Shown here: piece by piece, positions 1 through 64,000 of the stretch
Layout of the letters: each line of letters opens with the position of its first letter
Position numbering within the stretch: the stretch's first letter is position 1
From: Pedobacter sp. N36a
GTDB taxonomy: Bacteria; Bacteroidota; Bacteroidia; Sphingobacteriales; Sphingobacteriaceae
Direction: 5' to 3'
Assembly (NCBI RefSeq): GCF_014472395.1
Contig: NZ_JACSZW010000001.1
Location: 744,001-808,000 of the forward strand
Length of the DNA stretch: 64,000 nucleotides
The notes under the pieces: model-generated
Databases searched by the model: none
What the model was told of the DNA's origin: nothing
The model's input: only the letters and a program-made list of their open reading frames with translations
Program-made: the position numbers and the translations under genes

Positions 1-710
1 ACTTCTTTCAACTTCGCAAAGTCTTTGATTCGGATTTCTAATCCACCAATCTCATTGGGGGCCCAGTTATTCAGCCTGCGAATCACATTGATATCGCCCA
101 ATACAAAACCTTTATCGATCTCCTCTACGCCAACGGCATAAATTCCTACAATTTTAAACTTTCGGTTTCTTGGTGGATCCTGCACAAAGTACATGATAAA
201 ATCATCGCCGGTTTTAAGTTTCAGCCGGTTTGCTGTAAACTGAGAGATCATAATCTCTTTCATCGCCTGTGCACTATCCGCAAAATTAATCACCTTTCCG
301 GTTACCAAATGGCTTTTGATATAATTCCAGTTGAAAGTTTTATCGACGCCTTTAAAATTGATACCTTCCACCTCATCATTTACAGAGATGATGGCAGGTT
401 TTGTCGCATAAGCCTGATAGTAGGCTACATTTGGATTTCCCTTTAAATGCTGGAGTGTTGCTGCTTCCGGAACAAATGGAGTCTGCTCAAAGGAATTGTT
501 CAGGTCGAACTTGAAAATGCGCACATCACCGATGTATCCCCTCACCTTCTCCTGAATCTCCGTTTTAAACCCTTTAATGATCGCCACAGAAAGCATCATG
601 ACTGCTAAACTGAGCATTACGCCTGCAATTGCAATGCGAACGATCAGTTTTGAAAAAGTACGCTCAGATTTGATGGCTATACGCCTCGCTATGAAATATT
701 CTATGTTCAA
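1..710 (-). CDS. FtsX-like ABC transporter permease, LolC/LolE type (N-terminal part)
   Basis: This is the N-terminal 236 codons of an inner-membrane permease; the rest runs off the left edge. I place the start at TTG (708-710), giving MNIEYFIARRIAIKSERTFS, because no in-frame ATG or GTG lies nearby and MN-x-x-YFIA-R/K-R is how this family usually begins. A hydrophobic helix (about residues 20-45, IAIAGVMLSLAVMMLSVAII) is followed by a long periplasmic MacB-PCD-like domain with VRGYIGDVRIF and VGIYAVGVEEIDKGFVLGD. In the family, LolC/E works with a LolD ATPase to release lipoproteins for transport to the outer membrane. MacB-like export of other substrates cannot be excluded without the C-terminus and the partner ATPase. 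Confidence 0.85.
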   Translation of the reverse strand, partial: MNIEYFIARRIAIKSERTFSKLIVRIAIAGVMLSLAVMMLSVAIIKGFKTEIQEKVRGYIGDVRIFKFDLNNSFEQTPFVPEAATLQHLKGNPNVAYYQAYATKPAIISVNDEVEGINFKGVDKTFNWNYIKSHLVTGKVINFADSAQAMKEIMISQFTANRLKLKTGDDFIMYFVQDPPRNRKFKIVGIYAVGVEEIDKGFVLGDINVIRRLNNWAPNEIGGLEIRIKDFAKLKE

Positions 711-1139
711 ACTTTTTGCTATAAATAGTGACTTAGCAAAAATACGCCGACGGCATTTTTACAGCGATAAAGTTGCAAATATTATGTGAATTTCTCGACT
801 TAAAATATCTTCAGCTGTATGGATATGATTTTAACCACACAAAGCGATAGGCATATCCATCGCTTAATGAAATGTAACGTTTATAAAAAAGAGGTTATCA
901 CCGCCTAAAACAATTAGACATCTTGATATAAAGATTTCAATAAACCCACCCTAAAGTACTTAAAACTGCCTCAATAGATATCAAGATACCTTAACATCAA
1001 GGCGTATAGACATAAAAACATATTTAAATCTTTATGATCTTGACACCTATACATCTTAACTCATCAGCCCTTTCTCAACCCATTTCAATTTTCTTATCTT
1101 TATCCTTATATAACAAATGATCACCAAATAATTTCCTTG
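711..1139. other. 429-bp intergenic region between divergent genes
   Basis: AT-rich spacer between the divergent permease and NamZ-like genes. No credible ORF or exact TAnnTTTG box was found close to either start. It holds a small hairpin (AAGCGAT 842-848 / ATCGCTT 859-865) and a separated inverted repeat at 920-987, listed on its own. Several scattered copies of ATCTTGA or its complement occur between 920 and 1045. Confidence 0.5.
920..987. repeat. 10-bp inverted repeat ATCTTGATAT / ATATCAAGAT
   Basis: Perfect 10-bp arms at 920-929 and 978-987 separated by 48 bases, with further partial copies (ATCTTGA near 1036, CATCTT near 1052). It could be a paired operator for one of the flanking divergent genes. 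AT-rich sequence makes chance occurrence plausible. Confidence 0.3.
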
Positions 1140-2423
1140 ATGAAAATAGCCCGTTACTCTTTACTCTTACTTACAGGTCTTAGTCTGCATTTATCCGCCT
1201 GTGCAGCGGGTCATAGTACTCCTCCTACTGCTGTTCACAAAGCAACAGAAAAGAAAACTTTGGAAAAATCGAGGAATAAAAGCAAGGTTCAAGACAACGA
1301 GATTCGCACCGGAGCAGAACAGACAGAGCAATACCTACCTTATCTGAAAGGCAAACGCGTAGGCATGGTGGTCAATCCCACCTCCATCATTGGTAAGGAA
1401 ACCAGTGTAGATAGTTTACTTAAACTAGGAGTAAACATTGTAAAGATATTCGGACCTGAGCACGGTTTTAGAGGAAACGCTAGTGCCGGCATCCATGTAA
1501 ATGATGCTATAGATGCCAAAACCGGCATTCCTGCAGTTTCTTTATATGGCAAACACCTCACGCCAACGAAAGAAGAACTCGCAGATGTAGACGTCATGGT
1601 TTTTGACATTCAGGATGTGGGTGTTCGTTTTTACACTTATATAAACACTTTGCAGCACGTCATGGAAGCCTGTGCCGCTCAAAATAAAGAAGTACTGGTC
1701 CTGGATCGCCCAAATCCCAATGGATTCTATATTGATGGCCCTATTCTTGACCCTAAACTGGTTTCAGGAATCGGTCTACAGGCCATTCCAATTGTCCACG
1801 GATTAACCGTTGGCGAATATGCGCAGATGCTGAACGGAGAAGGCTGGTTAAAAAACAAGCTGAAATGCAAAATCAAAATCATTAAGGTGGCCAATTACAA
1901 CCATGACCTGCCATATGAGCTCCCGGTAAAACCATCACCAAACCTAAATACGGCACAGTCTATTTTGCTATACCCTACCACCTGCCTATTTGAAGGTACT
2001 TATTTGAATCATGGCCGTGGCACTTTGTTTCCTTTTACCATCCTTGGCGCTCCGGCATTAAAAGGAAAATATAACTTTAGTTTTACACCAAAAAGCATCA
2101 AAGGAATGGCAGAGACCCCATTACATGTCAATAAAGTATGTTATGGACTTGACCTCAGAAACTACGATACAGAAAAGATCCGTCAAGATAAAGCCTTAAA
2201 CTTAAACTGGCTGATTGAACTCTACCAGGCTTATCCAAATAAAGCAGATTTCTTCAATTACAAGCTGAGCAATCAAATGAATAATTTTGATAAACTGGCC
2301 GGTGATAGCAGTCTGAGGTTACAAATCATTGCTGGAAAATCTGAAAAGGAAATCCGCGCCAGCTGGGAACCTGGTTTAACGCGCTATAAAACAATGCGCA
2401 AGAAATACTTGTTATATCCTTAA
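1140..2423 (+). CDS. DUF1343 / GH171 exo-beta-N-acetylmuramidase-like lipoprotein (NamZ family)
   Basis: 427-residue protein. The N-terminus MKIARYSLLLLTGLSLHLSAC is a lipoprotein signal with lipobox LSAC, so the mature protein should be anchored to a membrane facing the periplasm. I start at ATG 1140 rather than the adjacent upstream TTG. DUF1343 hallmarks occur in order: GKRVGMVVNPTS, FGPEHGFRG (about residue 110), DIQDVGVRFYTYI, LDRPNPNG, then PSPNLNTAQSILLYPTTCLF and the GRGTLFPF stretch. Characterised DUF1343 proteins (NamZ, GH171) release N-acetylmuramic acid from the non-reducing ends of peptidoglycan fragments, so a role in cell-wall recycling is likely. The family is clear; the exact substrate is inferred. 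Confidence 0.88.
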   Translation: MKIARYSLLLLTGLSLHLSACAAGHSTPPTAVHKATEKKTLEKSRNKSKVQDNEIRTGAEQTEQYLPYLKGKRVGMVVNPTSIIGKETSVDSLLKLGVNIVKIFGPEHGFRGNASAGIHVNDAIDAKTGIPAVSLYGKHLTPTKEELADVDVMVFDIQDVGVRFYTYINTLQHVMEACAAQNKEVLVLDRPNPNGFYIDGPILDPKLVSGIGLQAIPIVHGLTVGEYAQMLNGEGWLKNKLKCKIKIIKVANYNHDLPYELPVKPSPNLNTAQSILLYPTTCLFEGTYLNHGRGTLFPFTILGAPALKGKYNFSFTPKSIKGMAETPLHVNKVCYGLDLRNYDTEKIRQDKALNLNWLIELYQAYPNKADFFNYKLSNQMNNFDKLAGDSSLRLQIIAGKSEKEIRASWEPGLTRYKTMRKKYLLYP

Positions 2424-2449
2424 CAAATATAAATTCTAAAAATAACCAG

Positions 2450-2668
2450 ATGATGAACAGCGAAGCGAAAAAGAAAAGCGATAAACCCAGCAGTAATTAT
2501 CAGGAAGAAGTTCCAAAAGATAAAGTGCCGGAAGGCGATAAAGCGGTGAAAAAGCCGGAGGATAAGGATTATCAGCAAGAAGAAGCTCATTTTAACAACC
2601 CTGCTAAGCAGAGAGAAGAAAGCGAGCAGCCTGTTCATCCGGTCAAAAAAGCACCAAACGATTCATAA
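2450..2668 (+). CDS. Small highly charged hypothetical protein
   Basis: 72 residues, almost entirely Lys, Glu, Asp, Pro, Gln and Ser (for example KKSDKPSSNYQEEVPKDKV), with no signal peptide, membrane segment or cysteine. It should be intrinsically disordered and cytoplasmic. It starts 26 bases after the NamZ-like gene and is closed by a terminator-like hairpin, so it is probably the last gene of that transcript. The opposite strand also has an open frame here, but its product is an implausible Phe/Leu-rich string. I do not recognise a function. Short charged proteins of this kind are common in Bacteroidota and sometimes stress-related, which is only analogy. Confidence 0.65.
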   Translation: MMNSEAKKKSDKPSSNYQEEVPKDKVPEGDKAVKKPEDKDYQQEEAHFNNPAKQREESEQPVHPVKKAPNDS

Positions 2669-2690
2669 ACAACATAATCACCGATATCAT

Positions 2691-2725
2691 ACAGGCCCCG
2701 ATCAATTCAGGGCCTGTTTCTTTTT
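2691..2725 (+). terminator. Intrinsic terminator after the charged small protein
   Basis: Perfect 8-bp arms ACAGGCCC (2691-2698) and GGGCCTGT (2710-2717) followed by a T-rich stretch. The right arm lies inside the last codons of the convergent topoisomerase gene. Confidence 0.65.
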
Positions 2726-3763
2726 CATCGCTTTCAAAAACTGCATCAATACCTTTTCCTGCAATTCCAGGCCCGCAGCAGTGTCCGATTGAGCAACATT
2801 CATCTTTTTCAAATATTTACCCAGTTGCTCATTTTCAAAAGCTTCCAGTAACAGCGGGTAAACGTAAGCACTTTTACAAACGGCACGTGTATTTCCAAGC
2901 TTTGCAGCCACACAATCCAATACTTCCACAATGATTTTCTTTTTAGGTTTTTCTGAAGTAGAATCATCGGCACAGCAAACCGCCAACTGACGCATCGCCT
3001 CCAATGTCCCTCCCCAGGTGCGAAAATCCTTAGCCGTAAAATCATCTCCAGTGATTTCTTTGATGTAGTTATTTACCTTTCCTGAATCGATGGCCTGCCG
3101 ATCCTTCCCTGCCGTATAATATTGGAACAAATCCTGGCCAGGTATTTCTTTACATTTCTGCACCATTCTGGCCAATGTTTTATCCCTCAAGGTCAATTCC
3201 TGCTGTACTCCTTTTTTACCAATAAAACTCAGCATCAACCGGTTTCCATTGATTTTTACGTGTTTATTTTTCAAAGTACTGAGGCCATAACTACCGTATA
3301 GCTCCTGATAAGCAGCATTTCCAACCCGGATCAGTGTTTTTTGCATCAGCTGCACACAAATCGCCAGCACCTTTCTTTCGTCAAATTCCTTGCGGTTCAA
3401 ATCCCTGGCAATCTTTTTCCTGGCGGCAGGTAATGCTTTTCCAAAATCCAGCAATCTGAAATACTTGCGGTCTGAGCGCCTGGAAGTCCATTCAGCATGG
3501 TAGCGATACTGCTTCCTCCCTGCTTGATCTATACCTGTGGCTTGTAAATACCCATTCTTACGTGGAGAGATCCAAACCGATGTCCATGCCGGAGGCAATA
3601 CCAATTGCTGAACCCTTTCCAGCTCTGGCAATGCCGTGATCCGCTTTCCATCTTTGTCTATATAATGAAAATTACCGGGTTTTCCTTTCCTGTATATACC
3701 AGGTTTAGCGTCTGTTACGTACACCAAACCACTTGATTTAAGTTCTTCCAGAGTCTCTACCAT
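2702..3763 (-). CDS. DNA topoisomerase IB (eukaryotic/poxvirus type)
   Basis: 353-residue enzyme that relaxes supercoils by nicking one strand through a 3'-phosphotyrosine. The N-terminal domain shows ERVQQLVLPPAWTSVWISP and GYLQATGIDQAGRKQYRYH (residues 50-90). The catalytic domain has LIRVGNAAYQELYGSYGLST (144-163), the basic NKHVKI loop, DFTAKDFRTWGGT (241-253) and AVCKSAYVYP, where Tyr300 is the likely nucleophile. Arg146 and Arg248 fit the catalytic arginines. It is a single cistron, convergent with the preceding gene and divergent from fmt. Bacterial TopIB is scattered among soil bacteria and often absent from close relatives; topA and gyrase would still do the essential work. Confidence 0.93.
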   Translation of the reverse strand: MVETLEELKSSGLVYVTDAKPGIYRKGKPGNFHYIDKDGKRITALPELERVQQLVLPPAWTSVWISPRKNGYLQATGIDQAGRKQYRYHAEWTSRRSDRKYFRLLDFGKALPAARKKIARDLNRKEFDERKVLAICVQLMQKTLIRVGNAAYQELYGSYGLSTLKNKHVKINGNRLMLSFIGKKGVQQELTLRDKTLARMVQKCKEIPGQDLFQYYTAGKDRQAIDSGKVNNYIKEITGDDFTAKDFRTWGGTLEAMRQLAVCCADDSTSEKPKKKIIVEVLDCVAAKLGNTRAVCKSAYVYPLLLEAFENEQLGKYLKKMNVAQSDTAAGLELQEKVLMQFLKAMKKKQALN

Positions 3764-3796
3764 ACAATTGAATAAAATAAGCCTAAGATTATTTGT

Positions 3797-3804
3797 TATT
3801 TTTG
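3797..3804 (+). promoter_or_regulatory. Bacteroidota -7 box TATTTTTG upstream of fmt
   Basis: Exact TAnnTTTG match ending 19 bases before the fmt start codon. No TTG -33 element lies at the usual 17-23 base spacing. Confidence 0.55.
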
Positions 3805-3823
3805 TCCTCTAAAACAATGGACA

Positions 3824-4732
3824 ATGAGATTAGTTTTTATGGGTACGCCCGATTTTGCCGTAGCTTCCTTAAATGCTTTAGTAGAAGCAGGATTTAATGT
3901 AGTGGGGGTAGTTACTGCCGCCGACAAACCTGCTGGAAGAGGTCAGAAACTTCAGGAAAGTGCCGTAAAACAATACGCTGTGGCTAAAGGATTAAAAGTA
4001 TTACAGCCTTTAAAGCTGAAAGATCCGGAGTTTATCCAGGAATTACAGGCTTTACAAGCTGATTTACAAGTGGTAGTCGCTTTCCGTATGTTACCTGAAA
4101 TCGTATGGAATATGCCTTCCAAAGGAACAATTAACCTTCATGCTTCTTTACTTCCGCAATACCGTGGTGCTGCTCCGATCAATCATGCCATTATTAATGG
4201 AGAGAAAGAGAGTGGTGTGACTACCTTTTTCCTTAAACATGAAATCGACACGGGCGATACCATCTTCTCTGAGCGCGTTGCTATCGGCGAGGATGAAACT
4301 GCCGGAGAACTACATGATCAGCTCATGAACGTAGGCGCAGGCTTGTTAGTAAAGACAGTAAAAGCAATTGAAGCAGGAAATTACACCGAACAGCCGCAAG
4401 TTCAAAGCGATTCGCTGAAACATGCACCAAAAATATTTAAAGAATTTTGTCTGATCAACTGGGACCAGCCTGCAAAGACAGTTTACAACTTAATCCGCGG
4501 ACTAAGCCCCTATCCTACTGCATTTACCAAACTCGGTGAAAAAACATTGAAAGTATTTAAAGCGGAGTTGGAAAAGGAAACACCAGATATTGCTGCAGGG
4601 AAATTCTTATCAGATGGAAAGACCTATTTGAAATTTGCCGCCAAAGACGGCTATATCAAACTTACAGATCTTCAATATGAAGGTAAAAAGAGAATGACAG
4701 TAGAAGAATTTTTAAGGGGCATGCGTTTGTAA
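3824..4732 (+). CDS. fmt: Methionyl-tRNA formyltransferase
   Basis: 302 residues, the normal length. Transfers a formyl group from 10-formyltetrahydrofolate to initiator Met-tRNA. The start MRLVFMGTPDFAVASL is the family N-terminus. The formyl-transfer core appears as NLHASLLPQYRGAAPINHAI (about 104-123) with the conserved H-x-SLLP-x-YRG, followed by HEIDTGDT. The C-terminal OB-like tRNA-binding domain begins near residue 205 (LINWDQPAKTVYNLIRGLSP). It is preceded by its own -7 box and convergent with the class IV aminotransferase gene. No oddities. Confidence 0.97.
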   Translation: MRLVFMGTPDFAVASLNALVEAGFNVVGVVTAADKPAGRGQKLQESAVKQYAVAKGLKVLQPLKLKDPEFIQELQALQADLQVVVAFRMLPEIVWNMPSKGTINLHASLLPQYRGAAPINHAIINGEKESGVTTFFLKHEIDTGDTIFSERVAIGEDETAGELHDQLMNVGAGLLVKTVKAIEAGNYTEQPQVQSDSLKHAPKIFKEFCLINWDQPAKTVYNLIRGLSPYPTAFTKLGEKTLKVFKAELEKETPDIAAGKFLSDGKTYLKFAAKDGYIKLTDLQYEGKKRMTVEEFLRGMRL

Positions 4733-4750
4733 ACCCCTTACGCTTTTCTT

Positions 4751-5590
4751 TTACATTTCATTTAAACGCGCACTCAGGTGCTTGGAGATTTCATTAAAAT
4801 AACGTTTCCTTCCATATCCCATTACCCATCTGATACCTCCGGTTGCATTGGTGATAAAGACCTCTTCGGCCTCCTTCAGCACTTCCGGATTGATCTGAGC
4901 CTCGGTTAATGGGATATTGTGGCTTTTTGCCATTCCCATCACTACACTACGCATCACGCCAGCAATACAGCCTTCCGACAAGGCAGGGGTATAAATCTGC
5001 TTGTCATACACCACAAAAATGTTGGAACTGATGCTTTCACAAAGAAAACCTTGCTGATTTAAAATGAAAGCCTCATCCAAATTATATTGTTTCTTATACA
5101 AACCAGCCATCACAAATAATAGAGAATTGGTAGTTTTAAAGTTGGAAAGCTTATTTACAGGTTTGGTAATTTCATCATAAACATCAACAATTAAACCTTT
5201 TTTATTGAGTTCGTAGGTACTTTGAGGGAGCGCAGTGGCTTCCAGCACATACCCGGATTTATTGCTATCTGGCGTATATAAACCCGCACCGGCTCTGTAA
5301 ACCGACAATCGAAAACGTACATTATCCTTCAGTTTATTCCTTTTACAGAGTTCGGCCGTTTTCTGCTTCAAGAAATATTCATCCATCAGGTCAGCCCCAT
5401 CCATCTTCAAAGCTTTCATACCCGCTTTTAAGCGATCAGCATGCAGCTCTGCAAATTTAAGCTTGCCATTGTTCATACGCATGGATTCAAACAGGCCATC
5501 ACCATATCTGAACGCCCGGTTTTCCAGCCCAATCACAGGGTGGTTTGCCGCTAGGAACTCGCCATTATGTAAAATATATTCTTGCTGCAT
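4751..5590 (-). CDS. Class IV PLP aminotransferase, probable aminodeoxychorismate lyase (PabC-like)
   Basis: 279 residues of fold-type IV. FRYGDGLFESMR (27-38) and NKLSNFKTTNSLL (about 148-160, with the PLP lysine in NFKTT) are diagnostic, as is EVFITNATGGIRWV near the C-terminus. The family covers branched-chain aminotransferase, D-amino acid aminotransferase and 4-amino-4-deoxychorismate lyase. The short length and a pabB-like gene elsewhere in this window (23163) favour the lyase of p-aminobenzoate synthesis, but residues that would separate the three are not decisive by eye. Its ATG follows the rluD stop codon with no gap, so the two genes are probably translationally coupled. Confidence 0.8.
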   Translation of the reverse strand: MQQEYILHNGEFLAANHPVIGLENRAFRYGDGLFESMRMNNGKLKFAELHADRLKAGMKALKMDGADLMDEYFLKQKTAELCKRNKLKDNVRFRLSVYRAGAGLYTPDSNKSGYVLEATALPQSTYELNKKGLIVDVYDEITKPVNKLSNFKTTNSLLFVMAGLYKKQYNLDEAFILNQQGFLCESISSNIFVVYDKQIYTPALSEGCIAGVMRSVVMGMAKSHNIPLTEAQINPEVLKEAEEVFITNATGGIRWVMGYGRKRYFNEISKHLSARLNEM

Positions 5591-6622
5591 TTACGAAGGC
5601 TCCACGATATAGTTTCTCCATTTGTTCAATACCGAATCAAAATCAGCTGGCAGAGGTGCCTCAAATTCCATATATTCCTTAGTTGTAGGATGTATGAAAC
5701 CTAAAGTCTGTGCATGTAAAGCCTGACGAGGAATCATGTTAAAGCAATTCTGTACAAACTGTTTATATTTATTGAAAGTTGTTCCTTTTACAATTTTATC
5801 ACCACCATAATTGGCGTCATTAAATAAAGGATGTCCGATATGCTGCATGTGTGCTCTGATTTGGTGTGTACGGCCAGTTTCCAGCTGACAACTAATTAAG
5901 GTTACATAACCTAAACGCTCCAAAACCGAATAATGTGTTACAGACCACTTACCTTTTTCTTCATCATCGTATACATCCATTACAATTCTATTCTTCAAAC
6001 TGCGCCCGATATATCCCGTAACGGTACCATTTTCCTCAATATCCCCCCATGCTAATGCGATGTATTTACGTGTGATGCTGTGGTCAAAAAATTGTTTCGC
6101 CAATTTAGTCATGGTGATTTCGTTTTTGCTGATCAGCAACAAGCCGGAAGTATCCTTATCAATACGGTGTACCAATCCTGGTCTACCTTCATTTCCTGGT
6201 AATTGCGGTAAATTTTCAAAATGGTAGGCTAAAGCATTCACCAATGTTCCGGTGTAATTATTAAATCCTGGGTGTACCACCATTCCAGCAGGTTTATTCA
6301 CCACCAACAAATCATTGTCTTCATAAACAATATCCAATGGGATATTTTCCGGATAAACTTCCGTATCTCTTGGCGGATGAGGAAACACGATAGAGATCTC
6401 ATCTTCCGGTTTCACCTTGTAACTTGCCTTGACCGTAGCTTTGTTAACTAACACATTTCCAGCCTCAATAGCGTTCTGAATACGGTTGCGGGAAGCATTT
6501 TCCATACGCCCCATTAAAAACTTATCTACCCTTAATAAAGACTGTCCTTTATCAACAACAATATTAAAATGTTCGTATAAATCCTGCTCTTCTAATTCCT
6601 GCACCTCGCTGCTATTTTCCAT
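5591..6622 (-). CDS. rluD: RluD-family 23S rRNA pseudouridine synthase
   Basis: 343 residues. An N-terminal S4 RNA-binding domain (about 18-85, RVDKFLMGRMENASRNRIQN) precedes the catalytic domain. The hallmark GLVHRIDKDTSGLLLIS (about 150-166) contains the catalytic aspartate, and LETGRTHQIRAHMQHIGHPL is the conserved C-terminal motif. The family makes pseudouridines in helix 69 of 23S rRNA; RluC/RluA-type specificity cannot be excluded from motifs alone. It heads a two-gene transcript with the class IV aminotransferase. A -7 box lies about 57 bases upstream. Confidence 0.9.
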   Translation of the reverse strand: MENSSEVQELEEQDLYEHFNIVVDKGQSLLRVDKFLMGRMENASRNRIQNAIEAGNVLVNKATVKASYKVKPEDEISIVFPHPPRDTEVYPENIPLDIVYEDNDLLVVNKPAGMVVHPGFNNYTGTLVNALAYHFENLPQLPGNEGRPGLVHRIDKDTSGLLLISKNEITMTKLAKQFFDHSITRKYIALAWGDIEENGTVTGYIGRSLKNRIVMDVYDDEEKGKWSVTHYSVLERLGYVTLISCQLETGRTHQIRAHMQHIGHPLFNDANYGGDKIVKGTTFNKYKQFVQNCFNMIPRQALHAQTLGFIHPTTKEYMEFEAPLPADFDSVLNKWRNYIVEPS

Positions 6623-6678
6623 GAAATCTATGTCTGTTTGTGATTTGGAAAGCCTCCTTTAACTATGGTTCCCTACTG

Positions 6679-6686
6679 CAAAACTA
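6679..6686 (-). promoter_or_regulatory. -7 box (TAGTTTTG on the minus strand) for rluD
   Basis: Exact TAnnTTTG match reading leftward, 56 bases before the rluD start codon. No TTG at the expected -33 spacing. Confidence 0.4.
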
Positions 6687-6817
6687 ATCTTTAACAATTA
6701 CATAATTGAAAAAAAATAATTTGGTCTGCTTTTTGATAACAGGCATAGCAATTACCAGCCGCAAATTTTTACTGTTTTTTTTGTGTAATTAAACACAAAA
6801 CAGCGAACAAACTTGTT

Positions 6818-6931
6818 ATGAACCAGGTTATTAACTTTAATTCCAGTACTATGAAAAACTTTACTCAAAATGTTAAGATCATTCTTAACTTCTTTCCTTA
6901 CTTGTTAAGAAAGATCTATTTTAAGCCATAA
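6818..6931 (+). CDS. Possible 37-residue small ORF
   Basis: ATG 6818 opens a 37-codon frame; an internal in-frame ATG at 6851 would give 26 residues, MKNFTQNVKIILNFFPYLLR followed by KIYFKP. The product is short, basic at the end and hydrophobic in the middle, as a membrane-associated micropeptide might be. It ends 37 bases before the ACC deaminase-like gene. No promoter box or ribosome site is obvious, so this may be chance; I list it because the composition is not random-looking. Confidence 0.3.
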   Translation: MNQVINFNSSTMKNFTQNVKIILNFFPYLLRKIYFKP

Positions 6932-6955
6932 CCATTCGCTTAAAAAAAAGGCTTA

Positions 6956-6982
6956 TATCTTTGTAAACATGTTTACAAAGAT
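6956..6982 (+). promoter_or_regulatory. -7 box and start codon embedded in a 26-bp perfect palindrome
   Basis: TATCTTTG (6956-6963) is an exact -7 box ending only 5 bases before the ATG (6969). Bases 6957-6982 form a perfect palindrome with half-site ATCTTTGTAAACA, centred inside the ATG. A dimeric repressor bound here would cover both the promoter and the translation start, and the transcript would be nearly leaderless. Confidence 0.6.
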
Positions 6983-7841
6983 CCATAGCCCAGTTCAGCA
7001 ATTAAAACATCCTACCCTCCAGCAACTCTGGATTAAAAGAGATGATTTGATTGACCCCTATATTTCGGGGAATAAATGGCGTAAACTAAAGTATTTATTG
7101 TCGAAAGCCCAGACGGAAAATAAGGACCACCTCGTCACTTTTGGTGGTGCTTATTCGAATCACCTGCTCGCCACAGCCGCTGCTGCATCCAGAGCAGCGC
7201 TAAAATCCACAGCCTTTGTCCGCGGGGAAACCGTAAAAAACGAAATGTTAATGTTATGCCAGCTTTTTGGGATGACGCTTCTCTTTGTGGACAGAACCAG
7301 CTATAAAGACAAAATTTCCTTATTTGACCAACATTTTGGCGATGATCCCAATGCCCTTTTCATTGATGAAGGAGGGGCGAGCATGGAGGCCGTAACTGGC
7401 TGTGCGGAGATCATAGCAGAACTTCCTGCAGATATCGACCATATCTTCTGTGCTGCAGGAACCGGAACTACTGCAGCAGGATTACTGAAAGGAATCCATG
7501 ATATAGGCTTAAAAACAATTCTGCACGTGGTGCCCGCATTAAAAGGAGGAGAATTTATTGCAGAAGAGATTTTTAATTACCTGGGACACACCAATCAGTT
7601 AATCTTACATACAGACTATCATTTTGGAGGTTATGCAAAGACGAATCCTGAACTGATACATTTCATGAAAAGCTTTGTGAGCAGTCAAGGGGTATTAATT
7701 GATCCGATATATACTGCAAAAATGATGTATGCCATTGACGACCTTTCCAAAAAAAATTACTTTAGAAAAGAAGAAAAAATTATGGCCATCCACACTGGCG
7801 GCCTGATGGGTATCTTTGGTATGAAAGACAAATTCTTTTAA
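6969..7841 (+). CDS. 1-aminocyclopropane-1-carboxylate deaminase / D-cysteine desulfhydrase family enzyme
   Basis: 290 residues of PLP fold-type II. LWIKRDDLIDPYISGNKWRK (20-39) carries the PLP lysine in GNKWRK, followed by VTFGGAYSNHLLATAAAA. CAAGTGTTAAGLLKG is the phosphate-binding loop. The family either opens ACC to 2-oxobutyrate and ammonia or removes sulfide from D-cysteine; short Bacteroidota members like this one (true ACC deaminases are about 340 residues) are more likely desulfhydrases or of unknown specificity. It stands alone under its own promoter and palindrome. The substrate is not resolved by sequence. Confidence 0.85.
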   Translation: MFTKIHSPVQQLKHPTLQQLWIKRDDLIDPYISGNKWRKLKYLLSKAQTENKDHLVTFGGAYSNHLLATAAAASRAALKSTAFVRGETVKNEMLMLCQLFGMTLLFVDRTSYKDKISLFDQHFGDDPNALFIDEGGASMEAVTGCAEIIAELPADIDHIFCAAGTGTTAAGLLKGIHDIGLKTILHVVPALKGGEFIAEEIFNYLGHTNQLILHTDYHFGGYAKTNPELIHFMKSFVSSQGVLIDPIYTAKMMYAIDDLSKKNYFRKEEKIMAIHTGGLMGIFGMKDKFF

Positions 7842-8068
7842 ATGAAAATAGATACAAACAACGGCAAATAGCCTCCTGTTTCCTCTCATGGAGCTCGGTT
7901 TCGATCCACCTGGTCGCCTGGGCCAACTACCCTATAAGCTTGTAACCTTTTACCCTGTTGCCCAGTGAAGTGCGAGAATAAGCGACACCTGGTTCAGCTC
8001 AAAATTCTTACGAAAATGTTAGACACTATATTCTCTTTGTACTGGCTGATATTTTAACAAAATGAACA
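7842..8068. other. 227-bp convergent spacer with a GC-richer core
   Basis: Bases about 7875-8010 are visibly richer in GC than the flanks and contain no intact gene on either strand. Short open stretches on the minus strand are interrupted by stops. I cannot identify it; it may be a gene relic or a structured RNA. Confidence 0.35.
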
Positions 8069-8830
8069 CTAGGCTCCTTTCAAACTTTCCAGCAATTGTT
8101 CATATAAATCGTCGCTGCTTGCTTTTTTAGGTTTCATCTTTTTAACGGTTGCTCGCTTACCCTGGGCTTTCGCTTTTATAATCTTCAGCAACTCTTTAGA
8201 ATAGTCATTTTTAAAGCTATCTATATTAAAAGTAGCAGTGTATTGCTTGATTAAGGCCATTCCTACTGACAACTCTTTTGCATTAATAACAGGCACTTCT
8301 TTCGGTTTTAGATCCTTGGTATCCCTGATTTCTTCCTGAAAACGGATTTTTGTAATGACAATAATCCCGTCCATGGGATGAATGACACAAAGATTTTCAT
8401 GGTTACGCAACACAAAACGCGCAACTCCGGCTTTCTTTGACTTTATAAGTGCCTGCAAAAGTAAAGCATAGGCTTTTTTCCCTTGAGTTTCAGGCTGAGT
8501 ATAATAAGAAGTTTCATAATACACAGGGTTAATATCTATCAGATCAACGAAATTCTCAATTTCTATGACCCCCGTTTTTTCTGGTTTCACTTCTTCAAAA
8601 TCATGTTCATTCAACACAACATATTGGTCTTTAAGGTAATAACCTTTCACGATATGCTCGAAAGGGACTTCCTTCTGCGTTTTCTCATTTACTCTCTTAA
8701 ACTTGATATTAGCATGGTCTCTCTCATCCAGCATATCTAAATCCAGCGTACTGCTTTGTACACCTGAGAATAACTTTACCGGGATATTCACCAAACCAAA
8801 TCCTATAGCACCTTTCCAGATCGCTCTCAT
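8069..8830 (-). CDS. ku: Bacterial Ku protein
   Basis: 253 residues. Homodimeric ring that binds DNA ends and recruits LigD for non-homologous end joining. The N-terminus MRAIWKGAIGFGLVNIPVKL is the diagnostic Ku start; VVLNEHDFEEVKPEKTGVIEI and YYLKDQYVV follow. The C-terminal tail after residue 225 is Lys-rich (AKAQGKRATVKKMKPKKASS) and ends with DDLYEQLLESLKGA, the kind of tail that contacts LigD. Its ATG follows the stop of the 85-residue gene by a single base, so translation is almost certainly coupled. It is the last gene of a four-gene end-joining operon. Confidence 0.97.
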   Translation of the reverse strand: MRAIWKGAIGFGLVNIPVKLFSGVQSSTLDLDMLDERDHANIKFKRVNEKTQKEVPFEHIVKGYYLKDQYVVLNEHDFEEVKPEKTGVIEIENFVDLIDINPVYYETSYYTQPETQGKKAYALLLQALIKSKKAGVARFVLRNHENLCVIHPMDGIIVITKIRFQEEIRDTKDLKPKEVPVINAKELSVGMALIKQYTATFNIDSFKNDYSKELLKIIKAKAQGKRATVKKMKPKKASSDDLYEQLLESLKGA

Positions 8831-8831
8831 G

Positions 8832-9089
8832 TTATTCGGGTTTATTTAAATAATACTGATCAATTTGTTCTCCAGCCTGATCTGCCAGCTCTTTAGCGAT
8901 CAAGCCTTCGGCACACCAGACCCTGCCTTGGGCAGTTTGCTCTGGCCATACCTGCCCAACTGAAGTTTGCTGATCAAACAATTCATATTTTGGTTCTTCC
9001 CGATCAGGAATCACTAATAACCTTTCCCATTGCCCTTCGATCAGCACTTGAATATCAAAGGGTTCCCATGGTTCTTCTACCTTTCCCAT
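8832..9089 (-). CDS. Small conserved-looking protein in the LigD-Ku operon
   Basis: 85 residues, acidic, without signal peptide or membrane segment. It reads like a small beta-rich domain: FDIQVLIEGQWERLLVIPDR, then YELFDQQTSVGQVWPEQ, VWCAEGLIAKELADQAGEQI. Tryptophans at regular spacing (positions 8, 21, 48 and 58) suggest a folded core. It lies 50 bases after ligD and one base before ku on the same strand. I do not recognise a characterised family. The position suggests an accessory role in end joining, or simply co-expression. Confidence 0.8.
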   Translation of the reverse strand: MGKVEEPWEPFDIQVLIEGQWERLLVIPDREEPKYELFDQQTSVGQVWPEQTAQGRVWCAEGLIAKELADQAGEQIDQYYLNKPE

Positions 9090-9139
9090 CTTGCTAATTT
9101 TCTATTTTAAAAAAATCAATTAAAAACCGGTTCCTACAA

Positions 9140-11875
9140 TTACTCCAATAACAGGTCTTCGCTTTTATTGTTTTTAATCACGGTCAGTAGGTCGATCCCT
9201 TTTCCCAATACCGGGCTAAAAATATCTCCGATTTCATTTACTCTGTCTACTACATTGAAAATGGTGAAATCTTTCATCTGTAAACCTTTTTTCAGTTCGT
9301 CCCAATGTAAGGGCATTGAAACCGTTGCTCCAGGTTTCGGACGAAGAGAATAAGGAGCTGCAATGGTAGCCTGAGGCCTGTTTTGCAAAAAATCAAGATA
9401 CATCTTACCCTTCCGATTGGCCACTACACGCTCCAGACTAGTAAATTTTGGCAACTCCTGGTTGACTAGTGTAACAATGATTCTCGCAAACTCTTTACTC
9501 TGTTCATAAGTGTATCTATTGGCCATAGGGATGTAAATGTGCAGTCCTGTAGATCCGCTCGTTTTGCAATACGAGGGCACTCCCATTCCGTCCAAAACTG
9601 CTCTCGTAACCTGTGCAGCCTCAATGACCTGCTCAAAAGAATTTTTCCCGGGATCAAGGTCTATGATGCACCAAGTGGGATGGTCAGGTTTTTGAATCGT
9701 GCTGCTCCAGGGATGCAGCTCAATGCAGCCTAAACTAGCCATATACAATAAAGTTGCCTCATCCTCGCCGACTAAAAAATGCTTGTCTGTATCATTCCCC
9801 TCCGCATGGTACAAATAGGTTTTTATCCATTCGGGCACTTTCCCTGTCACATCTTTCTGGTAAAAACTACCTCCGGTAATCCCATCTGGATAACGATTCA
9901 AAGATTGCGGGCGATCCAGCAGATAAGGCAATATAAAAGGGGCGATTTGATGATAGTAATTGATCATATCTCGTTTAGTGACCTTCTCCACGGGCCAATA
10001 TACTTTACTGAGGTTAGTGAATTTTAAAGAATGTCCGTTTATTTTCTTTACCTGAGTTTCTTCTTCAGGATCCAGTAAAATGGTTTTCCCCGCCCCTTTG
10101 CGACTTCCTTTACTACCATTTTCACTTTTTTCTTTACTTGTCTTTTTGCCTATATTTTTCTTCGCTGCTTCCATTGTGTTTTCATGAATCACTTTGTCCG
10201 TATCTATGATCTCTTCCAGAAATATCTCTTTCGGATCTTTATCGGAGCGCATTCCTTCAAAAGAAGGATGCCTCATCAGCCCAGCAGCTGTCATTTCAGC
10301 AAAGCTAACCTCACAGATTAGCTCTGGCTTTAACCAGGTGGCAGTAGCATTTAATGAATCGTAACGGAAAGGACTGGTTTTATTGACATCCGGTTTGGTT
10401 GCAAAGGGGCTTTTCTCCACTACTAAGGGCTCGAACTGCGCTAGCATTTCCTGCTGTATTTTTACACTAAAACCAGTTCCAATCTTACCGATATAGTTCA
10501 ATTTTCCTTTTTTAAATACCCCTACCAGCAGAGAACTAAAGGGCTTGGGAGTATCTTCATTCCTCGTATAACCACCAATTACGACTTCCTGGCGATGGTT
10601 CGCTTTAATTTTCAACCAATCTGGCGTACGATTTCCAGTATGATATTTGCTATCCATGCGTTTTGCCATGATGCCTTCCAGTCCGGCGCGCTTTGCCGCC
10701 TCCAGGAAATCAATACCCGAGGTTTTAAAATCTTTACTGAGTAAAATAGGTGTAGAAGAAGGAATTATTTCCGCTAGAATTGCTTTCCGATCGATCAGGG
10801 GCAATTCCCTTAAATCATACCCATCATACCATAATATATCAAAAACATAATACCTTAAATCCCCATCTGTTTCGCTGCGCCAGTTTTGCAAAGCCCCAAA
10901 ATTTGCACTGCCTTTTTCATTTAACACGACCACTTCACCATCCAGGACTGCATTTATCCCCCATGATTTTAAGGCCTCATAGATAGGGTAAAACTTCTCG
11001 TTATAAGTCTTGTCATTTCGAGATTTAAACTCAACTTTGGAATCCTTCATAAAGGCAATGGCACGATAACCATCCCATTTGATTTCATAAAGCCAACCTG
11101 GTTCATCAAAAGCTTCATCTACCAGTGTGGCCAGCATTGGCTGTACCTGATCAAAGAAAGGAGCTTTAACGCCTTCTTTCACTAAGCTTAGCAGTTTTTT
11201 CCCCGCAGGCTGGATGCTGTTGGCTTTCTTTTCTGCGGCTTTCCTTATCTTTTCGGGTCTAGGTTTCTGAAGTTTCGTTTTCCCGTAAATCTGATCTGGC
11301 TGCTTTTCCATTTGTGCAATGCTTTTCCTGGAAATCACCGATTTATCTTTTAGAAGAATATCCGTCCTACTTGCATATTTATCTTCCAGTTTCATCAGCA
11401 GCCAACTGTTCTCCCCCTTCCCATAAGCTTTGATCAAGGCGAAAGCACCTTTCAGCTTTTTTCCGCTGAGTATGAATTTGAGTTTGCCGCTGTGTAATTG
11501 ATGGAGCAGCTGCTTTTCCTGCGCTTTCAAATCTTCGGCTTCCGGCTCAAAAGGCACATAAGTTCCCTCGTCCCATACGATTACTGTTCCGCCTCCATAC
11601 TGCCCTTTAGGGATGATGCCTTCGAAATTACGGTAATCATAAGGATGATCCTCCACCATCATCGCGAGTCGCTTGGTATCGGGATCCATTGAAGGACCCT
11701 TTGGAACAGCCCAGCTTTTCAGCACGCCAGCCATTTCTAAGCGAAAATCATAATGAAGATGGGAAGCAGCATGTTTCTGGATCACAAAACGCAGGCTTTT
11801 TCCAGTTCCTTTTCCTCCTTTAGGTTCGGGAGTATCGGCAAATGAACGTTTCTTTTCGTATTCAGTAAGACTCAT
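9140..11875 (-). CDS. ligD: Multidomain ATP-dependent DNA ligase D (phosphoesterase-ligase-polymerase)
   Basis: 911 residues, domains in the order PE-LIG-POL as in Pseudomonas. PE (about 1-190): HLHYDFRLE (39-47), SWAVPKGPS, VEDHPYDYRNFEGIIPKGQY. Ligase (about 240-560): nucleotidyltransferase motif I EIKWDGYR with adenylated Lys266, then DGEVVVLNE, GLEGIMAKR and DWLKIK. Polymerase/primase (about 630-905): LTKVYWP-like LSKVYWP, LLDRPQSLNRYPDG, GCIELHPW, IDLDPG (catalytic Asp pair) and KTSGSTGLHIYIP. The enzyme trims, fills and seals double-strand breaks held by Ku. The long Lys-rich linker (about 580-620) separates LIG and POL. It begins 8 bases after the upstream small gene. Confidence 0.98.
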   Translation of the reverse strand: MSLTEYEKKRSFADTPEPKGGKGTGKSLRFVIQKHAASHLHYDFRLEMAGVLKSWAVPKGPSMDPDTKRLAMMVEDHPYDYRNFEGIIPKGQYGGGTVIVWDEGTYVPFEPEAEDLKAQEKQLLHQLHSGKLKFILSGKKLKGAFALIKAYGKGENSWLLMKLEDKYASRTDILLKDKSVISRKSIAQMEKQPDQIYGKTKLQKPRPEKIRKAAEKKANSIQPAGKKLLSLVKEGVKAPFFDQVQPMLATLVDEAFDEPGWLYEIKWDGYRAIAFMKDSKVEFKSRNDKTYNEKFYPIYEALKSWGINAVLDGEVVVLNEKGSANFGALQNWRSETDGDLRYYVFDILWYDGYDLRELPLIDRKAILAEIIPSSTPILLSKDFKTSGIDFLEAAKRAGLEGIMAKRMDSKYHTGNRTPDWLKIKANHRQEVVIGGYTRNEDTPKPFSSLLVGVFKKGKLNYIGKIGTGFSVKIQQEMLAQFEPLVVEKSPFATKPDVNKTSPFRYDSLNATATWLKPELICEVSFAEMTAAGLMRHPSFEGMRSDKDPKEIFLEEIIDTDKVIHENTMEAAKKNIGKKTSKEKSENGSKGSRKGAGKTILLDPEEETQVKKINGHSLKFTNLSKVYWPVEKVTKRDMINYYHQIAPFILPYLLDRPQSLNRYPDGITGGSFYQKDVTGKVPEWIKTYLYHAEGNDTDKHFLVGEDEATLLYMASLGCIELHPWSSTIQKPDHPTWCIIDLDPGKNSFEQVIEAAQVTRAVLDGMGVPSYCKTSGSTGLHIYIPMANRYTYEQSKEFARIIVTLVNQELPKFTSLERVVANRKGKMYLDFLQNRPQATIAAPYSLRPKPGATVSMPLHWDELKKGLQMKDFTIFNVVDRVNEIGDIFSPVLGKGIDLLTVIKNNKSEDLLLE

Positions 11876-11883
11876 CTTTTTGG

Positions 11884-12138
11884 TTAATTATTAGATTGAT
11901 CGACCAATTGCTCAGCTAATTTTCGTCCTTCAATGGCCATCCCTATATTGATGAGGAATCGTGGAGCCACATGCTGATGATCGGCAGATTGCCACACCTC
12001 TGATTGGGCAATAATGAAAAAACTAGCCCCCTTAGGATACCTAATTCTCATTCCATGCTTTCCCTGATAGTTTTCAGATTTGGCATCCAGGAGCAATAAA
12101 ACCCCTGTTCCAGGTTCTTTTACTTCAATTTGCATCAT
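11884..12138 (-). CDS. Small protein at the head of the LigD-Ku operon
   Basis: 84 residues, soluble. Sequence features: MQIEVKEPGTGVLLLLDAKS, GMRIRYPKGASFFIIAQSEV and a C-terminal helix APRFLINIGMAIEGRKLAEQ. Two consecutive ATGs start it; I keep the first. It is not obviously homologous to the other small protein of this operon. It is the promoter-proximal gene, 8 bases before ligD. No family recognised. Being first in the operon argues that it is part of the end-joining response or its control rather than a passenger, but that is inference. Confidence 0.78.
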   Translation of the reverse strand: MMQIEVKEPGTGVLLLLDAKSENYQGKHGMRIRYPKGASFFIIAQSEVWQSADHQHVAPRFLINIGMAIEGRKLAEQLVDQSNN

Positions 12139-12489
12139 GATCGATTTGAGTTAAACAGTTCATGTTCTTTAATCGGATCGAGGTACCTTTCGGTATACCT
12201 CCACAATTAGTATGCTGTGTTACCTTAGGAACAAAAACAAGCACCAGAAGGAATAGTTTGTTCAAAAATCAATTTCAACAAACAACTATCATACTGTATC
12301 ACAAACAGATAAACAGAAAACATTAAAATAAAATTCATCAAACATTTGCGAGCCATATTGGTTTTGGTGGCCACACAATCGGCAAATCCTCACAGCCTGC
12401 GAATTGCTCAAAAATGAGCCTTAAAGGAGTGGTCACCTGGTACATTAGACCAGAAAAAAGAAAAGTTAATTCAGTATATTTATAAAGGT
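12139..12489. other. Divergent promoter region between the NHEJ operon and DUF4256 gene
   Basis: 351 bases. A hairpin with a two-base bulge lies at 12180-12201 (GAGGTACC / GGTATACCTC around TTTC), 42 bases upstream of the first end-joining gene. On the rightward side TATATTTA (near 12476) is one mismatch from a -7 box just before the DUF4256 ATG. No further gene seen. Confidence 0.45.
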
Positions 12490-13056
12490 ATGAGCCACCA
12501 TAAAAAGGAGTTGTCGATCACGCAGCGTGAAGCACTATTGAACCTATTGAGCAATCGTTTTGAGAAAAACAAAAACCGCCATAAAGGGATAGAATGGGCA
12601 AAAGTACAGTCAAAACTGGAAGCCCGACCGGAAAAACTATGGTCGCTTGATGAAATGGAAAACACAGGTGGTGAACCGGATGTAGTCGCTTATGATGCAA
12701 AGACAGATGAGTACATCTTTTATGACTGTGCTGCTGAAAGTCCTAAAGGCCGCAGAAGTCTTTGTTTCGATTATGAAGCACTGGAATCAAGGAAAGAACA
12801 TAAACCGGAAAACAATGTGATAGATATGGCAGCAGCAATGGGCATTGAACTGCTAACAGAACTACAATACCGGGAACTGCAGCAGCTCGGGAATTTCGAT
12901 TTGAAAACTTCGAGCTGGCTGCAAACACCAGCGAGCATCAGAGCACTTGGTGGTGCCATCTTTGGCGATCGCCGTTACAACACCGTTTTTGTGTACCATA
13001 ATGGAGCGCAATCTTATTATGCTGCAAGAGCATTCCGTGGTTCGTTAAGGGTCTAA
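12490..13056 (+). CDS. DUF4256 family protein
   Basis: 188 residues, soluble, matching DUF4256 over its whole length: LLNLLSNRFEKNKNRHKGIE, WSLDEMENTGGEPDVVAYD (about 52-70), DEYIFYDCAAESPKGRRSLC, then GIELLTELQYRELQQLGNFD and SWLQTPASIRALGGAIFGDR. The function of the family is unknown. The conserved CAAESPKGRR and EPDVV blocks look like an active or ligand site, but no fold assignment can be made from the sequence alone. It is a single gene, followed 17 bases later by a broken YdeI-like gene. Confidence 0.85.
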   Translation: MSHHKKELSITQREALLNLLSNRFEKNKNRHKGIEWAKVQSKLEARPEKLWSLDEMENTGGEPDVVAYDAKTDEYIFYDCAAESPKGRRSLCFDYEALESRKEHKPENNVIDMAAAMGIELLTELQYRELQQLGNFDLKTSSWLQTPASIRALGGAIFGDRRYNTVFVYHNGAQSYYAARAFRGSLRV

Positions 13057-13072
13057 AGAGGGAAAACTCATC

Positions 13073-13372
13073 ATGAATCCTCAGGTAAGTTTCTAATTTA
13101 ATAAAGCCGGAAATCATTGCACAGCAAGCCATCTTAAAAGCCTATATCCATGAAGCGATTGAAGTAGAAAAGGCCGGACTGAAAGTAGATTTAAAAGAAA
13201 CTACAAATTAACAGAAATCCCTACCTTGAATACGGCGTTTAAAGCATTGGCTCCTGGAAGGCAGCGGGCCTACCTGCTTCATTTTGCCGCGCCCAAACAA
13301 GCTAAAACCCGGGAAGCAAGAATAGAAAAGTGTATGCCGAGAATTAGGAATGATCCAGGATTAACTGAATAA
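13073..13372 (+). pseudogene. Remnant of a YdeI/OmpD-associated (DUF1801-like) gene
   Basis: ATG 13073 gives MNPQVSF, then an in-frame stop, then FNKAG; intact YdeI-like proteins begin in this way with an MNPxVDxYF..KA start. The middle is missing. A second frame resumes with [20 protein letters not shown] and [13 protein letters not shown] before a stop, and a third frame carries [20 protein letters not shown] and [13 protein letters not shown], the family C-terminus. So at least one stop, one large deletion and one frameshift have inactivated it. The family is linked to bacteriocin or peptide resistance by name only. The decay seems recent, since the surviving blocks are still recognisable. 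Confidence 0.75.
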
Positions 13373-13446
13373 AAATAAGCGTAAAAAAGACCAATTATTT
13401 CTCCGAAAATCATTAACATTTACTAGACCAAAAGTCGATCTATACC

Positions 13447-13481
13447 AAAATCATACTTTAAACTGTTTAAAGTATGATTTT
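13447..13481. repeat. 35-bp perfect inverted repeat (17-bp arms)
   Basis: Arms AAAATCATACTTTAAAC (13447-13463) and its exact complement (13465-13481) around a single base. A T-rich stretch (TTTTACGTTTTTG) follows on the plus strand. It may terminate transcription from the DUF4256/YdeI side or act as an operator 29 bases before the -33 element of the lysine aminotransferase gene. Confidence 0.6.
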
Positions 13482-13509
13482 ACGTTTTTGTAGTAAAAAC
13501 CGCCTGCAC

Positions 13510-13539
13510 TTGTTTCTTTGGCACATTTTGTTAAATTTG
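13510..13539 (+). promoter_or_regulatory. Full Bacteroidota promoter for the lysine aminotransferase gene
   Basis: TTG (13510-13512), a 19-base spacer and TAAATTTG (13532-13539), matching the TTG-N17-23-TAnnTTTG consensus. The start codon lies 22 bases downstream. Confidence 0.7.
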
Positions 13540-13561
13540 ATTACACCAAAATATAGAATTT

Positions 13562-14893
13562 ATGTATGAACTAACGGTAAGCCCAGGTCAGGTAAAAGAG
13601 ACTTTAAGCAAACATATTTTAGCAGACGGTTTGGACCTCACCTATGATATGGAAAAAAGCCATGGATCTTATATCTACGATTCAAAATACAATCGGAAAT
13701 TATTGGATTTCTTTACTTGTTTTGCGTCCGTTCCTTTGGGATATAACCATCCTAAAATGGTCAATGATGAAGTGTTTTTAGAAAATCTGTTACTGGCTGC
13801 TTTGGCCAATCCTTCTAACTCTGATGTTTACACCCAGCATTATGCGCAATTTGTAGCTACATTTTCAAAAATTGGTATTCCTTCCTACCTTCCTCATGCT
13901 TTTTTTATTGCCGGTGGTGGCTTAGCAGTAGAAAATGCGATAAAAGTAGCGATGGACTGGAAAGTTCAAAAGAACTTTGCCAAAGGGTATAAAGAAGAGA
14001 AGGGATTTAAGGTGCTTCATTTTGAGAAAGCCTTTCATGGCCGAACAGGTTATACCCTTAGTTTAACCAATACCCTACCCGACAAAACCAAATGGTTTGC
14101 AAAATTCGACTGGCCAAGGGTTGCTGTACCTACTGTTAAATTCCCATTGCAGGATGAAAACCTGGAGCAAGCAATTTCAACAGAGGAAGCCTCCATTGCC
14201 CAGATTAAGCGGGCTTTTGCAGAAAATAAAGATGAGATCTGTGCAATCATTGTGGAACCAATTCAATCTGAAGGCGGCGACAATCATTTACGCGAAGAGT
14301 TTTTGATTCAATTGAAAACCCTTGCCGATGAAAATGATGCCTTTTTGATTTATGATGAAGTACAAACGGGTGTAGGCCTAACCGGTAAATTCTGGTGTCA
14401 CCAGCATTTTTCTGAAAAGGCACGTCCGGATATCCTTGTCTTCGGTAAAAAAATGCAAATCTGTGGAATTTTAGTAGGCCATAAAGTAGATCAGATCGCA
14501 AACAATGTGTTCCATGTGCCTTCAAGAATCAACTCCACCTGGGGGGGAAATCTGGTAGACATGGTGCGTTCTACACAAATCCTGCAGATCGTTGAAGAAG
14601 ATCAGCTTTGTAATAATGCTACAGTTGTTGGTCAGTATTTACAAGAAAATCTTGCTCAATTTGCCCAAAAATATGATAAGATGACCAATGTAAGAGGAAA
14701 AGGCTTACTTTGTGCTTTTGACTTCCCAAGCAAGGAAATGCGCAATGCTTTCGTCCAAAAAGGAATGGAAAACAATGTGATGTTTTTAGGCTGTGGAAAC
14801 CAGACCATCCGTTTCAGACCTGCACTATGCATAGAGAAAAAGCATATTGACGAAGGAATGGAGGTCATGAATAAAATTTTACCAACTTTATAA
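13562..14893 (+). CDS. lat: L-lysine 6-aminotransferase (lysine epsilon-aminotransferase)
   Basis: 443 residues, class III PLP aminotransferase. Transfers the epsilon-amino group of lysine to 2-oxoglutarate, giving 2-aminoadipate semialdehyde (piperideine-6-carboxylate). Length and signature match the Lat family: FTCFASVPLGYNHPKM (51-66), FIAGGGLAVENAIKVAMDWK (115-134), FEKAFHGRTGYTLSLTNT, YDEVQTGVGLTG with PLP Asp265, and FGKKMQICG holding the Schiff-base lysine (296/297). It has its own promoter and overlaps the following small gene at TAATG. Lat feeds lysine to 2-aminoadipate; a semialdehyde dehydrogenase partner is not in this window. Confidence 0.92.
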   Translation: MYELTVSPGQVKETLSKHILADGLDLTYDMEKSHGSYIYDSKYNRKLLDFFTCFASVPLGYNHPKMVNDEVFLENLLLAALANPSNSDVYTQHYAQFVATFSKIGIPSYLPHAFFIAGGGLAVENAIKVAMDWKVQKNFAKGYKEEKGFKVLHFEKAFHGRTGYTLSLTNTLPDKTKWFAKFDWPRVAVPTVKFPLQDENLEQAISTEEASIAQIKRAFAENKDEICAIIVEPIQSEGGDNHLREEFLIQLKTLADENDAFLIYDEVQTGVGLTGKFWCHQHFSEKARPDILVFGKKMQICGILVGHKVDQIANNVFHVPSRINSTWGGNLVDMVRSTQILQIVEEDQLCNNATVVGQYLQENLAQFAQKYDKMTNVRGKGLLCAFDFPSKEMRNAFVQKGMENNVMFLGCGNQTIRFRPALCIEKKHIDEGMEVMNKILPTL

Positions 14894-15309
14894 TGCGTAA
14901 TAAAAAGTTTAATATTTTTCTGAGTGGACTGATTTTAGTTTTAGTGGGATGGATGATGAAAGGCACCTTTACCCAGCCTGGAATTGACGATCTGAAAGGA
15001 GAGTTTACCGAGGTGGCACATTACCGTAATGAAAACAACACTGGCCCTATTCAATATGTATTTACGGTCACGGTAAAAGACACGCTCTGGTCTGAAATGG
15101 AGACTTATGGTAATTTCAAACCCCATCATAAAGGCGGGAATACCAAGGTTTACTTCTTTCTAAAAGGGACCGCGGTACCGAATCAGTTAAGCCCGGGAAA
15201 AATAAACTTTGAGCCTTCTTATAATGGTGCTTGTATTGCCCTTTACGAAAAAAGTGCTATGGGCAATACAAGCTTAACCAAATATCCTTTTAAAGCACCT
15301 TCCCTTTAG
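14893..15309 (+). CDS. Small membrane-anchored hypothetical protein coupled to lat
   Basis: 138 residues. MRNKKFNIFLSGLILVLVGW, residues 1-20, is a signal anchor or uncleaved signal peptide, followed by a probably periplasmic beta-rich domain with FTEVAHYRNENNTGPIQYVF and TKVYFFLKG. The ATG overlaps the lat stop codon (TAATG), so the two genes are translationally coupled. I do not recognise a family. The pairing with lat may be only transcriptional convenience. Confidence 0.75.
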   Translation: MRNKKFNIFLSGLILVLVGWMMKGTFTQPGIDDLKGEFTEVAHYRNENNTGPIQYVFTVTVKDTLWSEMETYGNFKPHHKGGNTKVYFFLKGTAVPNQLSPGKINFEPSYNGACIALYEKSAMGNTSLTKYPFKAPSL

Positions 15310-15342
15310 ACCGGTCTTTAAACAAGTAGATTTAATGTTGTG

Positions 15343-16704
15343 TTAGACAAAGGCAGAAAAACCTGTAATGGCCCTGCCTACGATTAAAGTATTGATCTCT
15401 TTTGTTCCTTCATAAGAGTAGATGGCTTCCGCATCTGCCACAAAACGCGCCACGTCGTACTCCAGTAAAATCCCATTCCCGCCCATTACTTCTCTTGCCC
15501 TGCTCACCACATCTCTGGTTCGCATAGAACAAAATACCTTCGCTAAAGAAGCATGCTCATCGGTCAAAAGATTTTGATCCTGAAGCTGCGATAATCGGAA
15601 ACAAAGGGTCTGCATGGCTGTCAAATTGGAGAGCATCTCTACCAGATGGTTCTGAATCAATTGAAAGGAAGCAATGGGTTTACCGAACTGTTTTCTTGTC
15701 CTAGTATAGTGTAAGGCACTTTCATAAGCCCCTCTGGCGCATCCTACTGCCTGCCAGGCCACTCCTGCCCTGGTCATTTTTAACACCTTAGCGGTATCTT
15801 TAAAAGAATTCGCATTTTGGAGACGATCGACCTCTTCTACTTCACAATTGGTTAGCGTAATCAAACCGTTTTGTACAATTCTGAGCGCCATTTTATCCAT
15901 CATCTTCTCTACTGCAAAGCCTTTGGTTCCTTTTCTAACGAGAAAGCCTTTGACTTCCTGATCGTCCAGATCTCTGGCCCAGATAATCGTCACATCAGAA
16001 AAAGGTGCATTGCCAATCCATTTCTTCTGCCCATTTAAGATCCATTTACTCCCCTGGCGTTTCGCCGTAGTAGTTAAACCGCCAGCGACTCCGGATCCTA
16101 CTTCCGGTTCTGTTAGCCCAAAAGCACCGATAGTTTTCATTTGCTGCATCCCCGGTAGCCATTCTTCACGCTGTGCTTCTGACCCTAATAAATAGATCGA
16201 GCCCATCGCCAGTCCACTTTGTACACCAAAAAAGGTAGACATGGAGGTATCTATTCTGGCCAATTCCATCGCCAGAATTCCTTCCATTAAATTTGATTTA
16301 TTCGGACAGCCATAACCTTTATAAGTCAGGCCACAAATGTTGAGTTCTGCAATTCCGGGAATCAGTTCAAAAGGAAATTCGGCTTTCAGCCAGTATTTAT
16401 TGACCACAGGTTTCACTTCCCGCTCCAGAAATTCTCTTACTTTAAGCTGCAAAGCACGGTCTTCCGCTTTTAAGGCTTCATCACCAAGTTGGTAAAAGTC
16501 TCCGTCGATAGGTGGAAGTTCCCGATGCTTATGTGGTGTCCCGATCATTTTCATCAAGCCCTGCAATTGCGTTTCATCTAGATTGGCTACGGAATCTACG
16601 ATTTTAGTCAGGTCGACCTTTTTGGAGAGTGCCTCCAGTTTCTGAAAATCTACACTTTTGAAAAGTGTGTAGGCATTTTTAAGGGAAGAGAAGATATTCG
16701 CCAT
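15343..16704 (-). CDS. Acyl-CoA dehydrogenase, glutaryl-CoA dehydrogenase-like
   Basis: 453 residues, FAD flavoenzyme. The core (about 75-450) carries GLTEPEVGSGVAGGLTTTAK (FAD/substrate loop), WILNGQKKWIGNAPFSDVTI, and ARGAYESALHYTRTRKQFGK. The catalytic-base region SYEGTKEINTLIVGRAITGF matches the YEGT-x-x-I motif of glutaryl-CoA dehydrogenase. An extra 60-70-residue N-terminal helical stretch (residues 1-60) makes it longer than the usual 380-400. Proximity to lat invites a lysine-degradation role, but the two are convergent and lat leads to 2-aminoadipate, not directly to glutaryl-CoA. Substrate not certain. Confidence 0.88.
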   Translation of the reverse strand: MANIFSSLKNAYTLFKSVDFQKLEALSKKVDLTKIVDSVANLDETQLQGLMKMIGTPHKHRELPPIDGDFYQLGDEALKAEDRALQLKVREFLEREVKPVVNKYWLKAEFPFELIPGIAELNICGLTYKGYGCPNKSNLMEGILAMELARIDTSMSTFFGVQSGLAMGSIYLLGSEAQREEWLPGMQQMKTIGAFGLTEPEVGSGVAGGLTTTAKRQGSKWILNGQKKWIGNAPFSDVTIIWARDLDDQEVKGFLVRKGTKGFAVEKMMDKMALRIVQNGLITLTNCEVEEVDRLQNANSFKDTAKVLKMTRAGVAWQAVGCARGAYESALHYTRTRKQFGKPIASFQLIQNHLVEMLSNLTAMQTLCFRLSQLQDQNLLTDEHASLAKVFCSMRTRDVVSRAREVMGGNGILLEYDVARFVADAEAIYSYEGTKEINTLIVGRAITGFSAFV

Positions 16705-16759
16705 ATTTTGCTGTTTCTATTAAAAACAGCAAAAAGGCGATTTTGTTAGTTTTTGATAA

Positions 16760-16793
16760 GACTGCTGCACCAGGTAAAACTGGTACAGCAGTC
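16760..16793. repeat. Hairpin between bshB1 and the acyl-CoA dehydrogenase gene
   Basis: Arms GACTGCTGCACCAG and CTGGTACAGCAGTC pair with one mismatch around a 6-base loop. No T-tract follows on either strand, so it may attenuate or protect the 3' end of the bshB1 transcript rather than stop transcription cleanly. Confidence 0.5.
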
Positions 16794-16802
16794 CTTAAAG
16801 AA

Positions 16803-17519
16803 TTAACTTAAATCAAACAGGCTGTTTACCCCCAGCAATTTACGGGAAGTAAAACCTTCTCCATAAGTGGCTCCGATAGATTTACCAAACTCACGCGCAC
16901 GTCCTATCACACTGTCGAAAAATTCCGGTGAGGAAATATAAGTTTCCTGCTCTTCATGATCCGGATTAAAAAACTGAGTTTTAAATGCTTTGATGGAATC
17001 TATTTTGGTTTGAATAAAAGGGGTAATATCTATAATGATGTCCGGTTCAATATACCTGTCCTGAATGTATTGCAGCACCAATCTTGGTCTCCAGGCCTCC
17101 TGAGCGACCCCATCGATTTCTGTATGAATCTTTGGTAAACCCGACAGAAAACAGGCATCATTACTCAAATCACCGGCACGGCCATGATCTGGATGCCTAT
17201 CGTGGAGCGCATTAGTTAACATCATCTCTGGTTGATATTTACGGATCATCCTGATGATGGCCAAACGATGTTCTTCATCATTAGTAAAGAACCCGTCTCT
17301 GAAACGGAGGTTCTCACGGGCATGGATGCCTAAAATCTTTGCTGAATCTGCGGCTTCCTCATCTCTGATTTCAGCAGAGCCTCTGGTTCCCAACTCACCT
17401 CTGGTAAAATCAACAATGCCTACTCTTTTACCAAGGGCAATGTGTTTTGCTATTGTTCCGGAACAACCTAATTCTGCGTCGTCCGGGTGAACAGCAAGTA
17501 CTAATACATCTAACTTCAT
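16803..17519 (-). CDS. bshB1: Bacillithiol biosynthesis deacetylase BshB1
   Basis: 238 residues, PIG-L/LmbE-type zinc deacetylase that removes the acetyl group from N-acetylglucosaminyl-malate in bacillithiol synthesis. MKLDVLVLAVHPDDAELGCS starts it with the zinc motif HPDDAE (11-16). RGELGTRGSAEIRDEEAADS is the diagnostic block of BshB1 over other LmbE proteins, and HDRHPDHGRA (about 105-114) supplies the third ligand. It is the last gene of DUF4294-gpx-bshB1; the gap to gpx is 26 bases. The link with a thiol peroxidase fits a low-molecular-weight thiol role. Confidence 0.93.
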   Translation of the reverse strand: MKLDVLVLAVHPDDAELGCSGTIAKHIALGKRVGIVDFTRGELGTRGSAEIRDEEAADSAKILGIHARENLRFRDGFFTNDEEHRLAIIRMIRKYQPEMMLTNALHDRHPDHGRAGDLSNDACFLSGLPKIHTEIDGVAQEAWRPRLVLQYIQDRYIEPDIIIDITPFIQTKIDSIKAFKTQFFNPDHEEQETYISSPEFFDSVIGRAREFGKSIGATYGEGFTSRKLLGVNSLFDLS

Positions 17520-17545
17520 AACGTTTTAAAAAATTATTGGGAAAA

Positions 17546-18043
17546 TTATCCCAGTCGCTGGATCTTCTTTTTTACTTTGTTGGACAATGGTTTGGTAAAG
17601 GGGAAGAAATAATCCACTACTTCTCCCTTTTTATTAATCAGGTATTTGTGGAAGTTCCATCTAGGTGTGGAAGTTAAATTTCCGTTGAGTTTTTTATCGC
17701 CCAGGAATTTAAACAAGGGATGTGCATGTGCTCCTCTGACCATTGTTTTCTCAAACACAGGAAATTCCACCCCATAATTTAATTCACAGAACTCCTGAAT
17801 CCCGGCCTCCTCTAAAGGTTCCTGTCTGCCGAAATCATTAGAAGGAAAGGCCAGTACTTCAAAATCCTGGGATTTCAGCTCCTCCCTTAACTCCTGTAAC
17901 TCCTTCAGCTGAGGTGCAAAACCACAGCCCGAGGCAATATTGACAATCAATAAATTTTTGTTTTTATAATCTGAAAGATTCTTTTCTTTTCCATTGATCA
18001 ATTTCACCTTAAACTGGTGTATACTTTTTGGCTGATCCGACAT
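17546..18043 (-). CDS. Glutathione peroxidase-family thiol peroxidase
   Basis: 165 residues, thioredoxin-fold. LIVNIASGCGFAPQLKELQE (about 31-50) carries the peroxidatic cysteine; the usual NVASxCG is here NIASGCG. FPSNDFGRQEP (Gln of the catalytic triad) and WNFHKYLINKKGEV (Trp/Asn) complete the active site. A cysteine form rather than selenocysteine; it should reduce hydroperoxides with thioredoxin or bacillithiol. It sits 3 bases after DUF4294 and 26 bases before bshB1, which makes redox co-regulation likely. Confidence 0.92.
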   Translation of the reverse strand: MSDQPKSIHQFKVKLINGKEKNLSDYKNKNLLIVNIASGCGFAPQLKELQELREELKSQDFEVLAFPSNDFGRQEPLEEAGIQEFCELNYGVEFPVFEKTMVRGAHAHPLFKFLGDKKLNGNLTSTPRWNFHKYLINKKGEVVDYFFPFTKPLSNKVKKKIQRLG

Positions 18044-18046
18044 ATT

Positions 18047-18664
18047 TTATTGGTAAAATCCAGAAGAAAGAATGATCGCTTCAATGTCCCGCTCTTCCGT
18101 TGGATTGTATTTACTTTTTAGGTTATGGCCAACTACTCTGGCCACTGATTGGTATAAAAAGGCGGTTACGCCCCCTTTTGTTTCTTTTACAATTTCATAA
18201 GTGGTACGTCCTACTTCCCGGTCGATCAGCTTCGTTAAAATCTGTCCCTGAGAAATGGTCAATTCCTTAATTTCCCTATTAAACATGTCTTTAATCTCTT
18301 TATCACACTGTTTAACCAGGCTTTTTTGCGTCTTCTTATCTGTCGCCAGCGCAAGATCCTTTTCCAGCTGTTCATATCTCCGCTTTGCAAAAAGTGCATA
18401 GGGCATCACCTTCATCACATTGTAACGCAATCGGTTATAAGCCGCGCGATCTTGAGGAGTTTTAAATAGCCGATAGGCATAAATCTGGACTTCGTTGAGC
18501 GGAATCCATGGGATCATCTCTCCATTCTCATTTGTGGAGGCTACACGAATGGTGTCATTTTTTCCCAATGCAGGGTATTTCACGGGCACAGTGCCGGTCT
18601 GCCCTTTAGCAGAAGCCGCTGTAATCATGACAATTGACAGAAAAAACAACCTATAAAATTTCAT
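18047..18664 (-). CDS. DUF4294 family exported protein
   Basis: 205 residues from ATG 18664. An in-frame TTG 18 bases upstream would add KRYKF-type residues before the signal, so I reject it. MKFYRLFFLSIVMITAASAK is a signal peptide with cleavage near AKG. The domain matches DUF4294: WIPLNEVQIYAYRLFKTPQD, RLRYNVMKVMPYALFAKRRY, and ISQGQILTKLIDREVGRTTY. The family is Bacteroidota-specific with no known function. First gene of the operon with gpx and bshB1. Confidence 0.85.
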   Translation of the reverse strand: MKFYRLFFLSIVMITAASAKGQTGTVPVKYPALGKNDTIRVASTNENGEMIPWIPLNEVQIYAYRLFKTPQDRAAYNRLRYNVMKVMPYALFAKRRYEQLEKDLALATDKKTQKSLVKQCDKEIKDMFNREIKELTISQGQILTKLIDREVGRTTYEIVKETKGGVTAFLYQSVARVVGHNLKSKYNPTEERDIEAIILSSGFYQ

Positions 18665-19006
18665 AAATTTATACCTCTTCAATAAAGGCCAATTTAATAT
18701 ATTAATTGATTACTATTCTAAGATAAAATTTTCATAAGGAAAGCTTATCATCCTGAGGTAAATAAATACAAATGAAATGCCAATGAACCTTTTACTAAAT
18801 GATCGGTTAAGAACGAACAAGGAATAACTTAGAGAAACTTAAAATTGGAGGAATTATTGTGTATCACTATAGGATCTTTACAAAAAGCTTATATTAACAA
18901 AAGTATAGGGGCAATAAACTAGTATTTAAGTAAAATTTTAGGTTCATTTGCCCTTTGAACAGCGATCCATAACCAATAACATTACCGAAAAACAATTTAT
19001 AGATTG
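18665..19006. other. Divergent intergenic region between DUF4294 and rsh
   Basis: 342 AT-rich bases. No credible ORF. A minus-strand TACTTTTG (18898-18905) is an exact -7 box, but 234 bases from the DUF4294 start and without a -33. No exact box near the rsh start. Confidence 0.4.
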
Positions 19007-21217
19007 ATGAAGAACACACTAGTGATTGATTTAGAAGCAGAGAAGCAAGAGATATTGAAGCGTTACCGTGCGCTTTTGCGTGCCTGTAAGCCAACACTTC
19101 AAAGAGGGGATAAAAAGGAAATCAGAAAAGCATTTGATATGGCATTGGAAAGCCATAAAAATATGCGTAGAAAATCTGGTGAACCTTATATTTACCACCC
19201 TATTGCTGTTGCGCAGATAGCTGCAGAAGAGATCGGACTAGGAACCACTTCGATTGTATGCGCCTTATTACATGATGTGGTAGAAGATACGGACATCACA
19301 CTCGAAGATATTGAACGTGAATTTGGCAAAAAAACTGCCAAAATCATTGATGGTCTGACCAAAATATCCGGTGTTTTTGATTACAACAGCTCATTACAAG
19401 CGGAGAATTTCCGTAAGATGCTGCTCACCCTGGCCGATGATGTCCGGGTAATTCTGATCAAACTGGCGGATCGTTTACACAACATGCGGACGATGGACTT
19501 TATGCCCAGACACAAGCAGTTGAAAATCGCTTCCGAAACCATTTACCTTTACGCCCCCCTGGCCCATCGCCTGGGATTATATGCGATTAAATCTGAGCTG
19601 GAAGATCTTTCCATGAAATATCTGGAGCCAGACACTTATAAATACATTGCCACACAACTGAATGAGAAAAAGGCCGAAAGGACTTTATTTATCAAAAGGT
19701 TTGTGGAGCCGATCAATGAGATCCTGGCAGAACAGGGGCTGACGGCCGATATCTACGGCCGGCCGAAATCGATCCATTCTATATGGAATAAGATGAAAAG
19801 TAAAAATATTCCTTTTGAGGAAGTTTATGACCTTTTCGCCATCAGGATCATTCTGGACAGTGCACCTGAAAATGAAAAAGCAGATTGCTGGAAGGCTTAT
19901 TCAATTGTGACCGATTTGTACCGTCCAAATCCGGATCGCCTGCGCGACTGGGTTTCGTCTCCAAAAGGAAACGGTTATGAGTCTCTGCATACTACCGTAA
20001 TGGGGCCAAAAGGCCAATGGGTGGAAGTTCAGATCCGTACACAGCGGATGAATGAGATTGCAGAAAAAGGTTTTGCAGCACACTGGAAATATAAAGAATC
20101 CAGCAATGATAATGGTCTGGATCAATGGATTATGAAGGTAAGAGAGATGCTGAACAATCCGGAAGCGAATGCATTAGACTTCCTGGACGACTTCAAAATG
20201 AACCTCTTCTCGGATGAGATATTCATCTTTACCCCTAAAGGAGCCTTACTTCAATTGCCATTAGGTGCTACTGCCTTAGACTTTGCCTTTGAAATCCATA
20301 CGGATGTTGGTGCGAAATGTATCGGTGCTAAAGTGAACCATAAACTGGTTCCTTTATCTTACAAATTACAGAACGGGGATCAGGTAGAGATCATCACATC
20401 CAGCAAACAGACGCCGAAAGAAGATTGGCTGAACATTGTGGTGACAGCGAAGGCCAAATCGAAAATCAAATCCTCCTTAAAAGAAGAGAAAAGAAAAATT
20501 GCGGATCAGGGTAAAGAAACTTTGGAGCGTAAGTTGAAGTCGTTAAAGATTACTTACAATACAGACAATCTGAACAAGCTGACCTATTTCTTCAAACTAC
20601 CTTCAACACAGGAGCTTTTCATCGCCGTTGCGAAAGGAAAGATCGAGTTGAAAGACCTGAAAGATTACCTGGCGAGCGAAAAAGAGATTGAAAACAGAGG
20701 TTCCTCTGAAAAAAGCGACAACCAAAAGATTGAAGCCTTACTGAACAAAGTGAAAGGGCCGGAATCTGATATTCTTTTGATTGGTGAAGACCTGCAAAAG
20801 ATAGATTATACGCTTGCTGCCTGTTGTAATCCCATCCCAGGTGATGACGTTTTTGGTTTTGTAACCGTGAATGAGGGAATCAAAATCCACCGCACTAATT
20901 GTCCGAATGCCGCACAGCTGATGGCCAATTACGGCTACCGCGTGATCAAAGCCAAATGGAATCGTCAGCAGGAACTCACTTTCTTAACCGGATTGCATAT
21001 TATTGGAATAGATGACGTAGGTTTGATCAATAATATCACCAAGGTGATTTCCGGAGATTTCAAGGTAAACATGCGTTCTATTACCGTCGACACAGATAAT
21101 GGCATCTTTGATGGCTCAATTATGGTTTATGTAAATGATAAAGAACACTTAGACAACCTGATTAAAAATCTATTGGAAGTAAAAGGCGTGACGGCAGTTA
21201 CCCGTTTTGATGCCTAA
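19007..21217 (+). CDS. rsh: Bifunctional (p)ppGpp synthetase/hydrolase (RelA/SpoT homologue)
   Basis: 736 residues from ATG 19007 (a TTG just before it is ignored). HD hydrolase domain (about 50-200): YHPIAVAQIAAEEIGLG and ALLHDVVEDTDIT with the HD pair, then LADRLHNMRTM. Synthetase domain (about 245-360): YGRPKSIHSIWNKM, FAIRIIL, SPKGNGYESLHTTV, EKGFAAHWKYKE. TGS (about 400-460, IFTPKGALLQLPLGATALDF), a zinc-finger-like AACCNPIPGDDVFG, and a C-terminal ACT domain. The HDxxED motif is intact, so hydrolase activity should remain; both activities are expected. It is the stringent-response alarmone regulator. Upstream of the fur-like gene and purA. Confidence 0.96.
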   Translation: MKNTLVIDLEAEKQEILKRYRALLRACKPTLQRGDKKEIRKAFDMALESHKNMRRKSGEPYIYHPIAVAQIAAEEIGLGTTSIVCALLHDVVEDTDITLEDIEREFGKKTAKIIDGLTKISGVFDYNSSLQAENFRKMLLTLADDVRVILIKLADRLHNMRTMDFMPRHKQLKIASETIYLYAPLAHRLGLYAIKSELEDLSMKYLEPDTYKYIATQLNEKKAERTLFIKRFVEPINEILAEQGLTADIYGRPKSIHSIWNKMKSKNIPFEEVYDLFAIRIILDSAPENEKADCWKAYSIVTDLYRPNPDRLRDWVSSPKGNGYESLHTTVMGPKGQWVEVQIRTQRMNEIAEKGFAAHWKYKESSNDNGLDQWIMKVREMLNNPEANALDFLDDFKMNLFSDEIFIFTPKGALLQLPLGATALDFAFEIHTDVGAKCIGAKVNHKLVPLSYKLQNGDQVEIITSSKQTPKEDWLNIVVTAKAKSKIKSSLKEEKRKIADQGKETLERKLKSLKITYNTDNLNKLTYFFKLPSTQELFIAVAKGKIELKDLKDYLASEKEIENRGSSEKSDNQKIEALLNKVKGPESDILLIGEDLQKIDYTLAACCNPIPGDDVFGFVTVNEGIKIHRTNCPNAAQLMANYGYRVIKAKWNRQQELTFLTGLHIIGIDDVGLINNITKVISGDFKVNMRSITVDTDNGIFDGSIMVYVNDKEHLDNLIKNLLEVKGVTAVTRFDA

Positions 21218-21255
21218 AAAAACGAATAAAACATACAGGTTTATATAAAAATTGG

Positions 21256-21263
21256 TACCTTTG
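21256..21263 (+). promoter_or_regulatory. -7 box TACCTTTG for the Fur-family gene
   Basis: Exact TAnnTTTG match, 17 bases before the start codon, followed by GAAAGGAG, a rare decent Shine-Dalgarno-like stretch here. Confidence 0.55.
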
Positions 21264-21280
21264 AAAGGAGTTTAAAAACT

Positions 21281-21772
21281 ATGTCTACAAACCACAACAG
21301 CGAGTTAGTAAGAAAAATATTCGAAGCTTACCTCGAAAATAAGAGTCTGAGAAAAACACCGGAACGTTTTGCCATCTTAGAAGAAATATATTCCAGAGAT
21401 GACCATTTCGATGTAGAGACTCTCTATATCCACATGAAAAACCAAAAATATCGTGTCAGCAGAGCTACTGTATACAACACTTTAGAGCTATTGGTTTCCT
21501 GTGATCTGGTTACTAAACATCAGTTTGGCAAAAACATGGCGCAATTTGAGAAATCTTATGGCTACCATCAGCACGACCATATCATTTGTATTGACTGCGG
21601 GAAAGTTGTAGAATTCTGCGATCCGCGCATCCATCAGATCCAGAGTATGGTTGGTGAATTGCTGAAGTTTGAAATCAAGCACCACTCACTAAACCTTTAT
21701 GGCGTTTGTTTCGATTGCACTGCAAAAAATGCAATGAACAATCAGAATAGCGAAGTAAAACATGCAAGTTAA
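21281..21772 (+). CDS. Fur-family metal/peroxide-responsive transcriptional regulator
   Basis: 163 residues. N-terminal winged helix (about 10-85) with RKTPERFAILEEIYSRDDHF and VSRATVYNTLELLVSCDLV. The dimerisation domain has HQHDHIICIDCGKVVEFCDP, giving the His cluster and CxxC zinc site, and a second CFDC (about 145-148). The two CxxC pairs are typical of a structural zinc site. Fur (iron), Zur and PerR share these motifs; no residue I see decides. It has its own promoter and precedes purA by 32 bases, so it may be co-transcribed with it. Confidence 0.9.
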   Translation: MSTNHNSELVRKIFEAYLENKSLRKTPERFAILEEIYSRDDHFDVETLYIHMKNQKYRVSRATVYNTLELLVSCDLVTKHQFGKNMAQFEKSYGYHQHDHIICIDCGKVVEFCDPRIHQIQSMVGELLKFEIKHHSLNLYGVCFDCTAKNAMNNQNSEVKHAS

Positions 21773-21801
21773 CATATCCAATTTATAATATTCAAATTTA
21801 A

Positions 21802-23082
<1,281 letters not shown>

Positions 23083-23105
23083 AAATTATCTTCTGATATA
23101 TAGGA

Positions 23106-23131
23106 AAGGCGGCCAATGGCCGCCTTTTTTT
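23106..23131 (+). terminator. Intrinsic terminator after purA
   Basis: Perfect stem AAGGCGGCC / GGCCGCCTT with a 3-base loop (AAT) and seven Ts. Ends the fur-like/purA transcript before the pabB promoter. Confidence 0.9.
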
Positions 23132-23147
23132 ATAGGCGGTTTTCCCT

Positions 23148-23155
23148 TACCTTTG
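23148..23155 (+). promoter_or_regulatory. -7 box TACCTTTG for pabB
   Basis: Exact TAnnTTTG ending 7 bases before the ATG. A start site at the usual distance would leave almost no leader. Confidence 0.55.
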
Positions 23156-23162
23156 TAGCGAA

Positions 23163-24416
23163 ATGAGCCATCTGGAATTATCGTTATTTAAAAGTAAAGC
23201 GCTGCATTGGGCAAATACTTTTGACATCTGCTGCTGTTTAGACTCCAACAATTATACAGACCCTTACGGGAAATTCGACTTTATCATTGCTGCTGGAGCT
23301 ACAACAGTACTTTCTAAAGAAACTGGCGGCGCATTTGAAGCCTTACAAGCTTTCTACGAACAGCACAAAACCTGGATGTTCGGCTTATTCAGTTACGACC
23401 TGAAAAACGAAGATGAGCAGCTGCAATCCAACCATCCTGATTTTCATCAGTTTCCTGCTTTATTTTTCTTTGTTCCTCAATATCTGATTGCCTGGAAAGA
23501 CGGTCAGGCACAGGTGATTTTTGGTGATGCCCAGCTTTTAGAAACCATCTCTAGCTTTGAAATTCCAGCAGTAAAAACTTATCCTCCGTTGAATATCCAG
23601 GCTTCAATGAATAAAGAAAGCTATCTGGAAAAAATCAAACAACTGCACCAGCACATCAGCAGGGGTGATATTTACGAGATTACTTATTGCCAGGAATTCT
23701 TTACTGAAAACGCAGAGATTGATCCATTATATGTATTTGAACAGCTCAATGCCCTTTCCCCTACGCCATTTGCAGGCTATTTTAAGATCTACGATCAATA
23801 CATCCTTTCGGCCAGTCCGGAAAGATTTCTTTGCAAACGTGCAAACAAATTAATTTCTCAGCCCATTAAAGGTACTGCTAAACGCAGTCGGGAGGCCAAT
23901 ATTGATGAGCGGATCAAACTTGAGTTAAGTGAAAATATAAAAGAACAGGCAGAAAATGTAATGATTGTGGATCTGGTGCGCAATGACCTTACAAAAAGTG
24001 CCTTAAAAGGAAGCGTTAAGGTCGAAGAGCTTTTTGGCATCTATACCTTCCCGCAGGTACACCAGATGATCTCTACGATCAGCTGTGAGCTGGCGCCAGA
24101 ATTACATTTCATAGAGGCGATCAGAAATACTTTCCCAATGGGCTCGATGACCGGTGCACCAAAGATCCGGGCAATGGAACTGATCGAAAAGTATGAACTG
24201 AGTAGAAGAGGTGCATATTCCGGTTCTTTCGGCTACCTCAGCCCTGATGCTGAATTCGATTTCAACGTGATCATCCGCAGCATTTTCTATCAGGAAAGCA
24301 GCAAACACTTGTCTTTTCAGGTAGGGGGAGCTATTACGTATGCCGCTGACGCGCATGACGAATATGAAGAATGTATGTTAAAAGCATCAGCCATCATTCA
24401 AACCTTAACACGCTAA
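23163..24416 (+). CDS. pabB: Aminodeoxychorismate synthase component I (PabB)
   Basis: 417 residues. Converts chorismate to 4-amino-4-deoxychorismate with an amidotransferase partner, for folate. The chorismate-binding domain spans about 150-415: SRGDIYEITYCQEFF, SASPERFL, then the PIKGTAKRS motif (Lys in PIKGT is typical of PabB and differs from the PIAGT of TrpE), ENVMIVDLVRNDL, FPMGSMTGAPKIRAMELIEK and GAYSGSFGYLSPDAEFD. No glutaminase domain is fused. The likely downstream lyase is the class IV aminotransferase at 4751-5590. Single gene with its own promoter. Confidence 0.92.
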   Translation: MSHLELSLFKSKALHWANTFDICCCLDSNNYTDPYGKFDFIIAAGATTVLSKETGGAFEALQAFYEQHKTWMFGLFSYDLKNEDEQLQSNHPDFHQFPALFFFVPQYLIAWKDGQAQVIFGDAQLLETISSFEIPAVKTYPPLNIQASMNKESYLEKIKQLHQHISRGDIYEITYCQEFFTENAEIDPLYVFEQLNALSPTPFAGYFKIYDQYILSASPERFLCKRANKLISQPIKGTAKRSREANIDERIKLELSENIKEQAENVMIVDLVRNDLTKSALKGSVKVEELFGIYTFPQVHQMISTISCELAPELHFIEAIRNTFPMGSMTGAPKIRAMELIEKYELSRRGAYSGSFGYLSPDAEFDFNVIIRSIFYQESSKHLSFQVGGAITYAADAHDEYEECMLKASAIIQTLTR

Positions 24417-24428
24417 ACCTGATTCCAT

Positions 24429-24459
24429 TAAAAAGGCCGTTACCTTTCAGTAACAGCCT
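24429..24459 (-). terminator. Intrinsic terminator for the M48 protease gene
   Basis: Reading leftward, AGGCTGTTAC / GTAACGGCCT pairs with one mismatch around a 6-base loop, followed by five Ts. It lies between the convergent pabB and M48 genes and may act on both. Confidence 0.7.
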
Positions 24460-24483
24460 GTCTATAATTTTCTTCTTTTCTAA

Positions 24484-25311
24484 TTATCGGATTGGTTTTC
24501 CGGTAGTAGAGTTAAAATATTTTTGTGCTTCCGGCAATAGTCTTTGAATCTGTGCGATACGTGTGGCATCAGAAGGGTGTGTACTTAAAAACTCAGATGG
24601 TTTTTGCGTACCAGCACTTGCTGCAGCCATTCTTTGCCAGAAAGAAATTGCACTGGAAGGATCATATCCTGCCATCGACATAAAAATCAATCCCAGCTGA
24701 TCTGCTTCCAGCTCCTGCTTCCTTGAATTTGGCAGCAATACAAAACCTTGCGCCCCCAATCCATAAGCCTGGTTAATCATCGCTTGTGCAGTCTGCGATT
24801 TTCCTGCCGTAGCCGCACCCAGTAAACTACCTCCAGCTTGCGCTAAAGTAGCTTGAGAAGCCCTTTCTGAAGAATGCTGTGCGATGGCGTGGGCAATCTC
24901 ATGCCCCATCACTGTGGCTAATCCTGCATCATCCTTTGCAATAGGTAAAATTCCGCTGTAAACGGCAACTTTACCGCCAGGCATACACCAGGCATTCACT
25001 TCTTTACTATCGATCAGGTTAAATTCCCAGTTGAAACCCTGGATTTGACTGGCATAGCCATTCGCGTTCATATACTTTGTAACCGCAGCCTGAATTTTCT
25101 GCCCTACTCTTTTCACTCTTGTTGCATCCGCATTGTTGAGCACCTTAGTTTTAGGGTCTCTTAACAAGGAGGTATAACTTTGAGCGGCCACATTCTGCAT
25201 CTCACTTTCACTCACAATACTCAGCCTGCTGCGTCCCGTTAATGGCACTGTAGAACACGAGGAAACGGAAAGCATCGCCGCAGCAATGACCATTAAATTT
25301 AAAGCTTTCAT
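24484..25311 (-). CDS. M48-family zinc metalloprotease, lipoprotein (BepA/LoiP-like)
   Basis: 275 residues. MKALNLMVIAAAMLSVSSC is a lipoprotein signal with lipobox SSC. The protease domain contains NAWCMPGGKVAVYSGIL (about 106-122), the zinc site MGHEIAHAIAQHS (HEIAH, about 136-140) and the third ligand in RKQELEADQLGLIF. The family does quality control of outer-membrane proteins in the periplasm. FLSTHPSDATRIAQIQRLLP near the C-terminus is typical. Probably outer-membrane anchored, facing the periplasm. Stands alone upstream of its terminator. Confidence 0.92.
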   Translation of the reverse strand: MKALNLMVIAAAMLSVSSCSTVPLTGRSRLSIVSESEMQNVAAQSYTSLLRDPKTKVLNNADATRVKRVGQKIQAAVTKYMNANGYASQIQGFNWEFNLIDSKEVNAWCMPGGKVAVYSGILPIAKDDAGLATVMGHEIAHAIAQHSSERASQATLAQAGGSLLGAATAGKSQTAQAMINQAYGLGAQGFVLLPNSRKQELEADQLGLIFMSMAGYDPSSAISFWQRMAAASAGTQKPSEFLSTHPSDATRIAQIQRLLPEAQKYFNSTTGKPIR

Positions 25312-25323
25312 GAATTCGTTGTT

Positions 25324-25971
25324 TTAGGTTGTTTTCTTTTTAAACAGGTAAACTTTGGATTCTTTGCCCATAAGGAGTCGCTCTAAATTCTTCTGATGTG
25401 TCACCAAAATAAGGATACACACACACATTCCATATAATACTTCTGATTTAACAGAAGAATGAAGGATGAATATAATGCTCAATGGGAAGGTAAAACCTGC
25501 ACATATAGAACTTAGGGAAACATATTTAGTGGTTAAGAGCACAACTACAAAGACCAGAACACAAAGCATTGCTGCCGGGAAGTTAACTGCCAAAATCATT
25601 CCAAAAAGTGTGGCCACTCCCTTTCCACCTCTAAAGCCCGCAAATATTGGGAATAAATGCCCCATCACAGCGGTTACTCCGAGTGCAAGTTCGTAATTGA
25701 TAAATTGGGAGGAGTTCTGCGGACCGGTAACGGATAGCCCTATAAAGTAGGCAAGTTTGGTTGCAGTATAGCCTTTGGCGATATCTATCGTCATCACGGC
25801 AAGCCCTGCACGTTTCCCCAATACCCTAAAAGTATTGGTTGCACCGGCATTTCCACTACCATACTCCCTCACGTCGACACCGTAAAATGCTTGTCCGAGC
25901 CATACCGCTGTTGGTATAGACCCAAATAAATAGGCTAAAATTACTGCTGATATAGAATAGACCGAAATCAT
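25324..25971 (-). CDS. plsY: Glycerol-3-phosphate acyltransferase PlsY
   Basis: 215 residues, integral membrane enzyme that acylates position 1 of glycerol-3-phosphate from acyl-phosphate. The three motifs occur in order: FGSIPTAVWLGQAFYGVDVR, EYGSGNAGATNTFRVLGKRA (about 37-56) and FPIFAGFRGGKGVATLFGM. Five hydrophobic segments are visible. It ends 12 bases before the M48 start on the same strand and probably shares its transcript. Confidence 0.96.
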   Translation of the reverse strand: MISVYSISAVILAYLFGSIPTAVWLGQAFYGVDVREYGSGNAGATNTFRVLGKRAGLAVMTIDIAKGYTATKLAYFIGLSVTGPQNSSQFINYELALGVTAVMGHLFPIFAGFRGGKGVATLFGMILAVNFPAAMLCVLVFVVVLLTTKYVSLSSICAGFTFPLSIIFILHSSVKSEVLYGMCVCILILVTHQKNLERLLMGKESKVYLFKKKTT

Positions 25972-26023
25972 TAACTACAATTATAGTAAAAAAACAGAAT
26001 CAAATTCTGATGAATTAAGTTGT

Positions 26024-26866
26024 TTAGCATGCTTTTAAACTCATGTCTAAACTTTTAACAGAGTGGGTTAAAGCGCCCATAGATATAAAATCTACCCCAC
26101 ACGCCGCGTATTCTGCTACATTTTCTTCGGTGATTCCACCAGAGGCTTCTGTTACAAACCTGCCATCGATTACTTTCACCGCTTCTTTTAAATCGGCAAA
26201 GCTGAAATTATCCAGCATAATCCGGTCTACACCTCTCTGAGTTAAAACATCATTTAACTCTGAAAGGTTTCTCACTTCTATCTCTATCTGTAAATCTTTA
26301 TTTTGATCTGCTAAATATTGATTGGCTGCTTTGATCGCATTGGTGATTCCACCAGCATAATCGACGTGGTTATCCTTGATCAGGATCATGTCGTATAAGC
26401 CAATGCGGTGATTTACTCCCCCACCGATCACTACTGCCCATTTCTCCAGGTACCTTAATCCAGGTGTGGTTTTACGGGTATCTAGCAGTTTAGTAGGATA
26501 AGCAGCCAGCAGGCCAACAATATGATTTGTTTTCGTGGCGATCCCACTCATCCTTTGCATACAGTTTAAAACCAATCGCTCAGCTAGTAAAATAGAGTGT
26601 GTACTGCCGGACACCGTCAGTGCAATATCTCCATACTTTACCTGCTCACCATCCGCAATGTTTACGGATACGACTAACTGATCATCAATATAATTGAAAA
26701 TTGCTACTGCCAGTTCCACGCCTGCAATCACCCCATCTTCTTTAATGAGCAATTTTGCTTTACCTTGTGCATTGGCTGGAATGGTAGAAAGTGAAGTATG
26801 ATCCCCATCGCCTAAATCTTCGGCAACAGCGTTTTTTATGAATTGATCTATGATTTGCTTATCCAA
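26024..26866 (-). CDS. nadC: Nicotinate-nucleotide pyrophosphorylase (carboxylating)
   Basis: 280 residues. Makes nicotinate mononucleotide from quinolinate and PRPP in NAD synthesis. The diagnostic stretch is LDTRKTTPGLRYLEKWAVVI followed by GGGVNHRIGLYDMILIKDNH (about 133-172). The catalytic/substrate lysines and arginines in RKTTPG and HR are present; EASGGITEENVAEYAACGVD is the C-terminal motif. The only start that keeps the full N-terminus is TTG at 26864-26866; no upstream ATG or GTG fits. It precedes plsY by 52 bases. Confidence 0.96.
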   Translation of the reverse strand: MDKQIIDQFIKNAVAEDLGDGDHTSLSTIPANAQGKAKLLIKEDGVIAGVELAVAIFNYIDDQLVVSVNIADGEQVKYGDIALTVSGSTHSILLAERLVLNCMQRMSGIATKTNHIVGLLAAYPTKLLDTRKTTPGLRYLEKWAVVIGGGVNHRIGLYDMILIKDNHVDYAGGITNAIKAANQYLADQNKDLQIEIEVRNLSELNDVLTQRGVDRIMLDNFSFADLKEAVKVIDGRFVTEASGGITEENVAEYAACGVDFISMGALTHSVKSLDMSLKAC

Positions 26867-26902
26867 AACTTAAAATTAAACCCAAAAATAGCATTTTTAC
26901 TA

Positions 26903-27295
26903 TTATTTATCCGGCTCTATTCTCAATTCCGTAATAAAAAAAGCATTATTAGACTTTTTCATCGTGATTGAAACGCGGAATTTTCCATTCTTAGTCTGAA
27001 GGGAAAGGATGCCAAATCTAAAGTTCGGATTGGCATTAATGGTGTGTGTAACCGATGATTTAATTGGTGGATACTTAGTAAAGAAGTTCCTTAAGATCTG
27101 TTCTGCCTGTGCTTTAGAGTAGACATCTTCTTCATCAATGATGATGAGCTCCAGGGAAGAAGAAAAATTTACCGCCACATCCTTCGCATTGCCCGCTTTA
27201 AAATAACCGGAAAGATTGTCAATAATATCGCTTTGAATAGCAATAGCAGAAGAAAAAGAGGTAAACAGAATCGTAAATAAAAGTAAGGGCTTCAT
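26903..27295 (-). CDS. DUF4783 family exported protein
   Basis: 130 residues. MKPLLLFTILFTSFSSAIAI is a signal peptide. The mature part (about 22-130) matches DUF4783, an NTF2-like fold: LSGYFKAGNAKDVAVNFSSS, EQILRNFFTKYPPIKSSVTH, FRFGILSLQTKNGKFRVSIT. Function unknown; Bacteroidota-restricted and often next to nadC or similar housekeeping genes. The start is 36 bases upstream of nadC, so it probably leads that operon. Confidence 0.85.
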   Translation of the reverse strand: MKPLLLFTILFTSFSSAIAIQSDIIDNLSGYFKAGNAKDVAVNFSSSLELIIIDEEDVYSKAQAEQILRNFFTKYPPIKSSVTHTINANPNFRFGILSLQTKNGKFRVSITMKKSNNAFFITELRIEPDK

Positions 27296-27415
27296 ATACT
27301 CTATATAGCTAACAGACCAATCTTACATAAACTATGCCATTATTGGGTGCATCCAGGAAAACAAAGATACTACAGTTGAATTACAATTAGGCTCAAAAAA
27401 AACACACAATACGCT

Positions 27416-27423
27416 TATATTTG
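27416..27423 (+). promoter_or_regulatory. -7 box TATATTTG for gpmI
   Basis: Exact TAnnTTTG match, 45 bases upstream of the ATG. No -33 at the right spacing. Confidence 0.5.
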
Positions 27424-27468
27424 TTAGATTGACAGACAATCGTACGACAATTACTAAATTAATTCAAG

Positions 27469-28989
27469 ATGAATAATAAAAAATTAGTGCTACTTATTCT
27501 TGACGGCTGGGGCTACGGGAAGCAAGACGAATCCGATGCCGCTTACGCAGCTAACACTCCTTTCTTTGACTCTTTATTGAAAAATTATCCAAATTCCAAG
27601 CTGGAAGCTTCGGGTGTAGCGGTAGGATTACCGGCCGGACAAATGGGGAATTCGGAAGTTGGACACATGAATTTAGGTGCAGGCAGAGTAGTTTATCAGG
27701 AATTAGGCAGGATTAATAAGGCAATAGAAGATAGAACACTGCACCAAAACCCGGTGCTGCTGGATGCTTTCCACTATGCTAAAGAAAATAACAAGGCAGT
27801 TCATTTCATCGGATTGGTTTCTGATGGCGGTGTACATGCCCATATCAATCATTTGAAAGCGTTATGCGATGCTGCTGGCGAACAAGGATTGAGCAATGTA
27901 TTTATCCATGCTTTCTTAGATGGCAGAGATACCGATCCAAATTCTGGATTGACTTTCATCAAAGAACTGGAGCATCACCTGGAAAGTTCTACGGGTAAAA
28001 TTGCCAGTTTAGTTGGCCGTTATTACGCGATGGATAGAGATTCACGCTGGGAAAGGGTAAAACTGGCTTATGATGTGATGACCAAAGGCATTGGAAAACC
28101 GACAACGGATGCCGTAACTGCTATCGAGCAATCTTATAGCGAAGGCATTACAGATGAGTTTACCGCTCCAATTGTAGTGACTCAGCCAGACGGCGAGCCG
28201 GTGGCTACCATCCAGCCTGGCGATGTGGTGATCTGTTTCAATTACAGAACAGACAGAGGCAGAGAAATTACTGCATCATTAACTCAAAATGACTATCCTG
28301 ATTTTGGTATGCATAAATTACCATTGTACTATGTAACGATGACGACTTATGACGAGAACTTCGAAAATGTAAAGGTAGTTTTCACTAAAGATGATCTTTC
28401 AGAAACTTTGGGTGAAGTATTAGAGAAAAACCATAAAAACCAGATCCGTATTGCGGAGACTGAAAAATACCCACACGTTACTTTCTTTTTCTCTGGTGGC
28501 AGGGAATTAGCGTTTGAAAACGAAAAGAGAATTCTTATTCCATCTCCAAAGGTGGCTACCTACGACTTGCAGCCCGAGATGAGTGCGGCAGGAATTACCG
28601 AAGCCATTAACAAAGAGCTGGCCTCAGGATGGCCGGATTTTGTTTGTCTGAATTTTGCCAATCCAGACATGGTAGGTCATACCGGTGTATTTGAAGCAGT
28701 AATTAAAGCAGTGGAGACTGCCGACCATTGTGCAGAGCAGGTGGTAAAAACAGGAATCGAAAACGGTTACTCTTTCATCATCCTTGCCGATCACGGAAAC
28801 TCGGAGTACATGCGCAATGCAGATGGATCTGTGAATACCGCACATACCACGAACCTTGTGCCCTGCATTTTAATTGACAATGATTATAAAACTATCGCTG
28901 ATGGAAAACTTGGCGACATCGCTCCTACAGTCCTGAAGATTATGGGTATTGAGAAACCAGCGATCATGACCGGTAATTGCCTGGTATAA
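27469..28989 (+). CDS. gpmI: 2,3-bisphosphoglycerate-independent phosphoglycerate mutase
   Basis: 506 residues, manganese enzyme of the alkaline phosphatase superfamily. LLILDGWGYG starts the phosphatase domain; PAGQMGNSEVGHMNLGAGRV (about 54-73) holds the phosphorylated serine; HAFLDGRDTDPNSG and RYYAMDRDSRWERVKLAYD belong to the transferase domain; FANPDMVGHTG and ILADHGNSEYM are the C-terminal metal ligands. Complete. The stop TAA overlaps the next gene's ATG (TAATG). Confidence 0.98.
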   Translation: MNNKKLVLLILDGWGYGKQDESDAAYAANTPFFDSLLKNYPNSKLEASGVAVGLPAGQMGNSEVGHMNLGAGRVVYQELGRINKAIEDRTLHQNPVLLDAFHYAKENNKAVHFIGLVSDGGVHAHINHLKALCDAAGEQGLSNVFIHAFLDGRDTDPNSGLTFIKELEHHLESSTGKIASLVGRYYAMDRDSRWERVKLAYDVMTKGIGKPTTDAVTAIEQSYSEGITDEFTAPIVVTQPDGEPVATIQPGDVVICFNYRTDRGREITASLTQNDYPDFGMHKLPLYYVTMTTYDENFENVKVVFTKDDLSETLGEVLEKNHKNQIRIAETEKYPHVTFFFSGGRELAFENEKRILIPSPKVATYDLQPEMSAAGITEAINKELASGWPDFVCLNFANPDMVGHTGVFEAVIKAVETADHCAEQVVKTGIENGYSFIILADHGNSEYMRNADGSVNTAHTTNLVPCILIDNDYKTIADGKLGDIAPTVLKIMGIEKPAIMTGNCLV

Positions 28990-29519
28990 TGAGAAACTAT
29001 TTATTATTAGGTGCTTTTCTTTTGTTGTGTTTTGGCTGTGGCGACACCGCTGTAACCCAGCAAAAGGAAGCACATTCTTACTTCGACCTTAAAGGATACT
29101 TTGCAGGAGAAGCGACAAGATTAAGTCGCCAAAAGCCAAGGATTCATAAAACAGTGCTGGTCAATGACTCCACAGAAAGCAAGGACCTGGTGATTCAGGA
29201 CTGGCCGAAAGAATTGAGCATATTCTCGGATGCCGACCTCAATAAATCGGCATGGAAAGGTTTGTTTCAGGTTAAAAAAACAGATACGACGGAGTTGTAT
29301 ACCTCCGACAATAAGAAAGTTCCGGTGAAGGAATTAAAAGTCATCAAGAGAAACGGCCAAGTTTACGGCCTTCAGATTTTGATCTGCAATGCCAATACAC
29401 TGTACACTTCTTCGGACACGCTCAGCTATTTTCCAGATAGCTTATATGACGTAAAAAAGAACCAGCACATCAGGCTACTTGCGGAGAAGAATTACCGGAT
29501 CACCGGAAAATTTAAATAG
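28989..29519 (+). CDS. Hypothetical lipoprotein coupled to gpmI
   Basis: 176 residues from ATG 28989, whose first base is the last base of the gpmI stop codon. MRNYLLLGAFLLLCFGCGDT is a lipoprotein signal (lipobox CFGC). The mature part has FDLKGYFAGEATRLSRQKPR, LVIQDWPKELSIFSDADLNK and KELKVIKRNGQVYGLQILIC: a beta-rich domain. I do not recognise a characterised family, although lipoproteins with this pattern are common in Bacteroidota. A more upstream TTG start is inside gpmI and rejected because it spoils the signal. Confidence 0.8.
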   Translation: MRNYLLLGAFLLLCFGCGDTAVTQQKEAHSYFDLKGYFAGEATRLSRQKPRIHKTVLVNDSTESKDLVIQDWPKELSIFSDADLNKSAWKGLFQVKKTDTTELYTSDNKKVPVKELKVIKRNGQVYGLQILICNANTLYTSSDTLSYFPDSLYDVKKNQHIRLLAEKNYRITGKFK

Positions 29520-29839
29520 GACCTCAGCTATTCGATACCCATCAAAAGAATATTAATGACAGAAAATCCTGCGTTCGGAAAGCATTCCTTACACAGGATT
29601 GCCTGTACCTATTACTGTGCAATACTGTGGCATGATAATAGGCCTATTTCAGTTGCAAATATGGGGAGTTTAACGAGCAAAACGCCTGTTAGGAGCAAGA
29701 AAGTCTCTTTTATAGACTACAATTAAATGGTTTAAATACAACCTGATGCCCATAGTGTCAGATTTCGGGAAATAAATTCCTCATTTAATGTATTCATATC
29801 AGCGATATAAATTCAGTTAACACATTGATTCCTTGAAAA
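29520..29839. other. 320-bp intergenic region before the PAS-domain protein
   Basis: No ORF, exact promoter box or clear terminator found. Nothing recognised apart from AT-rich stretches near the PAS gene. Confidence 0.45.
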
Positions 29840-31072
29840 ATGACTACAATAGCGTCATACTTGAAGAAATACAGGAGAACATTTCTATATGTTATTCCTG
29901 CTGATCATCAGTTTACGCTTTTCAGGATCAGTTCATGGAAACTGAATTTGTTTAGAGACACGATGATGTATTGCCTTCCATTAGGAATGATCGGCATTCT
30001 TTTGTTCCTGTTCAATGAGCTCGCTAAAGGAAAAGTGTTTTTTCCCGTATTTATGGTGCTGGTTATCATTTCTCTTATGGGTTTTGTAGTAAATAGAAAA
30101 ATAAAGCTGGATTACAGGATGGTCATTGTGGTGGCCCTGCTCTATCTGATTGCCGTAATTTACTTGATTTTTGTAGGTTCTGATGGTCCTGGAGCACTAT
30201 ACTTGCTCATCATTACTTTTTTCACGGCAATGATCTTTCCATCGAGAGCCACTTTCATTCCTTTAGTGGTCAATATTGTCATTTGCATACTGATTGGCTT
30301 AATTATACAGTTTAAGCTTTTCCCAAATGCATTGTCTGAAACTTATGACCTCACTTTATGGATCGCCTATTCCTGGAATTTCATTTTTGTCAGCTTTATC
30401 AGTGTCTTTATGATCAGTACCATTCTGAATGGCTTTGAAAAAACCAGGATTAAAGAAGCCATATTGGTGAAGAAGCTGGATGCATCAGAACGTTATTACC
30501 GGAACATCTTTGAAGCGAATCCGGTACCCATGTATATTTTTGAATTGAATACCGGTAATTTCCTGAAAGTGAATGAAGCGGCTATAAAAAAATATGGTTA
30601 CTCCCAGGAGGAGTTTTTATCAATGAACATCACGAAAATCAGACCGGCTTCAGAGATCAGTAAGCTGATGGACATTTTCAGCACGATAAAAACCCGGAAA
30701 TATTCAGGAATTCTGACACACATGAATAAAGCAGGGCAATTGTTCCCCGTAGAGATTGATACGACCATCGTAAACATTGATGGAATCGACGCCAGACTAG
30801 TTTTAGCAACAGACGTCTCTAAGCGAATGAATTATGTAAGAATGATTGAAAAGCAAAATCAGGATCTAAAAGAAATCGCCTGGATTCAGAGCCATAAAGT
30901 AAGGGCACCATTAACGAATATCATGAGCTTAACGGAGATGATGCTCCAAAATCCGCATGGCGACCATATTGATCTATTGTATATGCTGAAGGACTCTACT
31001 GAGCAATTGAATGGATCTATTGCTTCAATAGTGCACCAGGCAGACAATAACCAAATGCTTCCACCAGAATGA
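29840..31072 (+). CDS. Membrane PAS-domain protein with a kinase dimerisation helix but no ATPase domain
   Basis: 410 residues. An N-terminal membrane region (about 45-205) has six hydrophobic helices, among them CLPLGMIGILLFLFNEL, FFPVFMVLVIISLMGFVV and VIVVALLYLIAVIYLIFVG. A PAS domain follows (about 218-335: YYRNIFEANPVPMYIFELNT, EAAIKKYGYSQEEFLSMNIT). The C-terminus has IAWIQSHKVRAPLTNIMSLT, a HisKA-like helix with the phosphoacceptor-type His. The protein then stops about 60 residues later, without N, G1 or G2 boxes of a HATPase domain. I find no shifted continuation in the 62 bases before the next gene. It precedes a single-domain receiver; it may be a phosphotransfer or dimerisation partner for another kinase. 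Confidence 0.85.
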   Translation: MTTIASYLKKYRRTFLYVIPADHQFTLFRISSWKLNLFRDTMMYCLPLGMIGILLFLFNELAKGKVFFPVFMVLVIISLMGFVVNRKIKLDYRMVIVVALLYLIAVIYLIFVGSDGPGALYLLIITFFTAMIFPSRATFIPLVVNIVICILIGLIIQFKLFPNALSETYDLTLWIAYSWNFIFVSFISVFMISTILNGFEKTRIKEAILVKKLDASERYYRNIFEANPVPMYIFELNTGNFLKVNEAAIKKYGYSQEEFLSMNITKIRPASEISKLMDIFSTIKTRKYSGILTHMNKAGQLFPVEIDTTIVNIDGIDARLVLATDVSKRMNYVRMIEKQNQDLKEIAWIQSHKVRAPLTNIMSLTEMMLQNPHGDHIDLLYMLKDSTEQLNGSIASIVHQADNNQMLPPE

Positions 31073-31134
31073 ACAGAATTAACCTCAAAAACACCTAACT
31101 AACAGAATGCTAACCAACGAATAAATATAATACA

Positions 31135-31530
31135 ATGAAAAAATTTTATCTGATAGATGACGACACTATTTTCGTTTTTTTAACAAGAAAAACGTTACAG
31201 GTTGCCAATCTAAGTACCGACCTGACCGTCTTTGAAGATGGAAAAAAAGCTTTATTAGATTTGGAGTTGAGTGCCAATCAGCCGGAGTTATTGCCAGATG
31301 TGATTTTTCTGGATTTAAATATGCCGGTATTGGATGGCTGGGGATTCCTGGAAGAGTATTCACTGCTGGAGCCTAAAATGAGCAAGAAGATTGAGATTTA
31401 TATTGTTTCTTCCTCGATCTCTCCATCAGAATTGGAACGTTCGCAGCGGATTCCTGTGGTGACCGACTTCCTAACGAAACCACTGAGCCGCTCTAAATTT
31501 GTAGAAATTTTTGATGGCGCTGAAGTATAA
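31135..31530 (+). CDS. Single-domain response regulator (CheY-like)
   Basis: 131 residues, receiver domain only. FYLIDDDTIFVFLTR has the acidic pocket, PDVIFLDLNMPVLDGWGF (about 59-76) carries the phosphoacceptor Asp in FLDLN, IYIVSSS the Thr/Ser switch and FLTKPLSRSKF the conserved Lys. No output domain. It is 62 bases after the ATPase-less PAS protein, an apparent pair. The output must be through protein contacts or phosphotransfer. Confidence 0.93.
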   Translation: MKKFYLIDDDTIFVFLTRKTLQVANLSTDLTVFEDGKKALLDLELSANQPELLPDVIFLDLNMPVLDGWGFLEEYSLLEPKMSKKIEIYIVSSSISPSELERSQRIPVVTDFLTKPLSRSKFVEIFDGAEV

Positions 31531-31575
31531 AAAAAATGCCTGCTATTGCGGTTACAATAGCAGGCATCGGCATTT
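31530..31575. terminator. Bidirectional terminator between receiver and TPR genes
   Basis: Perfect 13-bp arms ATGCCTGCTATTG (31536-31548) and complement (31555-31567). Leftward a run of seven Ts follows directly; rightward the T run begins six bases later. Serves the convergent TPR gene best. Confidence 0.85.
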
Positions 31576-31589
31576 TTTAATTACAATCC

Positions 31590-32216
31590 TTATTTAAGAC
31601 TTGCAATCTGTGCTTTCACATAATCGACTAAGCCGATAATATCCTTACGTAATGGCTGTACCACCAATACTTTCTGAAAATCAGCAATAGAATTATTAAA
31701 TAAAGAGACCACCGCGGTTTTTTCTGGTCCTTTCTTCACCTTATACGATTTATAGATCGCGTAATCCTTATAAGCCAGGCCTCTATTTTGTAATAACTGG
31801 GTATCTTCTTCCCCATTCAGCTCAATCGCCTTGCTAAAATCCTTAATTGCGGAAAGATAAAAATTGTCTCTCATTTGACTCAGCGACTCTTTTGGATCAT
31901 TTGCGATATTTAATCTGGCTTTTCCTCTATAATAATAGGCAGAATAATCTGAAGGTTTTACCGTAATCAATCGGCTATAAGCCGCAATTGAATTTTCAAA
32001 ATCTCCACATTGAAAATAAGAATATCCCAGCATCTTCAACACATTCGCATTGTTCGGAGTTTTGGTATCCGCTTTCTCTAATTGTCCAACGGCCGCCTTA
32101 TAATCCCCTTTCATCATGGCTTGCAGCCCTAATTTATCATAACCGTTGTTTTGAGCGACACCGACCTGAGCAGAAAAGACAAATAATAATAAGATGGTTT
32201 GCTTGAAATAGTTCAT
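31590..32216 (-). CDS. Exported TPR-repeat protein
   Basis: 208 residues. MNYFKQTILLLFVFSAQVGV begins a signal peptide, probably cut after VAQ. The mature part has TPR-like repeats: LGLQAMMKGDYKAAVGQLEK, LKMLGYSYFQCGDFENSIAA, AYYYRGKARLNIAND, AIKDFSKAIELNG. It is a periplasmic scaffold, with no partner implied by the neighbours. A specific role cannot be given. Confidence 0.8.
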   Translation of the reverse strand: MNYFKQTILLLFVFSAQVGVAQNNGYDKLGLQAMMKGDYKAAVGQLEKADTKTPNNANVLKMLGYSYFQCGDFENSIAAYSRLITVKPSDYSAYYYRGKARLNIANDPKESLSQMRDNFYLSAIKDFSKAIELNGEEDTQLLQNRGLAYKDYAIYKSYKVKKGPEKTAVVSLFNNSIADFQKVLVVQPLRKDIIGLVDYVKAQIASLK

Positions 32217-32595
32217 TAAGTTTTATTTAAAAATATTAAATATATTCAGATTTCATTCCCAACTCCTAATTAAATTCTGATAATTTAAGGTGATCCAGGA
32301 ATGATAAAGGTATTTGAAGGCAACTATCATACCATTTACAAATACTTCTCTTAAACGCTAAATAAATTAAAATATGATAAGGTGACGAATTATTCTGATT
32401 TTTTTTTCAAAAAAGGTCAGACAATTACGCATATTGCTTTCGCTGATCTTCATTTATTCCTGACTTTTTAACAGGGAAAAGGTTGGAAGAACCTTTTGGC
32501 ACAGGAGTTGAAAATATAGATAATACAATGTAATTAATAATTTCGTAGACGGCATACTGTCAGATTGTCGTTTTTATTTTAGAAAGACTTAATAA
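32217..32595. other. 379-bp divergent region between TPR gene and lon
   Basis: No gene. A leftward TATATTTA, one mismatch from a -7 box, lies near the TPR start. A sigma-54-like element upstream of lon is listed separately. No exact TAnnTTTG was found for lon. Confidence 0.5.
32496..32512 (+). promoter_or_regulatory. Sigma-54-like -24/-12 element upstream of lon
   Basis: TTGGCACAGGAGTTGAA: GG and the -12 dinucleotide are 10 bases apart, as sigma-54 promoters need, and TTGGCAC matches the -24 consensus. The -12 element is TTGA rather than TTGC. It ends 83 bases before the lon ATG. Confidence 0.45.
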
Positions 32596-35067
32596 ATGAG
32601 TAAACAAGATCATTTTGATTTTAGCAACGCACTACCCATCATAAATGAAGATACAGAGTTTTTCCCGCTGATGTCCCAACAAGACGAAGACGAGATGAAC
32701 AATGAAGAAACCCCTGAAATATTGGCCATCCTCCCATTGAGGAATACCGTCCTTTTTCCAGGAGTAGTCATTCCAATTACTGTTGGCAGGGATAAATCTA
32801 TAAAGCTAATTAAGGAAGCTTACAAAGGTAACCGGATTATCGGAGTGGTATCCCAACGGGATGTTTCGATAGAAGACCCTACGTTTGAACAGTTGAACAG
32901 TGTAGGAACGGTGGCGCAGATCATAAAGATGCTGCAAATGCCGGATGGAAATACAACCGTGATCATTCAGGGTAAACAACGTTTCCGCCTGATAGAAGAA
33001 GTTCAATCTGAGCCTTACATTAAGGTAACCATCAGCAAATTTGAGGAGTCCAAACACAAAAGCGATAAAGAATTTAAAGCGATGGTGGCCTCTATCAAGG
33101 AAATGTCTTCGCAGATCATTCAATTGTCGCCGAACATTCCAAGTGAGGCGGGTATTGCCTTAAAAAACATAGAAAGCACTTCCTTCCTGATCAATTTCAT
33201 CTCTTCAAATATGAATGCAGATGTTTCTGATAAGCAAAAAATGCTGGAAATGGGCAATCTACGTGAGCGCGCAATGATGGTGATGGAGCTATTGACCCTG
33301 GAACTTCAGATGCTGGAGTTGAAAAACCAGATTCAATCGAAAGTCCGCACCGACCTGGACAAACAGCAAAGGGATTACTTCCTGAATCAACAATTAAAGA
33401 CCATACAGGAAGAACTGGGTGGTTCTTCTTCCGACCTTGAATACGAGGCTTTGCAGGTACGCGCAAAGAAGAAGAAATGGGCTGAGCCTATAAAAGAACA
33501 TTTTACTAAGGAACTGGATAAGCTGGGAAGAATGAATCCCGCAGCACCTGACTATTCTATTCAGATCAATTACCTGGAGCTGTTATTAGACCTTCCATGG
33601 AATGATTTCACGAAAGACAACTTTGACCTTAAACGTGCACAGCGCGTATTGGATAAAGATCATTTCGGTTTAGAAAAAGTAAAACAGCGTATCATCGAAT
33701 ACCTGGCTGTATTGAAGCTTAAACGCGACATGAAAGCCCCTATCATTTGTTTGGTAGGCCCTCCGGGAGTAGGTAAAACCTCATTAGGAAAGTCAATTGC
33801 CAAAGCATTGAACCGTAAATATGTGCGTATGGCATTGGGTGGCATCAGAGATGAAGCTGAAATCCGAGGCCATAGAAAGACCTATATCGGTGCTATGCCA
33901 GGCAGAATCATTCAATCGATTAAAAAAGCCGGTGCCGCAAATCCTGTATTTGTGCTGGATGAGATTGATAAAGTAGGTGCTGATTTCAGAGGAGACCCTT
34001 CTTCAGCATTACTGGAAGTATTGGATCCAGAGCAAAATTCTGCTTTCAACGACCATTATGTAGAGGCTGACTATGACCTTTCCAATGTGCTGTTTATCGC
34101 TACGGCCAACTCATTGAGCAGCATACAGCCGGCTTTACTGGATCGTATGGAGATCATTGAAGTGAATGGGTATACGATTGAAGAAAAGATTGAGATTGCT
34201 AAAAAATACCTGTTGCCTAAGCAAAAAGAGCAGCATGGGATCAAAACAAAAGACATCGTTCTTAAGAATAGTCTGATTGAAAAAGTAATCGAAGATTATA
34301 CGAGAGAATCTGGTGTTCGTGGACTGGAGAAAAAAATCGGTTCCCTGGTACGTGGTGTGGCAACTAAAATCGCGATGGAAGAAACATATGACGCAAACCT
34401 GACTTTAGAAGATGTAGAGCGCATTTTGGGTGCCCCTATCTATGATAAAGATCTTTATGAAGGCAATGAAGTTGCCGGAGTTGTGACTGGTTTAGCCTGG
34501 ACACAGGTTGGTGGAGACATTCTATTTATCGAAGCGAGTTTAAGCCCGGGTAAAGGAAAGTTAACCTTAACTGGTAATCTAGGTGAGGTAATGAAAGAAT
34601 CTGCGGTCATTGCATTGGCTTATTTACGCTCACACGCTGCTATTTTTGGAATTGACTATGCCTTGTTCGATCAATGGGATATCCATGTACACGTGCCTGC
34701 TGGGGCGACTCCAAAAGACGGCCCATCTGCTGGTATCACCATGCTAACCGCATTGACTTCTGCATTTACACAGCGTAAAGTAAAATCTAACCTGGCCATG
34801 ACCGGAGAGATTACCTTACGTGGAAAAGTATTGCCAGTTGGTGGAATCAAGGAAAAAATCCTTGCCGCAAAACGGGCAAATATCAAGGACATTATTCTTT
34901 GTAAATCCAATAGAAAAGATATTTTAGAGATCAAAGAAAGCTATATAAAGGACTTAAATTTCCATTATGTAACGGAGATGAAAGAAGTGATTGAGCTCGC
35001 GTTAATGAAGGAAAAAGTGAAAGATGCCCAAGACCTGAGTGTTAAAATCAAGCCGGTTGCAAACTAG
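32596..35067 (+). CDS. lon: ATP-dependent protease Lon
   Basis: 823 residues, LonA type, a soluble hexameric AAA+ protease for misfolded and regulatory proteins. N-terminal substrate domain (about 40-240, [20 protein letters not shown]). Walker [12 protein letters not shown] (about 394-404), Walker [11 protein letters not shown], then the protease domain with the [11 protein letters not shown] motif carrying the catalytic serine and a lysine in the following [13 protein letters not shown]. All motifs intact. Bacteroidota lon is often heat-inducible; here a sigma-54-like site suggests another route of control. Confidence 0.98.
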
Positions 35068-35106
35068 TCTGTTTTTACTTAATATTGCGAGACCAAACAA
35101 ACAATA

Positions 35107-35616
35107 ATGAGAAAATTAACATTGGCTTTTACTTTATTTTTAGCCCTTACCAGTACCCAGAAACTTTTTGCACAGGAAAGCAGCAACACTACTCCTGCAA
35201 CGTCCAGAGCACAGAACATATTTATTGAACTGGGCGGTCAGGGTTTAACTTTTACAGCAAACTATGACTCCAGGTTCTCTAATAAGAGAGATGGTATAGG
35301 TGGTAGAGCTGGTATTGGTTACTTTTCAGTAGATGGAGATAACGTGACCACTGTGCCTTTATCTTTGAATTATCTGCTAGGAAAAGGTGGAAAGTACTTT
35401 GAACTTGGACTGGGTGCCACTTTTATTGCAACCGGTGGTAGTGCGGAAGTACTTTTCAATAAGAATGAAAGTAATGTAATTGGCACCATGAGTTTTTTCT
35501 ACCGGGTACAACCGGAAGACAGCGGTTTCGCTTTCAGGATTGGACTTAGTCCGGTGTTCAGCAGGGATTTCTTTCTGCCTTATTACGGTGGTCTAAGTCT
35601 TGGCTATACTTTTTAA
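35107..35616 (+). CDS. Small outer-membrane beta-barrel-like protein
   Basis: 169 residues. MRKLTLAFTLFLALTSTQKL starts a signal peptide, with cleavage near FAQ. The rest is alternating beta strands rich in Gly, Phe and Tyr (GGRAGIGYFSV, LSLNYLLGKGGKYFELGLGA, FRIGLSPVF) ending in LSLGYTF, a C-terminal aromatic as in outer-membrane barrels. Likely an eight-stranded barrel; no specific function. It starts 39 bases after lon and could be co-transcribed. Confidence 0.78.
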   Translation: MRKLTLAFTLFLALTSTQKLFAQESSNTTPATSRAQNIFIELGGQGLTFTANYDSRFSNKRDGIGGRAGIGYFSVDGDNVTTVPLSLNYLLGKGGKYFELGLGATFIATGGSAEVLFNKNESNVIGTMSFFYRVQPEDSGFAFRIGLSPVFSRDFFLPYYGGLSLGYTF

Positions 35617-35635
35617 CATAAAAAATACGATATTC

Positions 35636-35666
35636 AACTCCGGCAAATCTGCCGGAGTTTTTTTTT
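35636..35666 (+). terminator. Intrinsic terminator after the barrel gene
   Basis: Perfect arms AACTCCGGCA / TGCCGGAGTT with a 4-base loop, then a run of about nine Ts. Stops the lon transcript before the lpxR-like gene. Confidence 0.92.
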
Positions 35667-35678
35667 AGAAAAATAATA

Positions 35679-36641
35679 ATGAAAGCTATAAGCAAAGTAC
35701 TGCTCCCTTTATCCCTGATCTACCTGCTAGCCACCAATCCGGTTTCGGCACAAAGCTTCAAAAATGAGTTTGGTTTCAAGAGCGACAATGATTCTTATCT
35801 GCTACAGGGTTCTGACCGCTATTATACCAATGGTTTATTTATCAATTTCCGACATGCTTTGAATCAAAGCGGGCTTCCGGAAAAACTGGAAAAGAAAAAT
35901 TATGAAATTGCTGTTGGGCAAAAGATGTACAATCCTTATTCTGGCTCAGCACCTGATCCGGCAAAACAGGACCGTCCATTTGCAGGCTATTTATATGCGG
36001 AAGCTGGATTGAACTGGTTTTATAAAAATGAAAGTATTTTGAAGACCAGCGCACAGATTGGCGTAACCGGCCCGGCGTCATTGGCAGAAAAAGGTCAGGA
36101 ATTGCTGCATAAAACCGTAGGTTTCTATAAGCTGGAGGGCTGGGATTACCAGATTAAAGAAGAAATGCAGGTAAATTTATCCGCGCAATACACAAGACTA
36201 TTACACCGTTTTAAAGATCAGGCGGCTGACTTCTCATTTGAAGGTTATGCGAATGTGGGAACTACCTTTAGTGGTGCCGGTGCAGGAATTTTGTTCAGAG
36301 CAGGCCGGATTAACCAGCTTTTCAATGCAGCTTATACCAACTCGGTGATTGGCAACCAGTCAAAAACAAAAAATTTAGTAAAAAGTGAGCTGTTCTTTTA
36401 TGCAAAACCGCAGCTCAATTTTGTGGCTTATGATGCCACTATACAAGGCAGCATGTTTAACAACGCCAGTCCGGTTACTTTTGGTGTTAAACCGATGGTC
36501 TTCGCGCAGCAGCTGGGATTCAATTACAGCAGTCAGCGGTTTACCTTCGATTTTGGAATGATATTCAAGACTAAGGAAGTGAAAAGTATCGCCAGAGCGC
36601 ATCAATATGGCAGCATCAGTATGTTTTACCGATTCAACTAA
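35679..36641 (+). CDS. LpxR-family lipid A 3'-O-deacylase
   Basis: 320 residues. Signal peptide about 1-24 (LPLSLIYLLATNPVSAQS). The barrel has the LpxR signature NEFGFKSDNDSYLLQGSDRY then YTNGLFINFRH, giving the Asn-Asp pair and active-site Thr; later KQDRPFAGYLYAEAGLNWFY and GVTGPASLAEKGQELLHK. LpxR removes the 3'-acyloxyacyl chain of lipid A in the outer leaflet. In Bacteroidota lipid A the true substrate may differ. It starts 12 bases after the terminator, so it needs its own promoter, which I cannot see. Confidence 0.85.
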   Translation: MKAISKVLLPLSLIYLLATNPVSAQSFKNEFGFKSDNDSYLLQGSDRYYTNGLFINFRHALNQSGLPEKLEKKNYEIAVGQKMYNPYSGSAPDPAKQDRPFAGYLYAEAGLNWFYKNESILKTSAQIGVTGPASLAEKGQELLHKTVGFYKLEGWDYQIKEEMQVNLSAQYTRLLHRFKDQAADFSFEGYANVGTTFSGAGAGILFRAGRINQLFNAAYTNSVIGNQSKTKNLVKSELFFYAKPQLNFVAYDATIQGSMFNNASPVTFGVKPMVFAQQLGFNYSSQRFTFDFGMIFKTKEVKSIARAHQYGSISMFYRFN

Positions 36642-36653
36642 TTCAGCAGTAAG

Positions 36654-37064
36654 TTAGTCCAGGGCAGGACGTTTCCGCAAGATTTTCTTTGTGGAAACGC
36701 TCTGTTTGTCCTGTAGCCGCTTCCTGATCACCGACTTCGGTGTCTTGGTGGGCTTCCTCTTTTTTTGAAGGTGCAGGCCAGATTTCAGCAGCGCGATCAA
36801 TTTTAAGATCGTTCGCTCTTTGTTCATCAGCTGACTTCTGTCTTCCTGGGAAACGATGTGCAGGTTTCCTTCCTGATCCAGGCGATTGGCCAATCTTTCC
36901 AGCAGCAATGTCCTTTCTTCTTCCGTCAAAAAAACTGCGGATGGCAAGTGAAGAATCAGCTCTACTTTACTGGAAACCTTATTTACATGCTGACCGCCTT
37001 TACCTCCGCTTCTCGAAGTTTTAAAGCTGACCGCTTTTAGTATCTCTTCTTTATTGGGTAGCAT
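36654..37064 (-). CDS. arfB: Ribosome rescue factor ArfB-like peptidyl-tRNA hydrolase
   Basis: 136 residues, a codon-independent release factor. FKTSRSGGKGGQHVNKVSSK (about 13-32) has the catalytic GGQ. The tail after residue 100 is basic (KKRKPTKTPKSVIRKRLQDK), which enters the empty mRNA channel. It lacks the codon-recognition domain of RF1/RF2. The gene is convergent with the lpxR-like gene, about 80 bases from the divergent cmk. Confidence 0.93.
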   Translation of the reverse strand: MLPNKEEILKAVSFKTSRSGGKGGQHVNKVSSKVELILHLPSAVFLTEEERTLLLERLANRLDQEGNLHIVSQEDRSQLMNKERTILKLIALLKSGLHLQKKRKPTKTPKSVIRKRLQDKQSVSTKKILRKRPALD

Positions 37065-37130
37065 GAAGTAAAAGTAGCTAAAGATAAGCTCCCATTTAAA
37101 AAAAAATGGGCGAACAATTCCCTAAAACAT

Positions 37131-37138
37131 TAACTTTG
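37131..37138 (+). promoter_or_regulatory. -7 box TAACTTTG for cmk
   Basis: Exact TAnnTTTG, ending 6 bases before ATG 37145. It lies inside the extra in-frame region that would begin at ATG 37106, which argues that 37145 is the true start. Confidence 0.6.
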
Positions 37139-37144
37139 CCCTAT

Positions 37145-37825
37145 ATGAGGAAAAATCTGGTTGTAGCTATCGATGGCTACTCATCATGTGGAAAAAGTAC
37201 ATTAGCGAAAGCATTGGCAAAGAAACTAGGTTTCATTTATATTGATAGCGGAGCGATGTACCGGGCGGTCACGCTTTATTTCCTGCGCAACCACATCGAC
37301 ATGAATGATCCTGAAGCGGTAAAAGACGCTTTACAGCATATCGAATTAAATTTTCATTCCAGAGATTATGAATCGCACATTACCTTAAATGGTGAAGAAG
37401 TATCTGATGAAATCAGGCTGATGCCGGTTTCAGATGCTGTGAGCGAAGTATCGGCAAATAAATTTGTCCGCAAAGACATGGTGAAACAGCAGCAGCGCAT
37501 GGGCAAATCCAAGAACATTGTGATGGATGGCCGCGATATTGGCACTACTGTTTTCCCGGATGCACAAGTAAAGTTTTTCATGACTGCAGACCCAAAGATC
37601 AGAGCAGAACGTCGATATAAAGAAATGCAAAGCAAGGGTGATACTTCGACCAGTTTAGAAGAGGTATTTGAAAATCTGGCACACCGCGACTATGCAGATA
37701 CTACTCGCGTTGAAAGTCCGCTGACACGTGCAGAAGATGCCGTGATCCTCGATAACACCAATATCACTCCACAAGAGCAACTTGATTTTGCAATTGAGCA
37801 AGTAAAGCTTCATTTTCCTCAATAA
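37145..37825 (+). CDS. cmk: Cytidylate kinase
   Basis: 226 residues from ATG 37145, giving MRKNLVVAIDGYSSCGKSTL as in the family; an upstream ATG at 37106 would add 13 poor residues and would precede the promoter. P-loop DGYSSCGKST, FIYIDSGAMYRAVTLYFLRN, and the MDGRDIGTTVFPDAQVKFFM core, then LTRAEDAVILDNT. Phosphorylates CMP and dCMP. Strong terminator follows. Confidence 0.96.
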   Translation: MRKNLVVAIDGYSSCGKSTLAKALAKKLGFIYIDSGAMYRAVTLYFLRNHIDMNDPEAVKDALQHIELNFHSRDYESHITLNGEEVSDEIRLMPVSDAVSEVSANKFVRKDMVKQQQRMGKSKNIVMDGRDIGTTVFPDAQVKFFMTADPKIRAERRYKEMQSKGDTSTSLEEVFENLAHRDYADTTRVESPLTRAEDAVILDNTNITPQEQLDFAIEQVKLHFPQ

Positions 37826-37888
37826 GTAAAAATGACTAGAATAAGCTAGCTATTGTAGGCTATATACAGTAATTATCAATACATATAG

Positions 37889-37910
37889 AAGGGCCTCGGC
37901 CCTTTTTTTT
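37889..37910 (+). terminator. Intrinsic terminator after cmk
   Basis: AAGGGC / GCCCTT stem around CTCG followed by eight Ts. Confidence 0.85.
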
Positions 37911-37983
37911 GTCAATAATCAGTTACAAACCTCCTCTTAACTTAAACATTACAATTCCATGTTTTAACTCATATATCAGATTA

Positions 37984-38021
37984 ATACTTTTGTTTAACAA
38001 TTTTGTCAAACTCAAAAGTAT
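37984..38021 (+). promoter_or_regulatory. TetR operator and promoter upstream of the efflux operon
   Basis: Arms ATACTTTTG (37984-37992) and CAAAAGTAT (38013-38021) flank an inner imperfect pair TTTAACA / TGTCAAA. The left arm contains an exact -7 box TACTTTTG (37985-37992) and the right arm touches the ATG. The layout is that expected for autoregulation by the TetR-type protein encoded here. Confidence 0.65.
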
Positions 38022-38609
38022 ATGTCAACTCGCGACACTGGTACGGAACAATTAATAAAAGATACGGCTAAGCACCTATTTTTTGCCGAGGGTAAATTAC
38101 ATGCTACCACGCAGGAAATCGCCGATGCAGCCGGAGTAAACCGTACGCTCGTAAATTATTATTTTCGCTCCCGGGACATCCTGTTTGATCAGGTGTTCAA
38201 TGAGGCACAAGAAGGCTTTGTCTGCACGCTGGATGAAGTATTTGACTCCAAAATGCCTTTTAAAGAAAAGATCAGAAATCTGATCTCTGTATTCATCAAA
38301 GAAACGGCTAAATACCCTTTTCGCCAGCTCTTCATCATTACAGAAATGAATAGAAATGAGTTGATCAATGCGAAGAAATCAAGAACTAAAAAAGTGAAAG
38401 CGTTTATGGAAGAGATCCAGATAGAAATGGATAAAGGCCTCGTTAAGAAAATGGATCCAAGACAATTTATGCTGAACCTATTCTCTTTAATGGCACATCC
38501 TTTCCTTACAGCACCGCTTCATAAAGCAATATTTGGCATGAATGATGAAGAATACGCCATTTTGATGGAGGATCGCAAGCAGCTGATCTACGAAACCATC
38601 TTCCCCTAA
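38022..38609 (+). CDS. TetR-family regulator of the first RND efflux cassette
   Basis: 195 residues. HTH at about 25-52 (HATTQEIADAAGVNRTLVNY, then YFRSRDILFDQVF). The C-terminal ligand domain (about 60-195) is variable, as usual. It is 56 bases upstream of the adaptor on the same strand, so it probably controls the pump genes and itself through the palindrome in front. Ligand unknown. Confidence 0.9.
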   Translation: MSTRDTGTEQLIKDTAKHLFFAEGKLHATTQEIADAAGVNRTLVNYYFRSRDILFDQVFNEAQEGFVCTLDEVFDSKMPFKEKIRNLISVFIKETAKYPFRQLFIITEMNRNELINAKKSRTKKVKAFMEEIQIEMDKGLVKKMDPRQFMLNLFSLMAHPFLTAPLHKAIFGMNDEEYAILMEDRKQLIYETIFP

Positions 38610-38665
38610 AATTACCCTATATATTATATCCTCTTAAAAACAAAAAACGAACAATACCCATAAAA

Positions 38666-39832
38666 ATGAGATACACAATTCAATCACTATTATTGCTTCC
38701 GGCATTCATGATTTTAAGTTCATGCGGAAATAGCGGATCAAAACCAGGCGGCCCTGGAGCGGGTGCCCCTCAGGTCAAAGAATATAAAGTTTTAGAACTG
38801 CAGCCACGCAGCGCAACGTTAAACACAGACTACCCTGCCAGTATCCAGGGCCAGCAAAATATAGAAATCAGACCAAGAGTGGATGGGTATGTGGAGAAGA
38901 TTTTTGTAGATGAAGGTTCTGTAGTCAGAAAAGGACAGCCATTGTTCAAAATCAATGCTCCTCAATATGAGCAGGAAGTACGTACAGCTACTGCGAGCAT
39001 TAAAAGTGCAGAAGCAGAACTGAGCTCGGCAAACATGGCTGTAAATAAAGTAAAACCGTTGGTAGAGAAAGACATCGTGAGTAAATACGAGTTAGAATCT
39101 GCACAATACACTTACCAGGCAAAATTAGCAGCACTGGCACAAGCGAAAGCGGCTTTATCAAATGCAAAAACCAATTTAGGTTATACTACAGTAACCAGTC
39201 CGGTAGACGGAGTAGTGGGTGCAATTCCTTTCCGTTTAGGAAGTTTGGTGAGCGGCAACAATGCTGAGCCATTAACGACGGTGTCCAGCACAGGAAACGT
39301 GTATGCTTATTTTGCATTCAATGAAAAACTGCTGCTTCACTTCTTTAAAGACGATAAGGGAATGACGCTGGCACAAAAGCTGGCTAAGCTTCCTGAAGTT
39401 TCTTTAATCTTATCTGACGGTACTTTATATGATCATAAAGGACGTATTCAAACCATCACCGGACAAATCAATACGGCTACAGGCTCTGCAAATGTACGTG
39501 CGAGTTTCCCAAATCCTAAAGGCCTAATCCGCAGCGGAAGCAGTGCAACAGTAAGAATTCCAGATGCCATTACAGATGCTATTGTAGTTCCTCAAAGTGC
39601 GACTTATGAGCTGCAGGACAAGCGTTTTGCTGTTGTGGTAGATAAAGATGGTAAAACGAAAAGCACGGCCATTACCGTAATGAAAAATACCGCAGGTACT
39701 TACTTTGTGGTGGAAGAAGGTCTGAAAGCAGGTGATAAAATCGTGTTAGAAGGTGTTGGTACCTTAAAAGACGATACACAGATTAAAGTAACCCCAGTAG
39801 GCGCAGACGTTGTTTACGCAGATTTAAAATAA
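38666..39832 (+). CDS. RND efflux periplasmic adaptor (membrane fusion protein), cassette 1
   Basis: 388 residues, lipoprotein signal with lipobox SSC (MILSSCGNSGS). Lipoyl/barrel motifs VDGYVEKIFVDEGSVVRKGQ (about 72-91) and YTTVTSPVDGVVGAIPFRLG flank the alpha-hairpin. Links the inner-membrane pump to the outer-membrane channel. AcrA/MexA type. It lies between tetR and the pump, with 9 bases to the pump gene. Confidence 0.94.
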   Translation: MRYTIQSLLLLPAFMILSSCGNSGSKPGGPGAGAPQVKEYKVLELQPRSATLNTDYPASIQGQQNIEIRPRVDGYVEKIFVDEGSVVRKGQPLFKINAPQYEQEVRTATASIKSAEAELSSANMAVNKVKPLVEKDIVSKYELESAQYTYQAKLAALAQAKAALSNAKTNLGYTTVTSPVDGVVGAIPFRLGSLVSGNNAEPLTTVSSTGNVYAYFAFNEKLLLHFFKDDKGMTLAQKLAKLPEVSLILSDGTLYDHKGRIQTITGQINTATGSANVRASFPNPKGLIRSGSSATVRIPDAITDAIVVPQSATYELQDKRFAVVVDKDGKTKSTAITVMKNTAGTYFVVEEGLKAGDKIVLEGVGTLKDDTQIKVTPVGADVVYADLK

Positions 39833-39841
39833 GATCCATAT

Positions 39842-42800
39842 ATGTTTAAAATATTCATACAGCGCCCGGTGCTCTCTACAGTGATCTCTGTGATCATCGT
39901 GATCCTGGGACTACTAGGGCTGCTCGCGCTACCCATTTCACAATACCCCGACATTGCCCCTCCTACTGTGCAGGTTTCTGCCGCATATACGGGTGCCAAT
40001 GCCGACGTGGTACTTAAAAGTGTCATCATTCCACTGGAAGAGCAGATCAATGGGGTAGAGAACATGACTTACATGACCTCTACCGCAACTAATGATGGTT
40101 CTGCCAGTATTAACATTTTCTTTAAAGTAGGAACTGATCCCGATTTAGCTGCCGTAAACGTGCAGAATAGGGTGTCCAGAGCCACCAGCTTACTGCCTCA
40201 GGAGGTAACGCAAGCCGGGGTTACAGTAACCAAGAGTCAGAGTAGTAATCTATTGATTTTCTCCCTTTACAGTGATAATCCTGCTTACGACCAGACTTTC
40301 TTACAGAATTACGCTAAAATCAACCTGGTTCCTGCCATTCAAAGGGTAACTGGTGTAGGTAATGCTACGATCTTTGGCTCTAAAGATTACTCGATGCGTA
40401 TCTGGTTAAAACCAGATATGATGGCACAATACAGCTTGATTCCTGCGGATATTTCAGCAGCATTGGCTGAGCAGAATATCGAAGCCGCACCAGGTAAATT
40501 TGGAGAGAACGGCGACGAAGCTTTTCAATATGTAATCAAATACAAAGGAAGGTTAACCAAAGCAACCGAGTTTGAAAACATCGTTGTGAAATCAGCTGGC
40601 AACGGTCAGTTATTACGACTAAAAGATGTGGCGAGAGTAGAACTAGGTTCTTTAAGTTATAGCTCTAACATCAACACGAACGGTAAACCATCTGTGGGTA
40701 TGGCGATTAGCCAGACTCCGGGATCCAATGCAAGAGACGTAATTAATCAGTCCAAAAAGATCATCGACGAAGCCTCAAAAGACTTCCCTAAAGGTGTAAA
40801 TTATGTTTACCTGGTGGATGTAAATGAAAACCTGGATGCTTCAATTGAGAAAGTAGTACATACCCTTATTGAAGCCTTTATCCTGGTATTTATCGTAGTA
40901 TTTATTTTCCTACAGGATTTCCGTTCTACCTTAATTCCTGCAATAGCAGTACCGGTAGCAATCGTAGGTACTTTCTTCTTCTTAAACTTATTTGGTTTTA
41001 CGATCAACTTACTGACCTTATTTGCACTAGTCCTCGCCATAGGTATTGTAGTGGATGATGCGATTGTGGTCGTAGAGGCCGTCCATGCCAAGTTAGATCA
41101 TGGTTATAAATCCGCCAGAAAAGCGACGATTGATGCCATGAGTGAGATTTCAGGAGCGATTATCTCAATTACCCTTGTAATGGCGGCTGTATTTATTCCA
41201 GTAACCTTTATCACAGGTTCTACAGGGGTATTCTACAAGCAATTCGGTATTACACTTGCGGTAGCAATTATCTTATCCGCAGTAAACGCGTTGACCTTAA
41301 GTCCGGCATTATGTGCTTTGTTACTAAAACCACATGCAGACGACCATAAGCACAAAAGTTTTATCCAGCGTTTTTACACCGCTTTCAACGTTTCATTTGA
41401 TAACGTAACCAACAAATACAAAAAATCTATTCAGTTCCTTTCTGTGAAGAAATGGATAGTATTGGGAGCGATTGTGTTGTTCAGTGGAGCTTTAGTTTTC
41501 ATGATGAAAACCACACCATCTGCTTTCGTTCCTGCGGAAGATCAGGGTACCATTTTTGCCAATATCAGTTTACCGCCATCGGCATCTATGGAACGTTCCA
41601 CGATCATCGCGAAGCAAGTAGATAGTCTGGCACATACCATTCCGGAAGTAAAAAACACCTTACGTATTGTGGGGCAAAACTTTACTGCTGGTCAGGGTAG
41701 TGCTTACAGTATGGTCATTCTGAAACTGAAAACCTGGAGCGACCGCGACCGCGGTATTCAGGAAGTGATCGGCGAACTTTTCGCAAAAACCGCAGGCATC
41801 AGAGACGCCAGCATCTTCTTCATCTCCCCTCCTACGATTCAAGGATTCGGACAAAGTGGTGGTTTTGAGTTCCAGGTACAGGATAAAGGCGGACATACCG
41901 TTCAGGAATTGTTCAAGGTCAACTCTGATTTCCTGGCCAACTTGTCTAAACGCCCGGAAATTCAATATGCAACCACTTCATTCAACCCGAACTTCCCGCA
42001 GTACATGCTGGATGTAAACTTGGAAAAATGTAAGGAAGCAGGAATTACTGTAAACTCAGTACTGAATACCTTACAAGGATATTACGGTGGATTGTATGCT
42101 TCCAACTTTAACCAGTTTGGTAAGCAATACCGCGTAATGATTCAGGCGGATGCCAATTACCGTAAAAATCCGGAAGGATTGAACAAAGTATTTGTTAGAA
42201 ACAGCAAAGGCGAAATGGCGCCAATCACGGAATTCATCAACATGACCAGAGTATACGGTCCGGAGTCAATTTCGAGGTTCAACCTTTTCAGCTCGATTGC
42301 GGTTACAGGTGCCCCAAATGCAGGTTACAGTTCTGGAGATGCGATTAAAGCGATTCAGGAAGTGGCTGCAGAATCATTGCCGGCAGGTTATGGTTATGAC
42401 TTCTCTGGTCTAACCCGTGAAGAATTAGCTTCTGGCAGTCAGACGGTGTTTATCTTTATCTTATGTCTGATCTTTGTTTACTTCCTGTTGAGTGCGCAAT
42501 ATGAAAGTTATATCCTTCCATTTGCCGTAATTCTATCTATTCCATTCGGTTTAGCAGGAGCTTACTTATTCTCGATCATCTTCAAATTAAACAGTAATAT
42601 TTACCTGCAGATCTCCCTCATCATGCTGATTGGTCTATTGGCCAAGAACGGTATTTTGATTGTAGAGTTTGCACTGGAAAGAAGGCGTCAGGGACTGGAC
42701 ATTGTACAATCGGCCATTCAAGGTGCGGTTGCGCGTTTCAGACCGATCCTAATGACTTCATTTGCCTTCATTTTTGGATTGGTTCCATTGATGTTCTCTA

Positions 42801-43030
42801 CCGGTGCCGGTGCAGTAGGTAATAAATCTATTGGTACAGGTGCTGTAGGTGGTATGTTGATCGGAACAATTTTAGGGGTATTTGTGATCCCGGTATTGTT
42901 CATTATTTTCCAGACGTTACAGGAAAAAATCAGTGGTCCTTTACACTTAAAGACTTACGACGATGATGACGAAGACGCTATCGATCCGACTAAAGCTAAA
43001 AAAGCGCCACAGCATTCATCCATTAATTAA
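39842..43030 (+). CDS. RND multidrug efflux pump (HAE1 family), cassette 1
   Basis: 1062 residues, twelve-helix proton-driven exporter. MFKIFIQRPVLSTVISVIIV is the family N-terminus. TM4 has GIVVDDAIVVVEAV with the proton-relay Asp pair (about 406-407) and the later IGLLAKNGILIVEFALE has the relay lysine. Porter domains and docking loops look complete. AcrB/MexB type; exports hydrophobic drugs, bile-like compounds or metabolites. Acidic C-terminal tail DDDDEDAIDP. Confidence 0.97.
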   Translation: MFKIFIQRPVLSTVISVIIVILGLLGLLALPISQYPDIAPPTVQVSAAYTGANADVVLKSVIIPLEEQINGVENMTYMTSTATNDGSASINIFFKVGTDPDLAAVNVQNRVSRATSLLPQEVTQAGVTVTKSQSSNLLIFSLYSDNPAYDQTFLQNYAKINLVPAIQRVTGVGNATIFGSKDYSMRIWLKPDMMAQYSLIPADISAALAEQNIEAAPGKFGENGDEAFQYVIKYKGRLTKATEFENIVVKSAGNGQLLRLKDVARVELGSLSYSSNINTNGKPSVGMAISQTPGSNARDVINQSKKIIDEASKDFPKGVNYVYLVDVNENLDASIEKVVHTLIEAFILVFIVVFIFLQDFRSTLIPAIAVPVAIVGTFFFLNLFGFTINLLTLFALVLAIGIVVDDAIVVVEAVHAKLDHGYKSARKATIDAMSEISGAIISITLVMAAVFIPVTFITGSTGVFYKQFGITLAVAIILSAVNALTLSPALCALLLKPHADDHKHKSFIQRFYTAFNVSFDNVTNKYKKSIQFLSVKKWIVLGAIVLFSGALVFMMKTTPSAFVPAEDQGTIFANISLPPSASMERSTIIAKQVDSLAHTIPEVKNTLRIVGQNFTAGQGSAYSMVILKLKTWSDRDRGIQEVIGELFAKTAGIRDASIFFISPPTIQGFGQSGGFEFQVQDKGGHTVQELFKVNSDFLANLSKRPEIQYATTSFNPNFPQYMLDVNLEKCKEAGITVNSVLNTLQGYYGGLYASNFNQFGKQYRVMIQADANYRKNPEGLNKVFVRNSKGEMAPITEFINMTRVYGPESISRFNLFSSIAVTGAPNAGYSSGDAIKAIQEVAAESLPAGYGYDFSGLTREELASGSQTVFIFILCLIFVYFLLSAQYESYILPFAVILSIPFGLAGAYLFSIIFKLNSNIYLQISLIMLIGLLAKNGILIVEFALERRRQGLDIVQSAIQGAVARFRPILMTSFAFIFGLVPLMFSTGAGAVGNKSIGTGAVGGMLIGTILGVFVIPVLFIIFQTLQEKISGPLHLKTYDDDDEDAIDPTKAKKAPQHSSIN

Positions 43031-43038
43031 GAGAAACA

Positions 43039-44445
43039 ATGATTTTATCCTATAAAAAACAGATGTTCACCCTTGCATTAGCGGTTACCGTTTTTGCCTC
43101 TTGCAGGGTGACTAAACCTTACGAAAGTCCGCAGTTAAAAACGATGGGACTGTTTCGTGAGCAAACGTCAACAGACAGCACCACCATGGCGAATACGCCA
43201 TGGCAAACAGTGTTTGCTGATCCGCAGTTGTCGGGATTGATCCAGGAAGGCCTGGATCAAAATCTGGACCTGAAAAATGCGGTTCAGAATATTGTACAGT
43301 CCAAAGCAACCTTACAGCAAAGTAAAGCGGCCTTTTTCCCTACGCTGACCGCTGATGTGAACGCGGCAAGGAACAAGCAGTCAGAAGCTGGATTAAACTT
43401 TCCTCCGGGTATCAATATCAATACGCTGACCAACTCTTTCAAAGCGCAGCTGAGCACCAGCTGGGAAGCCGATATCTGGGGTAAAATGAGCAGTGCGAAA
43501 AGAGCTGCCTTAGCGACATACTTCCAAACGGATGCTGCAAAAAGAGCGGTACAAACTCAGCTGATTGCTGACATTGCTACCAATTACTATACCTTACTTG
43601 CATTAGACAGTCAGCTGGAAATTACGCAGCAGACTTTGAAAAGCAGGATTAATGGAGTTGAAACCATGAAAGCTTTGAAAGAAGGTGCAGTAGTAAATGG
43701 TGCGGCAGTGGTTCAAAGTGAGGCGAGCAGATATGCAACAGAAGTAACGATTCCAGATTTAAAGAGAACCATCAGGGAGACCGAAAACGCGTTAAACATC
43801 CTATTGGCAAGAGCTCCAGGACCTATTAACCGTGGTAAATTACAAAATCAGAATCCGACCAGCGATTTAAAAATCGGTGTTCCTACGCAATTGCTGGAAA
43901 ACAGACCAGATGTACAAGCTGCAGAGTTTGCTTTCAGAAGCGCATTTGAGAACACCAACCTTGCCCGCACTTATTTCTACCCTTCCTTCACCATTACGGC
44001 GACAGGTGGTTTGTCAAGTCTGGATCTTAAAGACTTTTTCGACAAGTCGGTATTTTATAATTTGTTAGGTGGATTAACACAGCCGATCTTCAATAAAGGC
44101 TTAAATAAAGCCAGGTTAACTACTGCAAAATCCGTTCAGGAGCAAGCAGTAAACAGCTTCCAGAAAACATTACTGCTAGCGGGCCGAGAAGTATCGGATG
44201 CTTTATACACTTACCAAACAGCAGTAGAAAAAGAAGAAGCGCGTGCAAAACAAATTGCTGCTTTACAAAAAGCAGTAGATTATACTCAGGAATTATTGAG
44301 ATATAGCTCTGCGACAAACTATACAGATGTATTGACTTCAGAGCAAAGTTTGCTTGCAGCACAACTGAGTGGTGTAAATGACAGGTTACAAAAACTACAA
44401 TCTGTAGTCAATCTATACAGAGCGTTAGGTGGAGGCTGGAAATAA
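43039..44445 (+). CDS. TolC-like outer-membrane efflux lipoprotein (NodT/OprM type), cassette 1
   Basis: 468 residues. MILSYKKQMFTLALAVTVFA precedes lipobox FASC. ANTPWQTVFADPQLSGLIQE, SKATLQQSKAAFFPTLTADV and the second repeat ENRPDVQAAEFAFRSAFENT are typical NodT-family blocks, followed by ALGGGWK at the end. Forms the outer-membrane channel for the pump. Last gene of the cassette; strong terminator follows. Confidence 0.93.
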   Translation: MILSYKKQMFTLALAVTVFASCRVTKPYESPQLKTMGLFREQTSTDSTTMANTPWQTVFADPQLSGLIQEGLDQNLDLKNAVQNIVQSKATLQQSKAAFFPTLTADVNAARNKQSEAGLNFPPGININTLTNSFKAQLSTSWEADIWGKMSSAKRAALATYFQTDAAKRAVQTQLIADIATNYYTLLALDSQLEITQQTLKSRINGVETMKALKEGAVVNGAAVVQSEASRYATEVTIPDLKRTIRETENALNILLARAPGPINRGKLQNQNPTSDLKIGVPTQLLENRPDVQAAEFAFRSAFENTNLARTYFYPSFTITATGGLSSLDLKDFFDKSVFYNLLGGLTQPIFNKGLNKARLTTAKSVQEQAVNSFQKTLLLAGREVSDALYTYQTAVEKEEARAKQIAALQKAVDYTQELLRYSSATNYTDVLTSEQSLLAAQLSGVNDRLQKLQSVVNLYRALGGGWK

Positions 44446-44493
44446 TTTCTGCTAAAGCATAATCGTAAAAACGCCCCAAGAAGTAAAATACAC

Positions 44494-44532
44494 AGCCCCC
44501 AAAAAGTTAGACACTTTTTGAGGGCTTTTTTA
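44494..44532 (+). terminator. Terminator between the two convergent RND cassettes
   Basis: 14-bp arms AGCCCCCAAAAAGT / ACTTTTTGAGGGCT with one mismatch and a 5-base loop, followed by seven Ts on the plus strand. Stops cassette 1; the leftward cassette has no T-run here. Confidence 0.85.
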
Positions 44533-44572
44533 TAATATAGGAAATCCTGATCCGTATGTAAAAAATGAGGAA

Positions 44573-47500
44573 TTAATCATCCTCGGCATGTAAAGTATCT
44601 TTATGGTCTTCTGGTTTATAGTTGGCTTGTAATTCGGCCAGTTTCTTTTTACCATAAGCAAGTTTAGTGATCAATACAAACAATACCGGCACAATAAATA
44701 AGGCCAATATCGTGGCTGACAACATCCCCGCAGCTACTGTCCATCCAATGGTCTGACGGGAAACTGAGCCTGCTCCGGTCGAGATGATCAAAGGAATGAC
44801 CCCAAGAACAAAGGCCAGCGAAGTCATAATTATCGGTCTGAGCCTTAACCTTACCGCCTCAATAGTTGCCGCAATCAGCTCCATTCCCCAGTCTACCCTT
44901 TCCTTGGCAAACTCCACGATCAGAATCGCATTCTTAGCGGATAAACCGATCAGGGTAATCAATCCTACCTGCGCATAAATGTTGTTGTCTAATTTTGGCA
45001 GGAAGCTTAAGGCCAGAATCGCCCCAAATAAACCCAGCGGTACAGAGAGTAAAATAGAGAAAGGAACGGACCAGCTTTCATATAATGCGGCCAGTAAAAG
45101 AAACACGAATACGATAATCAGTGAAAAGATCAGCGTAGTACTGTTTCCTGCTTCCGTTTCCTCCAAACTCAATCCAGAGAAATCGTAAGCATAATTGGCT
45201 GGTAAAGTTTGCGCGGCCACTTCTTTTAAAGCATTCAGCGCATCACCGGAACTGCTGCCTGGTTTTGCAGCTCCACCTATCTCAATCGACCGGAAAAGGT
45301 TGTAATGATTGATAATAGAGGCATTTTCGATCACCTTATAGCTCACCAAAGAACTCAGCGGTACGGAAACACCCTGTGCATTCATTACCCGGAGATGCTT
45401 CAGGTTGTCAATATTTGCCCTATAATTGGTATCTGCCTGACTCACTACGCGGAAGTTCCTGCCATATTTCGTGAAATCGTTGATATAACTGCTCCCCAGA
45501 TAGGTGGAAATGGTACTGTAGACCGCAGCAATGGAAACCCCCATTTTTTTAGCCAGATCCCGATCTACATGTATTTTATAGTTCGGTGTTCTGGAGTTAA
45601 ACAGCGTATAGGCCATTCCAATTTCAGGTCGCTGATTAGCTGCTGCGAGGAATTTCCCCACATTGGCTTCAAACTCTTTGATGTCCCCACTCTGCTTCTC
45701 CTGAATCTGCAGACTGAAACCACCACTGATTCCCAGTCCCGGAATCGCCGGAGGGGAGACCACCAGGACACTTCCATCCTTATCACCGGCAAAACTTTTC
45801 GTCACGCTGGCCATAATGGCATTCACATCTCTTTTTCGAAGGTCCCAATTTTTAAGCTGCACAAAGAAAGTACCGGCATTCGATTTGAAGGACCTGTTCA
45901 GAATATTGATCCCGCTGATGGAAGTAATGTTGTCTACTTCAGGATTATTTTTACGGATACTATCTGTAATTCTTTTAATAAATGCATCTGTACGTACTGC
46001 AGAAGAACCTTCAGGTAAACTTGCCCCGATTAAGAAAATCCCGGCATCTTCAGAAGGAATAAAACCTGTTGGTTTTTTAACAAATAAACCACCCGTCCCC
46101 AGGTATATACAAAGTAAAATAATCAGTACCAGAGGAATGGACTTTAAGGCTTTTTTAACCCCCATAGCGTAATTATGCGTTACTCTGGCAAACCAACTGT
46201 TGAATTTATAGAAGAACTTATTCAGCCCTTTGGAGTCTGCTGTTAGATTCATTGGAACTAACAAAAGAGAACACAATGCCGGCGTAAGAGAAAGTGCAAT
46301 GAAGGCCGAAATCAATACAGAAACGGCAATCGTTATGGCAAACTGCTGATACAGCTGACCAACCATTCCTGGAATAAAACCTACTGGAATAAATACCGCA
46401 GCTAAAATCAGTGCAATGGCAATTACCGGAGCGGTGATGTCGTTCATCGCCCTGCGTGTGGCATCGGGAGCAGATAAACCATCATGGTCCATATAATGCT
46501 GAACGGCTTCAACCACCACAATCGCATCATCCACCACAATACCAATCGCGAGGACAAAACCAAACATCGTCAGGGTATTGATAGAGAAACCAAAGAAAGT
46601 GAAAAAGATAAACGTTCCAATGATGGAAACTGGAATAGCCAATACGGGAATCAAGGTTGCTCTCCAGCTTTGCAGGAAGAAGAACACCACCAAAGTTACC
46701 AGCACTAAGGCCTCAATTAAGGTACTCACCACCTCGCTGATCGACACTTTTACCACCGTAACTGTTTCGTAAGGAACCGTATAATCCAGGTCTTTTGGAA
46801 AGGACTTTTTCAATTGATCCAAGGCCTTTTGAATACCATCAGCGGTTTGTACCGCATTTCCCCCCGGAGTCTGATTGATCATCATCAGGGAGGCTACTTT
46901 TCCATTTACTTTAGAGCTATTGGCATAACTAAAGACACCCAATTCTACTCTGGCCACATCTTTCAGAAAAACGACAGAACCATCCGGGCTGGCTTTGATC
47001 ACTATATTATTAAACTGATCTACCGTATTCAGGTCGCCATCCAGGATCACAGAAAACTCAAATGTCTGATGGCTTGCTTGTGGAGGTGCCCCCACACTTC
47101 CTCCTGGAATCCTTGTATTTTGCTCCTGAACGGCAGTAGAAACGGCTGCCGGTGTTAAGCCATAATTGGCCAGTTTATTTGCATCCAGCCAGATCCGCAT
47201 ACTAAATGGCTGACCAAAGGCCTGCACATCTCCTACCCCTTTCACACGCAATAATGCGTCTTTCACATATAAATTGATATAATTTGAAATAAATTTATCA
47301 TCGTAAGTCCCGTTTGGAGAATACAAACCAACCACCATCAAAATATCATTATTTGCTTTTTTGGTGGTCACCCCTAAACGGGTGACGGCCTCCGGTAAGG
47401 AAGGTTCTGCAATACCTACCCTGTTTTGCACATCCAGGGCGGCGATATCAATATTTGTTCCTACATCAAAGGTAACAGTAATGGAAGAACGTCCATCGGA

Positions 47501-47752
47501 AGTACTGTTGGACGATAAATACTTCATTCCCGGCGTACCATTGATCTGACTTTCTATGGGAGTGGTCACTGTTTGCTCTACCGTCTGCGCATCAGCCCCG
47601 GTATATGCTGCAGAAACAGTAACCGTTGGCGGCGCAATACTTGGGTACTGACTGATGGGCAAAGTAGTGATGACAATAGTTCCAATCAGTACAATTAAAA
47701 TGGAGATGACGATGGCCGTGACCGGGCGCCTGATAAATACTTCTGAGATCAT
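44573..47752 (-). CDS. RND multidrug efflux pump (HAE1 family), cassette 2
   Basis: 1059 residues. Starts MISEVFIRRPVTAIVISILI. TM4 GIVVDDAIVVVEAVQHYMD keeps the Asp pair; the relay lysine is in IGLSAKNAILIVEFAKERVD. Related to the pump of cassette 1 but clearly diverged (porter loops differ throughout). Long open frames on the opposite strand are shadows of this gene. Adaptor lies 15 bases upstream, outer-membrane factor beyond it. Confidence 0.97.
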   Translation of the reverse strand: MISEVFIRRPVTAIVISILIVLIGTIVITTLPISQYPSIAPPTVTVSAAYTGADAQTVEQTVTTPIESQINGTPGMKYLSSNSTSDGRSSITVTFDVGTNIDIAALDVQNRVGIAEPSLPEAVTRLGVTTKKANNDILMVVGLYSPNGTYDDKFISNYINLYVKDALLRVKGVGDVQAFGQPFSMRIWLDANKLANYGLTPAAVSTAVQEQNTRIPGGSVGAPPQASHQTFEFSVILDGDLNTVDQFNNIVIKASPDGSVVFLKDVARVELGVFSYANSSKVNGKVASLMMINQTPGGNAVQTADGIQKALDQLKKSFPKDLDYTVPYETVTVVKVSISEVVSTLIEALVLVTLVVFFFLQSWRATLIPVLAIPVSIIGTFIFFTFFGFSINTLTMFGFVLAIGIVVDDAIVVVEAVQHYMDHDGLSAPDATRRAMNDITAPVIAIALILAAVFIPVGFIPGMVGQLYQQFAITIAVSVLISAFIALSLTPALCSLLLVPMNLTADSKGLNKFFYKFNSWFARVTHNYAMGVKKALKSIPLVLIILLCIYLGTGGLFVKKPTGFIPSEDAGIFLIGASLPEGSSAVRTDAFIKRITDSIRKNNPEVDNITSISGINILNRSFKSNAGTFFVQLKNWDLRKRDVNAIMASVTKSFAGDKDGSVLVVSPPAIPGLGISGGFSLQIQEKQSGDIKEFEANVGKFLAAANQRPEIGMAYTLFNSRTPNYKIHVDRDLAKKMGVSIAAVYSTISTYLGSSYINDFTKYGRNFRVVSQADTNYRANIDNLKHLRVMNAQGVSVPLSSLVSYKVIENASIINHYNLFRSIEIGGAAKPGSSSGDALNALKEVAAQTLPANYAYDFSGLSLEETEAGNSTTLIFSLIIVFVFLLLAALYESWSVPFSILLSVPLGLFGAILALSFLPKLDNNIYAQVGLITLIGLSAKNAILIVEFAKERVDWGMELIAATIEAVRLRLRPIIMTSLAFVLGVIPLIISTGAGSVSRQTIGWTVAAGMLSATILALFIVPVLFVLITKLAYGKKKLAELQANYKPEDHKDTLHAEDD

Positions 47753-47767
47753 AAGCTTGAAATTCTT

Positions 47768-48883
47768 TTAAAATTTTACCACGGCACCAGGCCTTACATT
47801 TTGTGCACCATCTGAAACAATCAATTCGCCTGCTTTCAATCCTTGTTTCACGACTACATTTTTATCAAATTGTTTTCCCAGCTGAACAATACGCTGCTCT
47901 GCCTTATTGCTATCTGCCACCACATACACATTAAACGAGCCCAACTGCTCTGTTACTGATTTATAGGGGATCACCAATTCGTTCTCTTCAGACTTGTTCA
48001 GGACTTTCATATTGACCGTCATCCCGGCAATCAGCTTTCCAGACTCATTTGGATAACTGATCCTGACCTTGATCGTTCCTGTGGCCGGATCTACGGCACG
48101 GTCTATTGTGATGATCTTCCCCTGACGTTTATATAAACTGCCATCTTGCAGTTGTACGGTAAAAAGAGAGTCTTTCACCGCAGCGGCATTGCTTTTCAAT
48201 TTCTGAAAATTCGGAATATCTGCCTGATTTACGGTGATGTCTACCGCGATCGGATTTCCAGTAGAAACCGTATTTAAAAGCGTAGACCCTGGCGTTACCA
48301 ATGCGCCGGGTTTCACTTGTGAAATACCAATAGTTCCGGTTAAGGGAGACACAATCACTGCATTTTGAAGGTCATTATTTGCGGAAGAAAGCGTTGCTTT
48401 TGCCGCAGCAACCTGCGATTCTGCATTGGCCAGATCCGTTAACGCATAATCTACGCGCTGTTTTGCAATCGCATCCTGAGCGGCGAGGTTTTTATAACGC
48501 TCCGCATCTTTTTTAGCCTTATCACGATTGGCCTGTGCCATCTGCACATTTGCTTTGGCAGAATTGTAAGCGGCCAGGTATTTTGTGCGGTCAATTTCAT
48601 AGAGCTTCTGCCCCTTGGTTACCTTCTGTCCATCCTTTACAAAAATAGCCGTTACAAAACCACCTACCTGTGCTCGGATTTCTACTTCATCCAAGGCCAC
48701 GACCACCCCTGGATAAGAATCCACGGTGGCTACCGGCTGAGCAGCTACCTTATAAACAGATACCGGAGTTGCCGGAGGTGGCCCTGCCTGCTGCTGTGCA
48801 GCTTTATTTCCATTACCGCATGACGCTAAAGAAATGGACCCCAAAATAACAATGCCTAGTTTTACGTGATTAATCGTCTTCAT
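47768..48883 (-). CDS. RND efflux periplasmic adaptor, cassette 2
   Basis: 371 residues, lipoprotein signal with lipobox ASC (SISLASCGNGN). IRAQVGGFVTAIFVKDGQKV (about 70-89) and IVSPLTGTIGISQVKPGALV frame a long coiled-coil hairpin rich in Ala and Lys (AQANRDKAKKDAERYKNLAA). HlyD/AcrA family. Between the outer-membrane factor (8-base gap) and the pump (15-base gap). Confidence 0.94.
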   Translation of the reverse strand: MKTINHVKLGIVILGSISLASCGNGNKAAQQQAGPPPATPVSVYKVAAQPVATVDSYPGVVVALDEVEIRAQVGGFVTAIFVKDGQKVTKGQKLYEIDRTKYLAAYNSAKANVQMAQANRDKAKKDAERYKNLAAQDAIAKQRVDYALTDLANAESQVAAAKATLSSANNDLQNAVIVSPLTGTIGISQVKPGALVTPGSTLLNTVSTGNPIAVDITVNQADIPNFQKLKSNAAAVKDSLFTVQLQDGSLYKRQGKIITIDRAVDPATGTIKVRISYPNESGKLIAGMTVNMKVLNKSEENELVIPYKSVTEQLGSFNVYVVADSNKAEQRIVQLGKQFDKNVVVKQGLKAGELIVSDGAQNVRPGAVVKF

Positions 48884-48891
48884 TTGAGTAC

Positions 48892-50241
48892 TTATTGGTT
48901 AACGGTAATTGTGCCTAATGCTTGTTCTACGTCCAGTCTGGAGGAAAGCAGACTATACAAAGAATTTAAATAATTGAGTTGTGCGGTACGCAGGTCTGTT
49001 TCCGAAGTCATCAGATCCAAATAGGCTTTTATGCCCTCATCGTATTGCAATTTGATGGTTTGGTAAACCTGCCGCGAAATTTCCACATTTGCACCCGCTG
49101 TTTTCCAATCGTTCAAATTGGCCTTATAAGTGGCCATGGCCTGCTCATATTGGGTCTTGATTTGATTTTTAGTATTGACCAGGTCGAGGTCTATCCTTTG
49201 CTCCTGTAATTGCGACTTCCTCAGCTCCTGAATTCTTTTTGTGCCCTGGAAGATGGGTAGGTTCAACTTTAGCCCAAACAATGAACTCGGATAATTCTTA
49301 TCATAGAGGTTGCCAAAATTGTTATTCAGGTAATTCCAGTTGTAATTGATAAATCCGGAGATATTGGGTAGGAAAGACCATTTATTATAACTCGTATTCA
49401 AGTGCTGCAATTGCTTTTGCGTCTGCAATAAGCGATACTCCACCCTATTCTCATAAGTTTCTCTTTGATTGGTATCGATGAGGATTTGATTTTCCATCTT
49501 TACCGCGTCAAAATTCAGACTGAATTCTTTATCACCTTGATAACCAATCAGTTCCTTAAGGTAGGCATATTTATATTTGATCAGCTCCTCTGCCCGCTTT
49601 TTATCCGCTCTGGAATTACTCAGACTGATCTGTGCGCGCTGATAATCAGTTTTATCCACCAGCCCAAAATCATACTGCGCTTTTGAATCTTTGAGTTGTT
49701 TCTCTAACCTTGCATTGTTTTCATTGATGATCTTTATTTGTTCTATGCTGCTGAGCACATCAAAATAGGCTTTACTTACACTAACCACAGTATTGATCTT
49801 CGTATTTTCCGTATTTTGCAGGTACTGCTGTCTGTAGTATTTTGAGGCTTTAGAAGCTTGAATTAAACCTGCATCCAGAAATTTCTGATCGGCTTGCAAA
49901 GTAAATGCAGAGGTATTTTTCGAACCAAACGTCAGCAAGGAAGTTTCTCCATTCATTGTCAGCTGCTGGACCTGCTGTTTCAGGTTATTGTTATAATTAG
50001 CACTTCCAGTAATCTGAGGAAACCAGCCAGAAAGCGCCGATTTGATATCGCGTTCCCCAATCTCTTCATCTATTAACGATTGCTTCACTCCAGGTTTATT
50101 CACCAGTGCATAAGCAATGATCTCCGGAAGTGTGGCATTTCTAAGTTCTTTGGTGTGTTGTTCCGTTTGTCCAAAAGCAACCGAGCACCAGGTAACCGGC
50201 AGGATCAGGAGAAACGTTAAGATCGGTTTGTGTAGTTTCAT
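48892..50241 (-). CDS. TolC-family outer-membrane efflux protein, cassette 2
   Basis: 449 residues with a cleavable signal (LILPVTWCSVAFGQ), not a lipoprotein, so it is closer to classic TolC than the cassette 1 protein. TolC repeats: LPEIIAYALVNKPGVKQSLI, FPQITGSANYNNNLKQQVQQ, NYLNSLYSLLSSRLDVEQAL. First gene of the leftward cassette; divergent from the OmpR-type regulator 356 bases away, its likely controller. Confidence 0.92.
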   Translation of the reverse strand: MKLHKPILTFLLILPVTWCSVAFGQTEQHTKELRNATLPEIIAYALVNKPGVKQSLIDEEIGERDIKSALSGWFPQITGSANYNNNLKQQVQQLTMNGETSLLTFGSKNTSAFTLQADQKFLDAGLIQASKASKYYRQQYLQNTENTKINTVVSVSKAYFDVLSSIEQIKIINENNARLEKQLKDSKAQYDFGLVDKTDYQRAQISLSNSRADKKRAEELIKYKYAYLKELIGYQGDKEFSLNFDAVKMENQILIDTNQRETYENRVEYRLLQTQKQLQHLNTSYNKWSFLPNISGFINYNWNYLNNNFGNLYDKNYPSSLFGLKLNLPIFQGTKRIQELRKSQLQEQRIDLDLVNTKNQIKTQYEQAMATYKANLNDWKTAGANVEISRQVYQTIKLQYDEGIKAYLDLMTSETDLRTAQLNYLNSLYSLLSSRLDVEQALGTITVNQ

Positions 50242-50597
50242 AAGGTAGGGAAATGAAGTATTTAAAAATCATCATAGTTCGTTGTTCCATTTTAAAAAAA
50301 TGAATACCAGTTCCCCTTTTTTATCGCCGCCGCCTACCGATATGCATTGTTCGTTTGATAAGATGAAATTAACCCGATGAACTGAGCTGCTGGAGAGATA
50401 TGATCGTAGTGTTAGTCATAAAACGCGAATTAATCCTACTGATTTTATGGAGGCTTATAATTTGACAACAACCTATGTATCAATATTGTTTGATGATTTT
50501 AAAAATTACAACTAGGCTTATTCAGCGTCAGATTTGGTTGTTTTTTACAACGATCAAATCCCAAATATTAATTGTTTTTTTATGTAATATTGGCCTT
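50242..50597. other. 356-bp divergent control region of cassette 2 and the two-component system
   Basis: No gene. An in-frame open stretch continues upstream of the regulator start, but without family sequence. No exact TAnnTTTG box; TAATATTG (50585-50592) is near-consensus, 5 bases before the regulator ATG. I see no clear repeat like the one in front of the Ala-rich gene. Confidence 0.4.
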
Positions 50598-51281
50598 ATG
50601 AATATTCTGATTGTGGAAGACGAAAAAACCCTGGCACTGGAAATGGCCAGATTTCTGGGCAAAGAAGGTTATACGATAGAGCATGCCTGGAAAAAATCCT
50701 CCGCAGCAGAAAAAATATTTGTAAACACTTACGACTTTATTCTGCTGGATCTTGGACTGCCTGACGGTGATGGTTTTGAATTGCTGCATCAGTTTAAACA
50801 ATTAAAAGACCGGGAGGATGCAGTAATCATTCTGACTGCCAGGGGCGATGTGGAAGACCGAGTGAAAGGCCTGGAATCCGGAGCAGATGATTACCTGCCG
50901 AAGCCCTTTTCCCTGACGGAATTACTGGCCAGGATGCATGCCATCATCAGAAGGAAACATAAACTGGAAATGAATGAGGTCAATATCCATCATTTTATCT
51001 TAGACATTAAAAACCATAAACTCAGTTTTGAAGGTCAAAAGATCAACCTGACTGGAAAGGAGTTTGAAATCTTTAATTACCTAGTATTGAATAAAAATAG
51101 AGTAATTTCGAGAATCAACCTGACAGAACATGTATGGGGTGATATTCTGGAAATCAACTCCGACTCGAATTTTGTAGATGTTCATGTTAAAAATTTAAGG
51201 AAAAAGCTTTCTGCACATGCGCCAATTGACTGGTTTGAAACGGTAAGAAGTATAGGTTACCGCATAAATTCCAGCTTATAA
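50598..51281 (+). CDS. OmpR-family response regulator
   Basis: 227 residues from ATG 50598, giving MNILIVEDEKTLALEMARFL. An upstream in-frame start would add 41 residues of no family character, so I reject it. Receiver: DFILLDLGLPDGDGFELL with the phospho-Asp, ILTARGD, LPKPFSL. DNA-binding winged helix from about 135 (FEGQKINLTGKEFEIFNYLV, INLTEHVWGD, VDVHVKNLRKKL). It faces the leftward efflux cassette and is followed by its kinase 44 bases on. Confidence 0.94.
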   Translation: MNILIVEDEKTLALEMARFLGKEGYTIEHAWKKSSAAEKIFVNTYDFILLDLGLPDGDGFELLHQFKQLKDREDAVIILTARGDVEDRVKGLESGADDYLPKPFSLTELLARMHAIIRRKHKLEMNEVNIHHFILDIKNHKLSFEGQKINLTGKEFEIFNYLVLNKNRVISRINLTEHVWGDILEINSDSNFVDVHVKNLRKKLSAHAPIDWFETVRSIGYRINSSL

Positions 51282-51325
51282 TTACATTTGAATTCTTTTA
51301 AACCGCCGGAAAAGCCTAGTTAAAG

Positions 51326-52636
51326 ATGAAACTGCAGCTCAAACTTGCTTTATATAACACGCTCACGAAGGTGGCCATTATCACCCTGATGGGAATTTTC
51401 ATTCTGGTCTCTATCAACAGGATTTCGGTGAACCACATTCACCAGCGACTGATTCAGAAAAAGAATAAGCTGGTGACTCACCTATCCAGTACTGCAATCA
51501 ATGATTTGCTGACACAGCAAAAGACTTTTACGGATTACAACTTACTCAAAGAGGAATACATCATTCTGAAAGAGGTAAAAAACAACCACAAGGAAAAACT
51601 AAAGCAATATTTTAGTCGGGAGACCCGGGAAATTGAAGGCAGTCAGGAAGAATATGAAATCCTGAGTGCGGAATTTGAATACCGTGGAAAAAGATACCTG
51701 CTGGAACTTGGAGAAACCATGTCGACGGTAGGGCAATTGGAAAACACCATTTCCGTTTTTACCTTCTTTATCTTACTCGCAGCAGTAATTCTGACCCTCC
51801 TCACCGATCTTGCTTTCAGTAAATTCTTACTGGCCCCATTTTATCAGATCATTGATCAGAAGCTCAACAAGGTAAATGATCCGATCAGTTTCAATTATGA
51901 ACCGGTAAAGACGACTACGGAAGATTTCAGGATACTGGACCAAAGTATCAGCAGCTTGATGAATAAGATCACCGATCTTTTTCTGACTGAGAAAGAATTC
52001 ATTGCCAATGTTTCTCATGAGCTCCTTACCCCGATCTCTATATTAAATACCAGATTGGAAAATGTGTTGAATGATGAAAAGTTAAGTGTGGAAGGAGAGA
52101 ATAAAATTTTTGCCTGCTTAAAAACACTCAACCGCCTCAAATCAATTATCAATAGCCTCCTGCTCATCTCGAAAGTAGAAAACAACCAATATAAAAAACC
52201 AGATGCGATTGTGCTGAAAGAAATGATTCATGAAGTTTATGACGAATTGGAATATCGCCTGGCCATGATGGACCTGACTTTTACGATCAATTTATCTGAA
52301 GATTATGTTTTCAACGGTAACCGTTCTTTATTTCATACTTTGTTAATGAACATTGTCAACAATGCCATCAAATACAACCTTCCTTCCGGCAATGTTCATA
52401 TTTATGATACTGTTAAAGATGGTAAATATGCGCTAGTGATTGAAGATACCGGCCAGGGAATGGCTGTAAACCAGGTTTCACATGCGTTTCATCGCTTTGA
52501 AAAGTTTCAATCGGAAAAAGAAGACAGCTATGGCCTGGGCCTTTCTATCGTGAAAAGTATTGCTATTTTCCATGAACTGGATCTCGAAATTGAGTCAGAA
52601 ATCGGTAAAGGAACCCGAGTAATTTTAATCTTTTAA
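51326..52636 (+). CDS. Sensor histidine kinase of the OmpR-type pair
   Basis: 436 residues. TM1 about 14-32 (VAIITLMGIFILVSINRI), periplasmic sensor about 33-140, TM2 about 142-165 (FTFFILLAAVILTLLTDLAF). HisKA: FIANVSHELLTPISILNTRL with the phospho-His (about 231). HATPase: NIVNNAIKYNLPSGN (N box), VIEDTGQGMA (G1), YGLGLSIVKSI (G2). Complete. Signal unknown; the position next to an efflux cassette suggests envelope stress or a toxic compound. Confidence 0.94.
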   Translation: MKLQLKLALYNTLTKVAIITLMGIFILVSINRISVNHIHQRLIQKKNKLVTHLSSTAINDLLTQQKTFTDYNLLKEEYIILKEVKNNHKEKLKQYFSRETREIEGSQEEYEILSAEFEYRGKRYLLELGETMSTVGQLENTISVFTFFILLAAVILTLLTDLAFSKFLLAPFYQIIDQKLNKVNDPISFNYEPVKTTTEDFRILDQSISSLMNKITDLFLTEKEFIANVSHELLTPISILNTRLENVLNDEKLSVEGENKIFACLKTLNRLKSIINSLLLISKVENNQYKKPDAIVLKEMIHEVYDELEYRLAMMDLTFTINLSEDYVFNGNRSLFHTLLMNIVNNAIKYNLPSGNVHIYDTVKDGKYALVIEDTGQGMAVNQVSHAFHRFEKFQSEKEDSYGLGLSIVKSIAIFHELDLEIESEIGKGTRVILIF

Positions 52637-52659
52637 ACAAAATAATTAGAACCCATCAA

Positions 52660-52695
52660 TCTTCATAAAATCTTCATGTTTGATGAGCAACTTTG
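52660..52695 (+). promoter_or_regulatory. 11-bp-period direct repeat and -7-like box before the Ala-rich gene
   Basis: TCTTCAT at 52660-52666 and again at 52671-52677, exactly one helical turn apart, as OmpR/PhoB-type regulators bind. CAACTTTG (52688-52695) is one mismatch from TAnnTTTG. The repeat overlaps where a -33 would be, an activator layout. The two-component genes lie just upstream. Confidence 0.5.
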
Positions 52696-52726
52696 ATCTA
52701 ACAAATCACATAAAACAATTAAAAAC

Positions 52727-52945
52727 ATGAAAAGAACAATTTTAGCGCTTGCATTAGTTGCAACAACTTTCGGCGCATTCGCACAAACTCCTGCTGCAAC
52801 TGCAAAACCAGTAGCTCACAAAGCACACGCTAAAGCAGTAGCAACTAAAACTGAAGTATCTAAAACTGCAGCAGTAACTGCAGCTAAAACTACTGCAGCT
52901 CCTATGACTAAAGCAGCTGTTAAACCTGTAGCAAAACAAAAATAA
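52727..52945 (+). CDS. Small secreted Ala/Lys/Thr-rich protein
   Basis: 72 residues. MKRTILALALVATTFGAFAQ is a clear signal peptide cut after AFAQ or so. The mature part is almost only Ala, Lys, Thr, Val and Pro (for example VAHKAHAKAVATKTEVSKTA), strongly basic with two histidines and no cysteine. Composition recalls the acid-shock protein Asr of E. coli, which is two-component controlled and periplasmic; this is likeness in composition, not proven homology. Located 90 bases after the sensor kinase with its own putative operator. Followed by a strong terminator. Confidence 0.82.
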   Translation: MKRTILALALVATTFGAFAQTPAATAKPVAHKAHAKAVATKTEVSKTAAVTAAKTTAAPMTKAAVKPVAKQK

Positions 52946-52978
52946 GTCTTAACCACCTCGTTAAGAACTATAGCCTAA

Positions 52979-53012
52979 GGGGATATCCAGAACTGGATAT
53001 CCTCTTTTTTTT
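52979..53012 (+). terminator. Intrinsic terminator after the Ala-rich gene
   Basis: Arms GGATATCCAG (52981-52990) and CTGGATATCC (52993-53002), then TC and eight Ts. Confidence 0.85.
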
Positions 53013-53051
53013 GTATTTTGGCTTCAACCACACACAAACCTGAACCAAATT

Positions 53052-54032
53052 ATGACAAAATTCTTCCTTGTTCCTCTCGCCTGCGCTGGGCTTTTTCTGA
53101 GCTTTAATAATGTAGAGAAACCTGTTGCAGACCCGCCGCGAAAACAGCATGCTGCATCCTCAAAAACAAATCAGCAAATTTCAGATACCTTAATCCTACA
53201 ACCAGCAGTAAACGAGCAAATTTCAAATCCTGAGCGTGCAAGCCAGACCATTTCAAACCATCTTGCTAAAAACACTAAAACACCGGTTGCTGATAAAAAA
53301 GGCTGGATCTCTCTTTTTAACAAAAAGAACATCGACGATTGGTTTGTAAAGATTGCTCATCATGAAGTTGGCGAAAATTATGGCAATACCTTCCGCGTAG
53401 AAGATGGTATGGTTAAAGTAAGATATGATCAATATGGAGATTTTAATGACCAGTTTGGCCATTTATATTATAAAGTACCTTACTCCTATTACCACTTAGT
53501 GGTAGAGTACCGTTTTGTAGGGGAGCTCCAGAAAGGCGCACCGGATTATACTTTAAGAAACAGCGGGGTCATGTTCCATTCCCAGGATCCGAGAACCATG
53601 CCTAAAGAACAGGATTGGCCAATTTCTGTAGAAATGCAGTTTTTAGGAGGATTGGGTGATGGGAAACCCAGGCCTACAGGAAATATGTGCTCACCGGGAA
53701 CAAACGTGGTTTATCAAGGCAAAATTGCTTCATCCCACTGTCTCAATTCTACTTCAAAAACTTATCATGGCGACCAGTGGGTTCGTGCAGAACTGATCGT
53801 TTTGGGAGATTCCCTGATCACACATATCATCAACGGGGATACTGTTTTGCAATACTCGAAACCACAAATCGGCGGCGGTACAGCCAACAATTATGACCCT
53901 AAAATCAAAATAGACGGTAAGTTATTGAGCAGCGGTTACATCGCTTTACAGAGTGAAGGACAGCCTATTGACTTCCGAAAAGTAGAACTGAAAGATTTAT
54001 CGGCCTTAAAAGTAAAAACCAGGCGCAAATAA
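53052..54032 (+). CDS. DUF1080 (3-keto-disaccharide hydrolase-like) exported protein
   Basis: 326 residues. Signal peptide about 1-20 (FFLVPLACAGLFLSF), then a low-complexity stretch rich in Ser, Gln and Asn (about 25-75). The DUF1080 jelly-roll domain begins at KGWISLFNKKNIDDWFVKIA (about 78-97), with FGHLYYKVPYSYYHLVVEYR and GVMFHSQDPRTMPKEQDWPI. The family is common beside sugar-oxidising enzymes, but no such neighbour is here. A hairpin spans its stop codon. Confidence 0.88.
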   Translation: MTKFFLVPLACAGLFLSFNNVEKPVADPPRKQHAASSKTNQQISDTLILQPAVNEQISNPERASQTISNHLAKNTKTPVADKKGWISLFNKKNIDDWFVKIAHHEVGENYGNTFRVEDGMVKVRYDQYGDFNDQFGHLYYKVPYSYYHLVVEYRFVGELQKGAPDYTLRNSGVMFHSQDPRTMPKEQDWPISVEMQFLGGLGDGKPRPTGNMCSPGTNVVYQGKIASSHCLNSTSKTYHGDQWVRAELIVLGDSLITHIINGDTVLQYSKPQIGGGTANNYDPKIKIDGKLLSSGYIALQSEGQPIDFRKVELKDLSALKVKTRRK

Positions 54033-54042
54033 GCCTGGTTTT
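54015..54042 (+). terminator. Hairpin spanning the DUF1080 stop codon
   Basis: AAAACCAGGC (54015-54024) and GCCTGGTTTT (54033-54042) pair perfectly around an 8-base loop containing the stop. A short T-run only. Confidence 0.55.
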
Positions 54043-54069
54043 CCTTGAATTAATTGTTTCTGAGAACTC

Positions 54070-54100
54070 TTGTAGATGTCCGTTTTTACTTATACCTTTG
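54070..54100 (+). promoter_or_regulatory. Full promoter for tRNA-Arg
   Basis: TTG (54070-54072), 20-base spacer, TACCTTTG (54093-54100). The mature tRNA starts 20 bases later. Confidence 0.75.
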
Positions 54101-54120
54101 CGACTCCAAAATTTGGATAT

Positions 54121-54194
54121 GCATCCATAGCTCAGCTGGATAGAGCAACGGTTTTCTAAACCGTAGGTCATAGGTTCGAATCCTATTGGGTGTA
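54121..54194 (+). tRNA. trnR-TCT: tRNA-Arg (anticodon TCT)
   Basis: 74 bases forming a full cloverleaf: acceptor GCATCCA / TGGGTGT (with G-T pairs), D arm GCTC / GAGC around AGCTGGATA, anticodon arm ACGGT / ACCGT with TCT at 54155-54157, and T arm ATAGG-TTCGAAT-CCTAT. No CCA is encoded. Reads AGA. Confidence 0.97.
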
Positions 54195-54216
54195 CGAGAG
54201 ATTTATCTCTTAAATT

Positions 54217-54249
54217 AAGGCGACGTTGCTCCAGACGTCGTCTTTTTTT
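54217..54249 (+). terminator. Intrinsic terminator after tRNA-Arg
   Basis: AAGGCGACGT / ACGTCGTCTT pair with one G-T wobble, followed by a T run. The stem is the same GGCGACGT used at 56895. Confidence 0.85.
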
Positions 54250-54361
54250 GTTTAAAAACAACGCTGCATTTCAATATACTGCCTGCCACACCAAGTGTAT
54301 TTTCAGTCATTCCTTTATTGATAAGTATATTTTTGCTCTTCTGACACTGAACCCGATTGCA

Positions 54362-54814
54362 TTAACTTGGATCCATAATCATCTCCATATGAGGTATATC
54401 GTCCTCAAAATAGGCTATATCTGTTTCCTTAAAGCCAAGTGCGGCATAAAAATCTTTCGCATAGGTTTGCGCGCCGATACGAATGGCCACCTTGCCAAAC
54501 AGTTCATGACATTTTTCAATAGCCAGTTTCATTAAGACCTTACCTGCCCCGGTGCCCCGCACCTTAGAACTGGTCACAACTCTACCGATCGATACCTCAG
54601 AAAAAGAGAGTCCAGCGGGAACTAATCTGGCATAGGCCACCAAAATTCCATCTTTTAAAAGCATCAGGTGGTCACAATGCTGATCTTTATTATCAGTATC
54701 CTGGTAGCTGCATTTTTGTTCGACAACAAAAACTTCGTTCCGAAGTCTTAAAATTTGATAAAGTTCATCAGGGGTCAAATCCTTGAATTTCTTTACAACT
54801 GTTTGGTATTCCAT
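54362..54814 (-). CDS. elaA: ElaA-like GNAT N-acetyltransferase
   Basis: 150 residues. LYQILRLRNEVFVVEQKCSY then QDTDNKDQHCDHL is the ElaA-type N-terminus; the acetyl-CoA motif is SIGRVVTSSKVRGTGAGKVL (V-x-x-x-x-R-G-x-G-x-G, about 76-95). FYAALGFKETDIAYFEDDIPH near the C-terminus is also typical. The acceptor substrate is unknown. Convergent with the tRNA terminator. Confidence 0.88.
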   Translation of the reverse strand: MEYQTVVKKFKDLTPDELYQILRLRNEVFVVEQKCSYQDTDNKDQHCDHLMLLKDGILVAYARLVPAGLSFSEVSIGRVVTSSKVRGTGAGKVLMKLAIEKCHELFGKVAIRIGAQTYAKDFYAALGFKETDIAYFEDDIPHMEMIMDPS

Positions 54815-54836
54815 TTATAAATTACTTTATGTGTTA

Positions 54837-54863
54837 CAAATCTAAAGCGTAATTGCTGGCCAA
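54837..54863 (-). promoter_or_regulatory. Promoter of the ElaA-like gene
   Basis: Reading leftward: TTG (54863-54861), 16-base spacer, TAGATTTG (54844-54837). The spacer is one base short of the usual range. Confidence 0.5.
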
Positions 54864-55089
54864 TGAAAGTTACGACAATCCCTTAGGAAAGACCGGCATC
54901 CATAATTAGCCGTAAATTAAAACAACCTTCGGTCAGGCATCAAAGTTTGGATGCAAAATAATGCAATAAAATGCTAATTTCTCATGTATTAATGATTTAA
55001 TCGCATTACAAAATGAACCTGCTGGCGAAAAAACGAACATTGCTTGATTTACACTGACAAGACATCTCAAAATTTGACCTCCTAACTAT

Positions 55090-55097
55090 TACCTTTG
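55090..55097 (+). promoter_or_regulatory. -7 box TACCTTTG, 4 bases before the GlxA-like start codon
   Basis: Exact TAnnTTTG with ATG only 4 bases downstream. A start site at the usual distance would be at or just inside the start codon. Confidence 0.5.
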
Positions 55098-55101
55098 AAA
55101 A

Positions 55102-56019
55102 ATGAGTTCCAATCGTGTTATATTTTTCTTATTTGACAGCGTTCATCTTTTGGATCTGGCAGGCACTGTAACCGTTTTCTATGAATCCGGATGCTGTGGA
55201 AAACCATACGATATGCATTACGTTTCTCCATATCAAAATCCTGGAACCTCATCCGGTCTTGGATTTACAAATGTGGCACCACTCAGTTCCGTAACCGTTA
55301 ATCAGGATGATATTGTGATTGTAGCTGGAATGGAGATTGAAAAATGGAACAGAGCAGATGACCAGCTCTGGATACCCTGGCTGCAATCTGCCGCTCAAAG
55401 TGGTGCGATGATATCTTCAGTTTGTACCGCAGCCTTTGCCCTTGCAGCTGCAGGGCTCTTAAACGGTCAGAATTGCACTACACACTGGGCATGGACTACG
55501 GTTTTACAGCAGAAATATCCACTACTTAAAGTCATAGAGAATAGGCTATTCGTGCAAAGTGGCCGGATTTTTACAAGTGCAGGAATTGCCACAGGCATTG
55601 ATCTAGCACTCTACCTTGTTGAACAGCAGCATGGGGCAGCTTTCTCCTGCCTAGTCGCACAAGACATGGTAGTTTACATACGCAGAGACGGAGCGGAAGC
55701 TCAAAGCAGCATCTATCTGCAAAACAGACAGCACATTAACCATTACATACATCAGGTACAAGATTATATCACCAAGCATTTACAACATAAAATAACCATA
55801 GGAGAACTGGCGGATTTAATTTTTGTAAGCCCGCGAAACCTGACACGCTTATTTAAATCTGCCACAGGAACCACTATAGGGCAATATATCCAATTGTTAA
55901 GACAGGAAAAAGCGAAGCATCTGCTAAAGACCAAACACAAGATAGCCTGGATTGCAAAAGAATGTGGCTATAGCAGCACTGCTCAATTGCGAAAATTTGT
56001 CAAAGAGGCAAATGATTAA
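55102..56019 (+). CDS. GlxA-type DJ-1/PfpI-AraC fusion regulator
   Basis: 305 residues. DJ-1/PfpI domain about 4-200: VIFFLFDSVHLLDLAGTVTV and the nucleophile elbow SVCTAAFALAAAGLL with Cys108. AraC DNA-binding part about 215-305: ITIGELADLIFVSPRNLTRL, FKSATGTTIGQYIQLLRQEK. The protein stops at LRKFVKEAND, short of the usual final FKRxxGxSPxxYR block, so the second HTH looks clipped. Such fusions often sense a small metabolite through the DJ-1 part. Confidence 0.9.
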   Translation: MSSNRVIFFLFDSVHLLDLAGTVTVFYESGCCGKPYDMHYVSPYQNPGTSSGLGFTNVAPLSSVTVNQDDIVIVAGMEIEKWNRADDQLWIPWLQSAAQSGAMISSVCTAAFALAAAGLLNGQNCTTHWAWTTVLQQKYPLLKVIENRLFVQSGRIFTSAGIATGIDLALYLVEQQHGAAFSCLVAQDMVVYIRRDGAEAQSSIYLQNRQHINHYIHQVQDYITKHLQHKITIGELADLIFVSPRNLTRLFKSATGTTIGQYIQLLRQEKAKHLLKTKHKIAWIAKECGYSSTAQLRKFVKEAND

Positions 56020-56087
56020 AACATTAATCTCAGGTCAAATGGCCGGATTGTGATGATGACTGTCCTGATTTATTCATCCCGTTCTCC

Positions 56088-56095
56088 TAATTTTG
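56088..56095 (+). promoter_or_regulatory. -7 box TAATTTTG for the DJ-1/heavy-metal-binding gene
   Basis: Exact TAnnTTTG; it overlaps an in-frame TTG at 56093, supporting the ATG at 56114 as the real start. Confidence 0.5.
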
Positions 56096-56113
56096 GGTTT
56101 AAATAATACATTT

Positions 56114-56893
56114 ATGAAACGACTATTACTCTTCATACTTTTAATTCCTTGCTTTGCATTTAGGCAAGGAGATGGAACGACCTATGTGTGTCCGCCTTGC
56201 AACCATCCATGTGATACTGCCGTTTACGAACAACCCGGCATTTGTAAGCATTGCGGAATGACATTAGCTGAGAAAAACCAGCAGCTGTTGGAGGATAAAA
56301 AAATAACGGTTTGCTTTTACTTATATGACGGCGTAGAAGTACTTGATTTCGCAGGGCCGATGGAAGTCTTTTCCTATGCAGGCTTTAAAGTCATCACTGT
56401 TGCAAAAACTAAAAATCCACTATTGTCGCAGGGAATTCTTAAAATCATTCCGGATTACAGCATTAAGGATGCTCCGCAAACAGATATTTTTGCAGTATTT
56501 GGTGGCTCGGATGAAGTCGCAGCGGATGATCCGGAGGTTATTTCCTGGATAAAATCCAGGGATAGCAGTACTAAAAGTTATTTCTCCGTTTGTACAGGCG
56601 CATTCATTCTAGGAAAAGCGGGACTGCTGGATCAGCTCACAGTAACTACTTTTCATAAAAGCATCGACCATCTTCAAAAAGCAGTGCCAAAAGCTAAAGT
56701 ACTTCAAAATGTACGCTATGTTGACAATGGCAGGGTCATCACTACAGCAGGAATATCGGCTGGCATAGATGGCGCACTCCACCTGGTTGCAAAATTGAAA
56801 GGTAAAGCAGCAGCTGAAGCCATTGCAAAACAAATGGAATATGATAAATACCAGCCTGAACAAGGGTTGGATCTATCAAACCCGAAAAAATAA
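56114..56893 (+). CDS. Exported DJ-1/PfpI protein with an N-terminal Cys-rich metal-binding-type domain
   Basis: 259 residues from ATG 56114. MKRLLLFILLIPCFAFRQGD is a signal peptide. A cysteine-rich module follows: TYVCPPCNHPCDTAVYEQPG then ICKHCGMTLAEK, with Cys26, Cys29, Cys33, Cys44 and Cys47, resembling the heavy-metal-binding (HMBD) type with an altered first half. A DJ-1/PfpI domain covers about 62-245, with SVCTGAFILGKAGLLD (Cys160 at the nucleophile elbow) and GRVITTAGISAGIDGALHLV. There is no AraC part. It follows the GlxA-like gene by 94 bases. A periplasmic redox or metal role is inference. Confidence 0.85.
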   Translation: MKRLLLFILLIPCFAFRQGDGTTYVCPPCNHPCDTAVYEQPGICKHCGMTLAEKNQQLLEDKKITVCFYLYDGVEVLDFAGPMEVFSYAGFKVITVAKTKNPLLSQGILKIIPDYSIKDAPQTDIFAVFGGSDEVAADDPEVISWIKSRDSSTKSYFSVCTGAFILGKAGLLDQLTVTTFHKSIDHLQKAVPKAKVLQNVRYVDNGRVITTAGISAGIDGALHLVAKLKGKAAAEAIAKQMEYDKYQPEQGLDLSNPKK

Positions 56894-56894
56894 T

Positions 56895-56926
56895 AAAAGG
56901 CGACGTTACGCTAAACGTCGCCTTTT
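56895..56926. terminator. Bidirectional terminator between DJ-1 and sigma genes
   Basis: Perfect 12-bp arms AAAAGGCGACGT / ACGTCGCCTTTT with an 8-base loop. T-runs on both sides serve the convergent genes. Confidence 0.85.
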
Positions 56927-56931
56927 ATAGT

Positions 56932-57792
56932 TTAAAAATATTCGGCTAAATAAGGCGTTCTGCAATGCTGTCTTAAAGTTTTCAGTGCCCTGTCTTTTAA
57001 TTGTCGGATGCGTTCCTTGCTCAGGTTAAAAACTTCCACCATATCATCCAATGTCAATGCAGTATGGTTGTCCAGGCCAAAGAATAAAGTGATGATCCAT
57101 TTTTCCCTTTCCGGAAGTACACCTAAAGTACGCTGTAAATCCTCGCTCAGCGATTCCGTCATCATCTGTGCGTCTGTATTTGGAACATTGGTATTGGCCA
57201 GACTATCCAGCAAGCTAAAACCACTTTCCTCATTGGTGGTCATATCCAGTGAAAAAGACAGCGGTGCGCTCGATAGATAATCGGAAACCTTATCTGCAGA
57301 AAGCTCTGTTTCCTGAGAAATCTCTTCATAAGTAGGCAAACGTTCCAGCTTCTGTTCTAATAAATCTGAGGCTTTATTAATTTTGATGATGCCCAATACC
57401 TGATTTCCAGGAAGGCGAATCATTCTCTTTTGATCGGCCAATGCCTGCATGATGCTCTGACGAATCCACCACACGGCAAAAGAGATAAATTTGAAACCTT
57501 TGGTATCGTCAAATCGCTCCGCAGCTTTAATTAACCCCAGGTTGCCTTCACTGATCAGATCAGCCAGCTGCAGACCTCTATTCTGATACTTTTTAGCTAC
57601 AGAAACGACAAAGCGCAAATTGGTTTTCACCAGTTTATCCAGGGCTGCTTTATCTCCTTTTTTAATTCTTCTGGCCAGATTCAACTCTTCTTCTACATTT
57701 ACCAGGTCGATTCTTCCGATATCGGTCAGGTATTTATCAATAGATTCGGAGTCCCGATTGGTAATGGATGGTGCAATCTTTAACTGTCTCAT
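56932..57792 (-). CDS. Primary-type (group 2) sigma-70 factor paralogue
   Basis: 286 residues. MRQLKIAPSITNRDSESIDK is the Bacteroidota RpoD-type start. Region 2: NLRFVVSVAKKYQNRGLQLA, DLISEGNLGLIKAAERFDDT, FISFAVWWIRQSIMQALADQ. Region 4.2: NLSKERIRQLKDRALKTLRQ. Compared with the usual primary factor I remember, region 2.4-3.0 (RMIRLPGNQVLGIIKINKAS) and 4.2 differ, so it is probably a non-essential paralogue with overlapping promoter choice. Its ATG overlaps the serC stop codon (ATGA), so its synthesis is coupled to serine biosynthesis. Confidence 0.85.
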   Translation of the reverse strand: MRQLKIAPSITNRDSESIDKYLTDIGRIDLVNVEEELNLARRIKKGDKAALDKLVKTNLRFVVSVAKKYQNRGLQLADLISEGNLGLIKAAERFDDTKGFKFISFAVWWIRQSIMQALADQKRMIRLPGNQVLGIIKINKASDLLEQKLERLPTYEEISQETELSADKVSDYLSSAPLSFSLDMTTNEESGFSLLDSLANTNVPNTDAQMMTESLSEDLQRTLGVLPEREKWIITLFFGLDNHTALTLDDMVEVFNLSKERIRQLKDRALKTLRQHCRTPYLAEYF

Positions 57793-58895
57793 ACCGTAAC
57801 TTCATTTTTTAATGATATCTGCTTATTTAAGATGTAACTTTCAAAATCCTGCATACATTTTACGAGTACTTCCACACTCGATATAGGTAAGGCATTGTAT
57901 AAAGAAACTCTGAAACCGCCTGCGGAAGGATATCCTTTGATGCCTACAATACCTTTGGTGCTAGCAAAATCCAGGAATTCGCCTTCTAATGCCGGATGCT
58001 TTGTTTTGAAAGTCACATTCATTCTTGACCTGTCTGTGGGATTTGCCAGGCCATAAAACAAGGTATTTCTATCTATTTCTTTATATAACAAGCCTGATTT
58101 GGCGATGTTTTCTTTTTCCTGCTGGGCTACCCCTCCCTTTTCCTTCAGCCATCTTAAATTCAGCATGGCTACATATATTGAAAATACCGGAGGCGTATTA
58201 AACATAGAATTGTTGTCTATGTATATCTGGTAGTCAGACATAGAAGGCACTTCGCGCTGAATCTTTTCCAGTAAACTATTTTTGATCACCACAAGCGTCA
58301 TACCTGCGGGCCCCATATTCTTTTGTGCACCTGCATAGATCAGGTCGAAATCTGCAACCTCAATTGCTCTGCTGAAGATATCAGAAGACATATCGCAGAT
58401 CACAGGGATTTGGGTGGCTGGAAAGCTAAATACCTCTGTTCCTTCAATCGTATTGTTTGAACAATAATGAAAATAAGCTGCGTCTGCTGGAATTTCGTAG
58501 CCAGTTGGAACATAGTAATAGTCTTTGTCTTTTGAGGAAGCTACAATCTCCACCTGTCCAAAGAACAAAGCTTCTTTGATGGCTTTCAAAGAAAAGAACC
58601 CAGTATCCAGATAAGCTGCTTTTTTATCCTGCTGGAGGAAATTCATCGCCAGCATAGAAAACTGGGTGCTGGCACCTCCCTGCAAAAATACAACGCTGTA
58701 ACCCGCAGGCACTCCAAGCAATTCTTTCACTAAATCCTGTGTTTCATTGATGACAGCTTCGAACTCTGGAGTACGGTGCGAGATCTCTAAAATACTTAGG
58801 CCAATGCCATTAAAATTCTTAACCGCGGCGGCGGCCTGATCTAAGACTTTAGCGGGTAAAATACATGGGCCTGCACCGAAATTATGTTTGATCAT
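57789..58895 (-). CDS. serC: Phosphoserine aminotransferase
   Basis: 368 residues from ATG 58895, giving MIKHNFGAGPCILPAKVLDQ; a longer frame upstream adds residues unlike the family. Converts 3-phosphohydroxypyruvate to phosphoserine. VVFLQGGASTQFSMLAMNFL (PLP phosphate site), YAGAQKNMGPAGMTLVVIKN with the PLP lysine (about 194), and RSRMNVTF-type DRSRMNVTF. Complete. The stop overlaps the sigma factor start by four bases. The Lrp gene lies divergently upstream and may control it. Confidence 0.96.
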   Translation of the reverse strand: MIKHNFGAGPCILPAKVLDQAAAAVKNFNGIGLSILEISHRTPEFEAVINETQDLVKELLGVPAGYSVVFLQGGASTQFSMLAMNFLQQDKKAAYLDTGFFSLKAIKEALFFGQVEIVASSKDKDYYYVPTGYEIPADAAYFHYCSNNTIEGTEVFSFPATQIPVICDMSSDIFSRAIEVADFDLIYAGAQKNMGPAGMTLVVIKNSLLEKIQREVPSMSDYQIYIDNNSMFNTPPVFSIYVAMLNLRWLKEKGGVAQQEKENIAKSGLLYKEIDRNTLFYGLANPTDRSRMNVTFKTKHPALEGEFLDFASTKGIVGIKGYPSAGGFRVSLYNALPISSVEVLVKCMQDFESYILNKQISLKNEVTV

Positions 58896-59208
58896 TGTTT
58901 TATAGGTTCTGGTTGATAGCTCCAAAGTTCGGAAGGTCAAAACGGATATCTCATTTTCCGTTTACATTCAGCAAATTTTTCTGTTTTGACTGCTTTATAC
59001 CATACAATTTTTGGGCACCAATTCTAATGCTGGGCTACCGCAAAATTAAATTTCCCTACTTCCTTATTTTTTAAGGGGTTAAGGTAAGTTTTACACTATC
59101 CTTCCAGGGAAAGCCCGTAAATGTTTCATAAAAAATAAATAATACTATATTTGACCTTAATTACGTTGCAAAACATCTACACTAAGCTAGAAATCTATCT
59201 TCTGAAAA
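58896..59208. other. Divergent region between serC and the Lrp gene
   Basis: 313 bases. A rightward -7 box TATATTTG (59146-59153) lies 55 bases before the Lrp start. A leftward TAATTTTG (59048-59041) is 145 bases from the serC start. No gene. Confidence 0.5.
59146..59153 (+). promoter_or_regulatory. -7 box TATATTTG for the Lrp-family gene
   Basis: Exact TAnnTTTG match; no -33 TTG at proper spacing. Confidence 0.5.
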
Positions 59209-59670
59209 ATGTCTAAACTAGATCCTACCCATCTTGGAATTTTGCGTCTTTTACAGGAAGATGCCCGAATGACGCACAAAGAATTGGCGAGAAGATTAAG
59301 GAAAAGTGTTTCTCCGATTTTTGAACGTGTGAAATGGCTGGAGCAAAACGGCTATATCAAAGGATATACGGCTTTGGTAGACCTTCAGAAAAGCAGTAAC
59401 AGCATCATTTCTTTCACGCATATCCAGATGAATGACCATTCCGAAGAAGCTTTAAGTGCTTTTCAAAAAGAAGTGGTACAGTTCGAAGATGTCAGGGAGT
59501 GTTATTATATCACTGGTAATTTTGATTTCATCCTGAAAATCGTATCTCCGGATATGAAAGGTTACAACGATTTTTTACGCGGCCAATTGTCTAAATTGCC
59601 AAATGTAGGCAGCGTACAGAGCTTCCTCGTACTTTCTGAGGAGAAAAGAGATACCAGCTACAAGATCTAA
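59209..59670 (+). CDS. Lrp/AsnC-family transcriptional regulator
   Basis: 153 residues. HTH about 5-50 (HLGILRLLQEDARMTHKELA, RRLRKSVSPIFERVKWLEQN), then a RAM/ACT ligand domain (VRECYYITGNFDFILKIVSP). Binds DNA as octamers or similar and responds to an amino acid. Divergent from serC, which is a plausible target. Followed by a long palindromic repeat. Confidence 0.92.
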   Translation: MSKLDPTHLGILRLLQEDARMTHKELARRLRKSVSPIFERVKWLEQNGYIKGYTALVDLQKSSNSIISFTHIQMNDHSEEALSAFQKEVVQFEDVRECYYITGNFDFILKIVSPDMKGYNDFLRGQLSKLPNVGSVQSFLVLSEEKRDTSYKI

Positions 59671-60060
59671 GCCAATAAGCCTGCTCAATTCCTTATTTAA
59701 AACTCCTTATTTAAACCTTTCTTTGGCGCTAATTGTTATACCCTAAGTCTTTTAAAAAATGAAGAAACGAAGGTCAAACGAAATCAGAAAAATCATTTTT
59801 TTAATCCCCAAACTGTCAAGTAATTTCAAAATAAGGTATTCCTGATAGTAGTCGGGAAGTGTTCGGGAAGAGAAGTGCCTTATAATAGGGTTCGGAGGGG
59901 GTTCGGTTAGGGTTCGCGTAGGGTTGCCTTAGTCTCTGCTATCCAAACCCTAACCGAACCCCCTCCTTCCTCTAAAGGAAAGCAGGTCTCTTCCCGACCA
60001 CAACTACCCTCATTTCCCAAATAAATTTACTTAATTTAGGATACATAAATTCGAATTCAG
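59671..60060. other. 390-bp intergenic region with a palindromic repeat
   Basis: No gene. The middle is occupied by the inverted repeat at 59863-59997. No exact promoter box found for the downstream GlxA-like gene. Confidence 0.5.
59863..59997. repeat. Long nested inverted repeat with G-rich repeats
   Basis: Outer arms TCGGGAAGAGA (59863-59873) and complement (59987-59997). Inner perfect 21-bp arms, 59894-59914 and 59946-59966, beginning GGAGGGGGTTCGG, around a 31-base loop. The left half contains about four imperfect copies of (T)AGGGTTCG at 10-12-base steps (59887, 59898, 59909, 59920). It looks like a REP/MITE-like mobile hairpin rather than a terminator. Confidence 0.7.
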
Positions 60061-61035
60061 ATGATACAGGTAGCCTTATTACTTCCCAATAACTATCGTT
60101 TACTCAGTGTAGCCGCAATACTCGATGTATTCGACACAGTGAATCATTACTATGAAGAAATCGGCAGAGCCCCCCTCTTTCAGATCAACCTGATCAGGAA
60201 TACAACCATTTCCAAGGAAGGAACTACCTTTGAAAAATACAATGCACTCAGCATATCCGAATCCGGACAGCAAAACCTCATCTTAATTCCAGCATTCGGT
60301 ACCTCAGACCTCAATACGGCCATCCATCAAAACCTGGAGTTCTTGCCATGGCTACAGCTCCAATACAAGACAGGTGCAGAATTAGCTAGTTTCTGTACAG
60401 GAGCCTTTTTATTGGCCGCTACAGGTTTACTCAACGGAAAAATTGCCACTACTCATGTCAATGCAAGTACGGCCTTTGCCAGCTGTTTTCCAGATGTTTA
60501 TTTTACTCCTGAAAAGGTGGTCACCGCAGACCAGGGGATTTATACCAGTGGAGGCTCAACGAGTAGTTTTCATTTGATGCTGATGCTGATCCACAATTAC
60601 TGCAGCCGTGATACCGCCATACACATTGCAAAAATATTCTCCATTGATATGAACCGCGAACAGCAAAGCTATTTCGGTAGTTTTCAGCCGGTAAGAGATC
60701 ATGGCGATGAGCTGGTTTCTAAAACACAGCTATGCATTGAAAATGCCTATAAAGAATCGGTAACGATTGAAGATATTCTGCAGCAGATTCCCTCCAGCAG
60801 GAGAAACATTGTGCGCAGATTTAAGCAGGCTACGGGAAATACCCTCATTGAATATTTACAAAAAACCAGAATTGAGGCGGCTAAAAAGCTTTTAGAGCAA
60901 ACCAACCTCAGTATTCTGGAAGTAATGTTAGATTCCGGCTATAATGATCTGAAAACGTTCAGACAGCTTTTTAAGAAAAACTCCGGAATGACACCTAAAG
61001 ATTATAGGGATAAGTTTAAGCCGAAAGCCGCATAG
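60061..61035 (+). CDS. GlxA-type DJ-1/PfpI-AraC regulator, second copy
   Basis: 324 residues. DJ-1/PfpI domain about 1-200 with ASFCTGAFLLAATGLLNG (Cys112). AraC domain about 220-318 complete: VTIEDILQQIPSSRRNIVRR, FKQATGNTLIEYLQKTRIEA, LFKKNSGMTPKDYRDKFKP. This one keeps the final GMTPKDYR block that the copy at 55102 lacks. Its end overlaps the PepSY gene by 20 bases (convergent). Confidence 0.92.
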   Translation: MIQVALLLPNNYRLLSVAAILDVFDTVNHYYEEIGRAPLFQINLIRNTTISKEGTTFEKYNALSISESGQQNLILIPAFGTSDLNTAIHQNLEFLPWLQLQYKTGAELASFCTGAFLLAATGLLNGKIATTHVNASTAFASCFPDVYFTPEKVVTADQGIYTSGGSTSSFHLMLMLIHNYCSRDTAIHIAKIFSIDMNREQQSYFGSFQPVRDHGDELVSKTQLCIENAYKESVTIEDILQQIPSSRRNIVRRFKQATGNTLIEYLQKTRIEAAKKLLEQTNLSILEVMLDSGYNDLKTFRQLFKKNSGMTPKDYRDKFKPKAA

Positions 61036-62299
61036 CTGACCTTTTATTTACCTTTTTCTTTCTTTTCTTTTTTAGCTTGTTCAGCCAGATCAATGTACCT
61101 GTTACCGGCAGACTGGTTGCAATCAAACAGGCCAGAAAATAAATGATCTTGGTAAACATACCATATACATCACCCAAATGCAGGGCTTTGATAGAACCGG
61201 ATATGCGTTCGTTAAAAGGCTTATCACTAAACACCTCTTTCTGAAGTACGTTGCCCGTATATTGATCTAAAAGGACTTTATCACCTGCTGCAGGTGCAAA
61301 AAAACCTGTTTTGTTCTTCATCACCGAAATGGCAGCAGCAGAATCTTTTGGCAGACTGATGCTATAATCACCGGTATAAGGCAATGCAGCATCTGCTTTT
61401 TTCAGGTAATCGCTCAGATTTAAAGGGGCAGCCCCCGCTATAACTGTCGAAACCGGATCTTTAGGCGGCTCAAATCCTTCTGGCTGATAAGTACCCAAGG
61501 ACTTCCTTAAAGCCTCTCTGTACCAAGGGAAGGACCATTGCGGACCAGTAATCCCCATCAGAAATAGAAATATACAAGCGTAGAATCCTAAACTGTTGTG
61601 TAAATCGTGGTTTGTTCTTTTCCAGCTTCCAGACCATTTTACCTTTAGCCCTTGTCTCCAGGATTTAACCCTTTGAGGAAACCAGATCACCATACCAGTA
61701 ATGACACCGAATGTAAATAATATAGTCGCTGCACCGGTAATGTAACTTCCCAGCTTTCTATTTTCCAGTTCTCCGAAAATCGGTTTTTCCACTTTATCTA
61801 ATAATAACCACCTGTGCAGGCTGAACATGGTTTTCATAAAGGAAGCAGTAGCCCCTTTCACTTCAGAAATATTGCCAATCACTGCTCCAGTGTATTGGTT
61901 TACCGAAAAAGCAGAAGGACGTTTTCCTTGTTCAGGTTTTCCTCCTTTTTCTTTTCTTTCTCCGCCTTTTTCTTTATCTCCTTCCTTGATTTTCACCATA
62001 AATTGATAAGTACGGTTCGGATCTGCAGGAATTTTCACAGAAACTACTTTCCCTCCAGTGCGCTCCTTCACTTGCTTGATCAAAGATTCAATCGGCATCG
62101 GATTTGCACCTGACGGAGCAGTTACTTTATACAATTCAGGATTGGCCATCTCCTTCAATTCTGTATTAAAAACATACAGCGTTCCACTTAAACAAACCAG
62201 GATCACGATGATCCCGCTCGCTAATCCGATCCATAAATGGACGTCATTAAAAAGTTTACGTGTTTTTTGCCAGGCGCTTTTAGTTGTGTTTGGTTTCAT
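61016..62299 (-). CDS. PepSY-associated membrane protein
   Basis: 427 residues. N-terminal TM about 22-42 (LWIGLASGIIVILVCLSGTL), extracytoplasmic PepSY-like domains, a charged Lys/Glu/Gly insert (about 108-130), further TMs near 185-205, 235-255 and 380-405, ending in a basic tail. LFNDVHLWIGLASG and SLHRWLLL and NHDLHNSLGFYACI are the family's conserved histidine positions, often linked to heme or iron-siderophore reduction. Next to SusD/SusC here. Overlaps the convergent regulator's end. Confidence 0.87.
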   Translation of the reverse strand: MKPNTTKSAWQKTRKLFNDVHLWIGLASGIIVILVCLSGTLYVFNTELKEMANPELYKVTAPSGANPMPIESLIKQVKERTGGKVVSVKIPADPNRTYQFMVKIKEGDKEKGGERKEKGGKPEQGKRPSAFSVNQYTGAVIGNISEVKGATASFMKTMFSLHRWLLLDKVEKPIFGELENRKLGSYITGAATILFTFGVITGMVIWFPQRVKSWRQGLKVKWSGSWKRTNHDLHNSLGFYACIFLFLMGITGPQWSFPWYREALRKSLGTYQPEGFEPPKDPVSTVIAGAAPLNLSDYLKKADAALPYTGDYSISLPKDSAAAISVMKNKTGFFAPAAGDKVLLDQYTGNVLQKEVFSDKPFNERISGSIKALHLGDVYGMFTKIIYFLACLIATSLPVTGTLIWLNKLKKKRKKKVNKRSAMRLSA

Positions 62300-62314
62300 T
62301 AAGGCTATTTTTTA

Positions 62315-62322
62315 CAAATATA
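62315..62322 (-). promoter_or_regulatory. -7 box (TATATTTG, minus strand) for the PepSY gene
   Basis: Exact TAnnTTTG leftward, 15 bases before the ATG. No -33 at usual spacing. Confidence 0.5.
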
Positions 62323-62393
62323 AAACAAATCCGCAATTATTTAGACTAATTCTTAATACTTGCAGGCCTGTCAGGTGAATTTGACAATTCTTG

Positions 62394-63908
62394 TTATTTA
62401 TTCCACCAGATCTTACCTACGGTAACTTCGTCATTGCCTTGTTTTCCGCTTTCTACAGCATTGGTCTGGCGCTCTGATTCCGGATACATCAACCTTAATG
62501 GTCTTGCTGTTGGCGCAGGCGCAAGTAAAGAATTAGGAATCTCTGGGAAACCCAATCTTCTGTAATCACTCCAGGCTTCCAGACTGCTGATACTGTTCAG
62601 GGCTAGCCATTTTTGCTCAATGATTCTTTTTAGGCGATCAGCCGGTGCTGCTCCGCTTAACTTCACCGTAGCTTGTTCATTGTAAGTTGTAAAGGATGCT
62701 GCAGCTACTTCCATATATTTGAATGATTCTGCAATCCCCTGTTCGTAGAAAGTCTGATCTGAACCGGAAATCCATCCCCTGTTTGCCGCTTCTGCCTGCA
62801 GGAATAAACTTTCAAAAGAACCCATTAAAATCAGAGCCTGATCAAAGCTTTTGAAAAGTCCAGTAGGTTTTCCATCGTTCTCAGTTGGTCCTTTAAAAGC
62901 AGAAGTACTTTTTGCTGCATATTGAGCATCCACATTAGGATTTCCGAAAAGCACACCTTTAAAACTTCCGCCAATGCTCAGGTATAAACTAGCTAGGCGT
63001 GGATCATCCAGTCCTTTATATTTATCAATAATGTATTGCGTTGGACGTAAATCCACATGATTAGTAGCTGCTGCATTTACACCTCTGTAATTATTTTCCC
63101 AGAATGGGTTCATTTTACCTTTAGAATTGATGTAGCCAGGTTTCGTAGCCACATGCTGTCCTAAACCTAAAAACCCACTTCCTTCCAGTTTAATCTTATC
63201 CATTTCAGCAGTGATGTAAGCATCATTATTTGCCTGCGACTGGCGGATTAGCGCTCTTAATTTAAGGGTATTCCCAAATTTAGCCCAAAGCTGCTTGTCG
63301 CCGCTAAAGATGATATCGGCTTTGCCCGGATTTTGATCCCCTGATGCTCCTTTAATCTCTGCCATCCCCTCGGTAATCAGCGAAACAGACTTTTCATATA
63401 CGGTCTTCCCATCCTCATATTTAGGCTGCAGATATAATGTTCTATTCAAAGCTTCGTCAAAAGGAACATTGTTATAGATATCTACTAAGTGCAAAAAGTG
63501 CCATCCTTGCATGATCTTCGCAATTCCGGAATAAAACGGTGCATTTTCTTTTTGCGCCTGCTCCTTGATCAATTGATAATATAATAAGGTGTTATAAGTG
63601 CCTTCCCAGATCTGGATGCCATCTCTGGTTCCACGGATAGCTACCCCATTATAGGTCTTCTCTTTATAAAACTTATTGGTTGCTTCACTGGTGGTACCCC
63701 AATACCCTGCCCAAAAAGCGGCCAGCTGATTGATTTGTACAGTTTCCTGATTGATGGTGCTGATTAAAGCACCAGGTAAACGGGCACTCAAAATCAGGTA
63801 TTGCTCTGTTGGACCATTCGGATTGTCATTCACATCCAGGAATTTTTCGCAGGAAGTCAGACTGAATAAGCCGGCAGCGAAAACGAATATTTTTATATTT
63901 TTCTTCAT
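62394..63908 (-). CDS. SusD/RagB-like outer-membrane nutrient-binding lipoprotein
   Basis: 504 residues, lipobox LTSC (about 17-20) after MKKNIKIFVFAAGLFS. SusD-like_2 features: EKFLDVNDNPNGPTEQYLIL, IAKIMQGWHFLHLVDIYNNV (TPR helix), KRIIEQKWLALNSISSLEAW and WSDYRRLGFPEIPNSLLAPA. It caps the SusC-type transporter. Its start is 57 bases downstream of the SusC stop, giving the standard susC-susD order. The ligand is not shown; this subgroup may take peptides or sugars. Confidence 0.92.
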   Translation of the reverse strand: MKKNIKIFVFAAGLFSLTSCEKFLDVNDNPNGPTEQYLILSARLPGALISTINQETVQINQLAAFWAGYWGTTSEATNKFYKEKTYNGVAIRGTRDGIQIWEGTYNTLLYYQLIKEQAQKENAPFYSGIAKIMQGWHFLHLVDIYNNVPFDEALNRTLYLQPKYEDGKTVYEKSVSLITEGMAEIKGASGDQNPGKADIIFSGDKQLWAKFGNTLKLRALIRQSQANNDAYITAEMDKIKLEGSGFLGLGQHVATKPGYINSKGKMNPFWENNYRGVNAAATNHVDLRPTQYIIDKYKGLDDPRLASLYLSIGGSFKGVLFGNPNVDAQYAAKSTSAFKGPTENDGKPTGLFKSFDQALILMGSFESLFLQAEAANRGWISGSDQTFYEQGIAESFKYMEVAAASFTTYNEQATVKLSGAAPADRLKRIIEQKWLALNSISSLEAWSDYRRLGFPEIPNSLLAPAPTARPLRLMYPESERQTNAVESGKQGNDEVTVGKIWWNK

Positions 63909-63965
63909 GATATGTTATTCTTCAGCGTGTATATCTTAAATAAACTCGTGTGTATCTCCAATCAG

Positions 63966-64000
63966 TTAGAACGTAACGTTCAGGTTAAAACCAAACATTC
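63966..64000 (-). CDS. C-terminal end of a SusC-like TonB-dependent receptor (partial)
   Basis: Only the last ten codons and stop are in the window: MFGFNLNVTF. A terminal aromatic after alternating residues is the beta-barrel signal of outer-membrane proteins. Immediately upstream of susD in the right orientation, so SusC is the natural call. Confidence 0.75.
   Translation of the reverse strand, partial: MFGFNLNVTF

Follow-up and report, generated by a model that had tools for sequence, protein, structure and literature searches.

Descriptions of bacterial non-homologous end joining (NHEJ) usually give it two proteins. Pedobacter sp. N36a carries two further small genes, here called small1 and small2, interleaved with its ligD and ku, in a stretch of 64,000 nucleotides that was analysed as a whole (hereafter the window). 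An earlier note, made by a model from the sequence of the window, suggested that both could be new end-joining accessories or DNA-end adaptors. Are these genes dedicated parts of end joining, passengers in its operon, or proteins of a wider stress and repair repertoire of which one came to be encoded here? We address this from the operon itself, from 145 Pedobacter genomes, and from the neighbourhoods in which relatives of the two genes occur.

An end-joining operon with two small genes

Table 1. Features of the gene cluster, with positions counted from the first letter of the window.
Feature	Position	Strand	Basis
small1, 84 aa, first gene of the cluster	11884..12138	(-)	ORF; predicted beta5-alpha, family A2
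ligD, 911 aa, phosphoesterase-ligase-polymerase	9140..11875	(-)	PF13298, PF01068, PF04679, PF21686; TIGR02776-02779
small2, 85 aa, predicted acidic beta5-alpha domain, family A1, pI 4.2	8832..9089	(-)	ORF and family alignment
ku, 253 aa	8069..8830	(-)	PF02735, TIGR02772

The order small-ligD-small-ku and the gaps of 8, 50 and 1 nt given in the earlier note are exact according to the ORF coordinates, all on one strand. Its nearly complete coupling of the 85-residue protein to ku is reproduced at 1 nt in Pedobacter polysacchareus (G174) and in G191, but the gap is 21 nt in Pedobacter sp. PLR (G226) and in Pedobacter gandavensis (G149). LigD contains the phosphoesterase (PF13298), ligase (PF01068/PF04679) and Prim-Pol (PF21686) domains, all over the Pfam cut-offs, and Ku, of which the genome has only one gene, matches PF02735 with an E value of 9.8e-45 and TIGR02772 with 265 bits against a cut-off of 150. 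The Ku core beta-barrel and the three-domain LigD that define a bacterial NHEJ system are thus both present, and the cluster is, as predicted from its domains, a conventional bacterial LigD/Ku end-joining operon plus two small genes. As in other such operons, both core proteins have the expected domains and are encoded adjacently and co-directionally; the difference here is the extra small genes upstream of ligD and between ligD and ku, found in one Pedobacter clade only.

Since both small genes are under purifying selection in relatives, with dN/dS values (0.05-0.12 for small1 and 0.01-0.11 for small2 in related genomes) like those of ku (0.03-0.05), they are real genes and not chance open reading frames. 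A scan for sigma70-type promoters and terminators found sites no commoner than in shuffled sequences, with a sigma70 model that is ill-suited to Bacteroidota. Divergent from small1, a gene for a DUF4256 protein (12490-13056, plus strand) is kept in the same clade.

Distribution across Pedobacter

Among the 145 Pedobacter genomes, Ku is present in 131 and the LigD Prim-Pol domain in 132. small2 adjoins ku in five of the 131 Ku-positive genomes (that of the window, G174, G191, G226 and G149), and in a Ku tree these five form one clade with support of 100/99. The order small1-ligD-small2-ku is conserved in the four intact genomes; in P. polysacchareus, small1 is a remnant with deletions (L085:9229-9468) upstream of an intact ligD-small2-ku. 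The nearest sampled relatives with an adjacent ligD (G245, G238 and G246), whose ligD is 71% identical to that of the window, have ku directly after ligD, following a short spacer. Because the extra genes occur in one clade and its nearest relatives have ligD and ku directly adjacent, the small genes most likely arrived once. Elsewhere in the sample, Ku in G201 lies in two overlapping frames (G201:C1:5267320-5267852), likely a frameshift or a decaying ku, and G233 and G234 have five LigD Prim-Pol matches each, against two or three in many of the others.

Both genes also have close copies outside the operon: those of small2 (49-71% identical) in 13 further genomes, far from ku, and those of small1 (65-74% identical) in four other genomes. 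The earlier note made its idea conditional on the two proteins accompanying LigD/Ku across Sphingobacteriaceae, and would have given it up if they lay mostly elsewhere. Beyond the single clade, with its five genomes for small2 and four for intact small1, no such co-occurrence was found, and both proteins lie mostly away from ku and ligD. They are not general, dedicated Ku/LigD end-joining factors. Tight spacing, conserved order in the four intact genomes and purifying selection speak for the view that both are dedicated accessories or DNA-end adaptors of LigD/Ku; against these stand the 126 of 131 Ku-positive congeners without them beside ku, the loss of small1 in P. polysacchareus, the other copies far from ku, and the strong acidity of small2, which is unlike a DNA-end binder. 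As a general rule this view is largely refuted, and we regard it as very improbable.

For small1, the wider family (A2) numbers 19 copies in 17 of the 145 genomes. Four adjoin ligD, and none of the other 15 lies less than 15 kb from ku or ligD. Their neighbours are sugar-metabolism and envelope genes and, as read by eye, an esterase-like gene, and no repair markers were found around A2 copies outside the ligD operon. The protein has no supported match in Pfam or NCBIfam, and its AlphaFold2 model (pLDDT 90) has a beta5-alpha order similar to that of the small2 model. A comparison of the two as possible paralogues gave a BLASTP E value of 2.5 and an hhalign probability of 8% over 26 columns, so that they appear to be unrelated or only very distantly related, with a homology that is not demonstrable from their sequences. 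Nothing supports a repair link for small1, which most likely either rides along in the operon or is a general stress protein, in both cases with no role specific to end joining.

The same explanation can be extended to both genes, as neutral passengers: mobile, multi-copy members of stress families that by chance entered the ligD-ku operon of one ancestor and use its promoter while being functionally unrelated to end joining. It would account for the occurrence in a single clade, for the close copies of both genes elsewhere, for the persistence of ligD and ku where small1 was deleted, and for the DUF892, DUF2383, DUF4142 and Usp genes found around other small2 relatives. However, all five genomes retain small2 under purifying selection, and the distribution of its family is uneven, with an enrichment next to SRAP and LigD genes. 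We consider this a serious rival with a reasonable, if less than even, chance of being correct; it fits small1 well and small2 less so, and small1 is the better passenger candidate.

An acidic family with partial linkage to DNA-damage operons

small2 belongs to a family (A1) for which a profile was built from 34 of its relatives. With matches counted at E <= 1e-3, A1 occurs in 104 of the 145 Pedobacter genomes, often in several copies per genome, and also in another genus of Sphingobacteriaceae. AlphaFold2 models small2 (pLDDT 85) as five strands with a helix at the C-terminus. The conserved residues of the family (F11, P10, I13, P28, Y35, G45, W58 and G73) would seem to be structural rather than catalytic. 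Acidity is a family trait, with a mean net charge of -9.2 over 95 non-redundant domains and a pI below 5 in 92% of them, compared to 6% in a background of longer proteins from control regions. For small2 itself, a computed net charge of -11 and a pI of 4.2 make the role of DNA-end adaptor unlikely, as such an adaptor should have a basic or otherwise DNA-binding surface.

A1 is also found as part of larger proteins. Six sampled PRC-barrel-type proteins of about 280 aa, from several Pedobacter species (L125-L128, L130 and L131), carry it at the C-terminus, with PF05239 present in the one checked (L125). In other proteins it follows an acidic and probably disordered N-terminal stretch. The genome of the window has a second A1 copy of 94 aa (L135, G000:C22:72000-86000), divergent from an A1-like small ORF, and a 76-aa ORF that resembles small1 by eye lies about 5 kb away.

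small2 had no supported match in Pfam or NCBIfam, nor in PHROGs or PADLOC, the latter two being scanned for the small2 family only. PDB sequence searches with single proteins and profiles for small1 and small2 returned nothing. In Foldseek and VIA-align nothing rose over background (the best Z values being 4.6 and 4.2), PC4-like and SH3/Tudor-like folds were neither singled out nor excluded by the structural match lists, and a comparison of the small2 model with viral models reached at best an E value of 0.05, also within background. Plasmids searched with small1 and small2, and phages searched with a prophage-type A1, yielded no matches. From its sequence and predicted fold, small2 is a member of an unnamed acidic beta5-alpha family that is missing from Pfam, NCBIfam and PADLOC. 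We take the family to be previously undescribed following a limited literature search, so that an earlier description is possible.

The genomic context of A1 points to DNA damage in three kinds of layout. In the usual one, the order is UmuD-UmuC, a protein of about 200 aa, SRAP, A1 and DUF72 (L160, L164, L273 and L275, with variants in L136 and L188). In three of the four loci the C-terminus of the protein of about 200 aa matches A1 weakly; in L275 this protein has 212 aa and is not scored as A1, and SRAP is separated from A1 by a further gene. This recurrent operon (in genomes G165, G250, G139 and G205, respectively) has at its end a convergent ATL/MGMT-like gene. In the second layout, SRAP and A1 are separated by anything from a 20-nt overlap to a 2-nt gap (L277, L276, L272 and L186), with phage-tail-like genes adjoining in at least some cases; across L272, L276, L277, L186 and L188, the A1-SRAP gaps range from -20 to +10 nt. 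The third layout is ligD-DUF3606-Fpg-A1, with gaps of 26, 0 and 39 nt (L132, G173:C8:908000-918000). This operon is divergent from genes for a Mn-catalase and a CinA-like protein, with no Ku nearby.

Counts over the sample agree with this picture, within limits. Among the 150 A1 copies listed, 14, spread over 12 genomes, are no more than 1.2 kb from an SRAP gene, where uniform placement would give 0.15 within 3 kb. With SRAP located in all 145 genomes, this is an enrichment of about 100-fold, the Poisson significance of which is overstated because related operons are not independent events. Ten of the listed copies lie within 10 kb of LigD/Ku, compared to about 1.1 expected: five from the clade of the window, one each from G200, G173 and G212, and two in tandem from G246. 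The association is not circular, since A1 members were mostly picked by sequence similarity before their context was looked at (of the 34, four were picked afterwards: one each from L102 and L101 and two from L095). In a hold-out test of 40 uninspected A1 loci and 40 controls, each control taken from the same contig at half the coordinate, with markers taken from the A1 loci inspected earlier, a repair marker was present in 9 of 40 loci versus 1 of 40 controls (Fisher p = 0.014), and the other 31 loci had none. General stress markers were not significantly enriched in this test (9/40 versus 4/40, p = 0.22), and the "stress island" context thus rests on individual loci. Most A1 copies are not adjacent to a repair gene, and the genes most similar to small2 (49-71% identical) have mainly stress or miscellaneous neighbours. 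Because the counts are not phylogenetically independent, come from 150 listed copies, and leave about 90% of SRAP genes without an A1 neighbour, the linkage of A1 to DNA-damage operons is real but partial. For small2, then, the repair link suggested in the earlier note finds support, and it does so from the context of other operons.

A proposed recruited accessory and its parallels

The explanation that we favor, while putting it at about an even chance, is that small2 is a stress or DNA-damage accessory that was recruited once into the ligD-ku operon and acts through protein contacts, with small1 a likely passenger. The ancestor of one small Pedobacter clade would have gained two small beta5-alpha genes in its ligD-ku operon. 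One of them, small2, belongs to a family that recurs in DNA-damage operons (UmuD-UmuC-SRAP-A1-DUF72, prophage-like SRAP-A1, ligD-DUF3606-Fpg-A1 and ligD-A1-ku), as well as in some general-stress islands and in fusions to PRC-barrel proteins. small2 would then be co-expressed with LigD/Ku under DNA damage or stationary stress, and would work as a small protein-binding accessory (an adaptor or DNA-mimic-like regulator) on a co-encoded repair protein, not as a DNA-end binder. For an acidic beta5-alpha protein beside varied DNA enzymes, the part of adaptor, chaperone or DNA-mimic-like regulator is easier to picture than that of a protein that binds DNA ends. Given that no fold match was found, we infer this mechanism from charge and context. 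A change in the LigD interface tied to small2 was also looked for: compared to the ligD-ku relatives, the linkers in LigD of the clade are longer and its C-terminus bears an additional short acidic tail, which is not diagnostic.

A bolder and more doubtful proposal is that A1 as a whole is an acidic accessory of the Bacteroidota DNA-damage response, docking on or regulating such unrelated repair machines as the SRAP/UmuDC mutasome, Fpg-type glycosylases and LigD/Ku, and a modulator of NHEJ in the clade of the window. If LigD/Ku is indeed modulated by small2, end joining in this lineage would have a third component of its own, and the A1 genes of UmuDC-SRAP operons would point to one acidic accessory common to mutagenic bypass, base excision and end joining in Bacteroidota. 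If small2 is no more than co-regulated, A1 is still an unannotated marker of Pedobacter stress and DNA-damage operons, one that has no Pfam or NCBIfam entry.

Known systems offer several partial parallels. Among the SRAP gene neighbourhoods reported by Aravind and colleagues (PMC3765255) are ones with UmuCD, with DinB, and with Ku together with an ATP-dependent ligase. A1 occurs in the same kinds of operon as these SOS neighbourhoods of SRAP (YedK/HMCES, PF02586), namely UmuDC-SRAP and LigD/Ku, whereas small2 itself has no SRAP neighbour; the parts of that paper covered here make no mention of a small acidic domain of the A1 type. In the PRC-barrel proteins (PF05239) A1 is a C-terminal domain, and small2 is a stand-alone domain with no PRC barrel.

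The DNA mimics UGI and SAUGI share with small2 an acidic, small and beta-sheet character, as judged from charge, length and five predicted strands. By analogy with these uracil-DNA glycosylase inhibitors, small2 could be a DNA mimic that inhibits or regulates a repair enzyme, restraining LigD/Ku, Fpg or UmuDC. Its 85 residues, five strands plus helix and charge would suit such a role, as would the Fpg/Nei and LigD neighbours of A1. UGI and SAUGI do appear among its weak structural matches at Z 3.2-3.6, but tied with unrelated folds that reach Z 4.6, with none above 5, and the PRC-barrel fusions do not suggest a mimic. We hold this specific reading to be unlikely.

The possible nearest functional parallel to A1, by analogy, is YolD (PF08863), a small beta-rich SOS accessory encoded with Y-family polymerases and described with polymerases of the gram-positive type (PMC6511836). 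None of the 34 A1 members matches PF08863 at E values up to 1. As to the SH3-like beta-barrel expected of a YolD protein, small2 is modelled with five strands plus a helix, and no PDB entry stands out as a match. Like YolD, whose own role is unproven, A1 proteins are small and beta-rich and can be encoded next to umuC-like genes, and it is in this respect that the two may be comparable.
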